Positions 1-64,000 of a stretch of DNA of 64,000 nucleotides are shown piece after piece. The notes below the pieces were generated by a model. That model saw only the letters and a program-made list of their open reading frames with translations, had not been told where the DNA came from and did no database searches. The position numbers were made by a program, and so were the translations under genes. The first letter of the stretch is position 1, and every line of letters begins with the position of its first letter. This DNA comes from Isoptericola dokdonensis DS-3 (GTDB lineage Bacteria; Actinomycetota; Actinomycetes; Actinomycetales; Cellulomonadaceae). Location: NCBI RefSeq assembly GCF_001636295.1, contig NZ_CP014209.1:682001-746000 (forward strand), in the 5' to 3' direction.

Positions 1-432
1 GCCACCCTCGTCGTCTCCGCCGTCTCCCGCGTGCCGCAGGGCATCACGGGGCTCGTCTGGCTGGCCGGAGGGGGCGCCCTGGCCTGGCTGCTGCTCCGTC
101 CCGGCCGGGCCCCCGCCGCGATCACCCTGTGCGTCGCCGCGGTCTCGCTCCTCGCGTCCCCCGCCGCCCCGTTCGACCCGGCCGTGTGGTGGACGGCACC
201 GCTCGGCTACGCGGTGCTGCGCACCGCGTGGTGGGCGGAGCAGGTCGGCCCCGGCGCACGGGTCGAGGTGGCCGCGCTCGTCCGCGCGGGCGGTCGCGAC
301 GTCGTCGTCGTGGCGGCCGCGCTGGTGGCCGGCACGCTGGTGACCCTGCTCGTGTCGGGGCCCTCGGCGGTGCTCGTCGCGGCCGGGGGCGGAGCGCTGG
401 TGGTGCTGGTCGTGGTGCTCCTGCGACGATGA
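1..432 (+). CDS. hypothetical membrane protein, 3' part (cut by window edge)
   Basis: The frame is open from the first base and ends with TGA at 430-432, so the gene probably begins upstream. A GTG at 31 is only an internal possibility. The visible part is almost entirely hydrophobic: about four stretches rich in Ala, Val and Leu separated by short polar turns (for example around WWAEQVGPGARVEV), ending in a Leu-Leu-Arg-Arg tail. That is typical of a small integral membrane protein. I do not recognise the family. Its stop codon overlaps the next gene's start (ATGA at 429-432), which suggests co-transcription and translational coupling with the acetyltransferase. Confidence 0.6.
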   Translation, partial: ATLVVSAVSRVPQGITGLVWLAGGGALAWLLLRPGRAPAAITLCVAAVSLLASPAAPFDPAVWWTAPLGYAVLRTAWWAEQVGPGARVEVAALVRAGGRDVVVVAAALVAGTLVTLLVSGPSAVLVAAGGGALVVLVVVLLRR

Positions 433-1109
433 CCGCCATGACCGACCTGGAGATCCGTCCCTACCGTCCCGGTGACCGCGACGCCGTCGCCGAGGTGTGC
501 GTGCGCACCGCCGCCGGCGGGGGCGACGCGCGCGGCGTGTACTCGGACGACACCCTCATGCCCGACGTGTACGCCCTGCCCTACGTGGACCACTCCCCCG
601 ACCTCGCCTTCGTCGTGGTCGAGACCGGTGCCACCGCCGCGGACGACCCGCTGGCCGTCGAGGACGGCCGGATGCTGGGCTACGTCATCGCGGTGGCGGA
701 CACCAAGGACTTCGCGGACTGGTGGGAGTCGGACTGGAGCCCGCGGTTCCGTGCACGGCACCCCGAGGTGGGTCCGGCCACCGGGGCCGACCCGGGGTAC
801 AGCGAGGCCGCACTCGTCCGGGACGGGACCGACCCCGCGCGGATGGTGCGGGGACTGCGCGGCGGCGAGCTGGAGACGCACCCGGCGCACCTGCACATCG
901 ACCTCGTCCCGGAGGCGCAGGGCCGGGGCCTCGGGCGTCGCCTCATCGACACGCTGCGGGCCGCGCTCGTCGAGCAGGGCGTGCCGGGCGTGCACCTCGG
1001 CTACGACCCCGCCAACGTCGGCGCGCGGGCCTTCTACGACCGTCTCGGCTTCGACGAGCTGCCCTCGCACCGCCCGGACGCTCCCCTGCTCGGCCTGGCG
1101 ACCCGGTAG
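429..1109 (+). CDS. GNAT family N-acetyltransferase
   Basis: A 226-residue cytosolic protein of the GNAT superfamily, which transfers acetyl from acetyl-CoA to an amine. The acetyl-CoA loop is visible as QGRGLGRRL (motif A, about residue 160), and motif B follows as YDPANVGARAFYDRLGF near the C-terminus. The N-terminal IRPYRPGDRDAV and the VRTAAGGGDARG stretch give it the look of actinobacterial GNATs related to the C-terminal acetyltransferase-like domain of O-GlcNAcase; that relation is from memory. The ATG at 429 overlaps the upstream TGA; a second ATG at 438 is an alternative. The substrate cannot be inferred. Confidence 0.85.
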   Translation: MTAMTDLEIRPYRPGDRDAVAEVCVRTAAGGGDARGVYSDDTLMPDVYALPYVDHSPDLAFVVVETGATAADDPLAVEDGRMLGYVIAVADTKDFADWWESDWSPRFRARHPEVGPATGADPGYSEAALVRDGTDPARMVRGLRGGELETHPAHLHIDLVPEAQGRGLGRRLIDTLRAALVEQGVPGVHLGYDPANVGARAFYDRLGFDELPSHRPDAPLLGLATR

Positions 1110-1153
1110 GGGCGCCGCGCCGCTGTCTTCGTAGGCGGTCAGCGGCTTGACGT

Positions 1154-1167
1154 GCGCTTGGCACACT
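1154..1167. repeat. 14-bp direct repeat, copy 1 (GCGCTTGGCACACT)
   Basis: This perfect 14-mer recurs at 1901-1914 in the same orientation. The two copies bracket the degenerate recombinase gene. This copy is followed by an unusually AT-rich run (ATTTATA, 1168-1174) and preceded by TTGACG (1147-1152), so it may also overlap a promoter. A recombinase or regulator binding site is inference. Confidence 0.6.
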
Positions 1168-1213
1168 ATTTATACCCGTCTCAGGAGGACGAGGACTGCT
1201 CGACGCTCTGACC

Positions 1214-1888
1214 TCATCCCTGCTCGGAGGTCACCACCTCGACCCCGAGGTCGGGCACGCCCGCATCGCACCAGGCCCGGCGCACCTGCTCGAACCGGGT
1301 GGGCAGCGGCGGCCGCGTCGCCCCGTACCGGGCGTTCGTCCGCAGCACGAACCGCCGCCACGAGAGCACCAGCCCCTGCCGGGTGATCGGCAGCCCGGAG
1401 GCGACCGTCGTGCCGTTGTCGTGGGTGTGGTGGACCGTGAGCAGCAGCGCCCGCGGCACCGACCCCTCCAGCTCGGCGGCCAGCTCCTCGCGCACCGTCA
1501 TCCAGTGCCGCAGCACCAGGAGCACGTCGCCGGGCACCCGGTGCCGGCGCGGCGTCCGGTGCTTGCCGTGCCGGACGAGCACCCTTCCCTCCCCTGCGCC
1601 CCGCTCCCCCGCCACCCGACCTCGGCCCGCGGCACCTGCCGGCCCGAGGTCGAGGTCGTCCACCCGCACCCGCAGCAGGTCGCCGTAGCGCGCTCCCGTC
1701 GCGCGGGTCAGGCCCGCGATGACGGCCAGCCGGACCGTCTCGGGCCGGCCGTCCGGGCGTAGCGCCTCCACCCCCAGGTGCCGCCACACCCACTCCGCCT
1801 CGTCGAGACCGACCGTGGGGCGCGGGTACCGAGCAGCCTGCGCCGCGGGGTTCGTCGGGGCCTTGTCGTTCGCATCGTCGCCGGTCAC
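1214..1888 (-). CDS. degenerate tyrosine recombinase/integrase-like protein
   Basis: About 224 residues. TGARYGDLLRVRVDDLDL resembles the first catalytic Arg box of tyrosine recombinases, and VLVRHGKHRTPRRHRVP resembles the beta-hairpin carrying the catalytic Lys. The usual H-x-x-R box is replaced by PTRFEQVRRAW, and the protein ends about 15 residues later, so the second His and the catalytic Tyr are absent. It is probably catalytically dead or a remnant that may still bind DNA. The GTG at 1888 was chosen for its GAGG Shine-Dalgarno sequence; an ATG at 1927 is also in frame. Identical 14-bp repeats lie just upstream and downstream. The core XerD (61755-62702) shows what an intact copy looks like. 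Confidence 0.55.
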   Translation of the reverse strand: MTGDDANDKAPTNPAAQAARYPRPTVGLDEAEWVWRHLGVEALRPDGRPETVRLAVIAGLTRATGARYGDLLRVRVDDLDLGPAGAAGRGRVAGERGAGEGRVLVRHGKHRTPRRHRVPGDVLLVLRHWMTVREELAAELEGSVPRALLLTVHHTHDNGTTVASGLPITRQGLVLSWRRFVLRTNARYGATRPPLPTRFEQVRRAWCDAGVPDLGVEVVTSEQG

Positions 1889-1900
1889 GGGCTCATCCTC

Positions 1901-1914
1901 GCGCTTGGCACACT
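1901..1914. repeat. 14-bp direct repeat, copy 2 (GCGCTTGGCACACT)
   Basis: Identical to 1154-1167, 747 bp away. It lies just upstream of the recombinase-like gene (reading leftward) and about 45 bp upstream of the rightward yigZ gene, where an operator would sit. Bases outside the 14-mer diverge at once. Confidence 0.6.
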
Positions 1915-1946
1915 TTTCTCCGAGCATCGGTCCGGCGTGTCGCCGA

Positions 1947-1952
1947 TAGCCT
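1947..1952 (+). promoter_or_regulatory. -10 box (TAGCCT) for leaderless yigZ
   Basis: TAGCCT ends 6 nt before the GTG at 1959 and no Shine-Dalgarno sequence is present. The same spacing recurs at many other genes here, so transcription probably starts at the start codon. Confidence 0.5.
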
Positions 1953-1958
1953 CGTGCC

Positions 1959-2648
1959 GTGAGCTCCATACCGACGCCCGATGCCGACCTGCCGTCGACC
2001 CTGGGGAGGGTCGTCGAGCACGAGCTCGTGGTCAAGCGGTCACGCTTCCTGGCCCACCTGGCACCGGTGCGCACCCAGGACGAGGCCGACGACGTCGTCG
2101 CCCGGGTGCGCAAGCGGCACTGGGACGCCCGGCACCACTGCGTCGCCGTCGTGCTCGGCACCCACGCGGACACCCGGCGCTCGACCGACGACGGCGAGCC
2201 GTCCGGCACCGCCGGGGTGCCGATGCTCGAGGTGCTGCGGCACCGCCGCACCACCGACGTGGTGGCGGTCGTCACCCGCTGGTTCGGCGGCGTCCTGCTC
2301 GGCGCGGGCGGGCTGGTGCGCGCCTACTCGGGAGCCGTCGCGGCCGCGCTCGACGACGCCGACCGGGGCGGCCTCGTCCTGGACCGGCGGCGGCTCGTCG
2401 AGGTGGCCCTCGACGTGCCGCACGCCGACGCGGGGCGGGTGGAGCACCTCCTGCGCGACTGGGCCACGCACCATGACGCCGTCGTCGAGGACACCCTCTA
2501 CGCGGCGACGGCGCGGCTGCGGCTGCTCGTCCCGCCGGCTGCGCTGGACAGCCTCGGCGCGGACGTCGGGGCCGTCGGCGCCGGGACGCTGCGCCCCGAG
2601 ATCGGGGCGCAGCGGGTGGTCGACGTCAGGCGATCCCGGACTCCGTGA
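1959..2648 (+). CDS. YigZ/IMPACT family protein (UPF0029)
   Basis: A 229-residue soluble protein. The N-terminal half carries the family signature: KRSRFLAHLAP near residue 25, HHCVAVVLG, then DDGEPSGTAGVPMLEVLRH and VTRWFGGVLLGAGGLVRAYSGA. The C-terminal third (about residues 140-220) fits the small DUF1949-type domain. Relatives are the bacterial YigZ proteins and eukaryotic IMPACT; the bacterial role is not settled. Length matches the family. The GTG at 1959 is supported by the -10 box 6 nt upstream. The 3' end overlaps the converging UDP-glucose pyrophosphorylase gene by 23 nt. Confidence 0.9.
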   Translation: MSSIPTPDADLPSTLGRVVEHELVVKRSRFLAHLAPVRTQDEADDVVARVRKRHWDARHHCVAVVLGTHADTRRSTDDGEPSGTAGVPMLEVLRHRRTTDVVAVVTRWFGGVLLGAGGLVRAYSGAVAAALDDADRGGLVLDRRRLVEVALDVPHADAGRVEHLLRDWATHHDAVVEDTLYAATARLRLLVPPAALDSLGADVGAVGAGTLRPEIGAQRVVDVRRSRTP

Positions 2649-4032
2649 CCGTCGCGCCGTCTGGGACGGTGCCCGCTCCCCCGTCCGGGGCGGGCAGCGC
2701 GGCGTCCCCCTGCACGACGACGTCCGCGCCGAACGTCCAGTCGCCGTCGACGGCCAGCCCGGAGGCCCTGCGCAGCGACGGCGCGCCGGCCGGGAAGCGC
2801 GCGTCGAACGCACCGATCGTCTTGTAGTCCTTCGACAGCTGCACGAGCGGCGCGGGCACCTGCGCGACCACGCGGTACGCGTCGGTGAGCTCGTAGACGT
2901 CCGAGCGCAGCAGCAGCAGGTCGTTCGTCGTCTTCACCGGCAGGAACCGCTCACGGCCCACCTCGATGGCGGTGGCGCCCTCGAACACCGCGACCGCCGC
3001 ACCCATCGCGGACTCGATCTGCACGACCTCGGGCGACGCGGGGTCCGTCGGGTCGACCGTCTTGGCGTTGCGGATGAGCGGGAGCTCGAGCACCCCTCCG
3101 GTCCGGTCCAGCTCGGCGGCCAGGGCCTCCAGGTCGAACCACAGGTTGTTCGTGTGGAAGTACCGGTGCCGCGTCGGGTCGAGCGAGACCTCGACGTCGT
3201 CGGGATGGGTCTGGGCGGTCTCGCGCTGGATGATCCGTCCGTCGGCCTTGCGGACCACCAGCTGGCCGCCCTTGACGTCGGCCGGCGTCTTGAGGCACAT
3301 CTCGGCGGCGTACGGGGCGCCGGACGCGGCGAACCACGCCGCGATCTCGGCGTCGGGGGCGGCGCCCAGGTTGTCGGAGTTCGAGACGCTCGCGTAGCGG
3401 AAGCCCGCGTCCAGGAGTGCGCGGACGATCCCGTGGGCGTGCAGCGCCGGGTACAGGTCGCCGTGGCCCGGCGGGCACCACTCGAGGGTCGGGTCGGCGG
3501 GCCAGTCGACGGGCTCGAGAGTGTCGGCCGCCAGCTTCGGCTCGCGGTTCTGCAGGAAGTCCAGCGGCAGCCCCTCGACCGCGACGTCGTCGTAGGGCGC
3601 CAGCGCCGCCAGGGTGTCGTCCTGGGTGCGGAACGAGTTCATGAGCACCAGCGGCAGCCGGGCGCCCGTCGCGGCCCGCGCCGCCCGGACCTGGCGGACG
3701 ATGACGTCCAGGAACGTCAGGTCCTCGCCGTCCTCGGTGCGGCGCACCGTGAGCAGCGACTTGGCCCGGTCCATGCCCATCGACGTGCCGAGTCCGCCGT
3801 TGAGCTTGATGATCGCGGTGCGCGCGAGCGCGGCGCCGGCCTCGTCCGGGCCGACGGTCAGGTCGGCGGCGCGGGGCAGGTCCGACAGCGGCTCGACGTC
3901 GGCCTCGCGCACGTACCCGCTGACGTCCTCCTCCAGCAGCCGGTAGAACCGCGTGAACACGTCCACCGCGGCGGGCACGACGCCCGCGTCGCGCATCTTG
4001 TCCTGGGCCAGCTCGAGTCCGCGTTCGCTCAT
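2626..4032 (-). CDS. UTP--glucose-1-phosphate uridylyltransferase, eukaryote-like type I
   Basis: A 468-residue cytosolic enzyme making UDP-glucose from UTP and glucose-1-phosphate. It is the large type-I UDPGP family, not the short bacterial GalU type: nucleotide-binding LNGGLGTSMGMDRAKSLL at about residues 75-95, VLMNSFRTQDDT at about 150, ASVSNSDNLGA near 215, and FHTNNLWFDL near 290. The C-terminal region has the low-complexity beta-helix look of the family. Type-I enzymes occur in some actinobacteria such as bifidobacteria. The ATG at 4032 has no Shine-Dalgarno sequence but has TAGGGT 6 nt upstream. It supplies UDP-glucose for wall glycans or trehalose. Confidence 0.92.
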   Translation of the reverse strand: MSERGLELAQDKMRDAGVVPAAVDVFTRFYRLLEEDVSGYVREADVEPLSDLPRAADLTVGPDEAGAALARTAIIKLNGGLGTSMGMDRAKSLLTVRRTEDGEDLTFLDVIVRQVRAARAATGARLPLVLMNSFRTQDDTLAALAPYDDVAVEGLPLDFLQNREPKLAADTLEPVDWPADPTLEWCPPGHGDLYPALHAHGIVRALLDAGFRYASVSNSDNLGAAPDAEIAAWFAASGAPYAAEMCLKTPADVKGGQLVVRKADGRIIQRETAQTHPDDVEVSLDPTRHRYFHTNNLWFDLEALAAELDRTGGVLELPLIRNAKTVDPTDPASPEVVQIESAMGAAVAVFEGATAIEVGRERFLPVKTTNDLLLLRSDVYELTDAYRVVAQVPAPLVQLSKDYKTIGAFDARFPAGAPSLRRASGLAVDGDWTFGADVVVQGDAALPAPDGGAGTVPDGATVTESGIA

Positions 4033-4038
4033 GCCCGC

Positions 4039-4044
4039 ACCCTA
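4039..4044 (-). promoter_or_regulatory. -10 box (TAGGGT) for leaderless UGPase gene
   Basis: On the minus strand TAGGGT ends 6 nt before the ATG at 4032. No ribosome-binding site is visible. Confidence 0.5.
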
Positions 4045-4109
4045 ACCGGCGCGCGTGACGCCCGGGTGAACGGCCCGCGACACGTTCGGCGCGAGCCGCC
4101 GGACGGCCG

Positions 4110-4730
4110 TCACTCGAAGGGCGCCGGGTCCCCCGCGCCGACGCGGACCACCTCCGGGTAGCCGGCGGAGAAGTCGACGACGGTGGTCGGCGCCGCCACG
4201 ACCTCGCCGGACTCCACCACGACGTCGACGACGTGGTCGAGGGCGTCCGCGACCTCCCAGCCCTGCGTCATCGGCTCGGTGTGGTCCGGCAGGATGAGGG
4301 TCGAGCTGAGCAGCGGCTCGCCCAGCCCGTCGAGCAGCGCCCGCACGACGCGCGAGTCGGGGATCCGCACGCCCACGGTCTTCTTCTTCGGGTGCGCGAG
4401 TCGCCGCGGCACCTCGGGGGTCGCGGGCAGGACGAACGTGTACGGGCCCGGGGTGGCGGCCTTGATCGCCCGGAACTCGGCGTTGTCGAGCCGGACGAGC
4501 TGGCCGAGCTGGGCGAAGCTCGAGCAGACGAGCGTGAAGTGGTGCCGGGCGTCCAGCCGCCGGATCTGCCGGATCCGTTCGGTGCCGTCGTGCTGGCCGA
4601 CCTGGCAGCCGAGGGCGTACCCCGAGTCGGTCGGGTAGGCGATGAGCGCCCCGTCGCGCAGGGCGTCCACGACCTGCTGCACGGCCCGGGGCTGGGGGTC
4701 GGTCGGGTGGATGTCGACGACGCGTGCCAT
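4110..4730 (-). CDS. YciO/YrdC/Sua5 family (threonylcarbamoyl-AMP synthase-like) protein
   Basis: 206 residues spanning one YrdC fold. Visible motifs are YPTDSGYALGC (about 33-43), KAATPGPYTFVLPA (about 90-105), KKKTVGVRIPD (about 115-125) and the SSTLIL segment. Family members bind ATP, bicarbonate and threonine to form threonylcarbamoyl-AMP for the t6A37 tRNA modification. The LAHPKKKTVGVRIPD stretch looks like the YciO branch, whose activity is weaker or unclear, so it may not be the main TsaC. The ATG at 4730 has TAGTGT 6 nt upstream, and that box overlaps the stop codon of the upstream dehydratase gene. Confidence 0.85.
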   Translation of the reverse strand: MARVVDIHPTDPQPRAVQQVVDALRDGALIAYPTDSGYALGCQVGQHDGTERIRQIRRLDARHHFTLVCSSFAQLGQLVRLDNAEFRAIKAATPGPYTFVLPATPEVPRRLAHPKKKTVGVRIPDSRVVRALLDGLGEPLLSSTLILPDHTEPMTQGWEVADALDHVVDVVVESGEVVAAPTTVVDFSAGYPEVVRVGAGDPAPFE

Positions 4731-4736
4731 CCGGCC

Positions 4737-4742
4737 ACACTA
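4737..4742 (-). promoter_or_regulatory. -10 box (TAGTGT) for leaderless yciO-like gene
   Basis: TAGTGT on the minus strand ends 6 nt before the ATG at 4730. Its first three bases are the TAG stop of the upstream threonine dehydratase, so the promoter is embedded in the end of that gene. Confidence 0.45.
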
Positions 4743-5735
4743 CGCCGGAACGGTCGCCCCGGTGCTGGTCAGCGCGCGCAGCAGCTCGTCGGACGACGCG
4801 TTCCCGCCGCTGCACATCACGCCGACCCGGCGTCCGGCGAAGCGCGCGGGGTGCGCGAGCACGGCCGCGAGCGCCGCCGCGCCGGCCCCCTCGGCGACGG
4901 TGCGGCCCGCGGTGAGGTAGGCGTGCTGGGCCTGCGAGATCGCGTCGTCGTCGACGAGGAGGAAGTCGGTCAGTCCCGCGCGCAGCAGCTCCTGGGTGAG
5001 GGCGAAGCCCCGGCCGGTGGCGAGCCCTTCGGCGCGGGTGGCGATCGGGCGGGTGACGAGCTGCCCGGTGCGCCACGAGTCGTGGGCGGCGGGGGCGCCG
5101 GCGGCCTGCACGCCGATCACCTCGACGTGCGGGGCGAGGGCCGTGGTGACGAGGCAGGCGGCTGCCGCGCCCGATCCGCCGCCGACGGGCACGACGAGCA
5201 CGTCGAGGTCGTCGGTGTCCTCGAGGAGCTCGAGGGTGGCGGTGGCCACGCCGGCGACGAGGTCGGGTTCGTCGGCGGCGCTGACGAGGCGGGCCCCGCT
5301 CTCGGCGGCCAGCTCGCCCGCGTGCGCCGCGGCGGTGGTGAGGTCGGGCCCGTGGAGGACGACGTCGGCGCCGAGCGCCCGCACCGCGCGCTCCTTGACG
5401 GGGTTGGGGTCGCGCGGCATGACGACGGTGCAGGGCAGGTCGACCTGCCGGGCCGCGTGGGCGAGCGCCTGGGCGTGGTTGCCGGTGGAGTAGGCGACGA
5501 TGCCGCCGGCGGGCAGGTCGCCGCGCAGGGCGAGGTTGAGCGCGCCGCGGACCTTGAAGGAGCCGGTGCGCTGGAGGTTCTCGTGCTTGACGACGAGCCG
5601 GGTCGCGGTGACGCCGGCGGCGTGCGCGACGTCGTCGAGGGCCGGGTAGGTGGTCGCGGGGGTGCGCACGACGTGACCGGCCAGCCGGCGGCGGGCGGCC
5701 AGGACGTCGCTCAGGGTGGGCGGCTGCGCGGTCAT
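4740..5735 (-). CDS. threonine/serine dehydratase (PLP-dependent, no ACT domain)
   Basis: A 331-residue fold-type II PLP enzyme. Lys61 in GSFKVRGA is the expected Schiff-base lysine, the phosphate-binding loop is VGGGSGAAAA (about residue 180), and MCSGGNAS is near the C-terminus. There is no ACT regulatory domain, so it resembles catabolic threonine dehydratase (TdcB) or serine racemase rather than biosynthetic IlvA. It would deaminate Thr or Ser to 2-oxobutyrate or pyruvate. The ATG at 5735 fits the conserved N-terminus, and GACGCT 6 nt upstream may be a leaderless -10. A divergent LysR gene is the likely local regulator. Confidence 0.88.
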   Translation of the reverse strand: MTAQPPTLSDVLAARRRLAGHVVRTPATTYPALDDVAHAAGVTATRLVVKHENLQRTGSFKVRGALNLALRGDLPAGGIVAYSTGNHAQALAHAARQVDLPCTVVMPRDPNPVKERAVRALGADVVLHGPDLTTAAAHAGELAAESGARLVSAADEPDLVAGVATATLELLEDTDDLDVLVVPVGGGSGAAAACLVTTALAPHVEVIGVQAAGAPAAHDSWRTGQLVTRPIATRAEGLATGRGFALTQELLRAGLTDFLLVDDDAISQAQHAYLTAGRTVAEGAGAAALAAVLAHPARFAGRRVGVMCSGGNASSDELLRALTSTGATVPA

Positions 5736-5741
5736 GGTTCC

Positions 5742-5747
5742 AGCGTC
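5742..5747 (-). promoter_or_regulatory. possible -10 box (GACGCT) of the dehydratase gene
   Basis: GACGCT ends 6 nt before the ATG at 5735 on the minus strand, at the spacing of the other leaderless promoters here. The first base departs from TAnnnT. Confidence 0.35.
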
Positions 5748-5786
5748 CCCGAGCCCCATCCATCGGTCCAATACGTAGTTTCTCGT

Positions 5787-5796
5787 CGATGCATCG
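5787..5796. promoter_or_regulatory. 10-bp palindrome (CGATGCATCG), candidate LysR operator
   Basis: This perfect palindrome lies between the divergent dehydratase and LysR genes, about 18 bp upstream of the LysR -10 box, where an autoregulating LysR protein often binds. The flanking sequence (AATACGTAGTTT) is AT-rich for this DNA. Confidence 0.4.
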
Positions 5797-5813
5797 TCTG
5801 CGTCGATCGGTCG

Positions 5814-5819
5814 TAGGCT
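5814..5819 (+). promoter_or_regulatory. -10 box (TAGGCT) for leaderless lysR-type gene
   Basis: TAGGCT ends 6 nt before the ATG at 5826; there is no Shine-Dalgarno sequence. Confidence 0.5.
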
Positions 5820-5825
5820 GGACGC

Positions 5826-6794
5826 ATGACCGACGTCCCTCCCCCGGCCGCCCAGCTCGACCTCACCCGGCTGCGGGTCCTGGCCGCCGTCGCCCGGACG
5901 GGGTCGGTGACCGCGGCCGCGCGCGAGCTGCACTACGCCCAGCCCTCGGTCAGCCACCACCTGTCCCGGCTGGAGGCCGAGGCAGGCATCCCGCTGCTGG
6001 AGCGGGCGGGTCGCGGGGTGCGTCTCACCGAGGCGGGGCGGATGCTCGCGGAGCGGGCCGAGGAGATCATCGCCCGCGTGGCGGCCGCGCAGCGTGAGCT
6101 GGACGCGCTGGCCGGCCTGCGCGCCGGGCGGGTACGGCTCGCCGCGTTCCCGTCGGCGCTGGCGACCGTGGTGCCCGCCGCCGTGCAGGGGCTGCGCGCG
6201 GCCCACCCCGGGCTCGGCGTCACGCTGGTCGAGGCCGAGCCGCCAGAGGCCGTCGCCGCCCTGCGGTCCGGGGAGGTGGACGTCGCGGTCGTCTTCGAGC
6301 ACCCCGACGTGCGGCACGCCCGCAGCGTCGACGACCTGTCGCCGTTCCGCGTCACCCCGGTGCTGGCGGACTCCGTGCACCTGGTGACCGCTCCGGACGG
6401 CGCTCCGACCGGAGCGGACGAGGGCCCCGGTGCGGGCGCGCCGTCCACGGACGACGACGCCGCCGGCACCGCGCTGCTGCGCCGCCATGCCGAGGCGACC
6501 TGGATCGCGGGCTGCGAGCGCTGCCGCGCGGACCTGGTGGCCCGGTGCGCGACGGCCGGGTACGCGCCGCGCATCTCGTTCGAGACGGACGACTACGTCG
6601 CCGTGCAGGCGCTGGTCGCCGCCGGCGCGGGCGTGAGCCTGCTGCCGGGGCTGGCCCTGCGCGCCCACCGGCACCCCGACGTCGCCACGCACCCCGTCCC
6701 GGGGGCGCGGCGCGACGTGCTCGCCCTCACGGTCGGGGAGCCGTCGCCGCCCGCCCGGGCGCTCGTCGAGCAGCTCGTCGCCACGGTCGGCTGA
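5826..6794 (+). CDS. LysR-family transcriptional regulator
   Basis: 322 residues with the LysR layout. The N-terminal winged helix-turn-helix (about 10-68) reads LRVLAAVARTGSVTAAARELHYAQPSVSHHLSRLEAEAG, quoted here only as the segment from Leu to Gly in parts: LRVLAAVARTGSV, TAAARELHYAQPSV and SHHLSRLEAEAG. A linker helix follows, then a periplasmic-binding-protein-like effector domain (about 95-300). An insert rich in Asp, Ala and Gly at about 200-215 lengthens it slightly. It is transcribed away from the threonine dehydratase gene, so control of that gene and of itself is the simplest inference. A GCERCR motif around residue 225 could be redox- or metal-sensitive, but that is speculation. 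Confidence 0.92.
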   Translation: MTDVPPPAAQLDLTRLRVLAAVARTGSVTAAARELHYAQPSVSHHLSRLEAEAGIPLLERAGRGVRLTEAGRMLAERAEEIIARVAAAQRELDALAGLRAGRVRLAAFPSALATVVPAAVQGLRAAHPGLGVTLVEAEPPEAVAALRSGEVDVAVVFEHPDVRHARSVDDLSPFRVTPVLADSVHLVTAPDGAPTGADEGPGAGAPSTDDDAAGTALLRRHAEATWIAGCERCRADLVARCATAGYAPRISFETDDYVAVQALVAAGAGVSLLPGLALRAHRHPDVATHPVPGARRDVLALTVGEPSPPARALVEQLVATVG

Positions 6795-6815
6795 CCGGGC
6801 CGGGCCCGCCCGCGG

Positions 6816-6840
6816 GGCGCCCCGCCGACCTCGGGGCGCC
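6816..6840. terminator. hairpin between converging LysR and ABC exporter genes
   Basis: GGCGCCCCG, a 7-nt loop, and CGGGGCGCC form a perfect 9-bp stem between two converging genes. There is no T-tract, as is usual in high-GC actinobacteria. Confidence 0.5.
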
Positions 6841-6851
6841 GGCGGGACCGC

Positions 6852-8675
6852 TCAGGCGATGGAGGCCCGCCAGGCCGCGTCCAGCGCGGCGTACCGGCCG
6901 CCGGCCGCGGCGAGGTCCGCCGGGGTGCCGTCCTCGACGACCCGCCCGTGCTCCATGACCAGGACCCGGTCGGCGATCTCGACGGTGGACAGCCGGTGCG
7001 CGATGACGAGGGCGGTGCGGTCGGCGAGCAGGGTGCGCAGGCCGCGCTGCACGAGCCGCTCCCCCGGCAGGTCGAGGGAGCTGGTGGCCTCGTCGAGGAC
7101 GAGCACCGCCGGGTCGGCGAGGAACGCCCGGGCGAAGCTGATGAGCTGCCGCTGTCCGGCCGACACCCGCCCGCCACGCTTGTTGACGTCCGTGTCGTAC
7201 CCGTCGGGAAGCGACGCGACGAAGTCGTGCACGCCCACCGCGCGGGCGGCCGCCTCGATCTCGGCGTCCGTGGCGTCGGGCCGCCCCAGGGCGATGTTCT
7301 CCCGCACGGACCCGCTGAACAGGTACGCCTCCTGGGTGACCATGACGACGGCCCGGCGCAGGTCCGTGGTGGACAGGTCGCGCAGGTCCACGCCGTCGAG
7401 CGTCACGGCGCCGGCCGACGGGTCGTAGAACCGTGTCACCAGCTTCGCCACGGTGGACTTGCCGGCGCCGGTCGTGCCCAGCAGGGCGACGGTCTGCCCG
7501 GCGGGCAGGTGCAGGTCGAGGTCCGGCAGCACCACCGGGCCCGCGCCGTACCGGAAGGTGACGTCCGCGAGGCGCACGTCGCCGCGGGCGGCGCCCAGCG
7601 GCACCGGTCGGCGCGGTTCGGCGACCGTGGGCTCCTCGGCGAGCAGCCCCGACACCTTCTCCAGGGCCGCCACCGCGGACTGCAGCGCGTTGTAGAACAT
7701 GCCGAGCTGCTGGATCGGCTGGAAGAAGCGCTTGACGTAGAGCAGCACGGCCACCAGCGCGCCGACGTCGAGGGTCCCCTCCACGACCCGCCAGCCACCG
7801 AGGGCGAGGGCGACGGCGACGGTCACGTTGCCGATGAGGACCAGGCCCGGCTGGTAGCGGCCGTTGACGCCGAAGATCCGCAGGTTCGCGTCGCGGTACT
7901 CCTCGCCGAGGCGGGCGTACTCGGCCTCCGAGGCGCGCTCGCCCCGGAACGCCTGCACGGCGCGCATGCCCGTCATCGTCTCGACGAACCGGACGATGAG
8001 GCGCGCCGACGCCGTGCGCTGCTCGCGGTAGAACAGCTGGGAGCGGCGCTGGAACCAGCGCGTGAGGAACCAGGCGGGCACGAGGGCGCACACCAGGACG
8101 AGGCCGGAGCGCCAGTCCACCCAGAACAGGGCCGCGCCGGTGAACACCATGAGCATGAGCGACGACACCACGCCCGTGAGCCCGCCGTCGAAGAGCTCGC
8201 GCAGCGCCTCCAGGTCGGACGTCTGGCGGCTGATGACCCGCCCGGAGGTGTACGACTCGTGGAACTCCAGCGAGAGCCGCTGGGTGTGCCGGAACACGCG
8301 GCGTCGCAGCTCCAGCAGGACGCTCTGCGCGACGCGCGACGCGGCGCGCACGTACGCGCCCGCGCAGATCCCGCCGAGGACGGCGGCGAGCAGGTAGGCG
8401 CCGCCGACGACGACCAGGGTCGTGGGGTCCCCGTCGGTGAGGGCGGGCAGCGCGGTGTCGATGGCGGCCTGGACCAGCAGGGGTCCGGCCACCTGGCCGA
8501 CCGTGCTGACCACGACCAGCAGGCCCGCCCACGCGAGCTGCCGGCCACGCGGGCGCAGCAGCCCGCCGAGCAGCGCGAGGGAGCGAGCCCGCACGGCCCG
8601 CGAGGCGGCGGCGTCGAGCGTGGTGGCGTCGTCGGCGGCGGCCGTCGTGGCGCGCCGGTCGGTGGGTGCGGTCAC
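6852..8675 (-). CDS. ABC exporter half-transporter, canonical ATPase subunit
   Basis: 607 residues: six transmembrane helices (about 30-330) fused to a nucleotide-binding domain (about 365-600). Walker A is GTTGAGKST, the signature is VSAGQRQ, Walker B with catalytic Glu is VLVLDEATSSLD, and the H-loop is IAHRLST. It starts at GTG 8675, overlapping the upstream partner's TGA by 4 bp, so the two are made together and should form a heterodimer. Its complete Walker B Glu contrasts with the partner's altered one. Substrate could be a drug, lipid or peptide and is not readable from sequence. Confidence 0.9.
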   Translation of the reverse strand: MTAPTDRRATTAAADDATTLDAAASRAVRARSLALLGGLLRPRGRQLAWAGLLVVVSTVGQVAGPLLVQAAIDTALPALTDGDPTTLVVVGGAYLLAAVLGGICAGAYVRAASRVAQSVLLELRRRVFRHTQRLSLEFHESYTSGRVISRQTSDLEALRELFDGGLTGVVSSLMLMVFTGAALFWVDWRSGLVLVCALVPAWFLTRWFQRRSQLFYREQRTASARLIVRFVETMTGMRAVQAFRGERASEAEYARLGEEYRDANLRIFGVNGRYQPGLVLIGNVTVAVALALGGWRVVEGTLDVGALVAVLLYVKRFFQPIQQLGMFYNALQSAVAALEKVSGLLAEEPTVAEPRRPVPLGAARGDVRLADVTFRYGAGPVVLPDLDLHLPAGQTVALLGTTGAGKSTVAKLVTRFYDPSAGAVTLDGVDLRDLSTTDLRRAVVMVTQEAYLFSGSVRENIALGRPDATDAEIEAAARAVGVHDFVASLPDGYDTDVNKRGGRVSAGQRQLISFARAFLADPAVLVLDEATSSLDLPGERLVQRGLRTLLADRTALVIAHRLSTVEIADRVLVMEHGRVVEDGTPADLAAAGGRYAALDAAWRASIA

Positions 8676-10528
8676 GAGCGGACCTCCGTGGTGTCCTCGC
8701 GGTGGGCCCAGTCGTCCTCCAGCGAGGCGATGACGTGGCGGTAGTGGGCGTCGGTGGCGAGCAGCTCGCGGTGCGTCCCGACGGCGGTGACGCGGCCGTC
8801 GGCGAGGACGGCCACGCGGTCGGCGAGCGCCACGGTCGAGGAGCGGTGGGCGATGACGAGGCTGGTGGTGCCGGCGAGCACCCGGCGCAGCCGCTCGGTG
8901 ACGGCCTCCTCGGTGGCGACGTCCAGGGCGGACAGCGGGTCGTCCAGGACGAGGACGCGGGGCCGGGCGGCGATGGCGCGGGCGAGCGCGAGGCGCTGCC
9001 GCTGCCCGCCGGACAGCGAGTGGCCCTCCTCCCCGACGAGGGTGTCGACGCCCTGGGGCAGGTCGCGCACGAACTGCGCCTGGGCGATGTCGAGCGACTC
9101 GCGCAGGAGCCGGTCGCGGGTGTCGGCGGGCAGGTCGGGGTCGACGCCGAGCAGGACGTTGTCGCGCACGGACGCCGAGAACAGGGTGGGGTCCTCGAAG
9201 GCGACGGCCACCGCACGGCGCACGTCCTGGCGGCGCATCGCGCGCACGTCCACGCCGTCGAGGAGCACGGCGCCGGCGGTGACGTCGTGGATGCGCGGGA
9301 CGAGCAGCGCGAGCGTCGACTTGCCGGAGCCGGTGAGCCCGACCAGCGCCGTGCTGGTCCCGGCCGGCAGGTCGAGGTCGAGGTGCTGCAGGACGGGCGG
9401 GCCGTCGGGGTGGGCGAAGGTGACGTCGCGCAGGGTGACGTGCCCCTCGACGTCGGCGGGCTCCACCGGGTCCGCGGGGTCGGTGAGCGGGTTCGGGGTG
9501 TCGAGCACCTGGAAGAAGCGGTCGACGGCGGAGCGGGCGTTGAGGGTCATCGACAGGGTCTGACCGAGGTCGACGACGGGCCCGTTGATGACGGCAGCGG
9601 TGAGGAAGAAGGCGGCGAGCGCGCCGACGGTGATCTGGCCGGTGGAGGCGAGCCACACGCCCAGCACGAGGCACGCGGCGAGCGTGGCCTCGGGGATGAG
9701 CTGGAGAGAGGTGGTGACGGTCGCCTGGTTGGAGGCCTTGCGCAGCTCGGTGCGCCGCAGCTCCTCGGCCTGCCCGGTGAACGAGTCGAGGGCCTCGCGG
9801 TGCCGGCCGAACGCCTTGAGCACGCGGATCCCGTGGACCGACTCCTCGACGGTGTTGGCGAGGTCGCCGGACTGGTCCTGGGACAGGCGGGCGATGACGC
9901 GGTAGCGGCGGGAGAACCGGAACGCGATGACGGTGACGGGGATCGCGCCGGCGAGGTAGACCAGGCCCAGCCACCCGGCGGTGGTCACGAGGAACCCGAC
10001 GCCGACGACGATCGTGATGGTCGACACCACGAGCTGCAGCAGGCCGAACACGAGCCAGCGGCGCAGGAGGCCCAGGTCGCCCATGGACCGGCTGAGGAGC
10101 TGCCCGCCGGGCCAGCGGTCGTGGAAGGCGGCGGGCAGGTCCTGCAGGTGCCGGAACAGGGCGATCCGCAGCGCGGCCTCGACCCGGGTGCCGGGGTACA
10201 TGACGAGGTTGCGGCGCAGCAGCACCAGGCCGGCCTCGGCCAGGCCGAGGGCGAGGACGGCGAGCGTGGGGCCGACGAGGGCGGTGTGGTCGCCGGTGGC
10301 GACGCCGTCCGCGAGCGGTCCCTCGACGAGCGCCTGGAGGACGCGCGGGATCGCGAGCGCGGCGAGGCTGGCGCCGAGGGCGGCGAGCATGCCGCCGAGC
10401 AGGCGCGGCAGCGCGGGTCGGACGAACGGCAGGAGGCGGCGGAGCGAGGCGACGGTGCTCAGCTCGGAGCCGACGGGGGCGGGGGGTGCGGTGGGACCCG
10501 GTCTGCCGGGATCGGTGGTGGGGGGCAT
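8672..10528 (-). CDS. ABC exporter half-transporter, degenerate ATPase subunit
   Basis: 618 residues with the same TM-plus-ATPase layout. Walker A is GLTGSGKST, the signature is LSGGQRQRLALARA and the H-loop is IAHRSST. After the Walker B Asp the catalytic Glu is replaced by Asp (VLVLDDPLSALD). Paired with the next gene this gives a heterodimeric exporter with one weak ATP site, as known for BmrCD and TM287/288. The ATG at 10528 was chosen because CACAAT lies 8 nt upstream; a GTG at 10546 is in frame but overlaps that box. First gene of a two-gene operon. Confidence 0.9.
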   Translation of the reverse strand: MPPTTDPGRPGPTAPPAPVGSELSTVASLRRLLPFVRPALPRLLGGMLAALGASLAALAIPRVLQALVEGPLADGVATGDHTALVGPTLAVLALGLAEAGLVLLRRNLVMYPGTRVEAALRIALFRHLQDLPAAFHDRWPGGQLLSRSMGDLGLLRRWLVFGLLQLVVSTITIVVGVGFLVTTAGWLGLVYLAGAIPVTVIAFRFSRRYRVIARLSQDQSGDLANTVEESVHGIRVLKAFGRHREALDSFTGQAEELRRTELRKASNQATVTTSLQLIPEATLAACLVLGVWLASTGQITVGALAAFFLTAAVINGPVVDLGQTLSMTLNARSAVDRFFQVLDTPNPLTDPADPVEPADVEGHVTLRDVTFAHPDGPPVLQHLDLDLPAGTSTALVGLTGSGKSTLALLVPRIHDVTAGAVLLDGVDVRAMRRQDVRRAVAVAFEDPTLFSASVRDNVLLGVDPDLPADTRDRLLRESLDIAQAQFVRDLPQGVDTLVGEEGHSLSGGQRQRLALARAIAARPRVLVLDDPLSALDVATEEAVTERLRRVLAGTTSLVIAHRSSTVALADRVAVLADGRVTAVGTHRELLATDAHYRHVIASLEDDWAHREDTTEVRS

Positions 10529-10536
10529 CGGGGTCC

Positions 10537-10542
10537 ATTGTG
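10537..10542 (-). promoter_or_regulatory. -10 box (CACAAT) for the ABC exporter operon
   Basis: CACAAT on the minus strand ends 8 nt before the ATG at 10528. The context ACAATGGnCCCC is shared with the der and rluB promoters (57409-57414, 59091-59096). Confidence 0.45.
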
Positions 10543-10647
10543 GCACCGCGCACCCTCACTGTTGCCCCGGCACACCGGGACCCGGGTAACCGCTTCCCGG
10601 GGTCGTCCCGACCGCGGTCGCCGTGCCGCCGCACCGTCCGGAGCCCG

Positions 10648-10653
10648 TACGAT
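10648..10653 (+). promoter_or_regulatory. -10 box (TACGAT) for leaderless coiled-coil gene
   Basis: TACGAT ends 7 nt before the ATG at 10661. An ATG at 10652 overlaps the box and is therefore less likely to be the start. Confidence 0.5.
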
Positions 10654-10660
10654 GCCGGGC

Positions 10661-12076
10661 ATGGGTGGAGCAGCTGTCGTCGGACTGGTCACGGGTGCGG
10701 TGCTGGTGGTGACGGTGCTGGTGGCCGTCGTGGTCTGGTCCGTGCGGCGCCGTCGCGGGCGCGCCGCCGACGCCGCGGCCGAGCTCGACCGGCTCGGCGT
10801 CCGGGCCGGGTCCGCGCTGGTGCGCGCCGACGAGCGCGCCCGGCTCGCCGAGGACGAGCTCGCGTTCGCCGAGGCCGAGCTCGGCACCGAGGCGACGGCC
10901 GATCTCGCCGGGCACGTGCGCCGGGCCCGCGAGCACGTCGGCGAGGCGTTCCACCTCAACCAGCTCCTGCACGACCACGTCCCCGACACCGACGCGGAGC
11001 GACGCGAGTGGTCGGCGCGGATCGTCGGGCTGTGCACCGACGCCGAGGCGGTGCTCGACTCCCTCGAGTCCGGTCTCGCCGAGCGGCGCCGCACCGCGCG
11101 GGCGACCCCGGCGGCGCTGGACCGCATCGCCGCGGAGGTCGAGAAGGTCCGCGGCGCCGTCCCTGCCGCGCGCGACGACGTCGCCGAGCTCGCCACCCGC
11201 TACGCGCCGTCCGCGCTGCGCCCGGTCGCCGACAACCCGGCCCAGGCGGACCGGCTGCTGGAGTTCGCCGGCCGGGGCCTCGCCGCGGCACGCCGCAAGC
11301 TGGACGACGGCGAGCCCACGCAGGCCGCGGCGACCGCCCGGGCCGCCGAGGAGTCGGTCAACCGCGCCCAGGGGCTGCTCAAGGCGGTCCGCGACTTCGA
11401 GGCGGACGCCCTCACGGCCGAGGCGGCCCTGGGCGCGATGGTCGCCGAGTCCCGCAGCGAGCTCGCCCAGGCCCGTGCCCTGCCCGCCCCCCAGCGCGCC
11501 GGCGCGGTCGACGCCGCAGCCACGGCCCTGCAGTCCGCGCTCGACGCGCTGCCCGCACCCGGCGCCCCGCAGGACCCGGTCGGCTCCCTCACCCAGGTGC
11601 GCCAGGCGAACACCGCGCTCGACGACGCCGTGCGCCGCCGCCTGGAGGCCGACGACCGCGCCCGCCGCGCCACGGCGCAGCTCGCCCCCGCCCTGGACGA
11701 CGCCGAGCGCCAGGTGGCCGCGGCACGTGCCGTCGTCGACGACTACCGCGCCCCGGTCGGCCCCGACGCCCGCACCCGGCTGGCCGAGGCGCAGCGCGAG
11801 CTGTCCGCCGCGCGGTCCCTGTCCGAGCCCGAGCGCGCGGTCGACGCCGCACGCCGCGCCGCCGCCCTCGCCGCGGAGGCGGCGACCCTCGCCCACCGCG
11901 ACATCGCCCGCACCCACCACGGCCAGTCGTGGGGCACGCAGCACGCCGGCCACCGCCCCCGCGGCGGCGGCATGGGCGGCATGGGCGGTACCGGTGCCTT
12001 CGGGGCCGTGCTGGGCGGCATGGTGCTCGGCGGGATCCTCGACGACATCGGCGACATGGGCGATCTCTTCGACTGA
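10661..12076 (+). CDS. single-pass membrane coiled-coil protein with Gly/Met tail
   Basis: 471 residues, family not recognised. One transmembrane helix lies at about residues 4-26 ([20 protein letters not shown]), followed by an arginine-rich stop-transfer ([11 protein letters not shown]). About 370 residues of Ala/Arg/Glu/Leu-rich helix follow with heptad-like spacing and many short helical repeats. The C-terminus is a His/Gly-rich hinge, then [15 protein letters not shown] and an acidic end ([11 protein letters not shown]). Actinobacterial TPM-domain proteins have a similar long helical region and Gly-rich tail, but no TPM domain is present. The helical part is predicted to be cytoplasmic. 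It is divergent from the ABC exporter gene. Confidence 0.7.
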
Positions 12077-12224
12077 CCGACCCCGGCCCGCGCACCGGCG
12101 ATTGTGCCGATGCCCCCGGGCCGGAGCGTCCCGCACGCTGGCGGAGCAGCCACGGCACGCGCCGCCGGCCCGGCGTCACCGACGACGCCCGGGTGGGTGC
12201 GTGCCCCGTCAGAGAGGACGACAC

Positions 12225-13121
12225 GTGCAGCACTCCACGAGCACCCTGAGGGTGCGTCACCGCATGTCCGGGATCCTGGCCTCGCTCGCCGTCGCCGTCG
12301 GCGTCGGCGTCCTCGCCGGCCCCGGGGCCACCGCCGCGGACAACCCCTTCGAGCGCGGTCCCGCGCCGTCGGAGTCGAGCATCGAGGCGTCGCGCGGCTC
12401 GTACCAGGTCTCCACCCGCAACGTCTCGAGCCTCGTCACCGGGTTCGGCGGCGGCACGATCCACTACCCGACGACCCGCGCGGACGGCACGTTCGGCGCG
12501 GTCGTCGTCTCCCCCGGCTACACCGGCACCGAGAGCTCGATATCCTGGCTCGGCCCACGCCTCTCGTCCCAGGGGTTCGTGGTGCTGACGATGGCCACGA
12601 ACTCGGTCTACGACCAGCCGGACTCCCGCGCCACCCAGCTCCAGGCCGCGCTGGACTACCTGACGAGCTCGTCCAGCGGGGTGGCCGACCGCGTCGACGC
12701 CGGCCGGCTCGCCCTCATGGGCCACTCCATGGGCGGCGGGGGCACCCTGCGGGCCGTGGAGGAGAACCCGGCGATCAAGGCCGCGATCCCCATGACCCCG
12801 TGGCACACGGACAAGACGTGGGGCCAGGTGAGCACGCCGACGCTGATCTTCGGCGCCGAGTACGACACGATCGCCCCGCACGGGACCCACGCCGAGCTGT
12901 TCTACGGCTCCCTGCCCTCCGGCCTGGACAAGGCGTACCTGGAGCTGAACGGTGCGTCCCACTTCGCGCCGAACACGAACGACACCACGATCGCGAAGTA
13001 CTCGATCGCCTGGCTCAAGCGGTTCGTCGACGACGACACCCGGTACACCCAGTTCCTGTGCCCCGGTCCCTCGTTCCTCGACCTCGACGTCGAGAAGTAC
13101 TCCGCCACCTGCCCGTTCTGA
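12225..13121 (+). CDS. secreted cutinase / polyester hydrolase (PET-hydrolase type)
   Basis: A 298-residue alpha/beta hydrolase that closely follows actinobacterial cutinases such as those of Thermobifida. A Sec signal peptide (about 1-38, ending GATAA) precedes the mature start DNPFERGP. Catalytic Ser168 is in GHSMGGGG, Asp214 in GAEYDTIAP and His246 in GASHFAPN. Oxyanion-hole residues are Tyr99 (PGYTGT) and Met169. Trp193 (TPWH), His222 and Phe226 fall where typical cutinases carry Trp, His and Phe; the Ideonella PETase has Ser and Ile at the last two positions. Cys279-Cys296 should form the conserved C-terminal disulfide. It should hydrolyse cutin-like polyesters and short acyl esters. The GTG at 12225 has an AGAGAGG ribosome site; an ATG at 12264 is in frame. 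Confidence 0.93.
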
Positions 13122-13207
13122 GACGCACGCCCCGGGGTCGCGACGTCGTCGCGGCCCCGCGGTGTGCACCGGCACAGTCCGCGCAGGACGCCCGGTCGGG
13201 CGGTCCC

Positions 13208-13213
13208 TACGCT
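13208..13213 (+). promoter_or_regulatory. -10 box (TACGCT) for leaderless luxR-type gene
   Basis: TACGCT ends 6 nt before the ATG at 13220. The same hexamer precedes the gene at 38650. Confidence 0.5.
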
Positions 13214-13219
13214 CGGCCC

Positions 13220-14674
13220 ATGTCCGCGACGACGCCGACCCTGCCCTCGGGCCCCTCCGCCCTGGACCGTGGGCTGCGACTGACCGCCCGTGGCCCGGCG
13301 CCCGACGCGTGGGCGAGCCTCGTCGTGGCGCGGGACGCACCGTCGGCGACGCCCGCCGAGTCCCTCACCGCTGCCCTCGCGGCCGCGGACGTCGCGTGGG
13401 CGGCCGGCGACCATCCCGGCTGCGTGGCGGCCGTGGAGGCGGCGCTGCACGTCGTGGGCGACGAGCCCGGGTTCCTCGCCGACCACCTGACCGGCATGCT
13501 GGCGCTGCTCGCCGAGCGCCGCCGGGACGCGGTGGGGCCGCTGCGCCGGGCGGTGACCACGGGGCTGGCCAGCACGAGCCCGCAGGTGCTGGTGCGGTGC
13601 TCCGGCACCGCGCTGCTGCTGGGCGACGTCCGGGCGGCGGCCCGGGCCGCCGCCCTCGCCCTCGCCGTGAGCCGCGCGCACCAGGACGCCGGCACGGCGG
13701 TCCGCGCGGTCGAGCAGCTCGCCTACGCCGAGCTGCGCGCCGGGCACCACGCGCTCGCGCGCGAGCACGCCACCGCCGGTCTGCGCGCGGCCCGGCGGTC
13801 CAGCCTGCTCAACGCGACGGCGCACCACCACGCCGTGCTGGCGCTGGTGGCGTCCGTCCAGGACACCGCCGCGACGACACGCCGCCACGCGGCGGCCGCG
13901 ACGACGATCGCCCGGCGGCACGGCCTGGCCCAGCCGGTGACGCTGGCGCAGTGGGCGCTGGCGCGGGTCGAGCTGCGCCAGGGGGACGCCGGTGCCGCGG
14001 CCGACCGGCTGCGGACGCTGCTGGACGGGGCGGGCGGCGGCGCGCACTTCGCGCTGCGGGGGCTCGTCCTGCCGACCTGGGTCGAGGCCGCGGTCGCGGC
14101 GGGTGCCGCGCAGGACGCCCGCGGGCTGCTGCCGGAGCTGGAGCGCTGGGCGGAGCAGGCCGCCGACCCGCAGACGCCCGCGCTCGTGCTGCGGTCGCGC
14201 GCCCTGCTCGCCGCGACCGACGAGGCTCACGACCTCTTCGAGCGGGCGCACGCCGCCCACCGGGACGCCGAGGGCGACTTCGAGCGCGCCCGGACCCTGC
14301 TGCTGCACGGCCGGTGGCTGCGTGGGCGGCGCCGCCCGGCGGACGCGCGCGACCGGCTCCGGACGGCGCTGACGCTCTTCGACCGGTGCGGGGCACCACC
14401 GTGGGCCGCTGCCGCTCGCGCCGAGCTCCGGTCGGCCGGGGCGGCGCGCGCCGACGACCCGGTCGGCGCCGGCCCGGGCGCGCTGGGGGCGCTGACACCG
14501 CACCAGCAGCGCATCGCCCGGCTCGTGGCCGCCGGGGGTACCAACCGCGAGATCGCCGCTCGCCTGTCGGTCAGCGTGCGCACCGTGGACTGCCACCTGC
14601 GCAACGTCTTCGTGGCGCTCGGCGTGCGGTCCCGGGTCGAGCTGGCGCGCCTGGTCCCCGCCGAGGACGCCTAG
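13220..14674 (+). CDS. LuxR-family regulator with helical (TPR-like) sensor region
   Basis: 484 residues. The C-terminal 65 residues form a LuxR-type helix-turn-helix: LTPHQQRIARLVAAGGTNRE, then IAARLSVSVRTVDCHLRN and LGVRSRVELARL. The first 400 residues are Ala- and Leu-rich helical hairpins consistent with TPR-like repeats, as in the C-terminal half of MalT/LAL regulators. No P-loop ATPase is present, so it is a shortened LAL-like regulator. It lies 98 nt downstream of the cutinase gene on the same strand but has its own leaderless promoter. Control of the cutinase is possible but unproven. Confidence 0.85.
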   Translation: MSATTPTLPSGPSALDRGLRLTARGPAPDAWASLVVARDAPSATPAESLTAALAAADVAWAAGDHPGCVAAVEAALHVVGDEPGFLADHLTGMLALLAERRRDAVGPLRRAVTTGLASTSPQVLVRCSGTALLLGDVRAAARAAALALAVSRAHQDAGTAVRAVEQLAYAELRAGHHALAREHATAGLRAARRSSLLNATAHHHAVLALVASVQDTAATTRRHAAAATTIARRHGLAQPVTLAQWALARVELRQGDAGAAADRLRTLLDGAGGGAHFALRGLVLPTWVEAAVAAGAAQDARGLLPELERWAEQAADPQTPALVLRSRALLAATDEAHDLFERAHAAHRDAEGDFERARTLLLHGRWLRGRRRPADARDRLRTALTLFDRCGAPPWAAAARAELRSAGAARADDPVGAGPGALGALTPHQQRIARLVAAGGTNREIAARLSVSVRTVDCHLRNVFVALGVRSRVELARLVPAEDA

Positions 14675-14737
14675 AGACCGACTGGACGGTATGCGATGAT
14701 CGGCGGGCGCCACCGCCGTCGCACCCCGGGAGGGAAC

Positions 14738-15550
14738 ATGCCGTCCGCACCGACCGTCCTGCCCCGCCCCGACCGGGCAGCTCCCGTCCCGGCGGGACGC
14801 CCCGCCGCACCCGCCCTGCCCGGGCCGGTCCGCCGGCCGGGGCACCCCGACCGCTCCCGGCACCAGCTCGTCGGGCACCTGCTCGACGGGACCTGCCGCA
14901 CCGGGGACGTACCGTGGATCGCCGCGCGGCTCGGCCTGCCCGTCCACGGGAGGTACACCGTGGTCGCCCTCGCCGGCGGCTCGGCCGCCGCGAGGATCGC
15001 CGCCCGCACGCTCGTCGAGGGGCCCGCGCACTGGCACACGACCGCCTCGGGCGCCTACGGGATCGTCGGCGGCACCGCGCCCCTGCGTCCCGACCCGCTG
15101 CCCCCGGGCGTCCGGCTCGGCGTCGGGCTCGGCGCACGGGGGCTCGCCCGCGTGGCGCAGGACCGCCGCCGCGCCGACCTCGCCCTGGCGGTGGGGGGCG
15201 CCGGTGTCGTCCGCCTCGGCGAGCACCTGCCGGCGGCGCTCGTCGCCGGCGACCACGAGCTCGGCACCCTGCTGGCCCTGCGCGTCCTCGGCCCCGTCCT
15301 CGCCACGGGCGACGAGGCGGAGGTCCTCCTGCGCACGCTGGAGACCTGGCTGGACGCCGACGGGTCCACCCGGACCTGCGCCGACCGGCTCGGCTGCCAT
15401 CGCAACACGGTCACCAACCGGCTGCACCGGATCGAACGGCTCACCGGGCACCGCGTCGACCGCCCGCGCGACGTCGTCGAGCTCGCGCTCGCGCTCGCCC
15501 GGGCCCGCTCGGGACCGCTGCCGCCGGCGGCCGCCACCACCGGACCCTGA
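14738..15550 (+). CDS. PucR/CdaR-type helix-turn-helix regulator
   Basis: 270 residues. The C-terminus holds the PucR-type HTH: TLETWLDADGSTRTCADRL followed by GCHRNTVTNRLHRIERLTG (about residues 205-245). The middle (about 50-190) resembles the GGDEF-like sensing region of the CdaR/PucR group, without readable catalytic motifs. A Pro/Ala-rich N-terminus is probably disordered. The ATG at 14738 was preferred over one at 14696 because GGGAGGGA lies 5-7 nt upstream. It follows the LuxR-type regulator by 63 nt; its target is unknown. Confidence 0.8.
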   Translation: MPSAPTVLPRPDRAAPVPAGRPAAPALPGPVRRPGHPDRSRHQLVGHLLDGTCRTGDVPWIAARLGLPVHGRYTVVALAGGSAAARIAARTLVEGPAHWHTTASGAYGIVGGTAPLRPDPLPPGVRLGVGLGARGLARVAQDRRRADLALAVGGAGVVRLGEHLPAALVAGDHELGTLLALRVLGPVLATGDEAEVLLRTLETWLDADGSTRTCADRLGCHRNTVTNRLHRIERLTGHRVDRPRDVVELALALARARSGPLPPAAATTGP

Positions 15551-15580
15551 CGCCGCCGCCCGACGTCCCGGCGCCGTCGC

Positions 15581-16468
15581 CTACCGCCCCGGCGCCGTCG
15601 ACACCTCGCTCGACACCCCCGTCGGCGGCACCGGGACGGGCCGCAGGTGCACGAGGTGGTCGACCGGCCCGCGGCCCGACCCGACGTCCAGGCCCGGCCC
15701 GGCGCGCAGGGCGGCCGTCAGCCACTCCTTGGTCGCCGCGAGCGCCGCCGCCCAGTCGCCCCCGGCGGCGTACCGGGTGGCGAGCCCGCTGGACAGCGAG
15801 CAGCCGGTGCCGTGCCCGGCGGTGGTGACGACGCGGGGGGCGGTGAGCTCGACGAGGACTCCCCCGGGTCCGACGAGCGCGTCGGGGGCGAGCGGGCCGT
15901 CGAGGTGGCCGCCCTTGGCGACGACGAGCACGCGATGACGGGCGGCCAGCGCCGTCGCCTGGTCGAGCGCGGTGGCCCAGTCGGCGGCGACGGGCGCGCC
16001 GAGCAGGGTGGCCAGCTCGGGCAGGTTGGGCGTGACGACGTCGGCCTGGGTGAGCAGGGCACGGACGGCGTCCTCGGCGCGGCGGTCGAGGAGCCGGTCG
16101 CCGGAGGTGGCGACCATGACCGGGTCGAGCACGACCGGCGGACGCGTGTCGCCCAGCGCGCCGAGCCAGTCCGCCACGACGTCGGCGACGTCGGCGGTGG
16201 CGAGCATCCCGATCTTCACCGCGTCGACGGTGACGTCGGCGGTGAGGGTGGAGAGCTGGAGCGCGAGGAACTCCGGGGGCGGGACGTGCACCCCCGTGAC
16301 GCCGTGGGTGCTCTGTGCCGTGAGGGCGGTGAGCGCGGCCATCCCGTAGCCGCCGGCCGCGGCCACGGACTTGAGGTCGGCCTGGATCCCGGCGCCTCCC
16401 GAGGGGTCGGAGCCCGCGACGGCCAGGACGCGGGGCACGGCGGGGCGGGGGCGGGGCAGGAGGGTCAT
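15581..16468 (-). CDS. thiD: hydroxymethylpyrimidine/phosphomethylpyrimidine kinase
   Basis: A 295-residue ribokinase-fold enzyme phosphorylating HMP and HMP-P in thiamine biosynthesis. Motifs: AGSDPSGGAGIQADLK (about 18-33), AVKIGMLA, VLDPVMVATSGD (about 120) and the anion-hole ATP-site TTAGHGTGCSLSS (about 235). The ATG at 16468 was chosen because the AAGGGA ribosome site at the 3' end of a TPP riboswitch lies about 10 nt upstream; an ATG at 16477 lies inside the riboswitch end. Expression should fall when TPP is abundant. The gene stands alone, converging on the PucR-type gene. Confidence 0.95.
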   Translation of the reverse strand: MTLLPRPRPAVPRVLAVAGSDPSGGAGIQADLKSVAAAGGYGMAALTALTAQSTHGVTGVHVPPPEFLALQLSTLTADVTVDAVKIGMLATADVADVVADWLGALGDTRPPVVLDPVMVATSGDRLLDRRAEDAVRALLTQADVVTPNLPELATLLGAPVAADWATALDQATALAARHRVLVVAKGGHLDGPLAPDALVGPGGVLVELTAPRVVTTAGHGTGCSLSSGLATRYAAGGDWAAALAATKEWLTAALRAGPGLDVGSGRGPVDHLVHLRPVPVPPTGVSSEVSTAPGR

Positions 16469-16478
16469 GGGCGACATC

Positions 16479-16548
16479 CCTTCGTCAGTACGAGCTGCGT
16501 CAGGTTCGACGGGTGTGATCTCAGCGCCTGGCGGCGCACCCCGTGCCG
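16479..16548 (-). promoter_or_regulatory. TPP riboswitch (THI element) upstream of thiD
   Basis: On the minus strand the conserved blocks appear in order: GGGGTGCGCC (P1/P2 side), CTGAGATCACACCC, GAACCTGACGCAG, and a GAAGGGATG end. CTGAGA and ACCTGA are the diagnostic pyrimidine-sensor cores. The last block doubles as the thiD ribosome-binding site, so TPP binding would hide it and block translation. Confidence 0.92.
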
Positions 16549-16561
16549 GGTGCCACGGTAG

Positions 16562-16601
16562 CGCGACGAGGGCGGCCGACCTGCCGGTCGACCGCCCTCG
16601 T
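16562..16601 (-). terminator. hairpin ending the CNNM operon, before the TPP riboswitch
   Basis: CGACGAGGGCGG pairs with CCGCCCTCGTCG (12 bp). Inside is a second 5-bp stem, CGACC/GGTCG, around a TGCC loop. It separates the CNNM genes from the thiD leader on the same strand. Confidence 0.7.
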
Positions 16602-16621
16602 CGGGTCCTGCGGTGGTGGGG

Positions 16622-17632
16622 TCAGGCGGAGCGGGGCACCACCTGGCCGAGGACGTCGCGCAGCGTGACCACGCCCACGACGGCCGAGCCGTCCACGACG
16701 ACGGCGAGCTGCTCGCTGGCGCGCCGCATGCCCGCGAGGGCCTCGTGCACCGGCTGCTCCGCGGTGACGGCGTGGACGGGCCGGGCCAGGTCGGCGGCGG
16801 CGCGGCCCGGCGGTTCCAGGAGCGTGTCGCGGACGTGCACGACGCGCGGACGACCGGGGTCGTCGGTGGCGACGAGGATCCGCAGGTGCCCCGTGGACCG
16901 TGCGGCGTCCTGCACGTCGGCGACGGTCGCCGTCGCCGGCACCGCGGTCGGGACGGCACCGGGCGGGACGAACGACCCGACGGTGCGGGTCGTGAGGTCG
17001 ATCGCGCCGGCCAGGGGCGAGCGGACGCTGGCGTCGAGCACACCGACCTGCGCGGAGTGCTCCACGAGGTGCCGGATCGTCGCGGCGTCCTGGCCGCCGA
17101 CGGCGGCGCTCTCGACCGGTTCGACGCCCGCCCGCCGCACGAGCCGGTTGGCGACGTGGTTGGCGAACGCGAGTAGCGGCCGGAAGGGCAGTACGTACCA
17201 GCGCGCCGCGGGCGCCACGAGGACGGCGGCCCGCTCGGGGTGCGCGATCGCCCAGGACTTGGGGGCCATCTCGCCCACGACGAGGTGCAGGAAGGTCACG
17301 ACCAGCAGCGCGAGGGCGAACGACAGGACGTCGGCGACCCAGGCCGGCAGGCCGGTGGCCTCCAGCACGGGCGTGAGCCAGGCGTCGACCGCGGGCTTGG
17401 TGACGGCACCGAGCGCGAAGGTGCACACGGTGATCCCGAGCTGGGCCCCGGCGAGCATGGTCGTCAGCTCGTTCGTGGAGCGCAGTGCGGCGCGGGCGCC
17501 CCGGCTGGTGGGCGCCGCCTCCTCCAGGCGGTGGCGGCGTGCACCCAGCAGGGCGAACTCGATGATGACGAAGAAGGCGCTGAGGGCGATGAGCGCCGCG
17601 GTGGCGCCCAGCACGAACCACGGGTTGCTCAT
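16622..17632 (-). CDS. CNNM/HlyC-CorC family membrane protein (second of pair)
   Basis: 336 residues. An N-terminal DUF21/CNNM transmembrane domain (about 1-180, three to four helices; SAFFVIIEFALLGARRHRL near the start, GEMAPKSWAI near 120) is followed by a paired CBS region (about 200-335, ending VVGVVTLRDVLGQVV). It lacks the C-terminal CorC/HlyC domain present in its neighbour. CNNM proteins act in Mg2+ (or Co2+) transport; CBS domains bind adenine nucleotides. The start overlaps the upstream gene's stop by 4 bp (ATGA), so the two are a translationally coupled pair. Confidence 0.88.
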   Translation of the reverse strand: MSNPWFVLGATAALIALSAFFVIIEFALLGARRHRLEEAAPTSRGARAALRSTNELTTMLAGAQLGITVCTFALGAVTKPAVDAWLTPVLEATGLPAWVADVLSFALALLVVTFLHLVVGEMAPKSWAIAHPERAAVLVAPAARWYVLPFRPLLAFANHVANRLVRRAGVEPVESAAVGGQDAATIRHLVEHSAQVGVLDASVRSPLAGAIDLTTRTVGSFVPPGAVPTAVPATATVADVQDAARSTGHLRILVATDDPGRPRVVHVRDTLLEPPGRAAADLARPVHAVTAEQPVHEALAGMRRASEQLAVVVDGSAVVGVVTLRDVLGQVVPRSA

Positions 17633-19026
17633 GACCGGTCTCCTTCGAGGTCCGTGCGCGGGTCGTCCGCGCCGGGGGACGGCGCCTCGGCGACCAGGAG
17701 CCGGACCCGGGAGGGCACGCGGCGGGCGACGTCGAGCACGTGGGCGCGCAGGACCCGGCGGGGCGGCTCCTCCAGCGCGAGGTCGGCCGGGTCGACGGGC
17801 AGGTCGACGTCGACGACGTCGTCGGTCGCCGGCAGCCCGCCCGCGGCGGCGATGAGCAGGCCGGCCAGGGTCTCGAAGTCGCCGCGGGGCAGCTCGTGGC
17901 CGATCGACCGCTCGACCTCGTCGAGGTGGGCGTCCCCGGCCGCGAGCCAGGCTCCCGGACCGTCCGCCACCACGTCCTGCGGCTCGGCGGCGTCGTGCTC
18001 GTCGGTGATCTCGCCGACGACCTCCTCGGAGAGGTCCTCGACCGTGAGGATGCCGACGAACCCCCCGTACTCGTCGATCACGCAGGCCAGCTCCTGGCCG
18101 GCCGACTCGAGCGCGCCGAGCGCGTCGGGCAGCGCCATGAGGGTCGGGACGACGACGGGCGTGCGCGCGACGGTGGTCACCGGGGCGTCGTCGTCGGGGG
18201 CGGCGAGCACGTCGAGGAGGTGGACGACGCCGAGGGGCTCGTCGTCGGCGCCCACCACCGGGTACCGGGTGTGGGCGACCGCCATGAGGGCGCGGACCTC
18301 ACCGACGGTGAGGTCCGGGGCCACGACGTCCACGCGCGAGCGCGGCACCATCGCGTGCTCGACGTCCCGGCTCGGGAAGTCGAGGATGCGGTCGAGCACG
18401 ATCGACAGGTCGGCCGGCAGGTCTCCGCTGTCCCGGGCGTCGGCGACGATGTGCTCGAGGTCGTCCGCGGTGGCGCTGGAGTCGACGTCGTGGACGGGCT
18501 CGATGCGCACGAGGCGCAGCAGCGCGTTCGCGGACCGGTCGAAGACGGTGATGAGCCAGCCGAAGGCCGCGAGGTAGACCTGGGTGGACCGGGCGAGGCG
18601 GAGCGCGAGCGGCTCCGGCGCCGCGATGGCGAGGTTCTTGGGGAACAGCTCGCCGAAGATCATCTGCACGATCGTCGAGGCGGCGAGGGCGAGGACCGTG
18701 CCGACGGCCACGCTGACGCCGGTCGGCACGCCGACGACGCCGAGCAGCTCACCGAGCGAGTCACCCACCAGCGGTTCGGCGACGTAGCCGACCAGCAGGC
18801 CGGTGACGGTGATGCCGAGCTGCGCGCCGGACAGCATGAAGGAGGTCCGCCGGGTCACGGCGAGCGCGCGGCCCGCCGCGGCGTCACCGGCGGCGGCCCG
18901 TGCCCCGAGGCGCGACCGGTCCACGGACATGTAGGCGAACTCCTGGGCCACGAAGTAGCCGTTCGCCGCGATGATCGCGCCGATGGCCACGATTCCCGCG
19001 AGGAGGGACAGCCAGGTCGTCAGCAC
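17629..19026 (-). CDS. CNNM/HlyC-CorC family membrane protein with CorC_HlyC domain
   Basis: 465 residues: a CNNM/DUF21 membrane domain (about 1-190; ANGYFVAQEFAYMSVDRSRL, FGELFPKNLAI), two CBS motifs (about 205-335; AMVPRSRVDVV, IDEYGGFVGILTVEDL) and a C-terminal CorC_HlyC domain (about 355-440; DFETLAGLLIAAAG). A divalent-cation transport or efflux role is inferred from the family. The GTG at 19026 has a strong GGGAGGGG ribosome site. The 227 nt between this gene and the GH3 gene hold no recognised gene or regulatory RNA. Confidence 0.9.
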   Translation of the reverse strand: MLTTWLSLLAGIVAIGAIIAANGYFVAQEFAYMSVDRSRLGARAAAGDAAAGRALAVTRRTSFMLSGAQLGITVTGLLVGYVAEPLVGDSLGELLGVVGVPTGVSVAVGTVLALAASTIVQMIFGELFPKNLAIAAPEPLALRLARSTQVYLAAFGWLITVFDRSANALLRLVRIEPVHDVDSSATADDLEHIVADARDSGDLPADLSIVLDRILDFPSRDVEHAMVPRSRVDVVAPDLTVGEVRALMAVAHTRYPVVGADDEPLGVVHLLDVLAAPDDDAPVTTVARTPVVVPTLMALPDALGALESAGQELACVIDEYGGFVGILTVEDLSEEVVGEITDEHDAAEPQDVVADGPGAWLAAGDAHLDEVERSIGHELPRGDFETLAGLLIAAAGGLPATDDVVDVDLPVDPADLALEEPPRRVLRAHVLDVARRVPSRVRLLVAEAPSPGADDPRTDLEGDRS

Positions 19027-19253
19027 GTCGTCCCCTCCCGGTCGGTTCGCGGGACCCGGCAGGGTCGGGGGGTCGGACTGTGACTCTGGTCGCCGTCGGG
19101 CGACCCGGTGGTGCTCACGAGCGTTCTCACGCCTCTCTGTCTGATGATGACGATCACCGACATCAACCGACGGCGGCGCCCGGGAGTTCCCGACACCCGC
19201 ACGCCGCCCGGGCGGCGCGCGGGCCGTCGCGGACGGTCGCCGGGGGCGGGAGG

Positions 19254-21683
19254 TCAGGAAGCGAGCCGGGGGCTCGACAGCACGAGGCGGAGCACGTTGC
19301 GGGCAGTGCGCTGGAGCTCGCCGAGCGTGATGCCGTCCGCGGCGTGCAGGGACGTCAGCAGCGAGCCGTCGCCGTGGCGGTCGTCGCGGTTCCACGCGCC
19401 GGGCATGTGGACGTCCACCTGGGCGCGCACGCGGTAGGCGTCGTTGGTCAGCGCCGGGAAGTCGGGGTCCGTGGCGGGGCGCATCCACCAGTCGGTCATG
19501 ACGGTGCCGGTGTAGCCCCACTCGTCGCGCAGCACGGTGGTCACGAGGTCGTGGTGGTAGTGCGCCCAGACGCCGTTGACCTTGTTGTACGAGGTCATGA
19601 TCGTGCGCGGCTCGGCGCGCGTCACGCAGATCTCGAAGCCCCGCAGGTAGATCTCGCGCAGCGCCCGCTCGGAGACGCGGGAGTCGTTGTGCTCGCGGTT
19701 GGTCTCCTGGTTGTTCGCCGCGAAGTGCTTGGGGCACGCAGCCAGCCCGGCACCCTGGATGCCGTCCACGGTGGCCGCCGCCATGACGCCCGTGACGAGC
19801 GGGTCCTCCGAGAAGTACTCGAAGTTGCGGCCGCACAGCGGGTCGCGCTGGATGTTCATGCCCGGCGCGAGCAGGACGTCGGACCCCTTGGCGGCCATCT
19901 CGGCACCCAGGAGGGCGTTGAGCTCGCGCACCAGGTCCGGGTTCCACGTCGAGGCCAGTGCCGTGCCGCAGGGCAGCAGCGCCGTGTGCACGGCGAGCCG
20001 GATGCCGGCGGGCCCGTCCGTGGTGGTCAGCGGGGCCACGCCCTTGGCCCGCAGCGCGGCGATCGTGCCGCCCAGCGCACCGGCGTTGCCGGCCTCCCCC
20101 AGCGGCGAGTCCATCGTGAAGTCGCCGCGCGTCAGCGCCTCGAGCTCGTCGTCGTCGAGCTGGGCGACGAACGCGTCCAGCGTGGCCCGGCCCGCGGCCA
20201 CGTCCGCCAGCACGATCTCGACGTCGCCCGTGCGCTCCAGCGGCTCCGGCAGCCCCGCCAGGACCCGGTCGCGCCGCGCCACCGTCGCGGTGGGGACCTT
20301 CTCGACGCCCTGCACGGCACGGCCGTCCTCGCCCGGGCGCGCCACGACACGCTCGAAGGCGTGCTCCGGCCGCGGGGCCGCGACCTCGCGCAGGGTGCGC
20401 ACGACCCGCAGCTCCGGCACCTCGACGGCACCCACCGGGTGCGCGGCCCGGACGTCGGCGCCGACGAGCACCTCGTAGGCGCCCGCCTCGAGGACGTAGG
20501 CCGACCGGTGCCCGGTGACCCCTGCGTCGTCGTAGGCGGCGACGTCGGTGAGGTCGAAGGTGACCTCGACGCGCTCGGTGGCGCCGGGGCGCAGCCGGCC
20601 GGTCTTGGCGAACCCGGCGAGGTGCCGGGCGGGACGCCCGAGCAGCCCGTGGGGGGCCCGGACGTAGACCTGGACGACCTCGGTGCCGTCGTGGTCGCCG
20701 GTGTTGGCGACCTCTGCGGTCACGGTGACGGTGTCCCCGTCGGCGGCGACGGCCACGTCCCGGACGTCGAGGCTCGTGTACGACAGCCCGAACCCGAACG
20801 GGTAGAGCACCGTCTGCGGGGCGAACGTCTCGAACCACCGGTAGCCGACGTAGACGTCCTCGACGTACTCGTTGTACTCCTCGGCACCGAAGTTCTCGTG
20901 CGTGGGGTAGTCCTCGTAACGGGTCGCGATCGTGGACGTCAGGCGGCCGCCCGCGGGCACCGCGCCGGTGAGGACGTCGACGACGGCCCGCCCGGACTCC
21001 ATCCCGCCCTGCCAGGCGAGCACGACGGCGTCCAGCGCCTCGTCGCGGGTCCAGGCGAGGTCGATCACGTTGCCGGTGTCCACGACGACGACCGTCCGGT
21101 CGAAGGCCGCGCCGACGCGGGCGAGCAGGGTCCGCTCGTCGTCGGTGAGGTAGAAGCTGCCCGGCTCGAGCGCCTGCTCGCGGGCCTCCCCCGCGGCACG
21201 GCCGACGACGACGACGGCCAGCCCGGAGCGCGCGGCGACCTCGGCGATCTCCGCCTCGGTCAGCGGCATCTCCGGGTGCGAGCGCGGCCAGGTGCCCCAC
21301 TCGGGCTCCGCCTCCACCGCGTGCGCGGCGCTCCACTCCTCGTAGCGTGCGGCGAGAGCCTCGTCGACCTGGACGGCCGGGTCGGCGCGCAGCGCGTCGA
21401 GCAGGTTCCAGGAGTAGGGCGGGCGGACGTCGCCGCCGGATCCGTACCCGACGGCGAACCAGTCGACCTGCACGCGCCCGAACACCGCGATGGGAGCGCT
21501 CTCAGCGAGCGGCAGGACCCCACCCTCGTTCTTCAGCAGCACGATGCCCTCGGCCGCCGCCCGCCGGGAGACCTCGCCGAGACCGTCGGGGATCCACGTG
21601 TCGTCGGACCTCAGCTGCACGCGCCCCTGGGCGAGCTGGTCCTCGCTGGCGACCTGACCGATTCCTGCACTGCGCTCGTTCAC
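19254..21683 (-). CDS. GH3 beta-glucosidase with permuted domain order
   Basis: 809 residues, cytoplasmic (no signal peptide). The alpha/beta sandwich that normally comes second is first (about 20-300; GIVLLKNEGGVLPL), then a fibronectin-III-like domain (about 315-430; FGFGLSYTSLDV, VANTGDHDGTEVVQVYV), and the TIM-barrel nucleophile domain is last (about 530-809; TTTDGPAGIRL, CPKHFAANNQE, MTSYNKVNG). The nucleophile is predicted as Asp731 in VMTDWW. This order is known in some GH3 beta-glucosidases. It probably hydrolyses imported beta-glucosides. The GTG at 21683 has TACAGT 7 nt upstream; an ATG at 21719 lies before that box and is rejected. Confidence 0.9.
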   Translation of the reverse strand: MNERSAGIGQVASEDQLAQGRVQLRSDDTWIPDGLGEVSRRAAAEGIVLLKNEGGVLPLAESAPIAVFGRVQVDWFAVGYGSGGDVRPPYSWNLLDALRADPAVQVDEALAARYEEWSAAHAVEAEPEWGTWPRSHPEMPLTEAEIAEVAARSGLAVVVVGRAAGEAREQALEPGSFYLTDDERTLLARVGAAFDRTVVVVDTGNVIDLAWTRDEALDAVVLAWQGGMESGRAVVDVLTGAVPAGGRLTSTIATRYEDYPTHENFGAEEYNEYVEDVYVGYRWFETFAPQTVLYPFGFGLSYTSLDVRDVAVAADGDTVTVTAEVANTGDHDGTEVVQVYVRAPHGLLGRPARHLAGFAKTGRLRPGATERVEVTFDLTDVAAYDDAGVTGHRSAYVLEAGAYEVLVGADVRAAHPVGAVEVPELRVVRTLREVAAPRPEHAFERVVARPGEDGRAVQGVEKVPTATVARRDRVLAGLPEPLERTGDVEIVLADVAAGRATLDAFVAQLDDDELEALTRGDFTMDSPLGEAGNAGALGGTIAALRAKGVAPLTTTDGPAGIRLAVHTALLPCGTALASTWNPDLVRELNALLGAEMAAKGSDVLLAPGMNIQRDPLCGRNFEYFSEDPLVTGVMAAATVDGIQGAGLAACPKHFAANNQETNREHNDSRVSERALREIYLRGFEICVTRAEPRTIMTSYNKVNGVWAHYHHDLVTTVLRDEWGYTGTVMTDWWMRPATDPDFPALTNDAYRVRAQVDVHMPGAWNRDDRHGDGSLLTSLHAADGITLGELQRTARNVLRLVLSSPRLAS

Positions 21684-21690
21684 GCCGAGA

Positions 21691-21696
21691 ACTGTA
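21691..21696 (-). promoter_or_regulatory. -10 box (TACAGT) for leaderless GH3 gene
   Basis: TACAGT on the minus strand ends 7 nt before the GTG at 21683. Confidence 0.5.
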
Positions 21697-21794
21697 CGCG
21701 GCGCGCCACCTTCCGACATCTTCGCAGGTCACGCCGCAGGGCGGGCCGGACGGGAGCACCCGTCGACCCGCCCCGCGTCCGGCGTCGGCGGCCG

Positions 21795-22223
21795 TCAGCC
21801 CTCGACGACGGTGACCGTCACGTCGATGTTGCCGCGGGTGGCGTTCGAGTACGGGCAGACCTGCTCGGCGGCGTCCGCCAGCGCCTGGGCCTGCTCGCGC
21901 GGCACGTCGGGCACGACGACCTCCAGCTCCACCGCCAGCTCGAAGCCGCCCTCGCCGTTCGACCCGATGTGGACGCGGGCGCCCACGGAGGTGTCGGCGA
22001 CCGCGACCTTCTGCTGCCGGGCCACCGCCTGGAGCGCGGAGTGGAAGCAGGCGGCGTAGCCGGCGGCGAAGAGCTGCTCCGGGTTGGAACCCTCCCCCGA
22101 CCCGCCGAGGCCCTTCGGCGGGGCCATCTCGAGGTCGACGCGCCCGTCGTCGGAACGGACGTGCCCGTCCCGGCCGGCGCCGGTGGACAGGGCCTCGGCG
22201 GTGTACCCGATGGTCTGGATCAT
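21795..22223 (-). CDS. ohr: organic hydroperoxide resistance protein (Ohr/OsmC family)
   Basis: A 142-residue thiol peroxidase reducing organic and fatty-acid hydroperoxides, regenerated by lipoyl proteins. The two catalytic cysteines are Cys59 (AACFHSAL) and Cys123 (VCPYSNATRGN). Arg18 and Glu49 (NPEQLFAAG) match the residues that hold the reactive thiol. VDLEMAPPKGLGG is a typical Ohr segment, and the length is normal. The ATG at 22223 overlaps the ohrR TGA (ATGA), so it is the second gene of an ohrR-ohr operon. Confidence 0.96.
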   Translation of the reverse strand: MIQTIGYTAEALSTGAGRDGHVRSDDGRVDLEMAPPKGLGGSGEGSNPEQLFAAGYAACFHSALQAVARQQKVAVADTSVGARVHIGSNGEGGFELAVELEVVVPDVPREQAQALADAAEQVCPYSNATRGNIDVTVTVVEG

Positions 22224-22729
22224 CGTGCTGGTTCCTCTCGTCGTCCGGTCACGCCGGGTTCGGCGTGACGTGCCAGGAAGTCGTTCGCCGCCCGGAGCCG
22301 CTCGCGCAGCTCCGCTGCGCCCTGCGGGTCGGGCGGCATGCGCTCTGCGAGGCACCGCTGGACGTCGCCCAGCTCGTCGTGCAGGGCCCGGCCGGCGTCG
22401 GTGAGGGTGACGACGACCACCCGCTCGTCGCCGGCCGACCGGTCCCGTCGGACGACGTCGCGTGCCTCGAGCCGCTTGAGCAGCGGTGACAGCGTGCCCG
22501 AGTCGAGGTCGAGGACCCGGCCGAGCTCCCCCACCGTCAGACCAGCGCCGGCGTTGCCGCCGAGCGCCGTCACCACGACGTACTGCAGGTAGCTCAGCCT
22601 CCAGGGAGCAAGGAGCTCGGCGTACAGCCGCGTGATCCGCCGCTCCAGGGAGTAGACGGCGAAGCACAGCAGCGGGTCGAGCGCGCGGGAGGCGCCGGAG
22701 TCGGGCACCCACACACCATTGCACACCAT
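22220..22729 (-). CDS. ohrR: MarR-family organic-peroxide sensor repressor
   Basis: A 169-residue winged-helix repressor. Cys22 in DPLLCFAVYSLERR matches the single reactive N-terminal Cys by which OhrR senses organic peroxides. The HTH and wing follow (GLTVGELGRVLDLDSGTLSP, then LLKRLEARDVVRR and DRSAGDERVVVVTLTD). Only one peroxidatic position is obvious, so it could be the one-Cys or two-Cys type; Cys3 exists only if the ATG at 22729 is used, and GTGs at 22714 and 22708 are possible. A near-palindrome overlaps the start, suggesting autorepression of the ohrR-ohr operon. Confidence 0.92.
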   Translation of the reverse strand: MVCNGVWVPDSGASRALDPLLCFAVYSLERRITRLYAELLAPWRLSYLQYVVVTALGGNAGAGLTVGELGRVLDLDSGTLSPLLKRLEARDVVRRDRSAGDERVVVVTLTDAGRALHDELGDVQRCLAERMPPDPQGAAELRERLRAANDFLARHAEPGVTGRREEPAR

Positions 22730-22743
22730 TAGATTGTGCGCAA
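22719..22743. promoter_or_regulatory. inverted repeat, probable OhrR operator
   Basis: TTGCACAC, a 9-nt AT-rich spacer, and GTGCGCAA form an inverted repeat matching at 7 of 8 positions per arm. It covers the ohrR start region, a position consistent with autorepression. Confidence 0.65.
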
Positions 22744-22806
22744 TACATTGTGGACGGCGGCCAGGAAGCGCTTGCCGCCCTGGTCGCGCTGTGCAAGAGT
22801 GCCGGT

Positions 22807-22818
22807 GAAACCGGTTTC
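22807..22818. promoter_or_regulatory. 12-bp palindrome (GAAACCGGTTTC) before the pectinesterase gene
   Basis: This perfect palindrome, with a central CCGG, has the look of a LacI-family operator and lies 30 bp upstream of the pectinesterase start. It differs from the AAAGCGCTTT operator at 29630, so a different regulator is implied. Confidence 0.5.
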
Positions 22819-22847
22819 TCCGGTCCGATCCACCACAGGAGGCAACG

Positions 22848-23948
22848 ATGCCTTGCCGACGCACCGCCGCGTCCGCGACCCTCACCGCCCTGCTCGCCGT
22901 CGGGGCGCTGGCCGCCACCACGGGACCCGCGCAGGCCGGCGACCGCCATCACCCCCACCGGCCCCACGACCACGACCGCATCGTCGTGGCCGCCGACGGC
23001 AGCGGTGACGCGACGACCGTCCAGGAAGCGGTCGACCTCGCCCCGACCGGATCGGCGGAGCGGGTCGAGATCCTCCTCCGCCCGGGCGTCTACCACGGTC
23101 GGGTGGACGTGGACGCCGCCCGCACGAACCTGACGTTCGTCGGGGCGACCGGCGACCCGGCGGACGTCGTCATCACCGACGACCGCGCCGCGGGCACCCC
23201 GAAGCCCGACGGCGGCACGTGGGGCACGTCCGGCTCGGCGACGATCACGATCTCCGGCGACGGCTTCCAGGCACGGTCGGTCACCTTCGAGAACGCCTTC
23301 GACGAGGCCGCCCACCCGGAGATCACCAACCGCCAGGCCGTCGCGGTCAAGACCCGGGCCGACCGCGTCGTCTTCGACGACGTCCGGTTCCTCGGCAACC
23401 AGGACACCCTCTACCTCGACACCCCGAGCGTGGACGTCCCGGCGCGCGTCTACGTGCGCGACAGCTACGTCGAGGGCGACGTGGACTTCGTCTTCGGCCG
23501 GGCGACCGCCGTCATCGAGGACTCCACGATCAAGGGGCTCAGCCGCGACAGCACCCCGAACGGCTACGTGTTCGCGCCGAGCACGTCGAAGGGGTTCGCC
23601 CACGGCTTCCTGGTCGTGGACTCCCGGCTGACGACGAACGCCGCGGACGGCTCGTACTTCCTGGCCCGCCCGTGGCACCCGAGCAGCGCCCCCGACAACG
23701 ACCCGCGCCTGGTGGTGCGGGACTCGTGGCTCGGCAAGCACCTCGCCGTCGACGACCCGTGGACCACCATGTCCGGCTACGACTGGCTCCCGGGCAGCAA
23801 CGCCGAGCACCGCAACGTCGGCCCGGGCGCCCGGGTGACGGCCGACCGCCCGCAGCTCACGCGGGCCCAGGCGCGCGACCACGAGGTGGCCGACTACCTG
23901 GCCGGTGACGACGGCTGGGCGCCGCACCGCGACCACCGCTGCCGCTGA
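22848..23948 (+). CDS. secreted pectinesterase (carbohydrate esterase family 8)
   Basis: 366 residues with a Sec signal peptide (about 1-30, ending AQAG) and a His/Pro-rich spacer, then a right-handed beta-helix pectin methylesterase. Family motifs in order: VVAADGSGDATTVQEAVD (about 47-64), NRQAVAVKTRADRVVF, FLGNQDTLYLD (catalytic Asp in GNQDT), GDVDFVFGRA (second catalytic Asp) and YFLARPWHP (substrate Arg/Trp). It demethylates pectin outside the cell, making it available to pectate lyases; none is present here. The ATG at 22848 has an AGGAGG site. Divergent from ohrR. Confidence 0.95.
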   Translation: MPCRRTAASATLTALLAVGALAATTGPAQAGDRHHPHRPHDHDRIVVAADGSGDATTVQEAVDLAPTGSAERVEILLRPGVYHGRVDVDAARTNLTFVGATGDPADVVITDDRAAGTPKPDGGTWGTSGSATITISGDGFQARSVTFENAFDEAAHPEITNRQAVAVKTRADRVVFDDVRFLGNQDTLYLDTPSVDVPARVYVRDSYVEGDVDFVFGRATAVIEDSTIKGLSRDSTPNGYVFAPSTSKGFAHGFLVVDSRLTTNAADGSYFLARPWHPSSAPDNDPRLVVRDSWLGKHLAVDDPWTTMSGYDWLPGSNAEHRNVGPGARVTADRPQLTRAQARDHEVADYLAGDDGWAPHRDHRCR

Positions 23949-23974
23949 TCCGGTCCACGACGACCGACCCGTGC

Positions 23975-24020
23975 ACGACGACGGGCCGCCACCCTGGGCA
24001 GGGTGGCGGCCCGTCGTCGT
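23975..24020. terminator. 21-bp perfect hairpin between pectinesterase and YitT genes
   Basis: A 21-bp stem without mismatch (ACGACGACGGGCC... arm 23975-23995, partner 24000-24020) closes a GGGC loop. It lies between two converging genes and should act in both directions. The ACGACGACG/CGTCGTCGT base of the stem recurs at 38550 and 42749. Confidence 0.8.
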
Positions 24021-24026
24021 CGGTGC

Positions 24027-24665
24027 TCAGTAGCCCGTGTACCGCCCGGGGCGATGGTTCATCGCGAGGATGACGTTGAGGACGACCGCGCCGAGCGCGG
24101 ACACCAGGACGGTGCCGGGAGCCACGACCGCGAGCGCCGAGAGCACGACGGCGGTGTCCAGGCCCATCTGCACGTAACCCGCCCGCCAGCCGAGGCGGTC
24201 CTGCGCGACGAGGGCGACGATGTTGAACCCGCCGAGGCTGGCCCGGTGGCGGAACAGGATGAGGAGCCCGACGCCCGCCAGGACGTTGCCGGCGACGACG
24301 CCGTAGACGGGCTCGATCTCGATGTTCCCGAGCATCGCGGGGTGCAACGTGCTGAAGCCCGACACGAGCGCGATCGACAGCCCCGTGCGCACCGTGAAGT
24401 CCCAGCCCTTCATGCGGATCGCCAGGAGGAAGAACGGCAGGTTGACGACCGCGAACAGGACCGCGAAGGGCATCGGCAGCACGTAGCTGACGAGCAGCGA
24501 CAGGCCCGCGGTGCCGCCGGTGACGGCGGAGACCGACCCGAGCAGGAACAGGCCGAGGGAGATGACGAACGTCCCCGTGAGGATGCCGAGCACGTCCTCG
24601 GCCACGGTGTGCTTGACGGCGAGCGGTCGGTCCGCGGGGTCGGTGGCGGGGCGTGCGGTGCTCAT
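24027..24665 (-). CDS. YitT/YczE-type integral membrane protein
   Basis: 212 residues with five to six hydrophobic helices. ILTGTFVISLGLFLLG near residue 30, VTGGTAGLSLLVSY, PFFLLAIRMKGWDFTVRT, and the repeat-like GNVLAGVGLLILFRHRASLGG are typical of the YitT/YczE superfamily of multipass membrane proteins. Physiological role in this family is unknown. The ATG at 24665 has GAGGAGAC as ribosome site. It ends just past the long hairpin shared with the pectinesterase gene. Confidence 0.8.
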   Translation of the reverse strand: MSTARPATDPADRPLAVKHTVAEDVLGILTGTFVISLGLFLLGSVSAVTGGTAGLSLLVSYVLPMPFAVLFAVVNLPFFLLAIRMKGWDFTVRTGLSIALVSGFSTLHPAMLGNIEIEPVYGVVAGNVLAGVGLLILFRHRASLGGFNIVALVAQDRLGWRAGYVQMGLDTAVVLSALAVVAPGTVLVSALGAVVLNVILAMNHRPGRYTGY

Positions 24666-24799
24666 GTCTCCTCGGGACGGGCGCGGGTGGGCCCGGGTGT
24701 CGCTGCCCTGGTGGGGCGGGTGGGTCGGTGGCACGGGTGGTGCCGGGGCGAGCCTAGCGGACCCCGCCGGGCGACATCCCGGCCTCGTGCGCCGCGTGC

Positions 24800-24805
24800 C
24801 AGGAT
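24800..24805 (+). promoter_or_regulatory. possible -10 box (CAGGAT) for leaderless oxidoreductase gene
   Basis: CAGGAT ends 7 nt before the ATG at 24813. No Shine-Dalgarno sequence is visible. Confidence 0.4.
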
Positions 24806-24812
24806 GAGGTCC

Positions 24813-25661
24813 ATGACCCTGCGCTTCGGCCTCAAGCTCGCCCAGGACGCGCCGGTGGAGTCGTTCCAGGAGGTGTGGCGGACGGCCGACGAGGCGGGGT
24901 TCGACCACGTCTGGGTGATGGACCACATCGCCTCGCTCGGCGCGGACCCGACCCGGCCGATCTTCGACGCCTGGGCGCTCCAGGCCGCCATGGCCGTGGG
25001 CACGTCGCGGGTGCGGATCGGCTGCATGGTCACCGGGAACTCCTACCGGCACCCCGGGATGCTGGCGAAGCTCGCCACGACCGTCGACCACCTGTCCGGC
25101 GGGCGCCTGGAGTTCGGCATCGGCGCGGGCTGGAACGAGCGCGAGCACGAGATGTACGGCCTCGACCTCGGGTCGGTGCGCACCCGCATGGACCGGCTGG
25201 AGGAGTCCCTGCAGATCCTGCGCTCGCTCTGGACGGCACCGACGACGACGTTCCACGGCGAGCACTACCACCTGACCGCCGCCGTCGCCGAGCCCAAGCC
25301 CGTGCAGCGTCCTCACCCGCCGATCTGGATCGGCGGGTCGGGGCCGCGGCGCACCCTGCGGCTCGTGGCGCAGCACGCCGACGCCTGGAACGACACGTCC
25401 AGCCCGCCCGAGCGGCTCGCCGAGCTCGGGCAGGTCCTGGACCGGCACTGCGCCGACGTCGGCCGCGACCCCGCCGCGATCCGCCGCACCGTGCAGCTGC
25501 GCCTGCGCGAGCACGCGCTGGGCGACCTCGCGCCGCTGGTCGAGCGGTACGCGGCGCTCGGCGTGAGCGAGTTCGTCGTCGTGCTGCCCCCGGAGGGCGA
25601 CCTGCGCGCCCACCTCGACGACGTCGTCGCCGAGCTGCCGCGGCTGCGGACGGCGGGCTGA
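24813..25661 (+). CDS. LLM-class (F420-dependent type) oxidoreductase
   Basis: 282 residues, luciferase-like TIM barrel. Typical blocks: ADEAGFDHVWVMDHI (about 22-36), IGCMVTGNSYRHPGMLAKLAT, DHLSGGRLEFGIGAGWNEREH (as DHLSGGRLEFGIGAG plus WNEREHEMYG), PIWIGGSGPRRTLRL and ADAWN. In actinobacteria such proteins usually use coenzyme F420 rather than FMN. The substrate is unknown. An in-frame ATG at 24804 overlaps the proposed -10 box, so 24813 is preferred. It converges on the hemerythrin gene. Confidence 0.88.
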   Translation: MTLRFGLKLAQDAPVESFQEVWRTADEAGFDHVWVMDHIASLGADPTRPIFDAWALQAAMAVGTSRVRIGCMVTGNSYRHPGMLAKLATTVDHLSGGRLEFGIGAGWNEREHEMYGLDLGSVRTRMDRLEESLQILRSLWTAPTTTFHGEHYHLTAAVAEPKPVQRPHPPIWIGGSGPRRTLRLVAQHADAWNDTSSPPERLAELGQVLDRHCADVGRDPAAIRRTVQLRLREHALGDLAPLVERYAALGVSEFVVVLPPEGDLRAHLDDVVAELPRLRTAG

Positions 25662-25687
25662 CCGGCCCCGACCGGCGCGAGCCGCCC

Positions 25688-26407
25688 TCAGACCGTGCGC
25701 GGCACGGGCTCGCCGGGGAACAGCCCCCGGAACGTCCGCTCGAACTGTCGGCGGCCGACCAGCCGGTACATCCACCGGACGGGTCGGGGCGCGCCGGCGA
25801 GGAACGACGGCCCGGCGTCGGGCGAGGCGGTGATGAGGAAGCCGAGCTGCGGCAGCAGCCGCGAGCGCGGGATCGCCCCCATGGAGTGCTCCCCCAGCTC
25901 CGCCCACTCGGCCTCGGTGAGCACCTTCTCCACGACGGGGATCATCTCGACGACCTCGCGGCGCAGGTGGACCGTGAGCACGGCGAGCATGCGCTCGTAG
26001 GCGTCGGCGAGGCGGTCGCCGGTGTCGGGGTCGGCGGTGGCACGCCAGCGCGTGAGCAGCGGCTCGGCCTCGCGCAGCAGCTCTTGGACGCGGGCGTGGT
26101 GGGCGCGCATCTGCCCCACGTGCAGCGCGCAGGCGGGGGCCCGGCCCTCGAGGCGGTCCCACAGCAGGGTGTCCTCGCTCTCGTGGTGGACGTGCAGCGT
26201 CGCGTCGAGGTCGGCGAGCCACCGGCCCACGAGCTCGCTGCGTGCCGTGTCGCCCGCCGCGACGCCCCGGACGAGCCCGGGAGCGCGTTCGTACCCCCAC
26301 AGGAAGGCGTTGTGGACGATCCGCATGTCGTCGCCCTGGCACAGTCGTGGTCCGTCCGGCACCGGTGGGGCGGTCTCCCCCGGTGCGGCGACGTAGAAGT
26401 CGGTCAC
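25688..26407 (-). CDS. hemerythrin-domain protein
   Basis: 239 residues. The helical bundle carries spaced His/Glu ligands of a di-iron hemerythrin: MRIVHNAFLWG (about 28-38), LHVHHESEDTLLWDRL (about 70-85), MRAHHARVQEL and LTVHLRREVVEMIP. The C-terminal 70 residues (LLPQLGFLITA, RRQFERTFRGLFPG) form an extension common in actinobacterial homologues. It may bind O2, NO or iron, but the role is unknown. The GTG at 26407 has a GGGAGGG ribosome site. Confidence 0.87.
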   Translation of the reverse strand: MTDFYVAAPGETAPPVPDGPRLCQGDDMRIVHNAFLWGYERAPGLVRGVAAGDTARSELVGRWLADLDATLHVHHESEDTLLWDRLEGRAPACALHVGQMRAHHARVQELLREAEPLLTRWRATADPDTGDRLADAYERMLAVLTVHLRREVVEMIPVVEKVLTEAEWAELGEHSMGAIPRSRLLPQLGFLITASPDAGPSFLAGAPRPVRWMYRLVGRRQFERTFRGLFPGEPVPRTV

Positions 26408-26531
26408 GGTCCCTCCCGCTCGCTCGGCGGCGCGCCGGTGCCTGTGCCCGGTGCGCCACCCGGAGGGAGGGCCGTGCCGCGCCCGCTGATACCGGGTGCG
26501 GCATGGCCCTTGGCCGTCGGGTGCGGACCTG

Positions 26532-27361
26532 CTACTTCACCGCACCGCCGAGCGCGCCCGCGGCGATGTACCGCTGCGCGAGGACCAGCAGGACGATGGC
26601 GGGGACCGAGGAGATCACGGCGCTCGCCATGACGGGCCCCAGCTCTGCACGTTGCCCTGGAGGTAGTCATAGATGCCGAGGGTGATCGGCTTGATGTCGG
26701 CGCCGGTGGTGAGGGTGAGGCCGAACATGAAGTCGCTCCACGCGAACAGGAAGCTGAACAGGCCCGCGGTGATGAGCGAGTTCTTGCTGACCGGCACGAT
26801 GATCGACCAGAAGGCCCGGAAGTGCCCGGCGCCGTCGACCCGTGCCGCCTCGGTGAGCGCGGGCGGGATGGACCTCATGAAGGCGCTCATGATGAGGATG
26901 GCGAACGGGATGCCGTGGGTGGCGTTGGCGAGGATCAGGCCGGCGTAGGTGTTGAGCAGGCCCAGGTCGTTGAACAGGGTGTACAGGGAGTTCGCGATGA
27001 CGATGCCCGGGATCATCTGCGCGAGCAGCAGCACGAAGAGGAAGATCCCCATGCCCCGCAGCCGGAACCGCGACAGCGCGTACGCGGCCGGCGTCGCGAC
27101 CACGAGGGACACCGCCACGGCGCCGAGCGCGACGACCAGGGAGGTGACGAGGTTGCCCGTCTGGTCCTCCCAGGCCCGCTGGTAGCCCTCGAAGGTGATG
27201 TCGGTCGGGAAGAACGAGCTGTTCGCCGCCGTGCCGCCGCCCTGGAGGGACACGTTGACCATCCAGTAGACGGGGAACAGCATGAACGCGAGGAGCACGA
27301 TCCCGACGATCGTGTCCCGCAGCCGGGTGGCGTCGGTCGTCTGCTTCACGATGAACCTCAC
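26532..27361 (-). pseudogene. sugar ABC transporter permease (MalG type), frameshifted near 3' end
   Basis: The frame from GTG 27361 runs to a premature TGA at 26615 (248 residues). It holds five MalG-type helices and the EAA loop (EAARVDGAGHFRAFWSIIVP, about 180-199). After NVQSWGP the reading is lost, but one base further on the expected ending continues: 33 codons from 26633 to TAG at 26532-26534, including VISSVPAIVLLVLAQRYIAA, the last helix. A single C is missing from the GGGGCCC run at about 26634-26640. It is either a real mutation disabling the importer or a sequencing error. The start overlaps the upstream permease gene's stop by 4 bp. Confidence 0.85.
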
Positions 27362-28314
27362 TCATCCACGGCGCGCCGGTTGGCGCGCAGGTACACGACG
27401 GCGAAGACCAGCGACACCACGATGAGGATGTTGCTGACGGCCGCCCCGGTGCCGAACGAGAACTCCTGGAACGAGCGGCGGTAGGAGTCCGTGGCCAGGG
27501 TCTGGGTGGCGTTGGCGGGTCCGCCGCCGGTCAGGCCCAGGATGATGTCGAGGACCTTGAGGGTGTAGATCACGCCGAGGACGAGCACGACGCTGACGAC
27601 CGGGCGCAGGTTCGGCCACGTGATGTGCCGGAACGCCTTCCCGCCGGTGGCCCCGTCCAGGGCGCCCGCCTCGTAGAGCTCGTCGGGGATGTTCTGGAGC
27701 CCCGAGTACAGCAGCGTCATGTTGAACGGGATGCCGACCCAGACGTTCACCATGATCACCGCCACGAGGGCGACGTCCGGGCTGGTGAGCCAGTGCACCG
27801 GCGCGATCCCGACCGTGCCCAGCGCCTCGTTGAGGATGCCGCCGTCCTGGTCGAGGATCCACTTCCAGACGGCGGTGCCCGCGATCATGGGCAGCAGCCA
27901 CGGCAGCAGGAGCAGGGACCGCAGCACGTTCCCGAGGGGGAACCGGCGCTGGAAGAACAGGGCGAACAGCAGGCCGATGACGAACTGGCCGACGATCGAG
28001 CCGATCGTGAACAGCGCCGTGTTGAGCACCGTCGTGCGGAACAGGCTGCTCGAGACGACCTCGACGTAGTTGTCGAGGCCGACCCACGGCGCCTCGCCCG
28101 AGACGAAGGTCCGCACCGTGTAGTCCTGGGACCCCATGACGAGGTTCTTGACGATCGGGTACCCGAAGAACACGAGCACGTAGCCGATCGCGGGCACGAG
28201 GAACAGCCACTGGGCGGTCCGTTCCCGCAGCCTGGCCCGGCGGCGCCGGGGGTCGGTGCCGGTGTCGGACGCCGCGACGACAGGCGCGGGTCCGGCGGCG
28301 AGGGTGGTGGTCAT
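27358..28314 (-). CDS. sugar ABC transporter permease (MalF type)
   Basis: 318 residues with six helices. The first (WLFLVPAIGYVLVFFGYP, about 35-52) follows a basic cytoplasmic N-terminus. The EAA motif that docks the ATPase is EAGALDGATGGKAFRHITWP (about 225-244). Middle gene of binding protein - permease - permease. No ATPase gene is nearby, so a shared MsiK-type ATPase elsewhere is likely, as is common for actinobacterial sugar importers. The stop overlaps the next gene's GTG by 4 bp. Confidence 0.93.
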   Translation of the reverse strand: MTTTLAAGPAPVVAASDTGTDPRRRRARLRERTAQWLFLVPAIGYVLVFFGYPIVKNLVMGSQDYTVRTFVSGEAPWVGLDNYVEVVSSSLFRTTVLNTALFTIGSIVGQFVIGLLFALFFQRRFPLGNVLRSLLLLPWLLPMIAGTAVWKWILDQDGGILNEALGTVGIAPVHWLTSPDVALVAVIMVNVWVGIPFNMTLLYSGLQNIPDELYEAGALDGATGGKAFRHITWPNLRPVVSVVLVLGVIYTLKVLDIILGLTGGGPANATQTLATDSYRRSFQEFSFGTGAAVSNILIVVSLVFAVVYLRANRRAVDE

Positions 28315-28360
28315 CGTCGGTCCTTCCTCGGTGACGACACGGGCGACGTCGGCGTGCGCA

Positions 28361-29566
28361 TCAGTTCTCCGCCGCTCGTTCGAGGGCGGCCGCGGGCGGC
28401 TCGCTGCCGGTCAGCGCGAGCTGCTGGGCGGTGTAGATCTGGGTGGCGGCCTTCGGCCAGTCGGGCCCGAGCAGCGCCGTGCGGGAGCGCGCGGTCTGCA
28501 CCGTGTCGACGAACGTCGCCACGACCGGGTTGGCGGCCGCGGCCTCGGCGGCCACCTCGGTGTCGGACGGCACGGCGCCGCGGCCGGTGGCCATGGCCAG
28601 CTGGTGCTCGCCCCGGGTCACGCAGGCGACGAACTCGCCGGCCTTGGCCATCTTGTCGGGGTTCTGGGTGCGAGGGACGGTGAACGCCTCGCCGCCGAGC
28701 GGCGCCTGGAGGGTGTCGCCCGCCTGCGGGACCGGCAGCGGGACGGCGGCGTAGTCGAGACCCTCGGCGGCCTCGAGCGCGGGCATGTTCCACGGGCCGT
28801 TGACCATCATCGCGGCGTTCCCGGCGATGAACTGGTCGTTGACGTCGTTCTGCGACCAGTTGACGACGCTGGAGGACGCGAACCCGTCGGCCACGAGTCC
28901 CTCGACGAACGTGAGTGCCTCGACGGCCTCGGGCGACGTGAGGTCGTCCTCGTCGGCGCCGTTGCTCCACAGGTAGGGCAGGAACTGCCAGGTGCCCTCG
29001 AAGGTGTTGGCGGCGCTGAACGCGATGCCGTAGCGGTCCCCGGTGGTGAGCGCCTCGGCGGCGGCCCGGAGCTCGTCCCACGTGGTGGGCGGCTCGATCC
29101 CGGCCTCGGCGAGGGCGTCGACGTCGTAGAAGAGCCCGATCGTGTTGACGACCGGCGCGACGCCGTAGAGGTCGCCGTCGTAGGTCCCGGCGTCGACGAC
29201 ACCCTGAGGGAAGCCCTCGCCGGTGATGCCGTGGTCGGTGAGCGGGCTCAGGGCGCCGGAGGACGCGATCTGCTGGACGTCGGGGTTGTCGAGCATGAGG
29301 ACGTCCGGCAGCGTGTCGGACGACGCCTGCTGCAGCACGGTCGCGATGAGGCCGGAGCCCGCCACATGGTTGGCCTGCACCTGCATGCCGACCTCGGCGG
29401 CGCAGGCGTCGTACACCTCCTGGTAGATCGGCGCGCTGGTGTCCGACAGCGTGTCGGTCACGACCAGCGTGGCGTCGTCGGCGCGGGCGCCGCCGCTGCA
29501 GGCGGCAAGGCCCAGGACGACGGCGGCGGCCGACGCCGCGCCGACGGCGGTTCGGGTTCGTCGCAC
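28361..29566 (-). CDS. sugar-binding lipoprotein of ABC importer
   Basis: 401 residues, extracellular solute-binding family 1. The lipoprotein signal has an LAAC lipobox with Cys23, preceded by Arg-Arg at the N-terminus. The mature part has the SBP pattern: DVLMLDNPDVQQIASSGAL (about 85-103), YGVAPVVNTIGLFYDVDAL, EPPTTWDELRAAAEAL and NGPWNMPAL (about 260). It should deliver an oligosaccharide to the permeases. Because its operon faces the alpha-xylosidase operon across a shared operator, a xylose-containing oligosaccharide is a good guess. The GTG at 29566 has AAGGAG. Confidence 0.92.
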   Translation of the reverse strand: MRRTRTAVGAASAAAVVLGLAACSGGARADDATLVVTDTLSDTSAPIYQEVYDACAAEVGMQVQANHVAGSGLIATVLQQASSDTLPDVLMLDNPDVQQIASSGALSPLTDHGITGEGFPQGVVDAGTYDGDLYGVAPVVNTIGLFYDVDALAEAGIEPPTTWDELRAAAEALTTGDRYGIAFSAANTFEGTWQFLPYLWSNGADEDDLTSPEAVEALTFVEGLVADGFASSSVVNWSQNDVNDQFIAGNAAMMVNGPWNMPALEAAEGLDYAAVPLPVPQAGDTLQAPLGGEAFTVPRTQNPDKMAKAGEFVACVTRGEHQLAMATGRGAVPSDTEVAAEAAAANPVVATFVDTVQTARSRTALLGPDWPKAATQIYTAQQLALTGSEPPAAALERAAEN

Positions 29567-29601
29567 GGTGGAAGCTCCTTCGCTCGGGTCACGTGACGGC
29601 G

Positions 29602-29631
29602 AGGTTAGGCAGGCCGTCGGACGGTTGTCAA
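29602..29631 (-). promoter_or_regulatory. promoter of the sugar importer operon
   Basis: On the minus strand TTGACA (29631-29626) and TAACCT (29607-29602) are separated by 18 bp, giving transcription about 30 nt before the binding-protein gene. The -35 overlaps the AAAGCGCTTT operator by two bases. Confidence 0.7.
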
Positions 29632-29639
29632 AGCGCTTT
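29630..29639. promoter_or_regulatory. LacI-type operator (AAAGCGCTTT)
   Basis: This perfect palindrome with central GCGC is typical of LacI-family sites. It overlaps the importer operon's -35 and lies 63 bp before the lacI-type start, so the regulator could repress both directions. Confidence 0.72.
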
Positions 29640-29702
29640 ACCAACTCGGCGCGATGTGCGAGCATCGGTCGCAGCACCGTTCCCGAGCCCGAGGAGAGCC
29701 CC

Positions 29703-30713
29703 GTGGTGACCATGCAGGACGTGGCCGACCGTGCCGGTGTCTCGCTGACGACCGTCTCGTTCGTCGTCAACGGGACCAAGCGCGTCGCCCCGGCCACCCG
29801 GGGCCGCGTCGAGGCGGCGATGGCCGACCTCGGCTACCGCCGCAACGTGCTCGCCCGGGCGCTGGCCAGCCGGCGCAGCCACATCGTGGCGCTCGTGTTC
29901 CCGGCCCTGCAGCACCGCCTGGGCAGCACCGCGCTGAGCATCGTCACCGCCGCCGCGAGCGCCGCCACCGAGCGCGGGTTCAACGTCGTGCTCTGGCCCG
30001 TCGACGACGTCGCCCAGCTCGACGACTACCTCTCCGGCGGGCTCGTCGACGGCGTCCTGCTCATGGAGGTCACGGCCGACGACCCGCGCGTCGCGCTCCT
30101 CACCGAACGCGAGGTCCCGTTCGGGCTGATCGGGCGCACCGACGACCCGACCGGGCCGAGCTTCGTCGACATGGACTTCGCCGGGATGGTGACCACCGGG
30201 CTGGACCACCTCACCGACCTCGGGCACCGCCGCGTCGCGCTGCTCCTCGGCGACCCCGGCGGCCCCGCCTGGTCGGGCTACGGGCCCGTCGTGCGCACCG
30301 AGCAGGCCTACCTCGCCGAGTCCGCGCGCCGCGGGCTGGAGCCGCTCGTGGTGCGTGCCGGCCAGGACCCGCGCTCCGGGCGGCGCGCCGCCACCGCGCT
30401 GGCCGCCGACCACGCCGACGTCACGGGCGTCATGGTGCTCGACGAGGCGGCGCTGTCCGGGTTCGTCAACGGGCTGGTCGCGGCAGGACGCGCCGTCCCG
30501 GACGACGTGTCCGTCCTGGCGCTGGCGACCTCCGCGGCCGACGTCGCCACGGCGGACCCCGCGGTCAGCGCCGTCGTCGCCCCCGGCTCCGAGCTCGGCA
30601 CCCGCGCCGTCCACGGCCTCGTCGAACGGCTGGCCGACCCCGCTGCACCGCCCCTCCACGTCCTCCTGCCGGGCACGCTCGAGCTCGTCGGCTCCACCGC
30701 CGCCCCGCGCTGA
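29703..30713 (+). CDS. LacI-family transcriptional regulator
   Basis: 336 residues. The N-terminal LacI helix-turn-helix and hinge helix are clear: MQDVADRAGVSLTTVSFVVN (about 4-23), then GYRRNVLARALASRR. The C-terminal sugar-binding domain (about 60-330) follows. In the HTH the usual TVSRVLN reads TVSFVVN. The AAAGCGCTTT site in the divergent promoter is its likely operator. It leads the operon with the alpha-xylosidase, so the inducer is probably a xyloside. GTG at 29703 has GAGGAG 6 nt upstream; GTG 29706 and ATG 29712 are alternatives. Confidence 0.92.
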   Translation: MVTMQDVADRAGVSLTTVSFVVNGTKRVAPATRGRVEAAMADLGYRRNVLARALASRRSHIVALVFPALQHRLGSTALSIVTAAASAATERGFNVVLWPVDDVAQLDDYLSGGLVDGVLLMEVTADDPRVALLTEREVPFGLIGRTDDPTGPSFVDMDFAGMVTTGLDHLTDLGHRRVALLLGDPGGPAWSGYGPVVRTEQAYLAESARRGLEPLVVRAGQDPRSGRRAATALAADHADVTGVMVLDEAALSGFVNGLVAAGRAVPDDVSVLALATSAADVATADPAVSAVVAPGSELGTRAVHGLVERLADPAAPPLHVLLPGTLELVGSTAAPR

Positions 30714-30758
30714 GCAACCCCGCACCTCGCACCACGACCACCGGAAGGCCCCCACCCC

Positions 30759-33074
30759 ATGAAGTTCACCGACGGTTTCTGGCACGCCCGCCCGGGCGTC
30801 GCGATCCACTACGCCCGCGAGGTGGACCGTGTCGCCACGGACGGGACGAGCCTGCGCTCGGTCGCCCCGACGAAGGCCGTGCGGCACCGCGGCGACACCC
30901 TCAACAACCCGGTGATCACCACGACCGTGTCGTCGCCGATGGAGAACGTGGTGCGGGTGCAGCACGTGCACCACCGGGGCCGCCCGGAACCGCGCCGCTT
31001 CGAGCTCGACCTCGTCGACGGCACCGGCGAGGCGAAGGTCGTCGACGGCGAGGGCACCCTGACCACCGGAGACCTGTCCGTCCGCCTCGCGGTCGGGAAG
31101 TCCTGGGAGCTGTCGTTCCACGCGGGCGGCCGCCGCCTGACCGGGTCGAGCGGGAAGTCCGCGGCGTGGGCCGACGTCGCCCCCGACGCCGCGGTCGACC
31201 ACGGCCCGATCGAGCTGCGCCGCGAGGGCCGCACCAGCTACGTGTTCGACCAGCTGGACCTCGGCGTGGGCGAGCTCGTCTACGGCCTGGGCGAGCGGTT
31301 CGGCCCGGTGGTCAAGAACGGCCAGACGATCGACATCTGGAACTACGACGGCGGCACGTCCAGCGAGCAGGCGTACAAGAACGTGCCCTTCTACCTGACG
31401 AACGCCGGGTACGGGGTCTTCGTCAACGACCCCGGTCACGTCTCCTTCGAGGTCGGCTCCGAGGCCGTGGAGCGGGTGCAGTTCTCCGTGCCGGGCGAGT
31501 CGCTCGACTACTTCGTCGTCCACGGGCCCGACCCGAAGACGATCCTGGAGCGCTACACCGCCCTGACCGGCCGCCCGGCCGAGGTCCCGGCCTGGACCTA
31601 CGGGCTGTGGCTGTCGACGAGCTTCACGACGGACTACGACGAGGCCACGGTGAACTCGTTCATCGACGGGATGGCGGAGCGGGACATCCCGCTGAGCCTG
31701 TTCCACTTCGACTGCTTCTGGATGCGCGAGTTCAACTGGTGCGACTTCGAGTGGGACGCGCGCACGTTCCCGGACCCGGAGGGCATGCTGGCTCGGCTGC
31801 ACGACCGCGACCTGCGCGTGTGCGTCTGGATCAACCCGTACATCGCCCAGCAGTCGCCGCTGTTCGACGAGGGCATGGCCGCCGGCTACCTCGTCAAGCG
31901 GCGCGACGGCTCGGTGTGGCAGTGGGACCGCTGGCAGGGCGGCATGGCGCTGGTCGACTTCACCAACCCGGACGCGACCGCCTGGTACAAGGACAAGCTG
32001 CGCGTCCTGGTGCGCCAGGGCGTCGACGCGTTCAAGACGGACTTCGGCGAGCGCATCCCGGTCGACGTCGAGTACTTCGACGGCTCCGACCCGGAGCGCA
32101 TGCACAACTACTACACGCACCTGTACAACGAGGCGGTGCACGAGGTGCTCGCCGAGGAGCGCGGGGCGGGCGAGGCCGTGCTGTTCGCGCGGTCGGCGAC
32201 CGCGGGCGGCCAGCAGTTCCCCGTGCACTGGGGCGGCGACTCCACGGCGTCGTACGTGTCGATGGCGGAGTCGCTGCGCGGCGGGCTGTCTCTCGCATAC
32301 AGCGGGTTCGGCTACTGGAGCCACGACATCGGCGGCTTCGAGATGACGCCGGACGCCGGGGTGTTCAAGCGCTGGACGGCGTTCGGGCTGTTCTCCAGCC
32401 ACAGCCGCATGCACGGCAGCGGCTCCTACCGGGTGCCGTGGATGTTCGACGAGGACGAGTCGGACCCGACGAGCGCCGTGGCCGTCACCCGGAAGTTCGC
32501 GCGGTTCAAGAACCGGCTCGCCCCCTACCTGGTCGCCACCGGGCTCGAGGCGCACCGGGCTGGCACCCCGATGATGCGGCCCATGCTGCTGGAGTTCCCG
32601 CACGACCCGTCCGTGCCGCACCTGGACCGCCAGTACATGCTCGGGTCCGACCTGCTCGTGGCGCCGGTGTTCGACGCCGCCGGCGACGTCGACCTCTACC
32701 TGCCGGAGGGCGGCTGGGCAGGCCTGCTCACCGGCGAGCGCGTCTCCGGCGGTCGCTGGGTGCGCGAGCAGCACGACTTCGACTCCCTGCCCGTGTACGT
32801 GCGTCCCGGTGGCGTGATCCCGCTGAGCGCCCACGAGGAGCGGCCCGACGCCGACCACCTCGACGGGCTCACGCTGCTCGTGAACCCCGGCGCGGACGGC
32901 TGGTCGCGGACCGTCGAGGTGCGTGACGCCGACGGCGGCCCGGTCGCCTTCGCGGTCCGGCGCGACGGCGACGAGGTCGTCGTCACCTCGCCGATCGGAG
33001 CGGGCTGGTCGGTGGAGGTCGTCGGCGGGGGCTGCGCGGCCGCCGTAGACGGCACCGCCCGGGTGTCCGCATGA
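30759..33074 (+). CDS. GH31 alpha-xylosidase (YicI type)
   Basis: 771 residues, cytoplasmic, almost the length of E. coli YicI (772). The N-terminal beta-sandwich (about 1-250) contains YGLGERFGPVVKNGQTIDIW. The TIM barrel has nucleophile Asp428 in FKTDFGERIP and acid/base Asp494 in WGGDSTASY; FHFDCFWMREFNWCDF lines the -1 subsite as in alpha-xylosidases. Proximal and distal beta-domains follow. It releases alpha-linked xylose from isoprimeverose or xyloglucan oligosaccharides. It sits 45 nt after lacI and overlaps the next gene by 4 bp (ATGA). With the ABC importer it forms a xyloside-use locus. Confidence 0.94.
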   Translation: MKFTDGFWHARPGVAIHYAREVDRVATDGTSLRSVAPTKAVRHRGDTLNNPVITTTVSSPMENVVRVQHVHHRGRPEPRRFELDLVDGTGEAKVVDGEGTLTTGDLSVRLAVGKSWELSFHAGGRRLTGSSGKSAAWADVAPDAAVDHGPIELRREGRTSYVFDQLDLGVGELVYGLGERFGPVVKNGQTIDIWNYDGGTSSEQAYKNVPFYLTNAGYGVFVNDPGHVSFEVGSEAVERVQFSVPGESLDYFVVHGPDPKTILERYTALTGRPAEVPAWTYGLWLSTSFTTDYDEATVNSFIDGMAERDIPLSLFHFDCFWMREFNWCDFEWDARTFPDPEGMLARLHDRDLRVCVWINPYIAQQSPLFDEGMAAGYLVKRRDGSVWQWDRWQGGMALVDFTNPDATAWYKDKLRVLVRQGVDAFKTDFGERIPVDVEYFDGSDPERMHNYYTHLYNEAVHEVLAEERGAGEAVLFARSATAGGQQFPVHWGGDSTASYVSMAESLRGGLSLAYSGFGYWSHDIGGFEMTPDAGVFKRWTAFGLFSSHSRMHGSGSYRVPWMFDEDESDPTSAVAVTRKFARFKNRLAPYLVATGLEAHRAGTPMMRPMLLEFPHDPSVPHLDRQYMLGSDLLVAPVFDAAGDVDLYLPEGGWAGLLTGERVSGGRWVREQHDFDSLPVYVRPGGVIPLSAHEERPDADHLDGLTLLVNPGADGWSRTVEVRDADGGPVAFAVRRDGDEVVVTSPIGAGWSVEVVGGGCAAAVDGTARVSA

Positions 33075-34003
33075 GCGCCCCGGTGCCCGGCGTCGCCGTG
33101 AGCGTCGCCCGGCCGGGCCCGGACTGGTTGGCGGACTCGGTGGCCGCGGCCGGCGGGCGGCTCGTCCCGCCGGGCCCGGACACCGAGGCGCTGCTCTGGT
33201 TCGGCGGCGACCTCGCCGACCTCCGCTCGGCCCTCGACGCCGCACCCGGCACCCGCTGGGTGCAGCTGCCGTCGGCCGGGGTCGACTCCTACGCCGACGC
33301 CGGGCTGCTCGACTCCCCCGGCATCACGTGGACGTCCGCCAAGGGCGCGTTCTCGCGGCCCGTCGCCGAGCACGCCCTCGCCCTGACGCTCGCCACGCTG
33401 AGGCACCTGCCCGAGCGCGCCCGTGCCCGGTCGTGGGGCCGCCCCGCGGGGACCTCGCTGTTCGGGGCGGACGTGCTCGTCCTCGGTGCCGGCGGCATCG
33501 CCCGGACGTACCTCGACCTGCTGGCGCCGTTCGGCACCCGCAACGTCGTCGTGCGCCGCCAGGCCGCACCGGTGCCGGGCACCGAGCGGACCGTCACCAC
33601 GGACCAGCTGCACGCCGAGCTGGCGCGCGCCGACGTCGTCGTGGTCGCCGCGGCGCTCACGACGCGGACCCGGGCCCTGCTCGGCGCCGACGAGCTGGCG
33701 GCGATGCGGCCCGGGGCGGTGCTCGTCAACATCGCGCGCGGCGGTCTCGTCGACACCGACGCGCTCGTGGCGGCACTCGCCTCCGGACGGCTCGGCGGCG
33801 CCGCGCTCGACGTCACCGACCCCGAGCCGCTGCCGGACGGCCACCCCCTGTGGGACCTGCCGACGGCGCTGGTGACCCCGCACACCGCGGACACCCGGGA
33901 GATGATCGAGCCGCTGCTGCGGGCCCGGGTCGAGGAGAACCTGCGCCGGTTCGTCGCGGGCGAGACCCTCGACGGCGTGGTCGACCCCGTGGCCGGGTAC
34001 TGA
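33071..34003 (+). CDS. D-isomer-specific 2-hydroxyacid dehydrogenase
   Basis: 310 residues with the NAD-binding domain inserted in a split catalytic domain. Dinucleotide motif VLGAGGIAR (about 137-145), catalytic Arg in NIARGGLVD (about 220), Glu in TDPEPLPDG (about 249) and His in TPHTADT (about 269). Members reduce 2-keto acids or oxidise D-2-hydroxy acids (glyoxylate, hydroxypyruvate and similar). It overlaps the alpha-xylosidase stop by 4 bp, so it belongs to the same operon and probably handles a sugar-acid-derived product. Confidence 0.9.
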   Translation: MSAPVPGVAVSVARPGPDWLADSVAAAGGRLVPPGPDTEALLWFGGDLADLRSALDAAPGTRWVQLPSAGVDSYADAGLLDSPGITWTSAKGAFSRPVAEHALALTLATLRHLPERARARSWGRPAGTSLFGADVLVLGAGGIARTYLDLLAPFGTRNVVVRRQAAPVPGTERTVTTDQLHAELARADVVVVAAALTTRTRALLGADELAAMRPGAVLVNIARGGLVDTDALVAALASGRLGGAALDVTDPEPLPDGHPLWDLPTALVTPHTADTREMIEPLLRARVEENLRRFVAGETLDGVVDPVAGY

Positions 34004-34005
34004 CC

Positions 34006-34596
34006 GTGGCGGCCACGACGGCGCCGACGACCGGCCTCGGGGCGCGCGTCCCGGGCGCGGGCGAGGCGCCCTGGCGGGGAACGGTCGTCATGGGGGTCGC
34101 AGGGTGCGGCAAGTCGACGGTCGGGGGCCTGCTGGCCGCACGCCTCGGCGTGCGGTTCGTGGACGCCGACGACCTCCACCCCGCACACAACGTCGCCACG
34201 ATGGCGGCCGGGACGCCCCTGACGGACGCCGACCGCCTCCCCTGGCTCGCCCGGGTCGCCGACGTCCTGAGCCAGGGCGCCGACGCCGGCGAGCCCGTGG
34301 TGGTGGCGTGCTCCGCCCTGCGGCGGGCGTACCGCGACGCGCTGCGAGCAGGTGCGGGCGGCGACGTCGCCTTCGTGCACCTGCACGGGGACCGCGCCCT
34401 GCTCGCCGAACGGATCGCCGCCCGCGCGGACCACTTCATGCCGCCCGCGCTCCTGGACTCCCAGCTCGCCACGCTGGAGCCGCTGGAGGCCGACGAGACG
34501 GGCTTCGTGCTCGACGTCGCCCGGCCGCCCGGCCGCACCGCCGTCGCAGCGGCGGACCGGCTCGGCGGCCACCCGGGCACGGCGCCTGGCGCATGA
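34006..34596 (+). CDS. gluconokinase (GntK family)
   Basis: 196 residues. A P-loop GVAGCGKSTVGGLLA (about 31-45) follows a 25-residue N-terminal extension. FVDADDLHPAHNVATMAAG and PLTDADRLPWL are classic GntK motifs, as is ACSALRRAYRDALR (about 104-117) and ADHFMPPALLDSQLATLEPL (about 142-161). It phosphorylates gluconate to 6-phosphogluconate. GTG at 34006 lies 2 nt after the dehydrogenase stop; the operon lacI-GH31-dehydrogenase-gluconokinase links xyloside release with sugar-acid use. Confidence 0.92.
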   Translation: MAATTAPTTGLGARVPGAGEAPWRGTVVMGVAGCGKSTVGGLLAARLGVRFVDADDLHPAHNVATMAAGTPLTDADRLPWLARVADVLSQGADAGEPVVVACSALRRAYRDALRAGAGGDVAFVHLHGDRALLAERIAARADHFMPPALLDSQLATLEPLEADETGFVLDVARPPGRTAVAAADRLGGHPGTAPGA

Positions 34597-34600
34597 CGGC

Positions 34601-35191
34601 TCACGCCGGCCGGTCGACCACCGGCCGGCGGGCGGTCTGGACGCCGTACCAGAGGTAGGCGGCCGCGAACAGCAGGCGCTCGGTGACCCCGGAGGTCGCC
34701 GCCATGGTCAGGGAGGCGGCGGCCGGCACCACGACGGCCGCGACGACGAGCACGTCGACGACGCCCGGCGCGCCGGCCGGCGTCCCCCGCCCGACACGGA
34801 CGGCGACCACGCCGGCGACGAACGCCCCGACGGCGACGGCGGCCAGCACGGCGTGCCAGGTCGCCTCGACCTGGCTGCCGGGGCGGCCGTCCCACGCCAG
34901 CGGCGCGAACACGGCGAGCAGCACCACCGCCGTGCCGTAGACGCCGTGCGCGGCCCGGGCGACGCTCGACCAGCGATCCACGGACCACGCCGCGAGCGCC
35001 AGCACGGCCACGCCGAGCAGCGCCAGACCGGTCCGGGCGAGCCACCCACCCGGGACCCCCTGGGCGGTCGCGTCGGCGACGGTGTGCCGGACCACGTCGT
35101 AGGAGTCGGGCAGCACGAGCGGTGCGCACGCGAGGCAGCCCAGGCTCGCCCCGAGCAGGACCAGGACCGTCACCGTCGCACCACGTCGCAC
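34601..35191 (-). CDS. DUF998-type integral membrane protein
   Basis: 196 residues with six hydrophobic helices. SYDVVRHTVADATAQGVPGG, ARTGLALLGVAVLALA and the even helix spacing resemble DUF998 membrane proteins, whose function is unknown. The GTG at 35191 is adjacent to a GGGAGG run, closer than usual for a ribosome site. It converges on gluconokinase with a 4-nt gap. Confidence 0.7.
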   Translation of the reverse strand: MRRGATVTVLVLLGASLGCLACAPLVLPDSYDVVRHTVADATAQGVPGGWLARTGLALLGVAVLALAAWSVDRWSSVARAAHGVYGTAVVLLAVFAPLAWDGRPGSQVEATWHAVLAAVAVGAFVAGVVAVRVGRGTPAGAPGVVDVLVVAAVVVPAAASLTMAATSGVTERLLFAAAYLWYGVQTARRPVVDRPA

Positions 35192-35340
35192 CCTCCCAGG
35201 GTGCCCGCCCGGCCCGCGGTCCGCTCCCGCGGGACGGTACCGACGCCGCGCGACCGCGAGTCGGCGGGACTGAGACGAACCTCGCAGCCCGGGCGGGGCC
35301 GGAACCGCCCGCAGCCTCCCGGACGCCCAGGTTCGTGGCC

Positions 35341-35346
35341 TAGTCT
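35341..35346 (+). promoter_or_regulatory. -10 box (TAGTCT) for leaderless zinc-ribbon gene
   Basis: TAGTCT ends 6 nt before the ATG at 35353. Confidence 0.5.
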
Positions 35347-35352
35347 CGCGAC

Positions 35353-35790
35353 ATGGCCACCTTCTCCTCCGTCACCCCTCAGCACGTGCTCGCAGCGATC
35401 GCCGAGCACGACGACCGCGGGGCCCAGGCGTTCCTCGGCGTCTACGGGTTCACCCCCACGCCGGGCGTCACGCTGACCCACGACGGGCAGACCTACGACG
35501 CGACCGCGATCCTCGCGGTCGCCCACCGGTACGCGACCGGGCGGGCGGCGCTGCCGGAGGAGATGAGCGGCGGCAAGGTCGCGGTGAGCACCCTCCTGAC
35601 GAAGCGCGGCTTCGAGGTCTCGGGCGGTCGTGCCGCCACCGCCCCGGCGCGCCGCACCACGACGCGCGCCACCAAGGCACCGGCGGCCCCGCGCGTGCGC
35701 AAGGCCGCGGAGCCCGAGGCACCTCCGGCGCTGTGCCCCACCTGCTACATGGCGCTGCCCGCCACGGGGATCTGCGACACCTGCTCCTGA
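35353..35790 (+). CDS. small ScoMcrA-head-like protein with C-terminal zinc ribbon
   Basis: 145 residues in three parts. Residues 1-90 (VTPQHVLAAIAEHDDRGAQ, FLGVYGF, then HDGQTYDATAILAVAHRYAT and MSGGKVAVSTLLTKRGFEV) resemble the N-terminal head domain of the McrA-type nuclease of Streptomyces coelicolor (ScoMcrA), from memory. Residues 91-122 are a basic Ala/Pro/Lys linker. The end holds two CxxC pairs (CPTC and CDTC) forming a zinc ribbon. No nuclease motif is present. It may be a nucleic-acid-binding adaptor; this is inference. Leaderless start supported by TAGTCT. The fic gene follows after 64 nt. Confidence 0.65.
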   Translation: MATFSSVTPQHVLAAIAEHDDRGAQAFLGVYGFTPTPGVTLTHDGQTYDATAILAVAHRYATGRAALPEEMSGGKVAVSTLLTKRGFEVSGGRAATAPARRTTTRATKAPAAPRVRKAAEPEAPPALCPTCYMALPATGICDTCS

Positions 35791-35854
35791 CCCTCTCTCG
35801 CGCAAGGATGTTGCGCTAGCCTTAACCCAAGAGCGCCTCCGGCGAAGGGTGGGC

Positions 35855-37099
35855 ATGTCCGAGAACGACGCGCAGCGGCTCTGGGTCCGCGAGGACCAGC
35901 CGCCGGACCTCACCGCGCGGCGGTCCGCGGACCGCCGCGGCGGGCACTACCTGCGCTACTACCCGGCCCACCTCGACGAACGGATGGCGACCTCCGTCGA
36001 CGCCGCCGCGATGGAGGTCGTGTCGGACGCGGCGGCCGCCGTCGCCGCCGTCGGCGAACGTCTCCGCCAGCGGCCCCTCGCCGTCCTGTACGCGACCCTC
36101 CTGCGCAGCGAGTCGATCTCGTCGTCGTGGGTCGAAGGCCTGCACGAGACCCCGCGCAACGTCATGGTCGCCCAGCTCCGCGACCGCGACCCCGGGCTGG
36201 CGGGGCACCAGTTCGAGCGCCTCGGGACGGCCACCGGCATCCTCGGCAACCTCGACTCGGTCCGCGAGGGCGTCGCGCTCCTGCGCGAGACGTGGGTGGA
36301 CTCCTCGATCCACCACATCCACCGCCTCATCGCGCCGCGGGTCCACACCGGCGGGTACCGCGACGTCGACGTCCAGATCGGCGGCTCGTCGAAGCTCACC
36401 GCCTCGTACGTCGCCCCGCCCCCCGCCGAGGTGCCGGCCCTCATGGCGAACCTGCTGCACTACGCCAACCACAGCCCGGACAACCCCTTGGTCAAGGCCG
36501 CGATCCTCCACGCGCAGTACGAGACGATCCACCCGTACGAGGACGGCAACGGCCGCTCGGGTCGGGTGCTCGTGCACGGCTACCTCGCCCGCGCGGGACT
36601 GCTCGACCACGGGGTGCTCCCCCTGTCGGTCGTCCTGCGCCAGGACGTCGACGGGTACGTCCGGGAGCTCACCGCGTTCCGCCACGGCGATGCGGCGGCA
36701 CGCGGGGAGGCCGTCAGCGGGTTCGTGGCCTGGTTCGCCGACCTCCTGCTCGCCTCGTGCGAGGAAGCAGAACGCACCGCAGCCGAGTCCGAGGCCGTCC
36801 AGCGGGACTGGGCGGACCGCGTCGCAGGGTTCCGCTCGGACTCGGGCGTGCACCGGGCGCTCCCCCTGCTGGCGGAGCAGCCGGTCGTGACCGCGCGATA
36901 CCTCGCGCAGGCCCTCGACGTCTCCGGGGTCACCGCCCGGACGGTCGTCGACCGGCTCGTCGACGTCGGCGTGCTCGAACCCTCGGGCGGCAGGTTCCGA
37001 CGGTCCGAGGTGTACCAGGCGTCGGCCCTGCTGCGCATGATGGACCGGCTGGTGCCGGGCGTCCAGCCCACGGCGCTCCCCCGGGTGCTGCCAGGCTGA
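35855..37099 (+). CDS. Fic-domain protein with N-terminal inhibitory motif
   Basis: 414 residues. An N-terminal helical region carries the inhibitory [S/T]xxxE[G/N] motif as Ser90-Glu94-Gly95 in SSWVEG, which marks a class II Fic protein. The catalytic loop HPYEDGNGRSGR spans about 226-237 with His226. Such proteins attach AMP (or remove it) from target proteins and are held off by Glu94. The C-terminal 80 residues form a winged helix (LDVSGVTARTVVDRLVDVGV), typical of the long Fic proteins with DNA-binding tails. No antitoxin gene is adjacent, consistent with built-in inhibition. The ATG at 35855 has GAAGGGTGGG upstream. Confidence 0.92.
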   Translation: MSENDAQRLWVREDQPPDLTARRSADRRGGHYLRYYPAHLDERMATSVDAAAMEVVSDAAAAVAAVGERLRQRPLAVLYATLLRSESISSSWVEGLHETPRNVMVAQLRDRDPGLAGHQFERLGTATGILGNLDSVREGVALLRETWVDSSIHHIHRLIAPRVHTGGYRDVDVQIGGSSKLTASYVAPPPAEVPALMANLLHYANHSPDNPLVKAAILHAQYETIHPYEDGNGRSGRVLVHGYLARAGLLDHGVLPLSVVLRQDVDGYVRELTAFRHGDAAARGEAVSGFVAWFADLLLASCEEAERTAAESEAVQRDWADRVAGFRSDSGVHRALPLLAEQPVVTARYLAQALDVSGVTARTVVDRLVDVGVLEPSGGRFRRSEVYQASALLRMMDRLVPGVQPTALPRVLPG

Positions 37100-37240
37100 G
37101 CCCCCGGACGACGTACGCGTTCTCCCGTACCCTGCGCCGGCAGGTCGGTGGTGATCCCTCATGTCGCGACGGCCCCGCGCCTCCTAGCGTCGAGGTCGAC
37201 CGGCGCACCGCGCCGGTCCCCCGACCCCAGGAGGACCGCC

Positions 37241-38542
37241 GTGAAGATCTCCCCCCGACCGGGCGGACGTGCCGCCCGGCCCGTGCGCGCGATCGCGACC
37301 GGGCTCGCCGCCGTCGCCCTCGCCGCCGCGGGCGCACTGGCCGTCGTGCCCGCCACCGCCGCTCCGGCCCCGCAGGCCGCCCCCGCGGCGGCCCCGGCTG
37401 CGGCCCCGGCAGCGACCGGCACCCAGTGGCTGACCGGCTACTGGCACAACTTCGACAACGGCTCGGTGACGATGCGGCTGTCGGAGATCCCGCAGGCCTA
37501 CAACCTGGTGGCCGTCGCCTTCGCCGACAACAAGGCGGGCACACCGGGCGGGATCACGTTCAACCTGGCATCAGCCGAGCTCGGCGGGTACACCGTCGCC
37601 CAGTTCAAGGCGGACGTCGCCGCGATCCGCGCCCAGGGGCGCAAGGTCGTCATCTCGGTCGGCGGCGAGCGCGGCAACGTCGTCGTGTCCAACGCGACCG
37701 AGGCGAAGAACTTCGCCGACACCACGTACGCCCTCATGCAGGAGTACGGGTTCGACGGCGTGGACATCGACCTCGAGCACGGCATCGACGCCACCCACAT
37801 GGCGGACGCCCTGCACCAGCTCTCCGCGAAGGCGGGTCCCGACCTGATCCTCACGATGGCGCCGCAGACCATCGACTACCAGGCGACCTCCATGGGCTAC
37901 TACCAGCTCACCCTGGCGATCAAGGACATCCTCACGATCGTCAACACCCAGTACTACAACTCCGGCACCATGATGGGTTGCGACCAGAAGGTGTACCCCC
38001 AGGCCACGGTCGACTTCCTCACCGCGCTGTCGTGCATCCAGCTCGAGATGGGCCTGCGCCCCGACCAGGTCGGCATCGGCGTGCCCGCCGTCCCGCGCGC
38101 CGCGGGTGGCGGCTACCAGCCGCTCGCGAACGTCGTCAGGGCCGTGGACTGCCTGGAGGTCGGCACCGGCTGCGGCACGTTCCGCCCCGCGACGCCCTAC
38201 GGCAAGATCGGCGGCGTCATGACGTGGTCGATCAACTGGGACAAGACCAACGGCTACGAGCTCGCGAACACGATCGGCGCGCGCCTCGCCGGCGGTCCGG
38301 GCAGCACCCCCAGCCCGACGCCGACTCCGACACCCACCCCGACCCCGACGCCCACCCCGTCGCCGTCGAACCCTCCGGTGACGTGCACGGCCGCCCCGGC
38401 CTGGTCGGCCTCGGCGGTCTACGTCGGCGGCAACCGCGTCTCCCACCAGGGTCGGCTCTACGAGGCCAAGTGGTGGACGACCGGCGAGAACCCGACGCAG
38501 AGCGGCCAGTGGGGCGTCTGGCGCGACCTCGGCGCCTGCTGA
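37241..38542 (+). CDS. secreted GH18 chitinase with C-terminal CBM5/12-type module
   Basis: 433 residues: a basic signal peptide (about 1-41, ending ATAA), an Ala/Pro linker, and the GH18 barrel (about 60-350) with DGVDIDLEHG, in which Glu179 is the catalytic acid and Asp177 its partner. Further motifs are KVVISVGGERGN and TMAPQTIDY. A Pro-Thr linker (about 357-380) follows, then a chitin-binding module with Trp residues (AWSASAVYVGGNRVSH, YEAKWWTTGENP). It cleaves chitin outside the cell. The GTG at 37241 has AGGAGG 6 nt upstream. No partner lytic monooxygenase is nearby. Confidence 0.95.
   Translation: MKISPRPGGRAARPVRAIATGLAAVALAAAGALAVVPATAAPAPQAAPAAAPAAAPAATGTQWLTGYWHNFDNGSVTMRLSEIPQAYNLVAVAFADNKAGTPGGITFNLASAELGGYTVAQFKADVAAIRAQGRKVVISVGGERGNVVVSNATEAKNFADTTYALMQEYGFDGVDIDLEHGIDATHMADALHQLSAKAGPDLILTMAPQTIDYQATSMGYYQLTLAIKDILTIVNTQYYNSGTMMGCDQKVYPQATVDFLTALSCIQLEMGLRPDQVGIGVPAVPRAAGGGYQPLANVVRAVDCLEVGTGCGTFRPATPYGKIGGVMTWSINWDKTNGYELANTIGARLAGGPGSTPSPTPTPTPTPTPTPTPSPSNPPVTCTAAPAWSASAVYVGGNRVSHQGRLYEAKWWTTGENPTQSGQWGVWRDLGAC
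38311..38368 (+). repeat. Pro-Thr linker minisatellite inside the chitinase gene
   Basis: Imperfect tandem 6-bp units (CCGACG / CCGACC / CCCACC type) encode the Pro-Thr linker between barrel and binding module. Length variation between strains is likely. Confidence 0.8.
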
Positions 38543-38549
38543 GACCCCG

Positions 38550-38595
38550 ACGACGACGGCGCGACACCTCGACCAGGGTGCCGCGCCGTCGTCGT
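38550..38595 (+). terminator. hairpin after the chitinase gene
   Basis: ACGACGACGGCGCG pairs perfectly with CGCGCCGTCGTCGT (14 bp) around an 18-nt loop, starting 7 nt after the chitinase stop. No T-tract. Confidence 0.72.
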
Positions 38596-38636
38596 GCCCG
38601 CCCCGTTCCCGCCGGGCGAGGCCCCGGCCGCCTGCC

Positions 38637-38642
38637 TACGCT
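38637..38642 (+). promoter_or_regulatory. -10 box (TACGCT) for leaderless hydrolase gene
   Basis: TACGCT ends 7 nt before the ATG at 38650. Confidence 0.5.
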
Positions 38643-38649
38643 GACCCGC

Positions 38650-39213
38650 ATGGCCGAGATCGTGCTGTTCCACCACGCCCTCGGCGTGACCGCCGGCGTC
38701 CGCACCTTCGCGGACGCGCTGCGCGGCGGCGGGCACGTCGTCCACCTGCCGGACCTGTTCGACGGCCTGACCTTCGGGACGGTCGAGGACGGTGTCGCCC
38801 ACGCGGGCGTCGTCGGCGAGGACGTGCTCGCCGAGCAGGCGGCCGCGTACGTCGACACCCTGCCCGCGCAGATCGTCTACGGCGGGATGTCCATGGGCGC
38901 CGCCCGCGCCGCCGAGGGCGTCCTGCGCCGGCCCGGCGCCCGGGCGGCGTTCTTCCTCTCCGGGGCCGTCGCCCCGTCGTGGTGGGACGCCATGTGGCCG
39001 GACGACGTCCCCTCGCAGGCGCACGTGGCCGCGGACGACCCCTGGCGGGAGCCCGAGGCGGAGGACGAGTACGTCTCCGCCGTCGCGGGCGGCGAGCTGT
39101 TCGTCTACCCCGGGTCGGGGCACCTGTTCGCCGAGCCGGGCCACCCCGACCACGACGCCGAGGCCGCCGCCCTCGCGACCGCGCGGGTGCTGGAGCTCCT
39201 CGGGACGCTCTGA
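38650..39213 (+). CDS. dienelactone-hydrolase-like alpha/beta hydrolase
   Basis: 187 residues, cytoplasmic. IVLFHHALGVTAGVRTFAD at the N-terminus and LPDLFDGLTFGTVEDGVAH are typical of short DLH-family proteins. The nucleophile elbow is GGMSMGAAR, so Ser (about residue 82) replaces the Cys of classical dienelactone hydrolase. Asp about 138 and His about 159 (PGSGHLFAEPGHPDHD) complete the triad. Substrate unknown. It stands alone behind its own leaderless promoter and converges on the DUF2200 gene. Confidence 0.85.
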   Translation: MAEIVLFHHALGVTAGVRTFADALRGGGHVVHLPDLFDGLTFGTVEDGVAHAGVVGEDVLAEQAAAYVDTLPAQIVYGGMSMGAARAAEGVLRRPGARAAFFLSGAVAPSWWDAMWPDDVPSQAHVAADDPWREPEAEDEYVSAVAGGELFVYPGSGHLFAEPGHPDHDAEAAALATARVLELLGTL

Positions 39214-39222
39214 CCTGGAACG

Positions 39223-39597
39223 TCAGGAGGCCTGCGGGACCTCCGTGTCGCCCCGCAGGATCGACGTCATCTTCTTGCCACGCGCGACCTCGTCGACGAG
39301 CTTGTCGAGATACCGGATCTTCTGCATGAGCGGGTCGGTGATCTCCTCCACCCGGTGGCCGCAGATCACGCCCGTGATGAGGGACGCGTTCGGGTTCCAC
39401 CGGGGAGCGGCGGCGAAGAACTCCTCCATCGTCACCTCGTCGGCGACCACGCGGGCGATCCCGGCGTCGTCGTAGCCCGTCAACCAGGTGATGACCTGGT
39501 GCAGCTCGGCGACGGGGTGGCCCTTGCGCTCGACCTTGGTCACGTAGTGCGGGTAGATGCTCGCGAAGCTCATCGCGAAGATCCGGTGTCCTGCCAT
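39223..39597 (-). CDS. DUF2200 family protein
   Basis: 124 residues, soluble. HRIFAMSFASIYPHYVTKVE at the N-terminus, ELHQVITWLTGYD, and TGVICGHRVEEITDPLMQKI (about 76-95) are the hallmark blocks of DUF2200, a conserved family of unknown function. The length is normal. The ATG at 39597 has GGAGG about 8 nt upstream. It converges on the hydrolase gene and diverges from the alcohol dehydrogenase gene. Confidence 0.88.
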   Translation of the reverse strand: MAGHRIFAMSFASIYPHYVTKVERKGHPVAELHQVITWLTGYDDAGIARVVADEVTMEEFFAAAPRWNPNASLITGVICGHRVEEITDPLMQKIRYLDKLVDEVARGKKMTSILRGDTEVPQAS

Positions 39598-39794
39598 CGT
39601 CCAGCCTCCGGGAAGCGTCGTGCGGTGCGACGACAATGGTCCCACGCCGGCCGCTCGCCCCGTCCTCGACTGGCGCTCCCCCGGCCGGGGCGGCACGGTG
39701 GGACGAGGTGCTCGAGCAGCGTGGCACGCCGACCGAACCGGCAGGAGCGATGCCCCGTGTCCCGTGCACCCCAGACCCGATCCGAGCGCCCGTG

Positions 39795-41003
39795 ATGCGC
39801 GCCCTCACCTGGCAGGGCCGCGAGCGCCTCGCGGTCGACGACGTCCCCGACCCGCGCGTCGAGCGCCCCACCGACGCGGTGATCCGGGTCACGTCCACGG
39901 CGATCTGCGGATCCGACCTGCACCTCTACAGCGTCCTGGGGATGTACCTCGACCCCGGTGACGTCCTCGGCCACGAGGCGATGGGTGTCGTCGAGGAGGT
40001 CGGTGCGGCCGCGGGCGACCTGCAGGTCGGCGACCGGGTCGTCGTCCCGTTCACCATCGCCTGCGGTCGCTGCTGGATGTGCGAGCGCGGCCTGCAGAGC
40101 CAGTGCGAGACCACGCAGGTCCGCTCCCAGGACAAGGGCGCCGCCCTGTTCGGCTACACCCGGCTGTACGGCCAGGTGCCCGGCGGGCAGGCCCAGTACC
40201 TGCGGGTTCCGCACGCCGACTACGGCCCGGTGCGCGTGCCGGACGACGGTGCTCCCGACGAGCGCTACCTCTACCTGTCGGACGTCCTGCCCACGGCCTG
40301 GCAGGGCGTCGAGTACGCGGACGTCCCCGAGGACGGCAGCATCGTGGTGCTCGGCCTGGGGCCGGTGGGCCAGATGGTCGCCCGCATCGCCCGGCACCGG
40401 GGCGCGGGCACGGTCGTCGCCGTCGACCCGGTGCCCGCGCGGCGGGCCATGGCCGAGCGCCACGGCGTCACCACGCTCGACCCCGGGGCGGTGGGCGACC
40501 TGCGGGCGGCGATCCTCGACCTGACCGCGGGGCGCGGGCCGGACGGCGTCGTCGACGCCGTCGGCATGGAGGCGCACGGGTCGCCCGTCGCCGAGGCCGC
40601 GCTCAAGGTGGCCTCCCGGCTGCCGGACGCGATGGCCGCGCCGCTGACCGAACGCGCCGGGATCGACCGGCTCGCCGCCCTGCACACCGCGTTCGACCTG
40701 GTGCGGCGCGGCGGCACCGTGTCGATCTCCGGCGTGTACGGCGGCGCGGTCGACCCGGTGCCGATGATGCAACTCTTCGACAAGCAGGTCACCCTGCGCA
40801 TGGGGCAGGCGAACGTCCGGCGGTGGATCGACGACCTGCTGCCGCTCGTCGAGGACCCGGCGGACCCGCTCGGGGTGCTCGACCTGCGCACGCACCGGCT
40901 CCCCCTGGAGCAGGCCCCGGACGCGTACCGCACGTTCCAGCGCAAGGACGACGGCTGCATCAAGGTGGTGCTCGACCCCTGGGCGGCCGACGGCGCGGCG
41001 TGA
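39795..41003 (+). CDS. zinc-dependent alcohol dehydrogenase
   Basis: 402 residues, medium-chain dehydrogenase. Catalytic-zinc ligands lie in STAICGSDLHLY and LGHEAMGVVEEV, the structural-zinc lobe in ACGRCWMCERGLQSQCE, and the Rossmann motif in VLGLGPVGQMVA (about 188-199). The long insert with QVRSQDKGAALFGYTRLYG is typical of the formaldehyde-dehydrogenase-like/threonine-dehydrogenase-like branch often annotated as glutathione-independent. The substrate is uncertain. The ATG at 39795 aligns with the conserved MRALTWQG start; an in-frame ATG at 39750 sits unusually close to an AGGAG site. Confidence 0.9.
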   Translation: MRALTWQGRERLAVDDVPDPRVERPTDAVIRVTSTAICGSDLHLYSVLGMYLDPGDVLGHEAMGVVEEVGAAAGDLQVGDRVVVPFTIACGRCWMCERGLQSQCETTQVRSQDKGAALFGYTRLYGQVPGGQAQYLRVPHADYGPVRVPDDGAPDERYLYLSDVLPTAWQGVEYADVPEDGSIVVLGLGPVGQMVARIARHRGAGTVVAVDPVPARRAMAERHGVTTLDPGAVGDLRAAILDLTAGRGPDGVVDAVGMEAHGSPVAEAALKVASRLPDAMAAPLTERAGIDRLAALHTAFDLVRRGGTVSISGVYGGAVDPVPMMQLFDKQVTLRMGQANVRRWIDDLLPLVEDPADPLGVLDLRTHRLPLEQAPDAYRTFQRKDDGCIKVVLDPWAADGAA

Positions 41004-41121
41004 CCCGGCTCGGTACCGTGGTGCCCGGTCCGTCGTGCCGGCCTGCCGAGCTCGGCCTACGGTGGGAGTGCTCCGCACGTCGAGCCCTGGCGTGTGCGTG
41101 AGCGCCGACCCGGAGGCCACG

Positions 41122-41670
41122 ATGCCACCCACCCCGAGCACCACCACCGGACCCCTGGCCGCCGCGCGGTCCCTGGAGTCCGCAGCAGTCCTGGACCGTC
41201 TCGCCGCCGTCGTCGACCGGCTGTCCGGTGCCGTCGTCCCGGCCGGCCGCGCGCACCACGCGCTGCGCGGCCGGAGCCTCGGCCATCCCCTGCACGCGGT
41301 GCTCACCGACCTGCCGCTGGGACTGTGGAGCAGTGCCGTCGCGCTCGACCTCACGGGTCCTGAGAAGTATGCCGACGCCTCGCGACGGCTCGTGGGGCTC
41401 GGTCTCCTCACGGCCGTCCCGACCGTGCTGGCCGGCCTCGCCGACTTCCCGGCGCTCGGCACCCGGGCCCGGCGCGTCGCCGCGGTGCACGCCGCCGTCA
41501 ACGGCGTGGGCAACGTCCTGTTCGCCACCTCGTTCCTCGCCCGGCATGCCGGCCGCCGCCGGCTGGGCGCCGCGCTGTCCGTCGCAGGCATGGGCGTCGC
41601 CGGTGCCGGCGGGTTCCTCGGCGGGCACGTCGCGGGCGGCATGCACGAGCCCGCGCCGCCCACGGCGTGA
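41122..41670 (+). CDS. DUF2231-type membrane protein
   Basis: 182 residues. The segment LGHPLHAVLTDLPLGLWSSA (about 58-77), then four hydrophobic helices, is the signature of DUF2231 membrane proteins. HPLHAVLTDLP contributes two conserved His residues suggestive of heme or metal binding, which is inference. The ATG at 41122 has GGAGG 5 nt upstream, preferred over a GTG at 41100. Confidence 0.8.
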   Translation: MPPTPSTTTGPLAAARSLESAAVLDRLAAVVDRLSGAVVPAGRAHHALRGRSLGHPLHAVLTDLPLGLWSSAVALDLTGPEKYADASRRLVGLGLLTAVPTVLAGLADFPALGTRARRVAAVHAAVNGVGNVLFATSFLARHAGRRRLGAALSVAGMGVAGAGGFLGGHVAGGMHEPAPPTA

Positions 41671-41680
41671 GCGGCGCGCG

Positions 41681-42289
41681 CTACGCCGTCATGTCCCCCG
41701 TGGCGGGGACGCCGTCGAGCCGCCCGTAGCGCAGGAGCACGGTGCCGCGGGGGCTCGGTGCGGGCGGTTCCAGCAGCTCGAGGTTCGTCGGGACCTCGCT
41801 GCCGTCGAAGAGCTTCTTGCCGGCGCCGAGCACGATCGGGTGCACCCACAGGTCGAGCCGGTCGAACAGCTTCTCCCGCAGGAGGGTCTGCACCAGGTCG
41901 AGGCTGCCCACGACCTTGACGTGCTCGTGCCGGCCCCGCAGGGCGTGCACCTCGGCCACCAGGTCGGTGTCGAGCCGGGACGACCCCGCCCACGGCAGGT
42001 CGGGCTCGCCGCGGGTCGCCACGTACTTCGGCACGCGGTCGAACAAGCGGCCGAACTCGTCGTCCTGGTGCGGCCAGTAGGCGGCGAAGATGTCGTAAGT
42101 GCGCCGCCCGAGCAGCAGGGCGTCGGTGCCCTCGTACGCTGCGGCGACCTGGGCACCGGCGACGTCGTCCAGCAGGGGCGCCTGCCAGCCGCCGTACGCG
42201 AAACCGCCCGCCGGGTCCTCCTCCGGCCCGCCCGGTGACTGCCCCACCAGGTCGAGGCTGACGAAGAGCTCGATCTCGATGCTTCCCAT
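41681..42289 (-). CDS. dihydrofolate reductase family protein (RibD C-terminal type)
   Basis: 202 residues with a DHFR-like fold: FVSLDLVGQSPGGPEEDPAG at the N-terminus, ALLLGRRTYDIFAAYWP (about 57-73), VKVVGSLDLVQTLL (about 122) and LDLWVHPIVLGAGKKLF (about 147-163). Such stand-alone proteins are NADPH-dependent reductases of unknown substrate. The ATG at 42289 has GGGAGGGACGG upstream. It probably shares a transcript with the DUF1905 gene 75 nt upstream. Confidence 0.85.
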   Translation of the reverse strand: MGSIEIELFVSLDLVGQSPGGPEEDPAGGFAYGGWQAPLLDDVAGAQVAAAYEGTDALLLGRRTYDIFAAYWPHQDDEFGRLFDRVPKYVATRGEPDLPWAGSSRLDTDLVAEVHALRGRHEHVKVVGSLDLVQTLLREKLFDRLDLWVHPIVLGAGKKLFDGSEVPTNLELLEPPAPSPRGTVLLRYGRLDGVPATGDMTA

Positions 42290-42364
42290 GGTTCCGTCCC
42301 TCCCGTCGTCGTCAGGGGGTGGACCGGACGGCGACGGCGGAGTCATCGGCGCGGCGTCGCAGGT

Positions 42365-42649
42365 TCAGGACGGACGGGTCAGATGGACGGTCACCGTGTC
42401 CCCCACGTCCTTGCCCAGCGCCTTGCGCACCTTCGCGCTCAGCGACAGCATCAGCCCTCCGCCGCCCGTCGGCATGAGCCCGACGTTCGGCAGCGCCACC
42501 CCGTCGACGGTGGCGTCCACCCGTACCGAGCGCAAGGAGCCGAAGAGCTCCCGGGCGTCCGGCACCTCGACGCAGGACCACACCTCGCCCTTGACGTCGA
42601 CGCCGATCGGCGCGGTGAACGTGTGGTCGAGGATCGGGTCCGGGGTCAT
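42365..42649 (-). CDS. DUF1905 family protein
   Basis: 94 residues. WSCVEVPDARELFGSLRSVR, VDGVALPNVGLMPTGGGG and LSLSAKVRKALGKDVGDTV fit DUF1905, a small beta-barrel family of unknown function, often fused to a YdeI-type domain that is absent here. The ATG at 42649 follows AAGGAGCATC. Separated from katG by a strong hairpin. Confidence 0.85.
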   Translation of the reverse strand: MTPDPILDHTFTAPIGVDVKGEVWSCVEVPDARELFGSLRSVRVDATVDGVALPNVGLMPTGGGGLMLSLSAKVRKALGKDVGDTVTVHLTRPS

Positions 42650-42748
42650 GATGCTCCTTCGTCGGTGGGTGGTCGTCCGTTCCGACGACGCCGAGCGCCC
42701 GGACTCATCGGTCCGCGCGGACGACGGGCCGCTGCACGCTCCCCGGGC

Positions 42749-42792
42749 ACGACGACGCCCGGCACCCCGGGAGGGGTACCGGGCGTCGTCGT
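42749..42792 (-). terminator. hairpin after katG
   Basis: ACGACGACGCCCGG and CCGGGCGTCGTCGT form a perfect 14-bp stem around a 16-nt loop that itself can pair (CCCC/GGGG). It ends 18 nt before the katG stop codon coordinate and separates katG from the DUF1905 gene. Confidence 0.78.
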
Positions 42793-42810
42793 GGCCGGAG
42801 GCTCAGGCGG

Positions 42811-45634
<2,824 letters not shown>

Positions 45635-45641
45635 GACGGAC

Positions 45642-45670
45642 ACTCTGCCCTGTTTTCTGGAACGAGTCAA
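45642..45670 (-). promoter_or_regulatory. furA-katG promoter (leaderless)
   Basis: On the minus strand TTGACT (45670-45665), a 17-bp spacer and CAGAGT (45647-45642) lie 7 nt before the furA ATG. This is the most complete -35/-10 pair in the window. Confidence 0.72.
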
Positions 45671-45674
45671 AACA
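45651..45674. promoter_or_regulatory. probable FurA operator (TGTTTT-N12-AAAACA)
   Basis: A perfect 6-bp inverted repeat with AT-rich arms in very GC-rich DNA. It covers the furA -35 box and half the spacer, so a bound repressor would block RNA polymerase. Confidence 0.65.
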
Positions 45675-45917
45675 TGGACCCGCTCCAGACTGCGGCGTCC
45701 AGGGACGCTCCCGGGCGACGCTGCCGCTTCCCGACGGGCCGTCGAAAGGCCGGTGGCGCAGCCCCGGACGATCCCCGGACCAGCGCTGACACCGCACCGC
45801 CCGCTCCGTCGCGCGACCGGTTCCCGGGCGCGGCATGATCGAGACGTCCTGCTCACTCGACCCCGGCGACGACCACCCGATCCACCGGTGGGCGACCGCC
45901 AGACAGGAGAAGGCATC

Positions 45918-48053
45918 GTGCGCAGCATTGCTCGTCGCAACGTCGCGACTGGCGCAGCGGCCGCGCTGTTGACAGTCACGTTCGTCACCGCCGGTCAGGC
46001 GGCCACCACCACGGCCGACGACCCGCCGCCGGACAACAGGTTCCAGAAGGTCACGCTCAACGATCGACCCGGCGAGCCGATGGACCTCGCCGTCCTGCCC
46101 AACAACGACGTCCTGCACGTCACCCGGGCCGGCGACGTCTGGCACAACGACGCGCGCACCGGCGTCAACCGCGTGATCGCCCGGCTCGACGTCTACCAGC
46201 ACGACGAAGAGGGACTGCAGAGCATCGCGATCGACCCGGACTTCGAGGACAACCACTGGGTCTACATGTACTACTCGCCACCGCTGGACACCCCGGTCGA
46301 CGACCCCGCGACCGCCGACGTCAACGAGGGCGACGCACCCGTGACGGGGACGCCCGCGGACTTCGAGCCGTTCGAGGGACTCATCCGCTTGTCACGGTTC
46401 CAGTACCGCGACGACGAGATCGACCTCGGCTCGGAGCAGCAGATCATCGACGTCCCCGTCGACCGCGGCATGTGCTGCCACGTCGGCGGCGACATCGTGT
46501 TCGACTCCGACGGCAACCTTGTCCTCTCGACCGGGGACGACACCAACCCCTTCGCCTCGGACGGCTACTCCCCGATCGACGACACCCCTGGCACGAACCC
46601 CGCGTTCGACGCGCGCCGCACGGCGGGCAACACCGACGACCTGCGTGGCAAGCTCCTGCGGATCACGCCGAAGCGCGGCGGAGGCTACACGGTTCCACGA
46701 GGCAACCTGTTCCGGCCCGGCACGCCGGGCACCCGCCCCGAGATCTACGCGATGGGGCTGCGCAACCCGTTCCGCATCGAGATCGACCCGGACACGGACG
46801 CCGTGTACGTCGGGGACTACTCCCCGGACGCCGGCGTCGCCGACCCCGAGCGCGGTCCGGCGGGTCACGGGAAGTGGACCGTCGTCGACAAGGCGGCCAA
46901 CTACGGCTGGCCGTTCTGCGCGACGGCCGAGCTGCCCTACGTCGACTACGACTTCGCGACCGGAGAGTCCGGCGAGCCGTTCGACTGCGCCCGCCCAATC
47001 AACGACTCCCCGTACAACACCGGGCTGAACCTGCTGCCCCCGGTGCGTCAGCCGGACGTCTGGTACTCCTACGACGTCTCCCCGCAGTTCCCCGAGCTCA
47101 CCGCCGGGGAGGACGACGGCATCGGCCCGATGGCCGGCCCGGTGTACCAGTTCGACCGCAAGGACACCCTGAAGCCCCGACCGGTCGCGTGGCCGTCGTC
47201 CTACGACGGCATCCCGCTGTTCTACGAGTGGACGCGCGACTACGTCAAGGCCATGCACCTCGACCGCCGGGGCAACCTGACGGACATCGAGCCGGTGCTG
47301 CCCTCGTTCGTGTTCGACAACCCGATGGACATGGAGTTCGGGCCCAACGGCGCGCTCTACGTCCTCGAGTACGGCGACGGATACTTCGCCGAGAACCCGG
47401 ACGCCCAGCTCTCGCGGTACGACCACATCGGCCGCCGCGGGAACCACAGCCCCATCCCGGTCATCAGCGCCGACGAGACCACGGGTCTGCCGCCGCTGAC
47501 GGTCACCTTCTCCAGCGCGGGAACCACGGACCCGGACGGCGACCGCCTCCGCTACGCGTGGGACTTCGACGGTGACGGCGACGTCGACGCGCGCGGGCCT
47601 GACGCCACCCACACCTACGACGAGGAGGGCGTGTTCCGCGCGACCCTGACCGTCACCGACGTCGGCGGGCGGGACCGCGGACGGCACGCCTCGGCCGACA
47701 TCGACGTCGTCGTGGGCAACGAGACCCCGCAGGTGAGCTTCGTGACCCCGGTCCCGGGCCAGGAGTTCTCCTTCGGCGACACCGTGTCCTACGAGGTCAC
47801 GGTCACCGACGACCAGCCGGTCGACTGCGACCAGGTGGAGGTGACCTTCATCGTCGGCCACGACGAGCACGGCCACCCGCAGTCCACCGCGTCCGGGTGC
47901 ACCGGTTCGCTCGTCACCACCGTGCCGTCGGGCCACGACCCCGGGAACGACACGCTCCGCGGCGTCTTCGTCGCCGAGTACACCGATCCCGGGACAGACG
48001 GCACTCCCGGCCTCACCGGCAGCGACGAGGTGGTGCTCGTGCCCACCGAGTGA
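45918..48053 (+). CDS. secreted PQQ-type sugar (glucose/sorbosone) dehydrogenase with PKD domain
   Basis: 711 residues. A signal peptide (about 1-29, ending AGQAA) is followed by a beta-propeller of the soluble glucose/sorbosone dehydrogenase family (about 40-500): EGLQSIAIDPDFEDNHWVYM, CCHVGGDIVFDSDGNLVLSTG in parts (GGDIVFDSDGN, LVLSTGDDTNP), GLRNPFRIEIDP and KAANYGWPFC. Then comes a PKD domain (about 513-590; AWDFDGDGDVDARG, HTYDEEGVFRATLTV) and a further beta-sandwich of about 110 residues. It is expected to oxidise sugars outside the cell. The GTG at 45918 has AGGAGAAGG. The sugar isomerase-like gene follows, past a hairpin. Confidence 0.88.
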   Translation: MRSIARRNVATGAAAALLTVTFVTAGQAATTTADDPPPDNRFQKVTLNDRPGEPMDLAVLPNNDVLHVTRAGDVWHNDARTGVNRVIARLDVYQHDEEGLQSIAIDPDFEDNHWVYMYYSPPLDTPVDDPATADVNEGDAPVTGTPADFEPFEGLIRLSRFQYRDDEIDLGSEQQIIDVPVDRGMCCHVGGDIVFDSDGNLVLSTGDDTNPFASDGYSPIDDTPGTNPAFDARRTAGNTDDLRGKLLRITPKRGGGYTVPRGNLFRPGTPGTRPEIYAMGLRNPFRIEIDPDTDAVYVGDYSPDAGVADPERGPAGHGKWTVVDKAANYGWPFCATAELPYVDYDFATGESGEPFDCARPINDSPYNTGLNLLPPVRQPDVWYSYDVSPQFPELTAGEDDGIGPMAGPVYQFDRKDTLKPRPVAWPSSYDGIPLFYEWTRDYVKAMHLDRRGNLTDIEPVLPSFVFDNPMDMEFGPNGALYVLEYGDGYFAENPDAQLSRYDHIGRRGNHSPIPVISADETTGLPPLTVTFSSAGTTDPDGDRLRYAWDFDGDGDVDARGPDATHTYDEEGVFRATLTVTDVGGRDRGRHASADIDVVVGNETPQVSFVTPVPGQEFSFGDTVSYEVTVTDDQPVDCDQVEVTFIVGHDEHGHPQSTASGCTGSLVTTVPSGHDPGNDTLRGVFVAEYTDPGTDGTPGLTGSDEVVLVPTE

Positions 48054-48063
48054 CAGCACGTCA

Positions 48064-48091
48064 GGTGCCCGGCCGGCCACGGCCGGGCACC
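48064..48091 (+). terminator. 12-bp hairpin between the dehydrogenase and isomerase-like genes
   Basis: GGTGCCCGGCCG, loop GCCA, CGGCCGGGCACC: a perfect stem 11 nt after the stop, followed by TTCATC. It could terminate most transcripts or stabilise the upstream mRNA; the next gene starts only 38 nt later. Confidence 0.6.
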
Positions 48092-48129
48092 TTCATCGAA
48101 CTGATGCCTCAACGAAGAGGAGTGTCGAA

Positions 48130-49131
48130 ATGTGTTACGGATACGACGGCGACGAGGCGTTGCGCCGTTCGCTCGACGTCAAGGACGTCCCCGGGCCGAG
48201 CAGCCCGTCCCGGCGCGTGCTGCTGCGGGGTGCCCTCGCGGGTGCGGCTGGGCTGGTCGTGACCGGCGCGTCCGCGGGTACGGCGGCCGCCGGGCAGCAC
48301 CAGCGCGGGAGGCCGGCCCAGCGCCGCCGGGTCCCGCCGGGGCGGATCAGCCTCCAGCTGTGGACCGTGCGCGAGGGCCTGGGTGAGCCGTGGGGGCCCG
48401 GCGACTACGACGCGACGCTCACCGCCGTCGCGCAGACGGGCTACCCGCGGATCGAGCAGGCGCTGGGCTACTTCGGCAGGACGGCCAGGGAGCTGCGGGC
48501 CTTCTACCGCGAGATCGGTGTGCGAGCGACGTCGTCGCACGACGGCATCTCGGACTCCCGGGCGGCCCTGCACGAGAAGCTCCAGAACGCCGTCACGCTC
48601 GGCCAGCGCTACATCGTGGTGCCGTACCTCGCCTCGGACTCCCTGTCGGACTGGACCACCTGGGCCGAGCAGATGAACACCGAGGCCCGGACCGCGCGGA
48701 AGTACGGTCTCTCGTACGGCTACCACAACCACGCGCACGAGTTCACCACCGACCTCGGCGGCGGCATCACGCCCTGGGACGTCCTGACCTCGCGCCTCGA
48801 CCGCCGGTACGTGCACCTCGAGATCGACATCTACTGGGTCGTGACCGCCGGCGTGAACCTCGGGCTCTCCAACGACGACGCCCAGCGGTTCGCCCTCCGC
48901 ACGATCCGCAGGTCGCCGCTCGACGTGCGTCAGTACCACGTCAAGGACCGGCACACGACGGGCCCCGAGGAGACGAGCCACGCCGACCTCGGCACCGGCT
49001 TCATCGACTTCGAGCGGTTCTTCCGCGCGCACCAGGTGGAGGAGTACATCGTCGAGAACGACACCCCGGACGTGACGTACCTCCAGACGGCGGACGTCGG
49101 CTACGACTACCTCCGCAGGATCCGCTTCTGA
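48130..49131 (+). CDS. Tat-exported sugar phosphate isomerase/epimerase-like protein
   Basis: 333 residues. A twin-arginine signal (SRRVLLRGALAGAAGL, about 27-42, cleavage near residue 58) precedes a xylose-isomerase-like TIM barrel: ISLQLWTVREGL (about 74), SYGYHNHAHEF (about 198-208), HLEIDIYWVVTAG (about 233-245) and QYHVKDRH (about 275). The His and Glu/Asp residues fit a metal site. Export of this fold is unusual for a sugar-phosphate enzyme, so a non-phosphorylated, perhaps 3-keto-sugar, substrate is more likely. The pairing with the PQQ-type dehydrogenase supports joint action. The ATG has AGAGGAG. Confidence 0.85.
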   Translation: MCYGYDGDEALRRSLDVKDVPGPSSPSRRVLLRGALAGAAGLVVTGASAGTAAAGQHQRGRPAQRRRVPPGRISLQLWTVREGLGEPWGPGDYDATLTAVAQTGYPRIEQALGYFGRTARELRAFYREIGVRATSSHDGISDSRAALHEKLQNAVTLGQRYIVVPYLASDSLSDWTTWAEQMNTEARTARKYGLSYGYHNHAHEFTTDLGGGITPWDVLTSRLDRRYVHLEIDIYWVVTAGVNLGLSNDDAQRFALRTIRRSPLDVRQYHVKDRHTTGPEETSHADLGTGFIDFERFFRAHQVEEYIVENDTPDVTYLQTADVGYDYLRRIRF

Positions 49132-49144
49132 CCCCTGTGGCCCG

Positions 49145-49177
49145 GCGGCTCCGGTCGAGACCGTCGACCGGAGCCGC
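49145..49177 (+). terminator. hairpin after the isomerase-like gene
   Basis: GCGGCTCCGGTCGA and TCGACCGGAGCCGC form a 14-bp perfect stem with a 5-nt loop, 14 nt after the stop. The rest of 49132-49288 holds nothing else I recognise. Confidence 0.75.
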
Positions 49178-49288
49178 TCCACCTTGTCACGAAGCCTGCG
49201 ACTCGAGCACAGACCTGCAGACGTCTCGACTGGAGATCATCCACTGCGTCACCCATTCGTCCCTCGGGGCGGCGGACTTGGACGGCCT

Positions 49289-50074
49289 CTACGCCTCTGG
49301 GTGCGCCGAGTCCGGCGACGGTCTTCGTCCACTCATCGCACTTCGGGTAGCCATCTGCAGTTCGAGCAGGAAGCCCTGGTAGGCATTGAGGTGAATGGCG
49401 TGGAGCCCTCCGACGGCCGAGACAGGAATGAGGTAGTAGTCGAGGTCCCCGTCGATCACGAAGAACTCGTCGATCTCGTCCGGGTCGTACGGGCGCCTTT
49501 CTCCACTCGTCGTCGAGAGATAGACCTTCCATGACGCACCCTGGCGCACGGTAGTCGTCTTCACCTGGACGCGATGGAGGCCATCGGCCCTGTGGACGAT
49601 CAGGTCGTACCTGCTCGGCTCCAGCGGCCAAGAGACGTCATGGCCACACAGCGTGAACCATGCGGCAGCCAGGAGCGGACCGGCACGGTCGAGATTGGTG
49701 ATCTGGGGCCCCCACTCCTGCGAGCTCTCAGTCGGCGCGCCGACATCGAGGTGCGAGGTCGAGAGGCCGAGTCTGGTGGCGTGGCCCTTTGCCGTAGCGA
49801 CACCGACGCGGCCTATGAGCCCGATGCCGTCTGCGGCCTGAGTCCACGTGGTCGCGTTGGCCACGGCGGCTCGGAGCTGCTCCTCCGTCCAGCGCCGCTG
49901 TCCGACGAAGTGTCCGTAATCGAGCCCGAGGTGGTCTGCCCTTGCCCGGACCGATCGAATGGCGCCGGACGACGTACCGGCCAGGCCGAGCGAACCCAGG
50001 ACTCCTCGCCAGGATCGCGACTCCGCGACCGCTCGACGGAGATCTTCGTCGACGTAAGAACGTTGTCGGGTCAC
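49289..50074 (-). CDS. PD-(D/E)XK nuclease-like protein with two N-terminal HTH repeats
   Basis: 261 residues with base use less GC-rich than the neighbours. Two similar repeats open it: DLRRAVAESRSWRGVLGSLG (about 11-30) and QLRAAVANATTWTQAADGIG (about 66-85), each followed by a basic helix ending in HLGLD or RLGLS. These look like paired helix-turn-helix units. The second half (about 130-235) fits the PD-(D/E)XK fold of group-I-intron-associated endonucleases: RYDLIVHRADGLHRVQVKTT, in which Asp and Gln-x-Lys would be the catalytic set, and YDPDEIDEFFVID. It may be a standalone endonuclease. The GTG at 50074 has TAGGTT 6 nt upstream. Confidence 0.68.
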   Translation of the reverse strand: MTRQRSYVDEDLRRAVAESRSWRGVLGSLGLAGTSSGAIRSVRARADHLGLDYGHFVGQRRWTEEQLRAAVANATTWTQAADGIGLIGRVGVATAKGHATRLGLSTSHLDVGAPTESSQEWGPQITNLDRAGPLLAAAWFTLCGHDVSWPLEPSRYDLIVHRADGLHRVQVKTTTVRQGASWKVYLSTTSGERRPYDPDEIDEFFVIDGDLDYYLIPVSAVGGLHAIHLNAYQGFLLELQMATRSAMSGRRPSPDSAHPEA

Positions 50075-50080
50075 CGGCGC

Positions 50081-50086
50081 AACCTA
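50081..50086 (-). promoter_or_regulatory. -10 box (TAGGTT) for leaderless nuclease-like gene
   Basis: TAGGTT on the minus strand ends 6 nt before the GTG at 50074, about 60 bp from the IS element. Confidence 0.45.
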
Positions 50087-50156
50087 CCGGCCACCTGCGA
50101 CACGCGGGCACGGGTGGACTGCGCGGCCGCATCTGCCTCGAACGACATGTCCCGCG

Positions 50157-51152
50157 TCAAGCTGCTGGCAGATTCTGGGTCTCGGGAAAGTTGGGGATGA
50201 GGGGGTCGGCGTAGCCGAGGTGGACCTCCACGGGACGGTTCCAGGCGATGGCTTCGTGGGGGCGCACGGTGTTGTACTCGGTTCGGTAGTCGTCGGCGTG
50301 GGCGACCAGGGCCAGGACGTCGTCGACCTCCTCGAGGTAGAGGCGCTCGTACTTCAACGACTGGAGGCCGCGTTCGCGTGAGCCGTTCTGTCCGGGGGTC
50401 TTGACCCTCGTGCGAACGTGCCGCAGCTCGGGGTGGGCGATGATGAACGCTTCGAACCGGAACGAGCGGAACGGGCCGCCGTTGTCCGTCACGATCGTCA
50501 CCGCAGGGATCACGCTCCCGTCGGCGTCACGTGAGCAAGTGTCGATCAGCGGGCCGCCGAACATCGTCTCGTAGTCCGCCAGCGCGGCCTCGATCGCCGC
50601 GATCGCGTCGTGCTGGTTCGCGGTCGGGGACACGTGCCACGGATGCTCGTACTTGGACCAGTAGTCCCGGCAGCCCGCGATCCGCCACGTCCCGCCGGTC
50701 GTGGTCTCGAACTCGGAGAAGTCCAGCTGCCACACCTGGTTCGGGCCGGTCGGCTCGGTCGCGAACGCGGCCTTGCGTCGCTGGGCGAGCTGACGACGTT
50801 CACGCTGGTAGGCCGCGGGCAGGATCAACCCTTCGTCGCGCAGCAACCGCAGCACCGTGGCCTGGGAGACCCGGTGCCCGTCGTGACGCACCATCGCCCA
50901 GACCTTGCGATGCCCCCACGCCGGATGGGCGAGAGCGTGCCGGCGAGCCGCTTCCCGCGCGCCTTCCCGCACGGGGCGCGGCCACGGGCCCTTGACCGGC
51001 GTGCCGGCCCGGGCGCGAGCCTGCCAGCATCGCCACGACCGCTCGGGCACGCCGACCAGGGAGCAGAACCTCGTGGTCGGCATGCCCGCCTCGACGCGGA
51101 TCACCTCGAGGTCCTCGAAGGGCCCGGCCTGCCCTCCGCGGACTTCTTCCAC
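50157..51152 (-). CDS. IS3-family transposase OrfB (DDE integrase)
   Basis: 331 residues. The N-terminal HTH_21-like part (TTRFCSLVGVPERSWRCWQA, HPAWGHRKVWAMVRHDGHRV) is followed by a retroviral-integrase-type core with all three acidic residues: Asp in VWQLDFSEFE, Asp in VTDNGGPF and Glu in NGSRERGL. The frame overlaps OrfA by 52 nt, the classic arrangement for -1 frameshifting to an OrfAB fusion. A GTG at 51152 could also start it independently. No disruption is seen, so it may be active. Confidence 0.92.
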   Translation of the reverse strand: MEEVRGGQAGPFEDLEVIRVEAGMPTTRFCSLVGVPERSWRCWQARARAGTPVKGPWPRPVREGAREAARRHALAHPAWGHRKVWAMVRHDGHRVSQATVLRLLRDEGLILPAAYQRERRQLAQRRKAAFATEPTGPNQVWQLDFSEFETTTGGTWRIAGCRDYWSKYEHPWHVSPTANQHDAIAAIEAALADYETMFGGPLIDTCSRDADGSVIPAVTIVTDNGGPFRSFRFEAFIIAHPELRHVRTRVKTPGQNGSRERGLQSLKYERLYLEEVDDVLALVAHADDYRTEYNTVRPHEAIAWNRPVEVHLGYADPLIPNFPETQNLPAA

Positions 51153-51418
51153 ACCCGGGCCTCCAGATGCGCCTCGCCGAGCGCCTGGGTCAGCTCGGCG
51201 ATCTCGGCCTCGAGTTGCTGCTCGCGGGTCGAGGGACCGGACCTCCCGGCAGCCAGACCCGTCTTGCCGGCCTCGAGGAACTGACGCTTCCAGTTCCCCA
51301 CCGACTGCTCGGACACCTTCGCCCGCCGGGCGGCCTCGGCGACGGTGACCTCGCCGGCCAGGACCGACAACACGATCCTGGTCTTCTCCTCAGCCGGAAC
51401 AGCTGGTGGTCTTGCCAT
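51101..51418 (-). CDS. IS3-family transposase OrfA (HTH protein)
   Basis: 105 residues. The transposase-8-type helix-turn-helix reads KTRIVLSVLAGEVTVAEAAR then KVSEQSVGNWKRQFLEAG, followed by a leucine-zipper-like segment (LEAEIAELTQALGEAHLEA). The ATG at 51418 is 69 nt inside the right terminal repeat. It regulates transposition and forms the N-terminus of the fusion transposase. Confidence 0.9.
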   Translation of the reverse strand: MARPPAVPAEEKTRIVLSVLAGEVTVAEAARRAKVSEQSVGNWKRQFLEAGKTGLAAGRSGPSTREQQLEAEIAELTQALGEAHLEARVWKKSAEGRPGPSRTSR

Positions 51419-51488
51419 AAACGATCAGACTCCTCACAGGTCAGGCCCGCAAGCAACGGGCCCTGCCACTAAGTCTGACGCGCGACAC

Positions 51489-51791
51489 ACACCAGCCACC
51501 GCCTACACCGCCACACCGAAAGCCGCCCCCCACCCCACCAACCGGACCGACAGCCACGACCGGCTACGCCGCGACAAGATCGACAAGACCGGATGCGTCA
51601 CCCTGCGCATCGCCGGCAAGCTCCGACACATCGGCATCGGACGACCCCACGCAGGAACCCACGTCCTGCTACTCGTCCACGACCACGACGTGCGCATCAT
51701 CAACGCCGCCACCGGCGAGATCCTGCGCGAGCTCACCATCGACCTCACCCGCGACTACCAGCCACGCGGCACCACCCCCACCGACACATGA
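51489..51791 (+). pseudogene. IS481-family transposase, C-terminal remnant
   Basis: An open frame of about 100 codons that ends TGA at 51789-51791. TPATAYTATPKAAP, then RLRRDKIDKTGCVTLRIAGK, HIGIGRPHAGTHVLLLV, RIINAATGEILRELTID and TRDYQPRG follow the C-terminal tail of actinobacterial IS481-family transposases as I remember it. The catalytic DDE domain is missing. The remnant begins one base beyond the IS3 right end, so the IS3 insertion or a deletion from it removed the 5' part; no matching 5' part is seen left of 50148. Confidence 0.72.
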
Positions 51792-51793
51792 CA

Positions 51794-51827
51794 AAGGCCC
51801 GAACCCACATTCGTGGGTCCGGGCCTT
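51794..51827. terminator. 15-bp hairpin between IS481 remnant and tRNA-Pro
   Basis: AAGGCCCGAACCCAC, loop ATTC, GTGGGTCCGGGCCTT; one A-C mismatch. The A/T ends on both sides suit a bidirectional terminator. It would end tRNA-Pro transcription on the minus strand. Confidence 0.75.
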
Positions 51828-51852
51828 GCCGATGTCCTGAGACATCACAATG

Positions 51853-51926
51853 TCGGGCTGACAGGATTTGAACCTGCGACCCCCTGACCCCCAGTCAGGT
51901 GCGCTACCAAGCTGCGCCACAGCCCG
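51853..51926 (-). tRNA. tRNA-Pro (GGG anticodon)
   Basis: A complete cloverleaf: acceptor CGGGCTG/CAGCCCG with discriminator A; D-arm GCGCAGCTTGGTAGCGC; anticodon stem CTGAC/GTCAG with loop TGGGGG (anticodon GGG); and T-arm CAGGTTCAAATCCTG. The CCA end is not encoded (ACA follows). A TAGTAT hexamer at 51991-51996 on the minus strand may be part of its promoter. The adjacent mobile DNA lies on its 3' side. Confidence 0.96.
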
Positions 51927-52046
51927 TCCGGCCTGACCCGGTGCCGGAGCACCAGAACCTGGCCGGTTCGACCCCGGAGGGCCGACCGAAATACTACCCC
52001 AGACCGGACGTGGTTCGTGCACCGGGTCGGGGGCGTGTGTCGGGGC

Positions 52047-52541
52047 TCACCCGACGGGCGCCGGCGCCCCGGCCCGGACGGCCCGGACGACGTGCGCGGT
52101 GGCGAGCGCGGCGGCGGCGGCCTCGTACCCCTTGTCCTCGTGCGAGCCCTCCAGGCCGGCGCGGTCGAGGGCCTGGGCGTCGTCGTCGCAGGTGAGCAGG
52201 CCGAACCCGACGGGGACGGTGTGGTCGAGCGCGACCCGGTTCAGGCCGTCCGTGGCGGCGGAGCACACGTAGTCGAAGTGGGGGGTGCCGCCACGGATGA
52301 CGACGCCGAGCGCGACGATCGCGTCGTAGCCGGCCTGGGCGCAGGCCTGGGCGGCGACGGGCAGCTCGAACGAGCCGGGCACGCGCAGCACGTCGGGGGT
52401 GACGCCGTGGTCGGCGCAGGCACGCGCGGCCCCGTCGAGGAGGCCGTCCATGACGGTCTCGTGCCAGGAGGCGGCGACGACGGCGACGCGTAGACCGGAG
52501 GAGTCGACGGCGCGCGTGGCGGGCGCCCCGTGGCCGCTCAT
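52047..52541 (-). CDS. ribH: 6,7-dimethyl-8-ribityllumazine synthase
   Basis: 164 residues. It condenses 5-amino-6-ribitylaminouracil with dihydroxybutanone phosphate. Motifs: [16 protein letters not shown] (about 24-39), [16 protein letters not shown] (about 51-66), [17 protein letters not shown] (about 75-91, with the catalytic His) and [11 protein letters not shown] (about 109-119). Last gene of ribD-ribE-ribBA-ribH; the ATG overlaps the ribBA stop by 4 bp. Confidence 0.96.
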
Positions 52542-53815
52542 CGGGTGACCTCGGTGAGTCCGGTGGTCATGGTGTCTCCTTCGGGTTCGAGGTGGGGCAG
52601 GTCGTGGCCCATGCGGTCGCGCTTGGTGCGCAGGTAGTCGACATTGTCGGGGGCGGGGTGGATGGCGAGAGGGACGCGTGCGACGACGTCCGCTCCCCCG
52701 GCGCGCAGGCCGTCCACCTTGTCGGGGTTGTTGGTGAGCAGCCGCACCGCCCCGACGCCGAGGTCGCGCAGCACGTGCGCGGCGGCGGTGTACTCCCGGG
52801 CGTCGACGGGCAGCCCCTGGTCGAGGTTGGCGTCGACGGTGTCGCGGCCGGCGTCCTGCAGGGCGTACGCGGTGAGCTTGGCGGCCAGCCCGATGCCACG
52901 CCCCTCGTGCCCGCGCAGGTAGACGACGACGCCCCGCCCCTCCTCCACGACCGCGCGCAGGGACGCGTCGAGCTGGGGCCCGCAGTCGCAGCGCAGCGAC
53001 CCGAAAGCGTCGCCGGTGAGGCACTCGGAGTGCACACGGGCCAGCACGGGCTCACCGTCCGCGAGCGCCGCGAGGTCTCCGGCGACGAGGGCGACGTGCT
53101 CGACGCCGGTGAGGGCGTCGCGGTAGCCGACGGCGGTGAGGTCGCCGTGCCGGGTGGGCAGGCGGGTGACGGCCTCGCGCCGCACGAGGGTCTCGGTGGC
53201 CTGCCGGTAGGCGACGAGGTCGGCGACCGAGATGATCTCGAGCCCGTGCTCGGCGGCGAAGTCGACGAGGGCGGGGCGGCGCATCATGGTGCCGTCGTCG
53301 TGGACGAGCTCGGCGAGCACGCCGACGCTGCCGCGGCCAGCGAGGCGGGCGAGGTCGACCGCGGACTCGGTGTGGCCGCGGCGGGCCAGGACGCCGCCGT
53401 CGTGGGCGCGCAGCGGGAGCACGTGCCCGGGCCGGGTGAGGTCGGCGGGGCCCGCGGCGGGGTCGGCGAGTGTGCGGGCGGTCAGGGCGCGGTCGGCGGC
53501 GGAGATGCCGGTGGTGACGCCGTGGGCGGCGTCCACGGTGACGGTGTACGCGGTGCGGTAGGCGTCGCGGTTCTCGGTGACCATGAGGGGCAGGGCGAGC
53601 CGGTCGAGGGTGGGGCCGTCGGCGGCGACGCAGACGAGGCCGCTGGTGTGGCGGACGACGAACCCCATGAGGGCGGGGGTGGCGGCCTCGGCGGCGAGGA
53701 CGAGGTCGCCCTCGTTCTCGCGGTCGGTGTCGTCCATGACGACGACGGCGTGGCCGGCGGCGACGGCGGCGATCGCGCGCTCGACGCGGGCGAGCTGGTC
53801 GGGCTGGGTGCTCAT
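52538..53815 (-). CDS. ribBA: bifunctional DHBP synthase / GTP cyclohydrolase II
   Basis: 425 residues joining the two entry steps of riboflavin synthesis. Residues 1-205 are 3,4-dihydroxy-2-butanone-4-phosphate synthase ([43 protein letters not shown]). Residues 210-405 are GTP cyclohydrolase II ([19 protein letters not shown] with the zinc Cys residues, [11 protein letters not shown]). The substrates are ribulose-5-phosphate and GTP. The ATG at 53815 overlaps the ribE stop by 4 bp. Confidence 0.96.
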
Positions 53816-54438
53816 CGGGCGACCTCCACGGGCTGGGCGGCGGGGAGGACCCCCGCGGCGAGGAGTCTTTCGACGTGGCGGGCGAGGACGTCGGTCTCGA
53901 GGTTGACGGTGTCGCCGACGGCGCGGGTGCCCAGGGTGGTGCGGGCGAGGGTCTCGGGGATGAGGCTGACGGTGAACGACGCCTCCCCTGCGGCGACGAC
54001 AGTGAGGGAGACGCCGTCGACGGCGATCGACCCCTTGGCCACGACGTACCGGGCGAGGTCCGCGGGCAGGGAGATCTCCACGACGTCCCAGCGTTCGCCG
54101 GGGGTGCGGGCGAGCACGGTGCCGACGCCGTCGACGTGCCCCTGGACGATGTGTCCGCCGAGGCGGTCGCCGACGGCGAGCGCGGGCTCGAGGTCGACGA
54201 CGTCGCCGGGGCGCAGGTCGCCGAGGGTGGTGCGGTCGAGGGTCTCGGCCATGAGGTCGGCGGTCCAGGTCTCCCCGTCGTGGGCGGCGACGGTGAGGCA
54301 GCAGCCGTCGACGGCGATCGAGTCGCCGAGGCGGACCCCGGCCAGGACGGCGGGCGAGCGGACGGTGAGCCGGGCGGCGTCGGCGGTGCGCTCCAGGGCG
54401 ACGACGGTGCCGAGCTCGGTGACGATGCCGGTGAACAT
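53812..54438 (-). CDS. ribE: riboflavin synthase alpha chain
   Basis: 208 residues made of two lumazine-binding repeats. The N-terminal [10 protein letters not shown] is diagnostic. Repeat 1 has [14 protein letters not shown] (about 37-50) and [14 protein letters not shown] (about 93-106); repeat 2 has [14 protein letters not shown] (about 135). It dismutates two dimethylribityllumazine molecules to riboflavin. The ATG at 54438 directly follows the ribD stop with no gap. Confidence 0.95.
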
Positions 54439-55545
54439 CTACTGCTCCTTCCGCGGCCGCAGGGCGAGCCGCACGGTGGTGTCGCCGGGCGCGTCGGCGT
54501 CGTCGGGCGCGACGAGGGTCACGCCGGTGACGTCGAGCCGGGCGGCGCCGGTGATGGTGGTGATGCCGAGGTCGGCGACGGCGGCCGGACCGGCGCCGAG
54601 CAGGACGGGCGCGACGTAGGCGACGACCTCGTCGACGAGCCCGGCCCGCCAGAACGCGGCGGCGAGGGTGCGGCCACCCTCCAGCAGGACGTGGCGCCGT
54701 TCGTGGTCCCACAGCTCGGCGAGGGCGGCCCGGGGGTCACGGGTGCGCAGGTGCAGGGCGCGGGAGCCGTCGGGGCCGGGGGAAGCGAGACGCGCGCCGG
54801 CGGGCACGTCGCGCAGCCCCATGACGGCGCGCAGCGGCTGGGCACCGACGGCGTCGCGGACGGTGAGGGCGGGGTCGTCGGCGAGCAGGGTCCCGGTGCC
54901 GACGAGCACGGTGTCGACGCCGGCACGCAGCCGGTGCACGTCGCGCCGGGCGGCGGCCGAGGTGATCCAGCGGGACGTGCCGTCGGCGGCGGCGGTCCGT
55001 CCGTCGAGGCTGGTCGCAACCTTCCAGGTGACGTACGGCCGGCCGAGGGTGACGGCGGTCGTCCACGCGTGGTTGAGGTCCCGCACCCTGGACGCGAGGT
55101 CGTCGTCGAGCAGGTCGGCGGCGTCGACGACGTCGATCCCGGCGTCGCGCAGCACCTGGGCCCCGCCCGCGGCGACCCGGTGGGGGTCGGTCTGTGCGTA
55201 GACGACCCGCCCGACGCCTGCGTCCCGCAGCGCGTGCGCGCACGGTCCGGTGCGACCGGTGTGGGCGCACGGCTCGAGGGTCACGACGGCGGTGGCGCCG
55301 CGCAGGGCGTCGGGACCGACGGCGTGCCGCGCGTTGGTCAGCGCGACGGCCTCGGCGTGCGGGGTGCCCGCGCCGCGGTGGAAACCCTCGGCGAGGGTCG
55401 CGCCGTCGGCGTCGAGCAGCACGCACCCGACCCGGGGGTTGCTGCCCAGCACGAGGCCGTCGGTGGCCGCGAGCGTCAGAGCGCGCGCCATCGCGTCCCG
55501 CTCGGCGGGGTGGAGGGTGGAGGCCGCCACGTCGGCGGAGGTCAT
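54439..55545 (-). CDS. ribD: bifunctional riboflavin deaminase/reductase
   Basis: 368 residues. The N-terminal zinc deaminase (about 15-140) has the HAEAVAL and [11 protein letters not shown] ligands; the C-terminal NADPH reductase (about 160-365) has [20 protein letters not shown] and [13 protein letters not shown]. It performs the deamination and side-chain reduction after GTP cyclohydrolase. First gene of the rib operon, 137 nt after the FMN riboswitch. The ATG at 55545 was chosen over in-frame upstream codons because the conserved region begins about 15 residues later. Confidence 0.95.
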
Positions 55546-55682
55546 GCGGTGCCCCTGTCGTCCGGTCGCGGACCCTGGGGCGTGGCACGGCGTCGCCGAC
55601 CGACCGCCGGCAGGGTGCGCGGCGGCACCCGCGTCGCGGAGGGTCCACGACGTCGGCGGACGGGCGGAGGCCGTCGCGTGCG

Positions 55683-55800
55683 TCTTCCCATCCGGACTTT
55701 GACCGTCGGTCCAGGAGTTCCACCTGGTCAACCGGTCACCGTGAGGTGACCGGGTCGCGGACTTTCACCGCCGGTTCGGAATTTCACCGACCCCAGAGCA
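55683..55800 (-). promoter_or_regulatory. FMN riboswitch (RFN element) of the rib operon
   Basis: The minus strand shows the conserved blocks in order: GGGTCGGTGAAATTCCGAAC, CGGCGGTGAAAGTCCGCGA, GGAACTCCTGGACCGACGGT and AAAGTCCGGATGGGAAGA. These are the core of the RFN six-helix junction. FMN binding should switch off ribD-ribE-ribBA-ribH. The variable stem (GGTCACC/GGTGACC) is a clear hairpin. Confidence 0.96.
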
Positions 55801-55892
55801 CGCGAGCATCTGCTCGTTCGCGTCGAGACTACACCTCGGCGCGCACCGCGGGAGGAGACGGGTGTCACGCCCGGTCCGGGCACGGCAGGGGC

Positions 55893-57401
55893 TCAGCGGC
55901 GGCGCTTCTCCCGGACGCGCACGCTGATCTGCAGCGGCGAGCCCTCGAAGCCGAACTCCTCGCGCAGGCGGCGCTCGATGAAGCGCCGGTAGCCCGCCTC
56001 GAGGAAGCCCGTCGCGAAGAGGACGAACCGCGGCGGACGCGTGGCCGCCTGCGTGGCGAACAGGATGCGGGGCTGCTTGCCGCCGCGCACCGGGTGCGGG
56101 TGGGCCGCGACCAGCTCGCCGAGGAACCCGTTGAGGCGGCCGGTGGGGATGCGGGTGTCCCACGACTCCAGCGACGTCTGCAGGGCACGCACCAGCTTGT
56201 CGGTGTGCCAGCCGGTGCGGGCCGAGACGTTGACGCGCGGTGCCCACGTGATCTGCACGAGGTCACGCTCGATCTCCCGCTCCAGGTACGGGCGACGGTC
56301 GTCGTCCATGAGGTCCCACTTGTTGTAGGCCAGCACCAGCGCCCGACCGGCGTCGACGACCTGCGAGATGACGCGGGTGTCCTGCTCGGTGAGCGGCACG
56401 GACGCGTCGACCAGGACGACGGCGACCTCCGCCTTCTCGATCGCGGCCTGCGTGCGCAGCGAGGCGTAGAAGTCCGCGCCGGACGTCTGGTGGACCCGTC
56501 GGCGGATGCCCGCGGTGTCCACGAACCAGTACGGGATGCCCTTGATCTGGACCAGCTCGTCCACGGGGTCGCGGGTGGTGCCCGCGATCTCGTCGACCAC
56601 GACGCGCTCCGACCCGGCGATCTTGTTGAGCAGCGACGACTTGCCGACGTTGGGACGCCCGACCAGCGCCACGCGCCGCGGACCGTCGGGACGCACCTCG
56701 CCGAACGCGGAGTGCTCCGGCAGGACGTCGAGGACGGCGTCGAGCATGTCGCCCAGGCCGCGGCCGTGCAGCGCGGACACCGCCCGCGGCTCCCCGAGGC
56801 CGAGGGCCCACAGGTAGGAAGCGTCCGCCTCGCCCGCGGGACCGTCGACCTTGTTGGCGCACAGCACCACCGGCTTGCCGGCGCGGCGCAGCAGCTCCAC
56901 GACACGCTCGTCGCTCGCCGTCGCGCCGACCTGCGCGTCCACGACGAACACCACGGCGTCGGCGAGCGCGATCGCGACCTCGGCCTGCTCGGCCACCTTC
57001 GACTCGATGCCCGCGACGTCGACCTCCCAGCCGCCGGTGTCGACGAGCGTGAAGTCGCGGCCCGCCCACTCGGCCGGGTAGCTGACGCGGTCGCGCGTCA
57101 CGCCCGGGGTGTCCTCGACGACGGCCTCGCGGCGGCCGAGGATGCGGTTGACGAGCGTCGACTTGCCGACGTTCGGGCGGCCGACGACGGCCAGCACGGG
57201 AAGCGCCTGGGGCGCGGGCTCGGCGTCGAGGTCGTCCCAGTCGGCGTCCAGCAGGGCACGGTCGGCCTCGTCGAGCTCGAAGTCCTCCAGGCCGGCGCGC
57301 AGCGCCCGCTCGCGGGCCTCGTCGTCGGCGTACGACACGGTGACGTCGTCGTCCAGGGCGTCGGCAGGCGTGAGGTCGGGGCCGTCGGCGGGGGTGGTCA
57401 T
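55893..57401 (-). CDS. der: ribosome biogenesis GTPase Der (EngA)
   Basis: 502 residues with two tandem GTPase domains and a KH-like C-terminal domain. G1 ([16 protein letters not shown], about 70) is paired with DTGG and NKVD; G2 ([16 protein letters not shown], about 243) with DTAGIRRR and NKWD. The KH-like domain fills about 425-502. An acidic N-terminal extension of about 65 residues is common in actinobacteria. It acts in 50S assembly. ATG 57401 has GACAAT 7 nt upstream; ATG 57410 lies inside that box. Last gene of the xerD-parA-scpA-scpB-rluB-cmk-der series. Confidence 0.96.
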
Positions 57402-57408
57402 GGTGACC

Positions 57409-57414
57409 ATTGTC
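57409..57414 (-). promoter_or_regulatory. -10 box (GACAAT) for leaderless der
   Basis: GACAAT on the minus strand ends 7 nt before ATG 57401. The sequence around it (GACAATGGTnnCC) is nearly identical to that at rluB. Confidence 0.5.
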
Positions 57415-57510
57415 CCAGGTGCGCGACCGAGGGCACGCCATGGCCCGGCCGGGCGTGACGAGAGTCGCGTCACGCCCGGCCGTCCGGAGCACGCCCGCGG
57501 CGTGCAGGTG

Positions 57511-58212
57511 TCAGGCGGTGACGTGCGCGACGACCGCGAGGACGGCCTCGACCGTCTGGTCGAGGTCCAGGTCGCTGGAGTCGACCGTGGCGACACCGTC
57601 GGCCGCCACGAGGAACTGGCTCACCGTGGCGTCGTCGCGGTCCCGGCGCAGCACCTGGTCCTTCGTGGCCTCGACGGCGTCGGCGTCGGCGGCGCCGTGC
57701 ACCTCCAGCGAACGGCGGCGCAGGCGCGCCTCCTCGCTGGCGGTGAGCAGCACGCGGGCGTCGGCGTCGGGGGCGACGACGGTGGTGATGTCGCGGCCCT
57801 CGGCGACCACGCCGCGCCCGCCGGAGAACCCGCCGGTGGCCTCCGCCTCGATGACGGCCCGCTGCCGGCGGCGCAGCTCGGCGCGCACGTCGAGGTTGGT
57901 CGCGACCTGCGACACGACCGAGGACACCTCGGTGGTGCGGATCGCCTCGGCGACGTCGTCGCCGTCCAGGCAGACCGTCGGCGCGGCAGGGTCGACACCC
58001 ATCTCCAGCGGCATCGCGACGACCGCCGTGGCGACCGCGCCCGCGTCGTCCAGCGCCACGCCGGAACGCACGCACCACAGCGTGGCGGCCCGGTACATGG
58101 CCCCGGTGTCGAGGTAGGCCAGGCCCAGCCGGGTCGCGACGGCCCGGGAGACGCTGGACTTGCCGGACCCGGAGGGGCCGTCGACGGCGATGGTGACCAC
58201 AGGTGCTCGCAT
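57511..58212 (-). CDS. cmk: cytidylate kinase
   Basis: 233 residues, (d)CMP to (d)CDP. P-loop [15 protein letters not shown] (about 12-26), then [15 protein letters not shown] (about 31-45), [20 protein letters not shown] (about 142-161) and the RRRSLEVHG segment. The LID region [12 protein letters not shown] is present. Its place between rluB and der is the conserved actinobacterial order. The ATG at 58212 gives the expected [15 protein letters not shown] start. Confidence 0.96.
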
Positions 58213-58273
58213 TCTGCTCGGTGCCCCGGGACGCTCCGGGGCGGGACTTCGGTGGTGGCGGGACGGTGCGGGG

Positions 58274-59083
58274 TCAGAGGTCGACGGCGCGCATCAGCGT
58301 GCCGAGCTCCGTGCGGCCGAGGACGCGGGTGCGCCCGGACTTGAGGTCGCCCAGGGCGATCGGGCCGATCCGGGTGCGCACCAGGCGGGTGACCGGGTAG
58401 CCGACCTCCTCGAGCATGCGGCGCACGACGCGGTTGCGGCCCGAGTGCAGCACGACCTCCAGCATGGTGCGCCCCGGCACCGCGTCGACGACGCGCACCG
58501 AGTCCATGCGGGCGACGCCGTCCTCGAGCTCGACGCCGTCGGTGAGCTGCTTGCCGACGCGCGGGTAGAACTCCGGGCCCTCGATCTGCACGCGGTACGT
58601 CTTGGCGATCTCGTAGCGCGGGTGGGCCAGGCGGTTGCCGAGCTCGCCGTCGTTGGTGAGCAGCAGCAGGCCCTCGGAGTCGGCGTCGAGCCGGCCGACG
58701 TGGAACAGCCGCTCGGAGCGGTCGGCGACCAGGTCGGTCAGCGTGGGGCGACCGTCGGGGTCCGACATGGTCGAGACCATGCCGATGGGCTTGTTCACGG
58801 CCAGGGTGATCTTGGTCGGGTCGAGCTGGACCCGCATGCCGTCGACGCGCACCACGGCCTTCGTGGGGTCGACGCGCACGCCCAGCTCGGTGACGATCTG
58901 GCCGTCCACCTCCACGCGGGCGGCCGCGATGAGCTCCTCGCAGGCGCGCCGCGACCCGAGGCCCGCCTGGGCGAGCACCTTCTGCAACCGGATCCCGTCG
59001 GGGTCGTGGACGTCGATCTGCGGGGTGGCGGGGGGCTGCTGGCGCTGGGGGCGGCGGCTCCCGCCGCGGCGTGACGTGGGCAT
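58274..59083 (-). CDS. rluB: 23S rRNA pseudouridine synthase, RluB-type
   Basis: 269 residues. An S4 RNA-binding domain (about 37-95; IRLQKVLAQAGLGSRRACEE) is followed by the RsuA/RluB catalytic domain (about 95-260), with the catalytic Asp in HVGRLDADSEGLLLLTND. KPIGMVSTM and GRNRVVRRM are also typical. It isomerises a uridine in 23S rRNA; RluB or RluE specificity cannot be told by eye. ATG 59083 follows GACAAT by 7 nt; the in-frame ATG at 59092 overlaps that box. A Ser/Arg/Gln-rich N-terminus precedes the S4 domain. Confidence 0.93.
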   Translation of the reverse strand: MPTSRRGGSRRPQRQQPPATPQIDVHDPDGIRLQKVLAQAGLGSRRACEELIAAARVEVDGQIVTELGVRVDPTKAVVRVDGMRVQLDPTKITLAVNKPIGMVSTMSDPDGRPTLTDLVADRSERLFHVGRLDADSEGLLLLTNDGELGNRLAHPRYEIAKTYRVQIEGPEFYPRVGKQLTDGVELEDGVARMDSVRVVDAVPGRTMLEVVLHSGRNRVVRRMLEEVGYPVTRLVRTRIGPIALGDLKSGRTRVLGRTELGTLMRAVDL

Positions 59084-59090
59084 GGGGACC

Positions 59091-59096
59091 ATTGTC
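59091..59096 (-). promoter_or_regulatory. -10 box (GACAAT) for leaderless rluB
   Basis: GACAAT on the minus strand ends 7 nt before ATG 59083; twin of the der promoter. Confidence 0.5.
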
Positions 59097-59157
59097 GCAG
59101 GCGCGGCCGTCGCCCACCGCACCACGGCGGGCGGGCCGCCGTGATCCGCGCCTCACG

Positions 59158-59844
59158 TCAGTCGACGGCGAGCCCGTCCAGCTCGCCGACCGCCTCCACG
59201 CCGGGCAGGTGCGGGGCGAGGGCGGGCAGCTCGTCGAGCGACGTCCAGCCCATGCGGTCGAGGAACTCGCCGGTCGTGCCGAACAGGGACGCACCGGACG
59301 TCGGGTCCTGCCCCGTCTCGGCCACCAGCCCGCGGGCCAGCAGCGTGCGCACGACGCCGTCGACGTTGACGCCGCGCACCGCGGACACCTGGCCGCGGGT
59401 GACGGGCTGGCGGTACGCGATGACCGCCAGGGTCTCCAGGGCCGCCTGGCTCAACCGCGACGACTGGCCCTCCAGCACGAACCGCCCGACGACGTCCGCG
59501 AGCGCCGGGCGGGAGTAGAAGCGCCAGCCCTCGGCGCCCTCGCGCAGCTCGAAACCGCGGGGCCGGGCGCCCTCGTCGCCGCGGTACTCGGCGGCGAGCG
59601 CGGCGAGGACGTCCGCGACGACGGGGGCGGGCCGCTGCACGGCGGCGGCGAGCCGGGGCAGCGCCACGGGAGCCTCGGCGACCATGAGGATCGCCTCCAG
59701 GGCGGCCGCCAGGCCGCCGGGCAGGTCGTCGACGTCGACGTCGGGCACCTCGGCGGCGGACCGGGCGGACCGGGCCGACGCGGCGGTCGAGTCGTCCTCG
59801 GGCGCCACGGACTCCCGGACCTCCGGTGCGGACTGCCGGCTCAT
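59158..59844 (-). CDS. scpB: segregation and condensation protein B
   Basis: 228 residues. Two winged-helix domains: LPGGLAAALEAILMVAEAPV (about 41-60) opens the first, and QAALETLAVIAYRQPVTRGQ (about 132-151) with RGVNVDGVVRTLLARGLV opens the second. ScpB joins ScpA and SMC in the bacterial condensin complex. The acidic, Ala/Ser-rich first 38 residues are probably disordered. Its ATG overlaps the scpA stop by 4 bp. Confidence 0.94.
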   Translation of the reverse strand: MSRQSAPEVRESVAPEDDSTAASARSARSAAEVPDVDVDDLPGGLAAALEAILMVAEAPVALPRLAAAVQRPAPVVADVLAALAAEYRGDEGARPRGFELREGAEGWRFYSRPALADVVGRFVLEGQSSRLSQAALETLAVIAYRQPVTRGQVSAVRGVNVDGVVRTLLARGLVAETGQDPTSGASLFGTTGEFLDRMGWTSLDELPALAPHLPGVEAVGELDGLAVD

Positions 59845-60740
59845 GCGACTCCCTCCACGGCGCCCTCGAACTCCTCGAAGGCCTCGAGCTCGACGGACCG
59901 TCCGCCGTCGGACGCCTCGTCACCGGCGTCGCCGGTCCAGCGCACGGTGAGCTCACCGAGCGGGACGACCTGGTCGAACGCGACCTGCCCGGCGCGGAAC
60001 AGCTCCAGCAGCGCCAGGAAGCGGGCCACGACCACGAGGCGCTCGGCTCCCGCGGTGAGGGACCGGAACGTGGCGATCTGGTCGCGGCGCAGGTGCGCCA
60101 CGACGACCTCGGCCTGCTCGCGCACGCTGACCGCCGGGGCGTGCAGGTGGGCGAGACCGACGACGGGCGGCGGCTTGGGTTCCAGGGCCCGGGCGGCGAG
60201 CGCGGCGAGGCGTGCGCCGTCGAGGGTCCAGACCAGGTCGGGCAGCATCGCGGCGAGGTGGGGCTCCAGGGGCACGCCGCGCGGGACGCGCCGCCCCTCG
60301 GTGGCGAGCCGCTCGGCCAGCACCGCCGAGACCTCCTTGTACGCGCGGTACTGCAGCAGCCGGGCGAACAGCAGGTCGCGGGCCTCGAGCAGCTCGAGGT
60401 CCTCGGCGTCCTCCTCCACGAGGCCGGGCAGCAGCCGGGCGGCCTTGAGGTCGAGCAGGGTCGCGGCGACCACGAGGAACTCGCTGGCGGTGCCCAGGTC
60501 CCACGACGGGTGCTCCTCGCCGCGGTCCGCCGCCGCGGCGGCGGCCTGCTCCGACGCGCGGATGTGGGCGACGAAGTCGTCCGTCACCTCCGCCAGCGCC
60601 AGCTCGGTGACGTCGAGGCGTCGTGCCGTGATGAGCGACAGGAGCAGGTCGAAGGGGCCGTCGAAGTTGTCCAGGTGGACCTGGAAGGCACCCGCCCGGG
60701 CCGCGGTGTCAGGCGATGCTGCCACGGCCCACGAGCTCAC
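59841..60740 (-). CDS. scpA: segregation and condensation protein A
   Basis: 299 residues, the kleisin of the SMC-ScpAB condensin. FQVHLDNFDGPFDLLLSLIT near the N-terminus (about 19-38) is the family signature; LDLKAARLLPG (about 90) and the C-terminal winged helix (ARFLALLELFRAGQVAFDQV) follow. The GTG at 60740 overlaps parA by 32 nt; a GTG at 60725 would shorten the overlap and the protein by 5 residues. It is directly followed by scpB. Confidence 0.94.
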   Translation of the reverse strand: MSSWAVAASPDTAARAGAFQVHLDNFDGPFDLLLSLITARRLDVTELALAEVTDDFVAHIRASEQAAAAAADRGEEHPSWDLGTASEFLVVAATLLDLKAARLLPGLVEEDAEDLELLEARDLLFARLLQYRAYKEVSAVLAERLATEGRRVPRGVPLEPHLAAMLPDLVWTLDGARLAALAARALEPKPPPVVGLAHLHAPAVSVREQAEVVVAHLRRDQIATFRSLTAGAERLVVVARFLALLELFRAGQVAFDQVVPLGELTVRWTGDAGDEASDGGRSVELEAFEEFEGAVEGVA

Positions 60741-61617
60741 GGGCCAGGTGCCGGTAGGCGGCCGCGCCGGCGTGCGTGGGCGCGTACGCGGTGATCGGCT
60801 CCGCGGCGACGGACGCGTCGGGGAACTTCACGGTCCGCCCGATGACGGTGTGCAGCAGCCGGTCGCCGAAAGCCTCGTGCACACGGGCCACCACCTCGCG
60901 CGAGTGCAGGGTGCGCGAGTCGTACATGGTGGGCAGGATGCCGTCGACCTCGAGGTCGGGGTTGAGCCGGTCGCGCACCTTGTCGATCGTCTCCACCAGC
61001 AGCGCCACGCCGCGCAGCGCGAAGAACTCGCACTCCAGCGGGATGAGCACGCCGTGGGCGGCGGTCAGCGCGTTGACGGTGAGCAGGCCGAGCGAGGGCT
61101 GGCAGTCGACGAGGATGACGTCGTAGTCGTCGAGCGCGGGACGCAGGGCACGGGACAGCACCGACTCGCGGGCCACCTCCCCCACCAGCTGGACCTCCGC
61201 CGCGGACAGGTCGATGTTGGCGGGCACGACGTCGAGGCCCTCGATCGCCGTGGTGCGCACGACGTCGCCGATGTCCACGCCGCGGTCCATGACGAGGTTG
61301 TAGACGCTGAGGTCGAGCTCGTGCGGGCTGACACCGACGCCCACGGACGCGGCGCCCTGCGGGTCGAAGTCGACGAGCAGCACCCGGCGGCCGTACTCCG
61401 CGAGCGCGGCGCCCAGGTTGATGGTGGTGGTGGTCTTGCCGACCCCGCCCTTCTGGTTGCACATCGCCACGATCCGCGCGGGCCCGTGGCTGCTGCGCGC
61501 CGGGGGCACCGGGTAGTGCGGCAGCGTGCGTCCCACGACATCCGTCGCGGGCCCGTCCGCCGTGGCCTCGCGCCCGGGGATCCCGGGCAGCGTGTCGGCA
61601 GTCGCCGGTTGCGTCAT
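60709..61617 (-). CDS. ParA-family chromosome partitioning ATPase
   Basis: 302 residues. A deviant Walker A, CNQKGGVGKTTTTINLGAAL, lies at about 53-72 after a Pro/Thr-rich N-terminus; DFDPQGAASVGVG (about 83-95) and VDCQPSLGLLTVNAL (Walker B, about 150-164) follow. This is the second ParA paralogue typical of actinobacteria, encoded between xerD and scpA rather than beside parB at the origin. It probably works with the condensin genes downstream. ATG 61617 has GGGGGGAGCGAG. Confidence 0.92.
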   Translation of the reverse strand: MTQPATADTLPGIPGREATADGPATDVVGRTLPHYPVPPARSSHGPARIVAMCNQKGGVGKTTTTINLGAALAEYGRRVLLVDFDPQGAASVGVGVSPHELDLSVYNLVMDRGVDIGDVVRTTAIEGLDVVPANIDLSAAEVQLVGEVARESVLSRALRPALDDYDVILVDCQPSLGLLTVNALTAAHGVLIPLECEFFALRGVALLVETIDKVRDRLNPDLEVDGILPTMYDSRTLHSREVVARVHEAFGDRLLHTVIGRTVKFPDASVAAEPITAYAPTHAGAAAYRHLARELVGRGSIA

Positions 61618-61754
61618 CTTCTCGCTCCCCCCGGATCGTCGCTCACGTCCGTCACGCTAACACCGGGCCCGGGTGCCGGTGCCGTGCTCGCCCGGCGCGG
61701 CGTGGCTTCGCCGCGAGGCGGGCGCGGGCCCCCGCCGACGGTCACGGCGCGCCG

Positions 61755-62702
61755 TCACAGCGCACGCGGGTGCGCGGCGGCGTAGACCTCGCGCAGCGCG
61801 TCGGGCGTGACCATCGTGTAGATCTGCGTGGTCGTCACCGAGGCGTGGCCGAGGAGCTCCTGCACGACGCGCACGTCGGCGCCGCCGGACAGCAGGTGGG
61901 TGGCGAACGAGTGCCGCAGCGTGTGCGGGGAGACGTGCTCGGCGAGCCCGGCCCGTTCCGCGCTGCGCTGCAGCACCGCCCACGCGCTCTGCCGGGACAG
62001 CCGCGCACCCCGGGAGTTGAGGAACAGCGCGGGGGTGCTGCGGCCGGCGCCGTCGGCGACCAGCACGGGCCGGGCGCGCACGCGGTACGCGTCGACGGCG
62101 TCGCGGGCGTACGAGCCGACCGGCACGATGCGCTCCTTGCTGCCTTTGCCGAGCAGCCGCACGACGGCGTCCTCGTGGGTGACGTCGTCGACGTCGAGGC
62201 CGACGACCTCGCTGATGCGTCCCCCCGTGGAGTACAGGAGCTCGAGCAGGGCACGGTCGCGCAGCGCCGCCGGCGTGTCGCCCGCCGAGGCCGCCTCGAG
62301 CAGCCGGGCCACGGCGTCCACGCTCAGCGCGTGCGGCAGCCGCCGGTGCTGGCTGGGCGCCGTCACCCGCGCGGACGGGTCGTCGACGGCGAGGCCTTCC
62401 GCCTGGGCGAAGCGGTGCAGCCCCCGCACGGCCGCGAGCGCCCGCGCGGCCGACGCCGCCGAGAGCGCCCGCCCCCCGTCGGACCCCTCGCGCAGGGCGG
62501 TGACGTACTCGCCGACGTCGGCGGGGCCGACCGCCCCGAGGTCGGTGCGGCCGAGGGTGGTGAGGTACGCGGTGTACCGGGCGAGGTCGCGCCGGTACGC
62601 GGTGGTCGTGTTGGCCGAGAGCCCTCGCTCGACGCGCAGGTGGGCGAGGTAGTCGCCCAGCGCGGAGTCCAGCGCGGACGCGTTCTCGGTGGTGGCGCTC
62701 AC
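61755..62702 (-). CDS. xerD: site-specific tyrosine recombinase XerD
   Basis: 315 residues. An N-terminal core-binding SAM-like domain (about 10-105; [20 protein letters not shown]) is followed by the catalytic domain (about 125-310) with the full set: Arg in [12 protein letters not shown], Lys in [11 protein letters not shown], His and Arg in [13 protein letters not shown], His in [11 protein letters not shown] and nucleophile Tyr in TQIYTMV. It resolves chromosome dimers at dif with XerC. It heads the conserved parA-scpAB-rluB-cmk-der series. The GTG at 62702 lies 6 nt after CATGAT, a possible leaderless -10. Confidence 0.95.
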
Positions 62703-62781
62703 GCGCCCATCATGCCCCGGCGGGCGGTGCCCGCCGGCCGGGTCCGGCGGCGCGGCGCGGCGGACGCCCGGGTGGCGCCGG

Positions 62782-63750
62782 TCAGAACGGGAGGAAGACG
62801 TCGACGGCGACGGCGACGAACAGCAGCGTCAGGTAGGTGATGGAGGCGTGGAACACCTTCATCGCACCCGGGCCCTTGGTGGTGCGGCCCTGCGCCTTGC
62901 GCAGCATCGAGACGGTGAGCCAGAGGAACCAGCCACCCAGTCCGGCGGCGGCGGCGGTGTAGGCCCACGACATGTCGGCGAGCGGCACCAGTGCGAGCGA
63001 GCAGGCCACCATCGCGATGGTGTGACCCAGCATCTCGGCGGCCACGCGCCGGTCGGAGGCGACCACGGGGAGCATCGGCACCCCGGCGGCGGCGTAGTCC
63101 TTCTTGAACTTCACCGACAGCGGCCAGTAGTGCGGCGGCGTCCAGAAGAAGATGACGCCGAACAGCGCGACCGCGGCCCAGTCGAGGGAACCGGTGACCG
63201 CCGCCCACCCGATGAACACGGGCATGCAGCCCGCGATGCCGCCCCACACGATGTTCTGCGGCGTGCGCCGCTTGAGGATCATCGTGTAGCCGACGACGTA
63301 GATCGCGATGGCGCCGAACGTCAGCCAGGCCGCCGCCGGGTTGACCAGCCACGCGAACCACACGAGCGAGACGGCCCCGAGCGCCGTGGCGAAGATCAGC
63401 GCGTCGCGCGGCCGGATCTCCCCGGTGACGAGCGGGCGCCGCTTGGTGCGGTTCATCACCGAGTCGATGTCGCGGTCGAGGTAGCAGTTGAACGCGTTGG
63501 CCGAGCCCGCGGCGAGCGCGCCGCCGATCAGCGTCTTCACGACGAGCCAGAGGTCGGGCAGCCCGTTCTCCGCGAGGATCATCGTGGGCACCGTGGTGAC
63601 CAGGAGCAGCTCGATGATGCGGGGCTTGGTCAGGGCCACGTAGGCGCCCACGCGGTCGCGCCACCCGGCCCGGTTCGAGCCGTCGGTGCGGTGCACGGCG
63701 GCGCGGGTCGTCGCCGACGGGGTGGACGTCGTGCTGCGGGGTGTGCTCAC
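62782..63750 (-). CDS. ctaB: protoheme IX farnesyltransferase (heme O synthase)
   Basis: 322 residues, a UbiA-type prenyltransferase with about nine membrane helices. The prenyl-diphosphate site is [20 protein letters not shown] (about 85-104); [16 protein letters not shown] (about 40-55) opens the domain and [19 protein letters not shown] (about 200-218) is the second conserved loop. It makes heme O for the aa3-type cytochrome oxidase. A Ser/Thr-rich N-terminus of about 30 residues precedes the first helix. The GTG at 63750 has a CGGAAG element upstream. Confidence 0.96.
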
Positions 63751-64000
63751 GCGCGTGCTGGCTTCCGATCGCGGGGACGGACTGGGGCGGGACCATGCTA
63801 CGACGTCGCCGCACCTCCCACCCGCCGCGACCGGGTCCGGGACCTGTGAGAAAGGCCCGGCGGCGTCCGGTGGCGACGCTCACATCGTGGGACGTTCTGC
63901 GATGGTGAACGCGCCGTCGGACGCTCCCCGCTACTGTGGAGGAGCACACCGCAGGGCACTGGTGCCGTCGAGCGCGCCGTCCTGTGCGTTGCGCCCGGCC
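63751..64000. other. 250-nt intergenic region at the window edge
   Basis: No gene is supported. It contains TACTGT (63932-63937) followed by GGAGGAG, which could be a rightward promoter with leader for a gene beyond the window. In related actinobacteria a transketolase gene often faces ctaB, but none of it is visible here. Confidence 0.4.

Follow-up and report, generated by a model that had tools for sequence, protein, structure and literature searches.

A type I polyester hydrolase gene of Isoptericola dokdonensis, predicted to encode a secreted enzyme, lies beside a short LipR-like regulator and a conserved upstream box

Results

A hydrolase gene followed by two regulator genes

We analysed a window of 64,000 nucleotides from Isoptericola dokdonensis DS-3 (NZ_CP014209.1, positions 682,001 to 746,000), and all coordinates given here are positions within it. 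A gene of the PET hydrolase/cutinase family, type I and LipA-like by its PF12740 match, its residues and its structural model, occupies 12225..13121 on the plus strand; its frame runs from a GTG at 12225 to a TGA ending at 13121, is open throughout and encodes 298 amino acids. Two observations favour the GTG start: AGAGGA, a likely ribosome-binding site, lies six bases 5' of it (12213..12218, +), and the starts in the five other Isoptericola genomes that carry the gene align with it. The start region is near-identical in all six carriers, and CGTCAGAGAGGACG, at the ribosome-binding region, is the same in 6/6. Further upstream, at 12094..12113 (+), lies a conserved box, ACCGGCGATTGTGCCGATGC, which is found exactly in the six carriers and is a candidate LipR-binding site.

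The next gene on the same strand begins 98 bases past the hydrolase stop and encodes a short, LipR-like regulator of the LuxR family (13220..14674, +; 484 aa; GerE, E=3.7e-13, with a weak TPR_12 match), and it is followed by a gene for a PucR-type helix-turn-helix regulator (14696..15550, +; 284 aa; HTH_30, E=1.8e-20). A thiD-like kinase gene on the opposite strand (15581..16477, -; PF08543, E=4.9e-72) flanks this three-gene unit. The stretch between the hydrolase and LuxR-family genes contains an inverted repeat at 13125..13167 (+), a hairpin of 43 bases with a perfect 12-bp stem and no T run; its RNA fold scores -66.9, and an equal-length coding control folds nearly as strongly (-64.0), so the evidence for the hairpin is weak. 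It may attenuate read-through. Two adjoining ABC exporter half-transporter genes (6852-10546, -; ABC_membrane + ABC_tran) are conserved in the genus beside the site of the unit.

The hydrolase is a PETase-family protein

The protein matches the Pfam PETase family, PF12740, over positions 2-263 of the 263-position profile (385 bits where the cut-off is 28; E=1.8e-115), and 183 distinct PDB sequences match it at E up to 0.001 (top E=7.5e-117), led by ancestral PETases, Thermobifida cutinases and the S. exfoliatus lipase 1jfr. Its nearest named relatives are from Isoptericola, with 81% identity to the I. jiangsuensis protein; the I. halotolerans genome encodes a homologue at 75-76% identity. The source genome (3.83 Mb, one contig) has a single PF12740 match. 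The true cutinase family, PF01083, is absent from the Pfam matches of the hydrolase and matches nothing genome-wide; PF07519, the Tannase/MHETase family, also has no match in the source genome, and the controls likewise have none. Against NF051441, the NCBIfam equivalog for the BHET hydrolase BdeA, the hydrolase scores 456.4 bits and the I. halotolerans homologue 451.7, both below the curated cut-off of 520, whereas one Streptomyces homologue passes it with 569.5.

Residues 1-37 (12225..12335, +) read by eye as a signal peptide, and their pLDDT in the model is below 50. Cleavage is expected after Ala-Thr-Ala at 35-37, as judged from the sequence, and the chains of solved relatives start at residues 38-40 in the numbering of the hydrolase. 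The signal peptide has no twin arginine by eye, in contrast to the Tat signal that the available text of PMC11169514 describes for S. coelicolor LipA (ScLipA).

Structure modelling had been proposed in an earlier first-pass annotation of this DNA, and an AlphaFold2 model shares the fold of solved PET hydrolases, on which it superposes at 0.7-1.4 Å; a prediction from the single sequence reached a mean pLDDT of only 34.

Residues and type I assignment

IsPETase, LCC and TfCut2 served as references for the residue alignment. The reference sequences used were checked against PDB chains: IsPETase and LCC agree fully, and the TfCut2 sequence used is one residue off 5zoa. All of the residues named in the first-pass annotation (Tyr99, Ser168, Met169, Trp193, Asp214, His222, Phe226, His246, Cys279 and Cys296) are where it placed them, and the roles it gave them are borne out by their pairing with TfCut2, LCC and Ideonella PETase: a Ser168-Asp214-His246 triad with its serine in G-H-S-M-G, a Tyr99/Met169 oxyanion pair, the clamp residue Trp193, His222/Phe226, and a Cys279-Cys296 disulfide. 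The IsPETase partners, from Tyr99 through His246, are Y87/S160/M161/W185/D206/S214/I218/H237; those of TfCut2, for Ser168, Asp214, His222, Phe226, His246, Cys279 and Cys296, are S130/D176/H184/F188/H208/C241/C259. The likeness to Thermobifida-type cutinases that had been proposed for the whole chain also holds, with 161/257 aligned residues (63%) identical to TfCut2; the counts are 141/253 for LCC and 119/255 for Ideonella PETase.

We took the details of the type I/II division of PET hydrolases as general background; the scheme itself is set out in the available text of PMC13396203. Ideonella PETase has the same triad as the hydrolase but carries Ser214/Ile218, Trp159, a second disulfide and a three-residue loop extension, whereas the hydrolase has His222/Phe226 at the positions of Ser214/Ile218, has His167 where that enzyme has Trp159, contains exactly two cysteines and thus only the C-terminal disulfide, and shows a three-residue gap before Ile256 without the extended loop. 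The type I call is upheld by these features of the alignment together with the fold of solved members in the model, and a type II PETase is ruled out by the same alignment.

The closest homologues had been named as a point on which the call could fail, should they prove to be lipases or acetyl-xylan esterases. By name some are (1jfr and LipA), but these proteins are themselves PETase-family members; 1jfr and 7qjq both carry lipase or acetyl-xylan esterase-type names within that family. The Pfam and PDB matches rule out a lipase or acetyl-xylan esterase from any other family. On its sequence, the hydrolase is thus an ordinary, predicted secreted member of the bacterial cutinase/PET-hydrolase family, and S. 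exfoliatus 1jfr and ScLipA place Streptomyces LipA in that same family.

The suggestion that changes in a C-terminal loop could alter stability or metal binding was overstated. The loop is one residue shorter than that of TfCut2, which otherwise resembles the hydrolase in triad, oxyanion pair, Trp, His/Phe and disulfide, and it varies by several residues within Isoptericola, so this is ordinary family variation; as a special feature the loop is ruled out by the alignment. We compared Thermobifida TfCut2 and Saccharomonospora Cut190 as close type I systems. At D174/D204/E253 of TfCut2, which we take to be its metal-site positions, the hydrolase has E212/N242/E290, and the triplet reads ENE, EDE or EDQ across the six Isoptericola carriers, so that metal binding by the hydrolase is uncertain.

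Distribution of the three genes in Isoptericola

The hydrolase is present in 6/18 Isoptericola genomes and absent from 12/18, two of these 12 being less than 90% complete. Close relatives of the LuxR-family regulator (57-62% identity) occur in exactly the same six genomes, the remaining LuxR matches lying at 35-41%, and relatives of the PucR-type regulator (46-53% identity) are found in the same six, with one weak match of 34% in a seventh. A near sister, G010, with 88% identity in the adjoining CorC-like protein, has an empty site: both flanks align, with ~30 bases between them against ~3.6 kb in the window.

The thiD gene is 3' of the PucR gene in the window but 5' of the hydrolase in four carriers (G016, G012, G008 and G009), which indicates that either thiD or the three-gene unit has changed place; in the remaining carrier, G005, it was not found within the stretch taken. 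The six Isoptericola hydrolases form one group in the tree (SH-aLRT 100), apart from three LipR-lacking sequences of the same taxonomic family. The tree does not settle where this group belongs at deeper nodes, and horizontal transfer is a possible origin.

LipR-type regulators beside hydrolase genes

According to the available text of PMC12134079, Streptomyces lipA shares an operon with lipR, the gene 3' of it, and LipR, a LuxR-family activator, activates this operon through conserved sequences upstream of the -35 element. The window has the same arrangement, with a LuxR-family gene directly 3' of the hydrolase on the same strand. Our literature search for a link between PETase-family hydrolases and LuxR or PucR regulators found only the lipAR work, which is not proof of absence in print.

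For comparison we took the best 80 of at least 500 confirmed hydrolase loci in GTDB genomes. In 43/80 the hydrolase is followed within 4.5 kb by a same-strand LuxR relative; among the other loci of this best 80 of at least 500, 19 have a LuxR relative elsewhere, 11 have no match at E 1e-15, and in 7 the contig ends too early. A PucR relative is downstream in 23/43 of the LipR-downstream loci and in 0/37 of the others, again within the best 80 of at least 500. Eight regions from the same taxonomic family and order were also compared: two have a LuxR gene downstream (a long one and a short one), one has it on the opposite strand and five have none.

Long LipR proteins typically have an N-terminal NTP-binding part. 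Measured as open-frame lengths rather than annotated genes, the LipR frames of the 43 loci (best 80 of at least 500) comprise 36 long ones of 875-1249 aa, two intermediate and five short, the short ones belonging to both Isoptericola loci, two Glycomyces and one Streptomyces. Among these same frames from the best 80 of at least 500 loci, a Walker-A-like pattern is present in 29/36 long and in none of the short ones. The window regulator, at 484 aa against 875-1249 aa for those 36/43 (best 80 of at least 500), has no Walker-A-like motif by pattern and lacks an N-terminal NTPase-sized part; in one long Streptomyces LipR, Pfam recognised no NTPase domain. Streptomyces LipR shares its position, orientation and LuxR-type DNA-binding end with the window regulator, and over the shared part the two are 47-56% identical in the same-strand loci listed, with an outlier from another genus (L112) at 38%.

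The short Streptomyces frame (L125, Streptomyces sp. DI166; 495 aa) is 3' of its hydrolase, together with a box and a PucR relative; either the N-terminal part was lost a second time or the assembly is broken there. In ten Lentzea and Saccharothrix loci (L053, L055-L057, L059, L062, L065, L082, L083 and L110), a different, divergent LuxR-family gene of ~820-965 codons lies ~1.3-1.5 kb upstream of the hydrolase (37.9-39.9% identity), which suggests a second regulatory arrangement.

A conserved box upstream of the hydrolase

Alignment of the six Isoptericola upstream regions yielded ACCGGYGANNNTGCCGRTGC, which matches exactly in 6/6. With up to two mismatches allowed, the window has a single copy, against an average of 0.28 in shuffles. 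Within two mismatches, the box is upstream of 47/78 homologues outside the genus (from the best 80 of at least 500 loci), compared with 1/1560 dinucleotide-shuffled upstream regions, 0/78 on the opposite strand and 3/1972 control stretches of 430 bases from the same loci. It is oriented, and among the 40 rows listed it precedes the coding start by 85-358 bases.

The box follows the regulator. Divided by class, the best 80 of at least 500 loci have it in 39/43 with LipR downstream (two of these from Isoptericola), in 3/19 with LuxR elsewhere, in 7/7 on short contigs, and in 0/11 without a LuxR match, a class in which L094 offers just 70 bases of upstream DNA. Correction for the tree leaves three independent pairs, a number too small for a test; on average 2.4 of them agree, 0.0 go against and 0.5 show no difference.

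The other exact copy in the source genome (G000:C1:3374788) is within a putative GntR-like frame rather than 5' of one. With one mismatch allowed, the 18 Isoptericola genomes contain 47 matches to the pattern and 9 to its reversed form, which makes single-mismatch hits unspecific; a one-mismatch form recurs in five hydrolase-lacking genomes, and in the one inspected it lies within a long coding frame.

Discussion

We are confident, if short of certain, that the product of this gene is an exported polyester hydrolase of type I, LipA-like in kind, whose expression is most likely activated by the short LipR beside it via the box. Its probable range can be judged from its relatives. In the available text of PMC11169514, ScLipA hydrolyses BHET and deletion of lipA reduces BHET degradation; on PET film ScLipA has limited to no effect, whereas S2LipA has an effect like that of TfCut2, and BHET degradation by the LipA variants fell far short of that by TfCut2, LCC or PET40. 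The available text of PMC13396203 describes an Isoptericola isolate that clears polycaprolactone and, at the level of the isolate with no gene named, a Black Sea isolate closest to I. halotolerans among the three strongest polyesterase producers. Given the BHET hydrolysis by ScLipA, its slight action on PET film and the polyesterase activity of the isolate, we expect by analogy that the hydrolase would act on short esters, tributyrin and aliphatic polyesters, weakly on BHET and little on PET.

The enzyme might instead serve in life as a fat-cutting lipase or general esterase whose polyester hydrolysis is incidental, a reading to which we give somewhat less than an even chance. Its closest named relatives bear the label lipase (1jfr among them), and the Streptomyces variants of LipA act on tributyrin and p-nitrophenyl dodecanoate and only weakly on PET (PMC11169514, available text); against this, the shallow open cleft and aromatic residues of the model are typical of type I polyester hydrolases, and polycaprolactone is cleared by an Isoptericola isolate.

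Doubts about the regulatory part take two forms. The box could be a promoter element or the site of another factor, inherited by members of a clade, as its presence in 3/19 loci with LuxR elsewhere (best 80 of at least 500) and the possible co-variation of LipR and box through shared descent, with three independent pairs left by tree correction, would allow; we regard this as rather improbable, given that the box keeps its orientation and its range of 85-358 bases before the coding start (40 rows listed) and is retained across genera while the surrounding upstream DNA diverges. From the sequences we infer that 12094-12113 is the LipR site. Slightly less likely still is that the two regulators control other things and that the three genes are together only through moving together. 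Joint absence at a clean empty site is also what passive co-transfer would give, and a PucR gene follows LipR in just 23/43 LipR-downstream loci (best 80 of at least 500); yet the box upstream of the hydrolase tracks LipR across genera, 39/43 against 0/11 without a LuxR match (best 80 of at least 500), and LipR activation of lipA is reported for Streptomyces in the available text of PMC12134079.

For the secreted, LipR-driven hydrolase that we favour, the short LipR would most likely raise expression through the box at 12094-12113, by analogy with the Streptomyces lipA-lipR operon. Once exported, the enzyme would attack the ester carbonyl with its Ser168-His246-Asp214 triad, Tyr99 and Met169 forming the oxyanion hole that holds the carbonyl and Trp193 flanking the acyl part. 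Natural polyesters (cutin, suberin) or fats, and probably also aliphatic polyesters and BHET, would be split into acid and alcohol.

More tentatively, and with rather less conviction than an even call would carry, the short, NTPase-less LipR and a PucR-type partner may make up a transferable control cassette, the three genes forming one unit in Isoptericola. The short LipR would keep the box of the long Streptomyces LipR; as the two would use the same box, the NTPase part may be dispensable for target choice, and its loss may alter the signal that switches the system on. The short LipR offers a natural experiment on the role of the NTPase part of LipR.

The enzyme itself adds one more natural sequence to an already well-studied family, and what this locus usefully contributes is the box and the short LipR. 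Regulation is rarely addressed by enzyme-centred work on polyester-cutting enzymes, and the link between box and LipR would give a testable handle on their control in actinobacteria. Together, the regulators and the box suggest how the polyester-cutting enzymes of soil actinobacteria get switched on.
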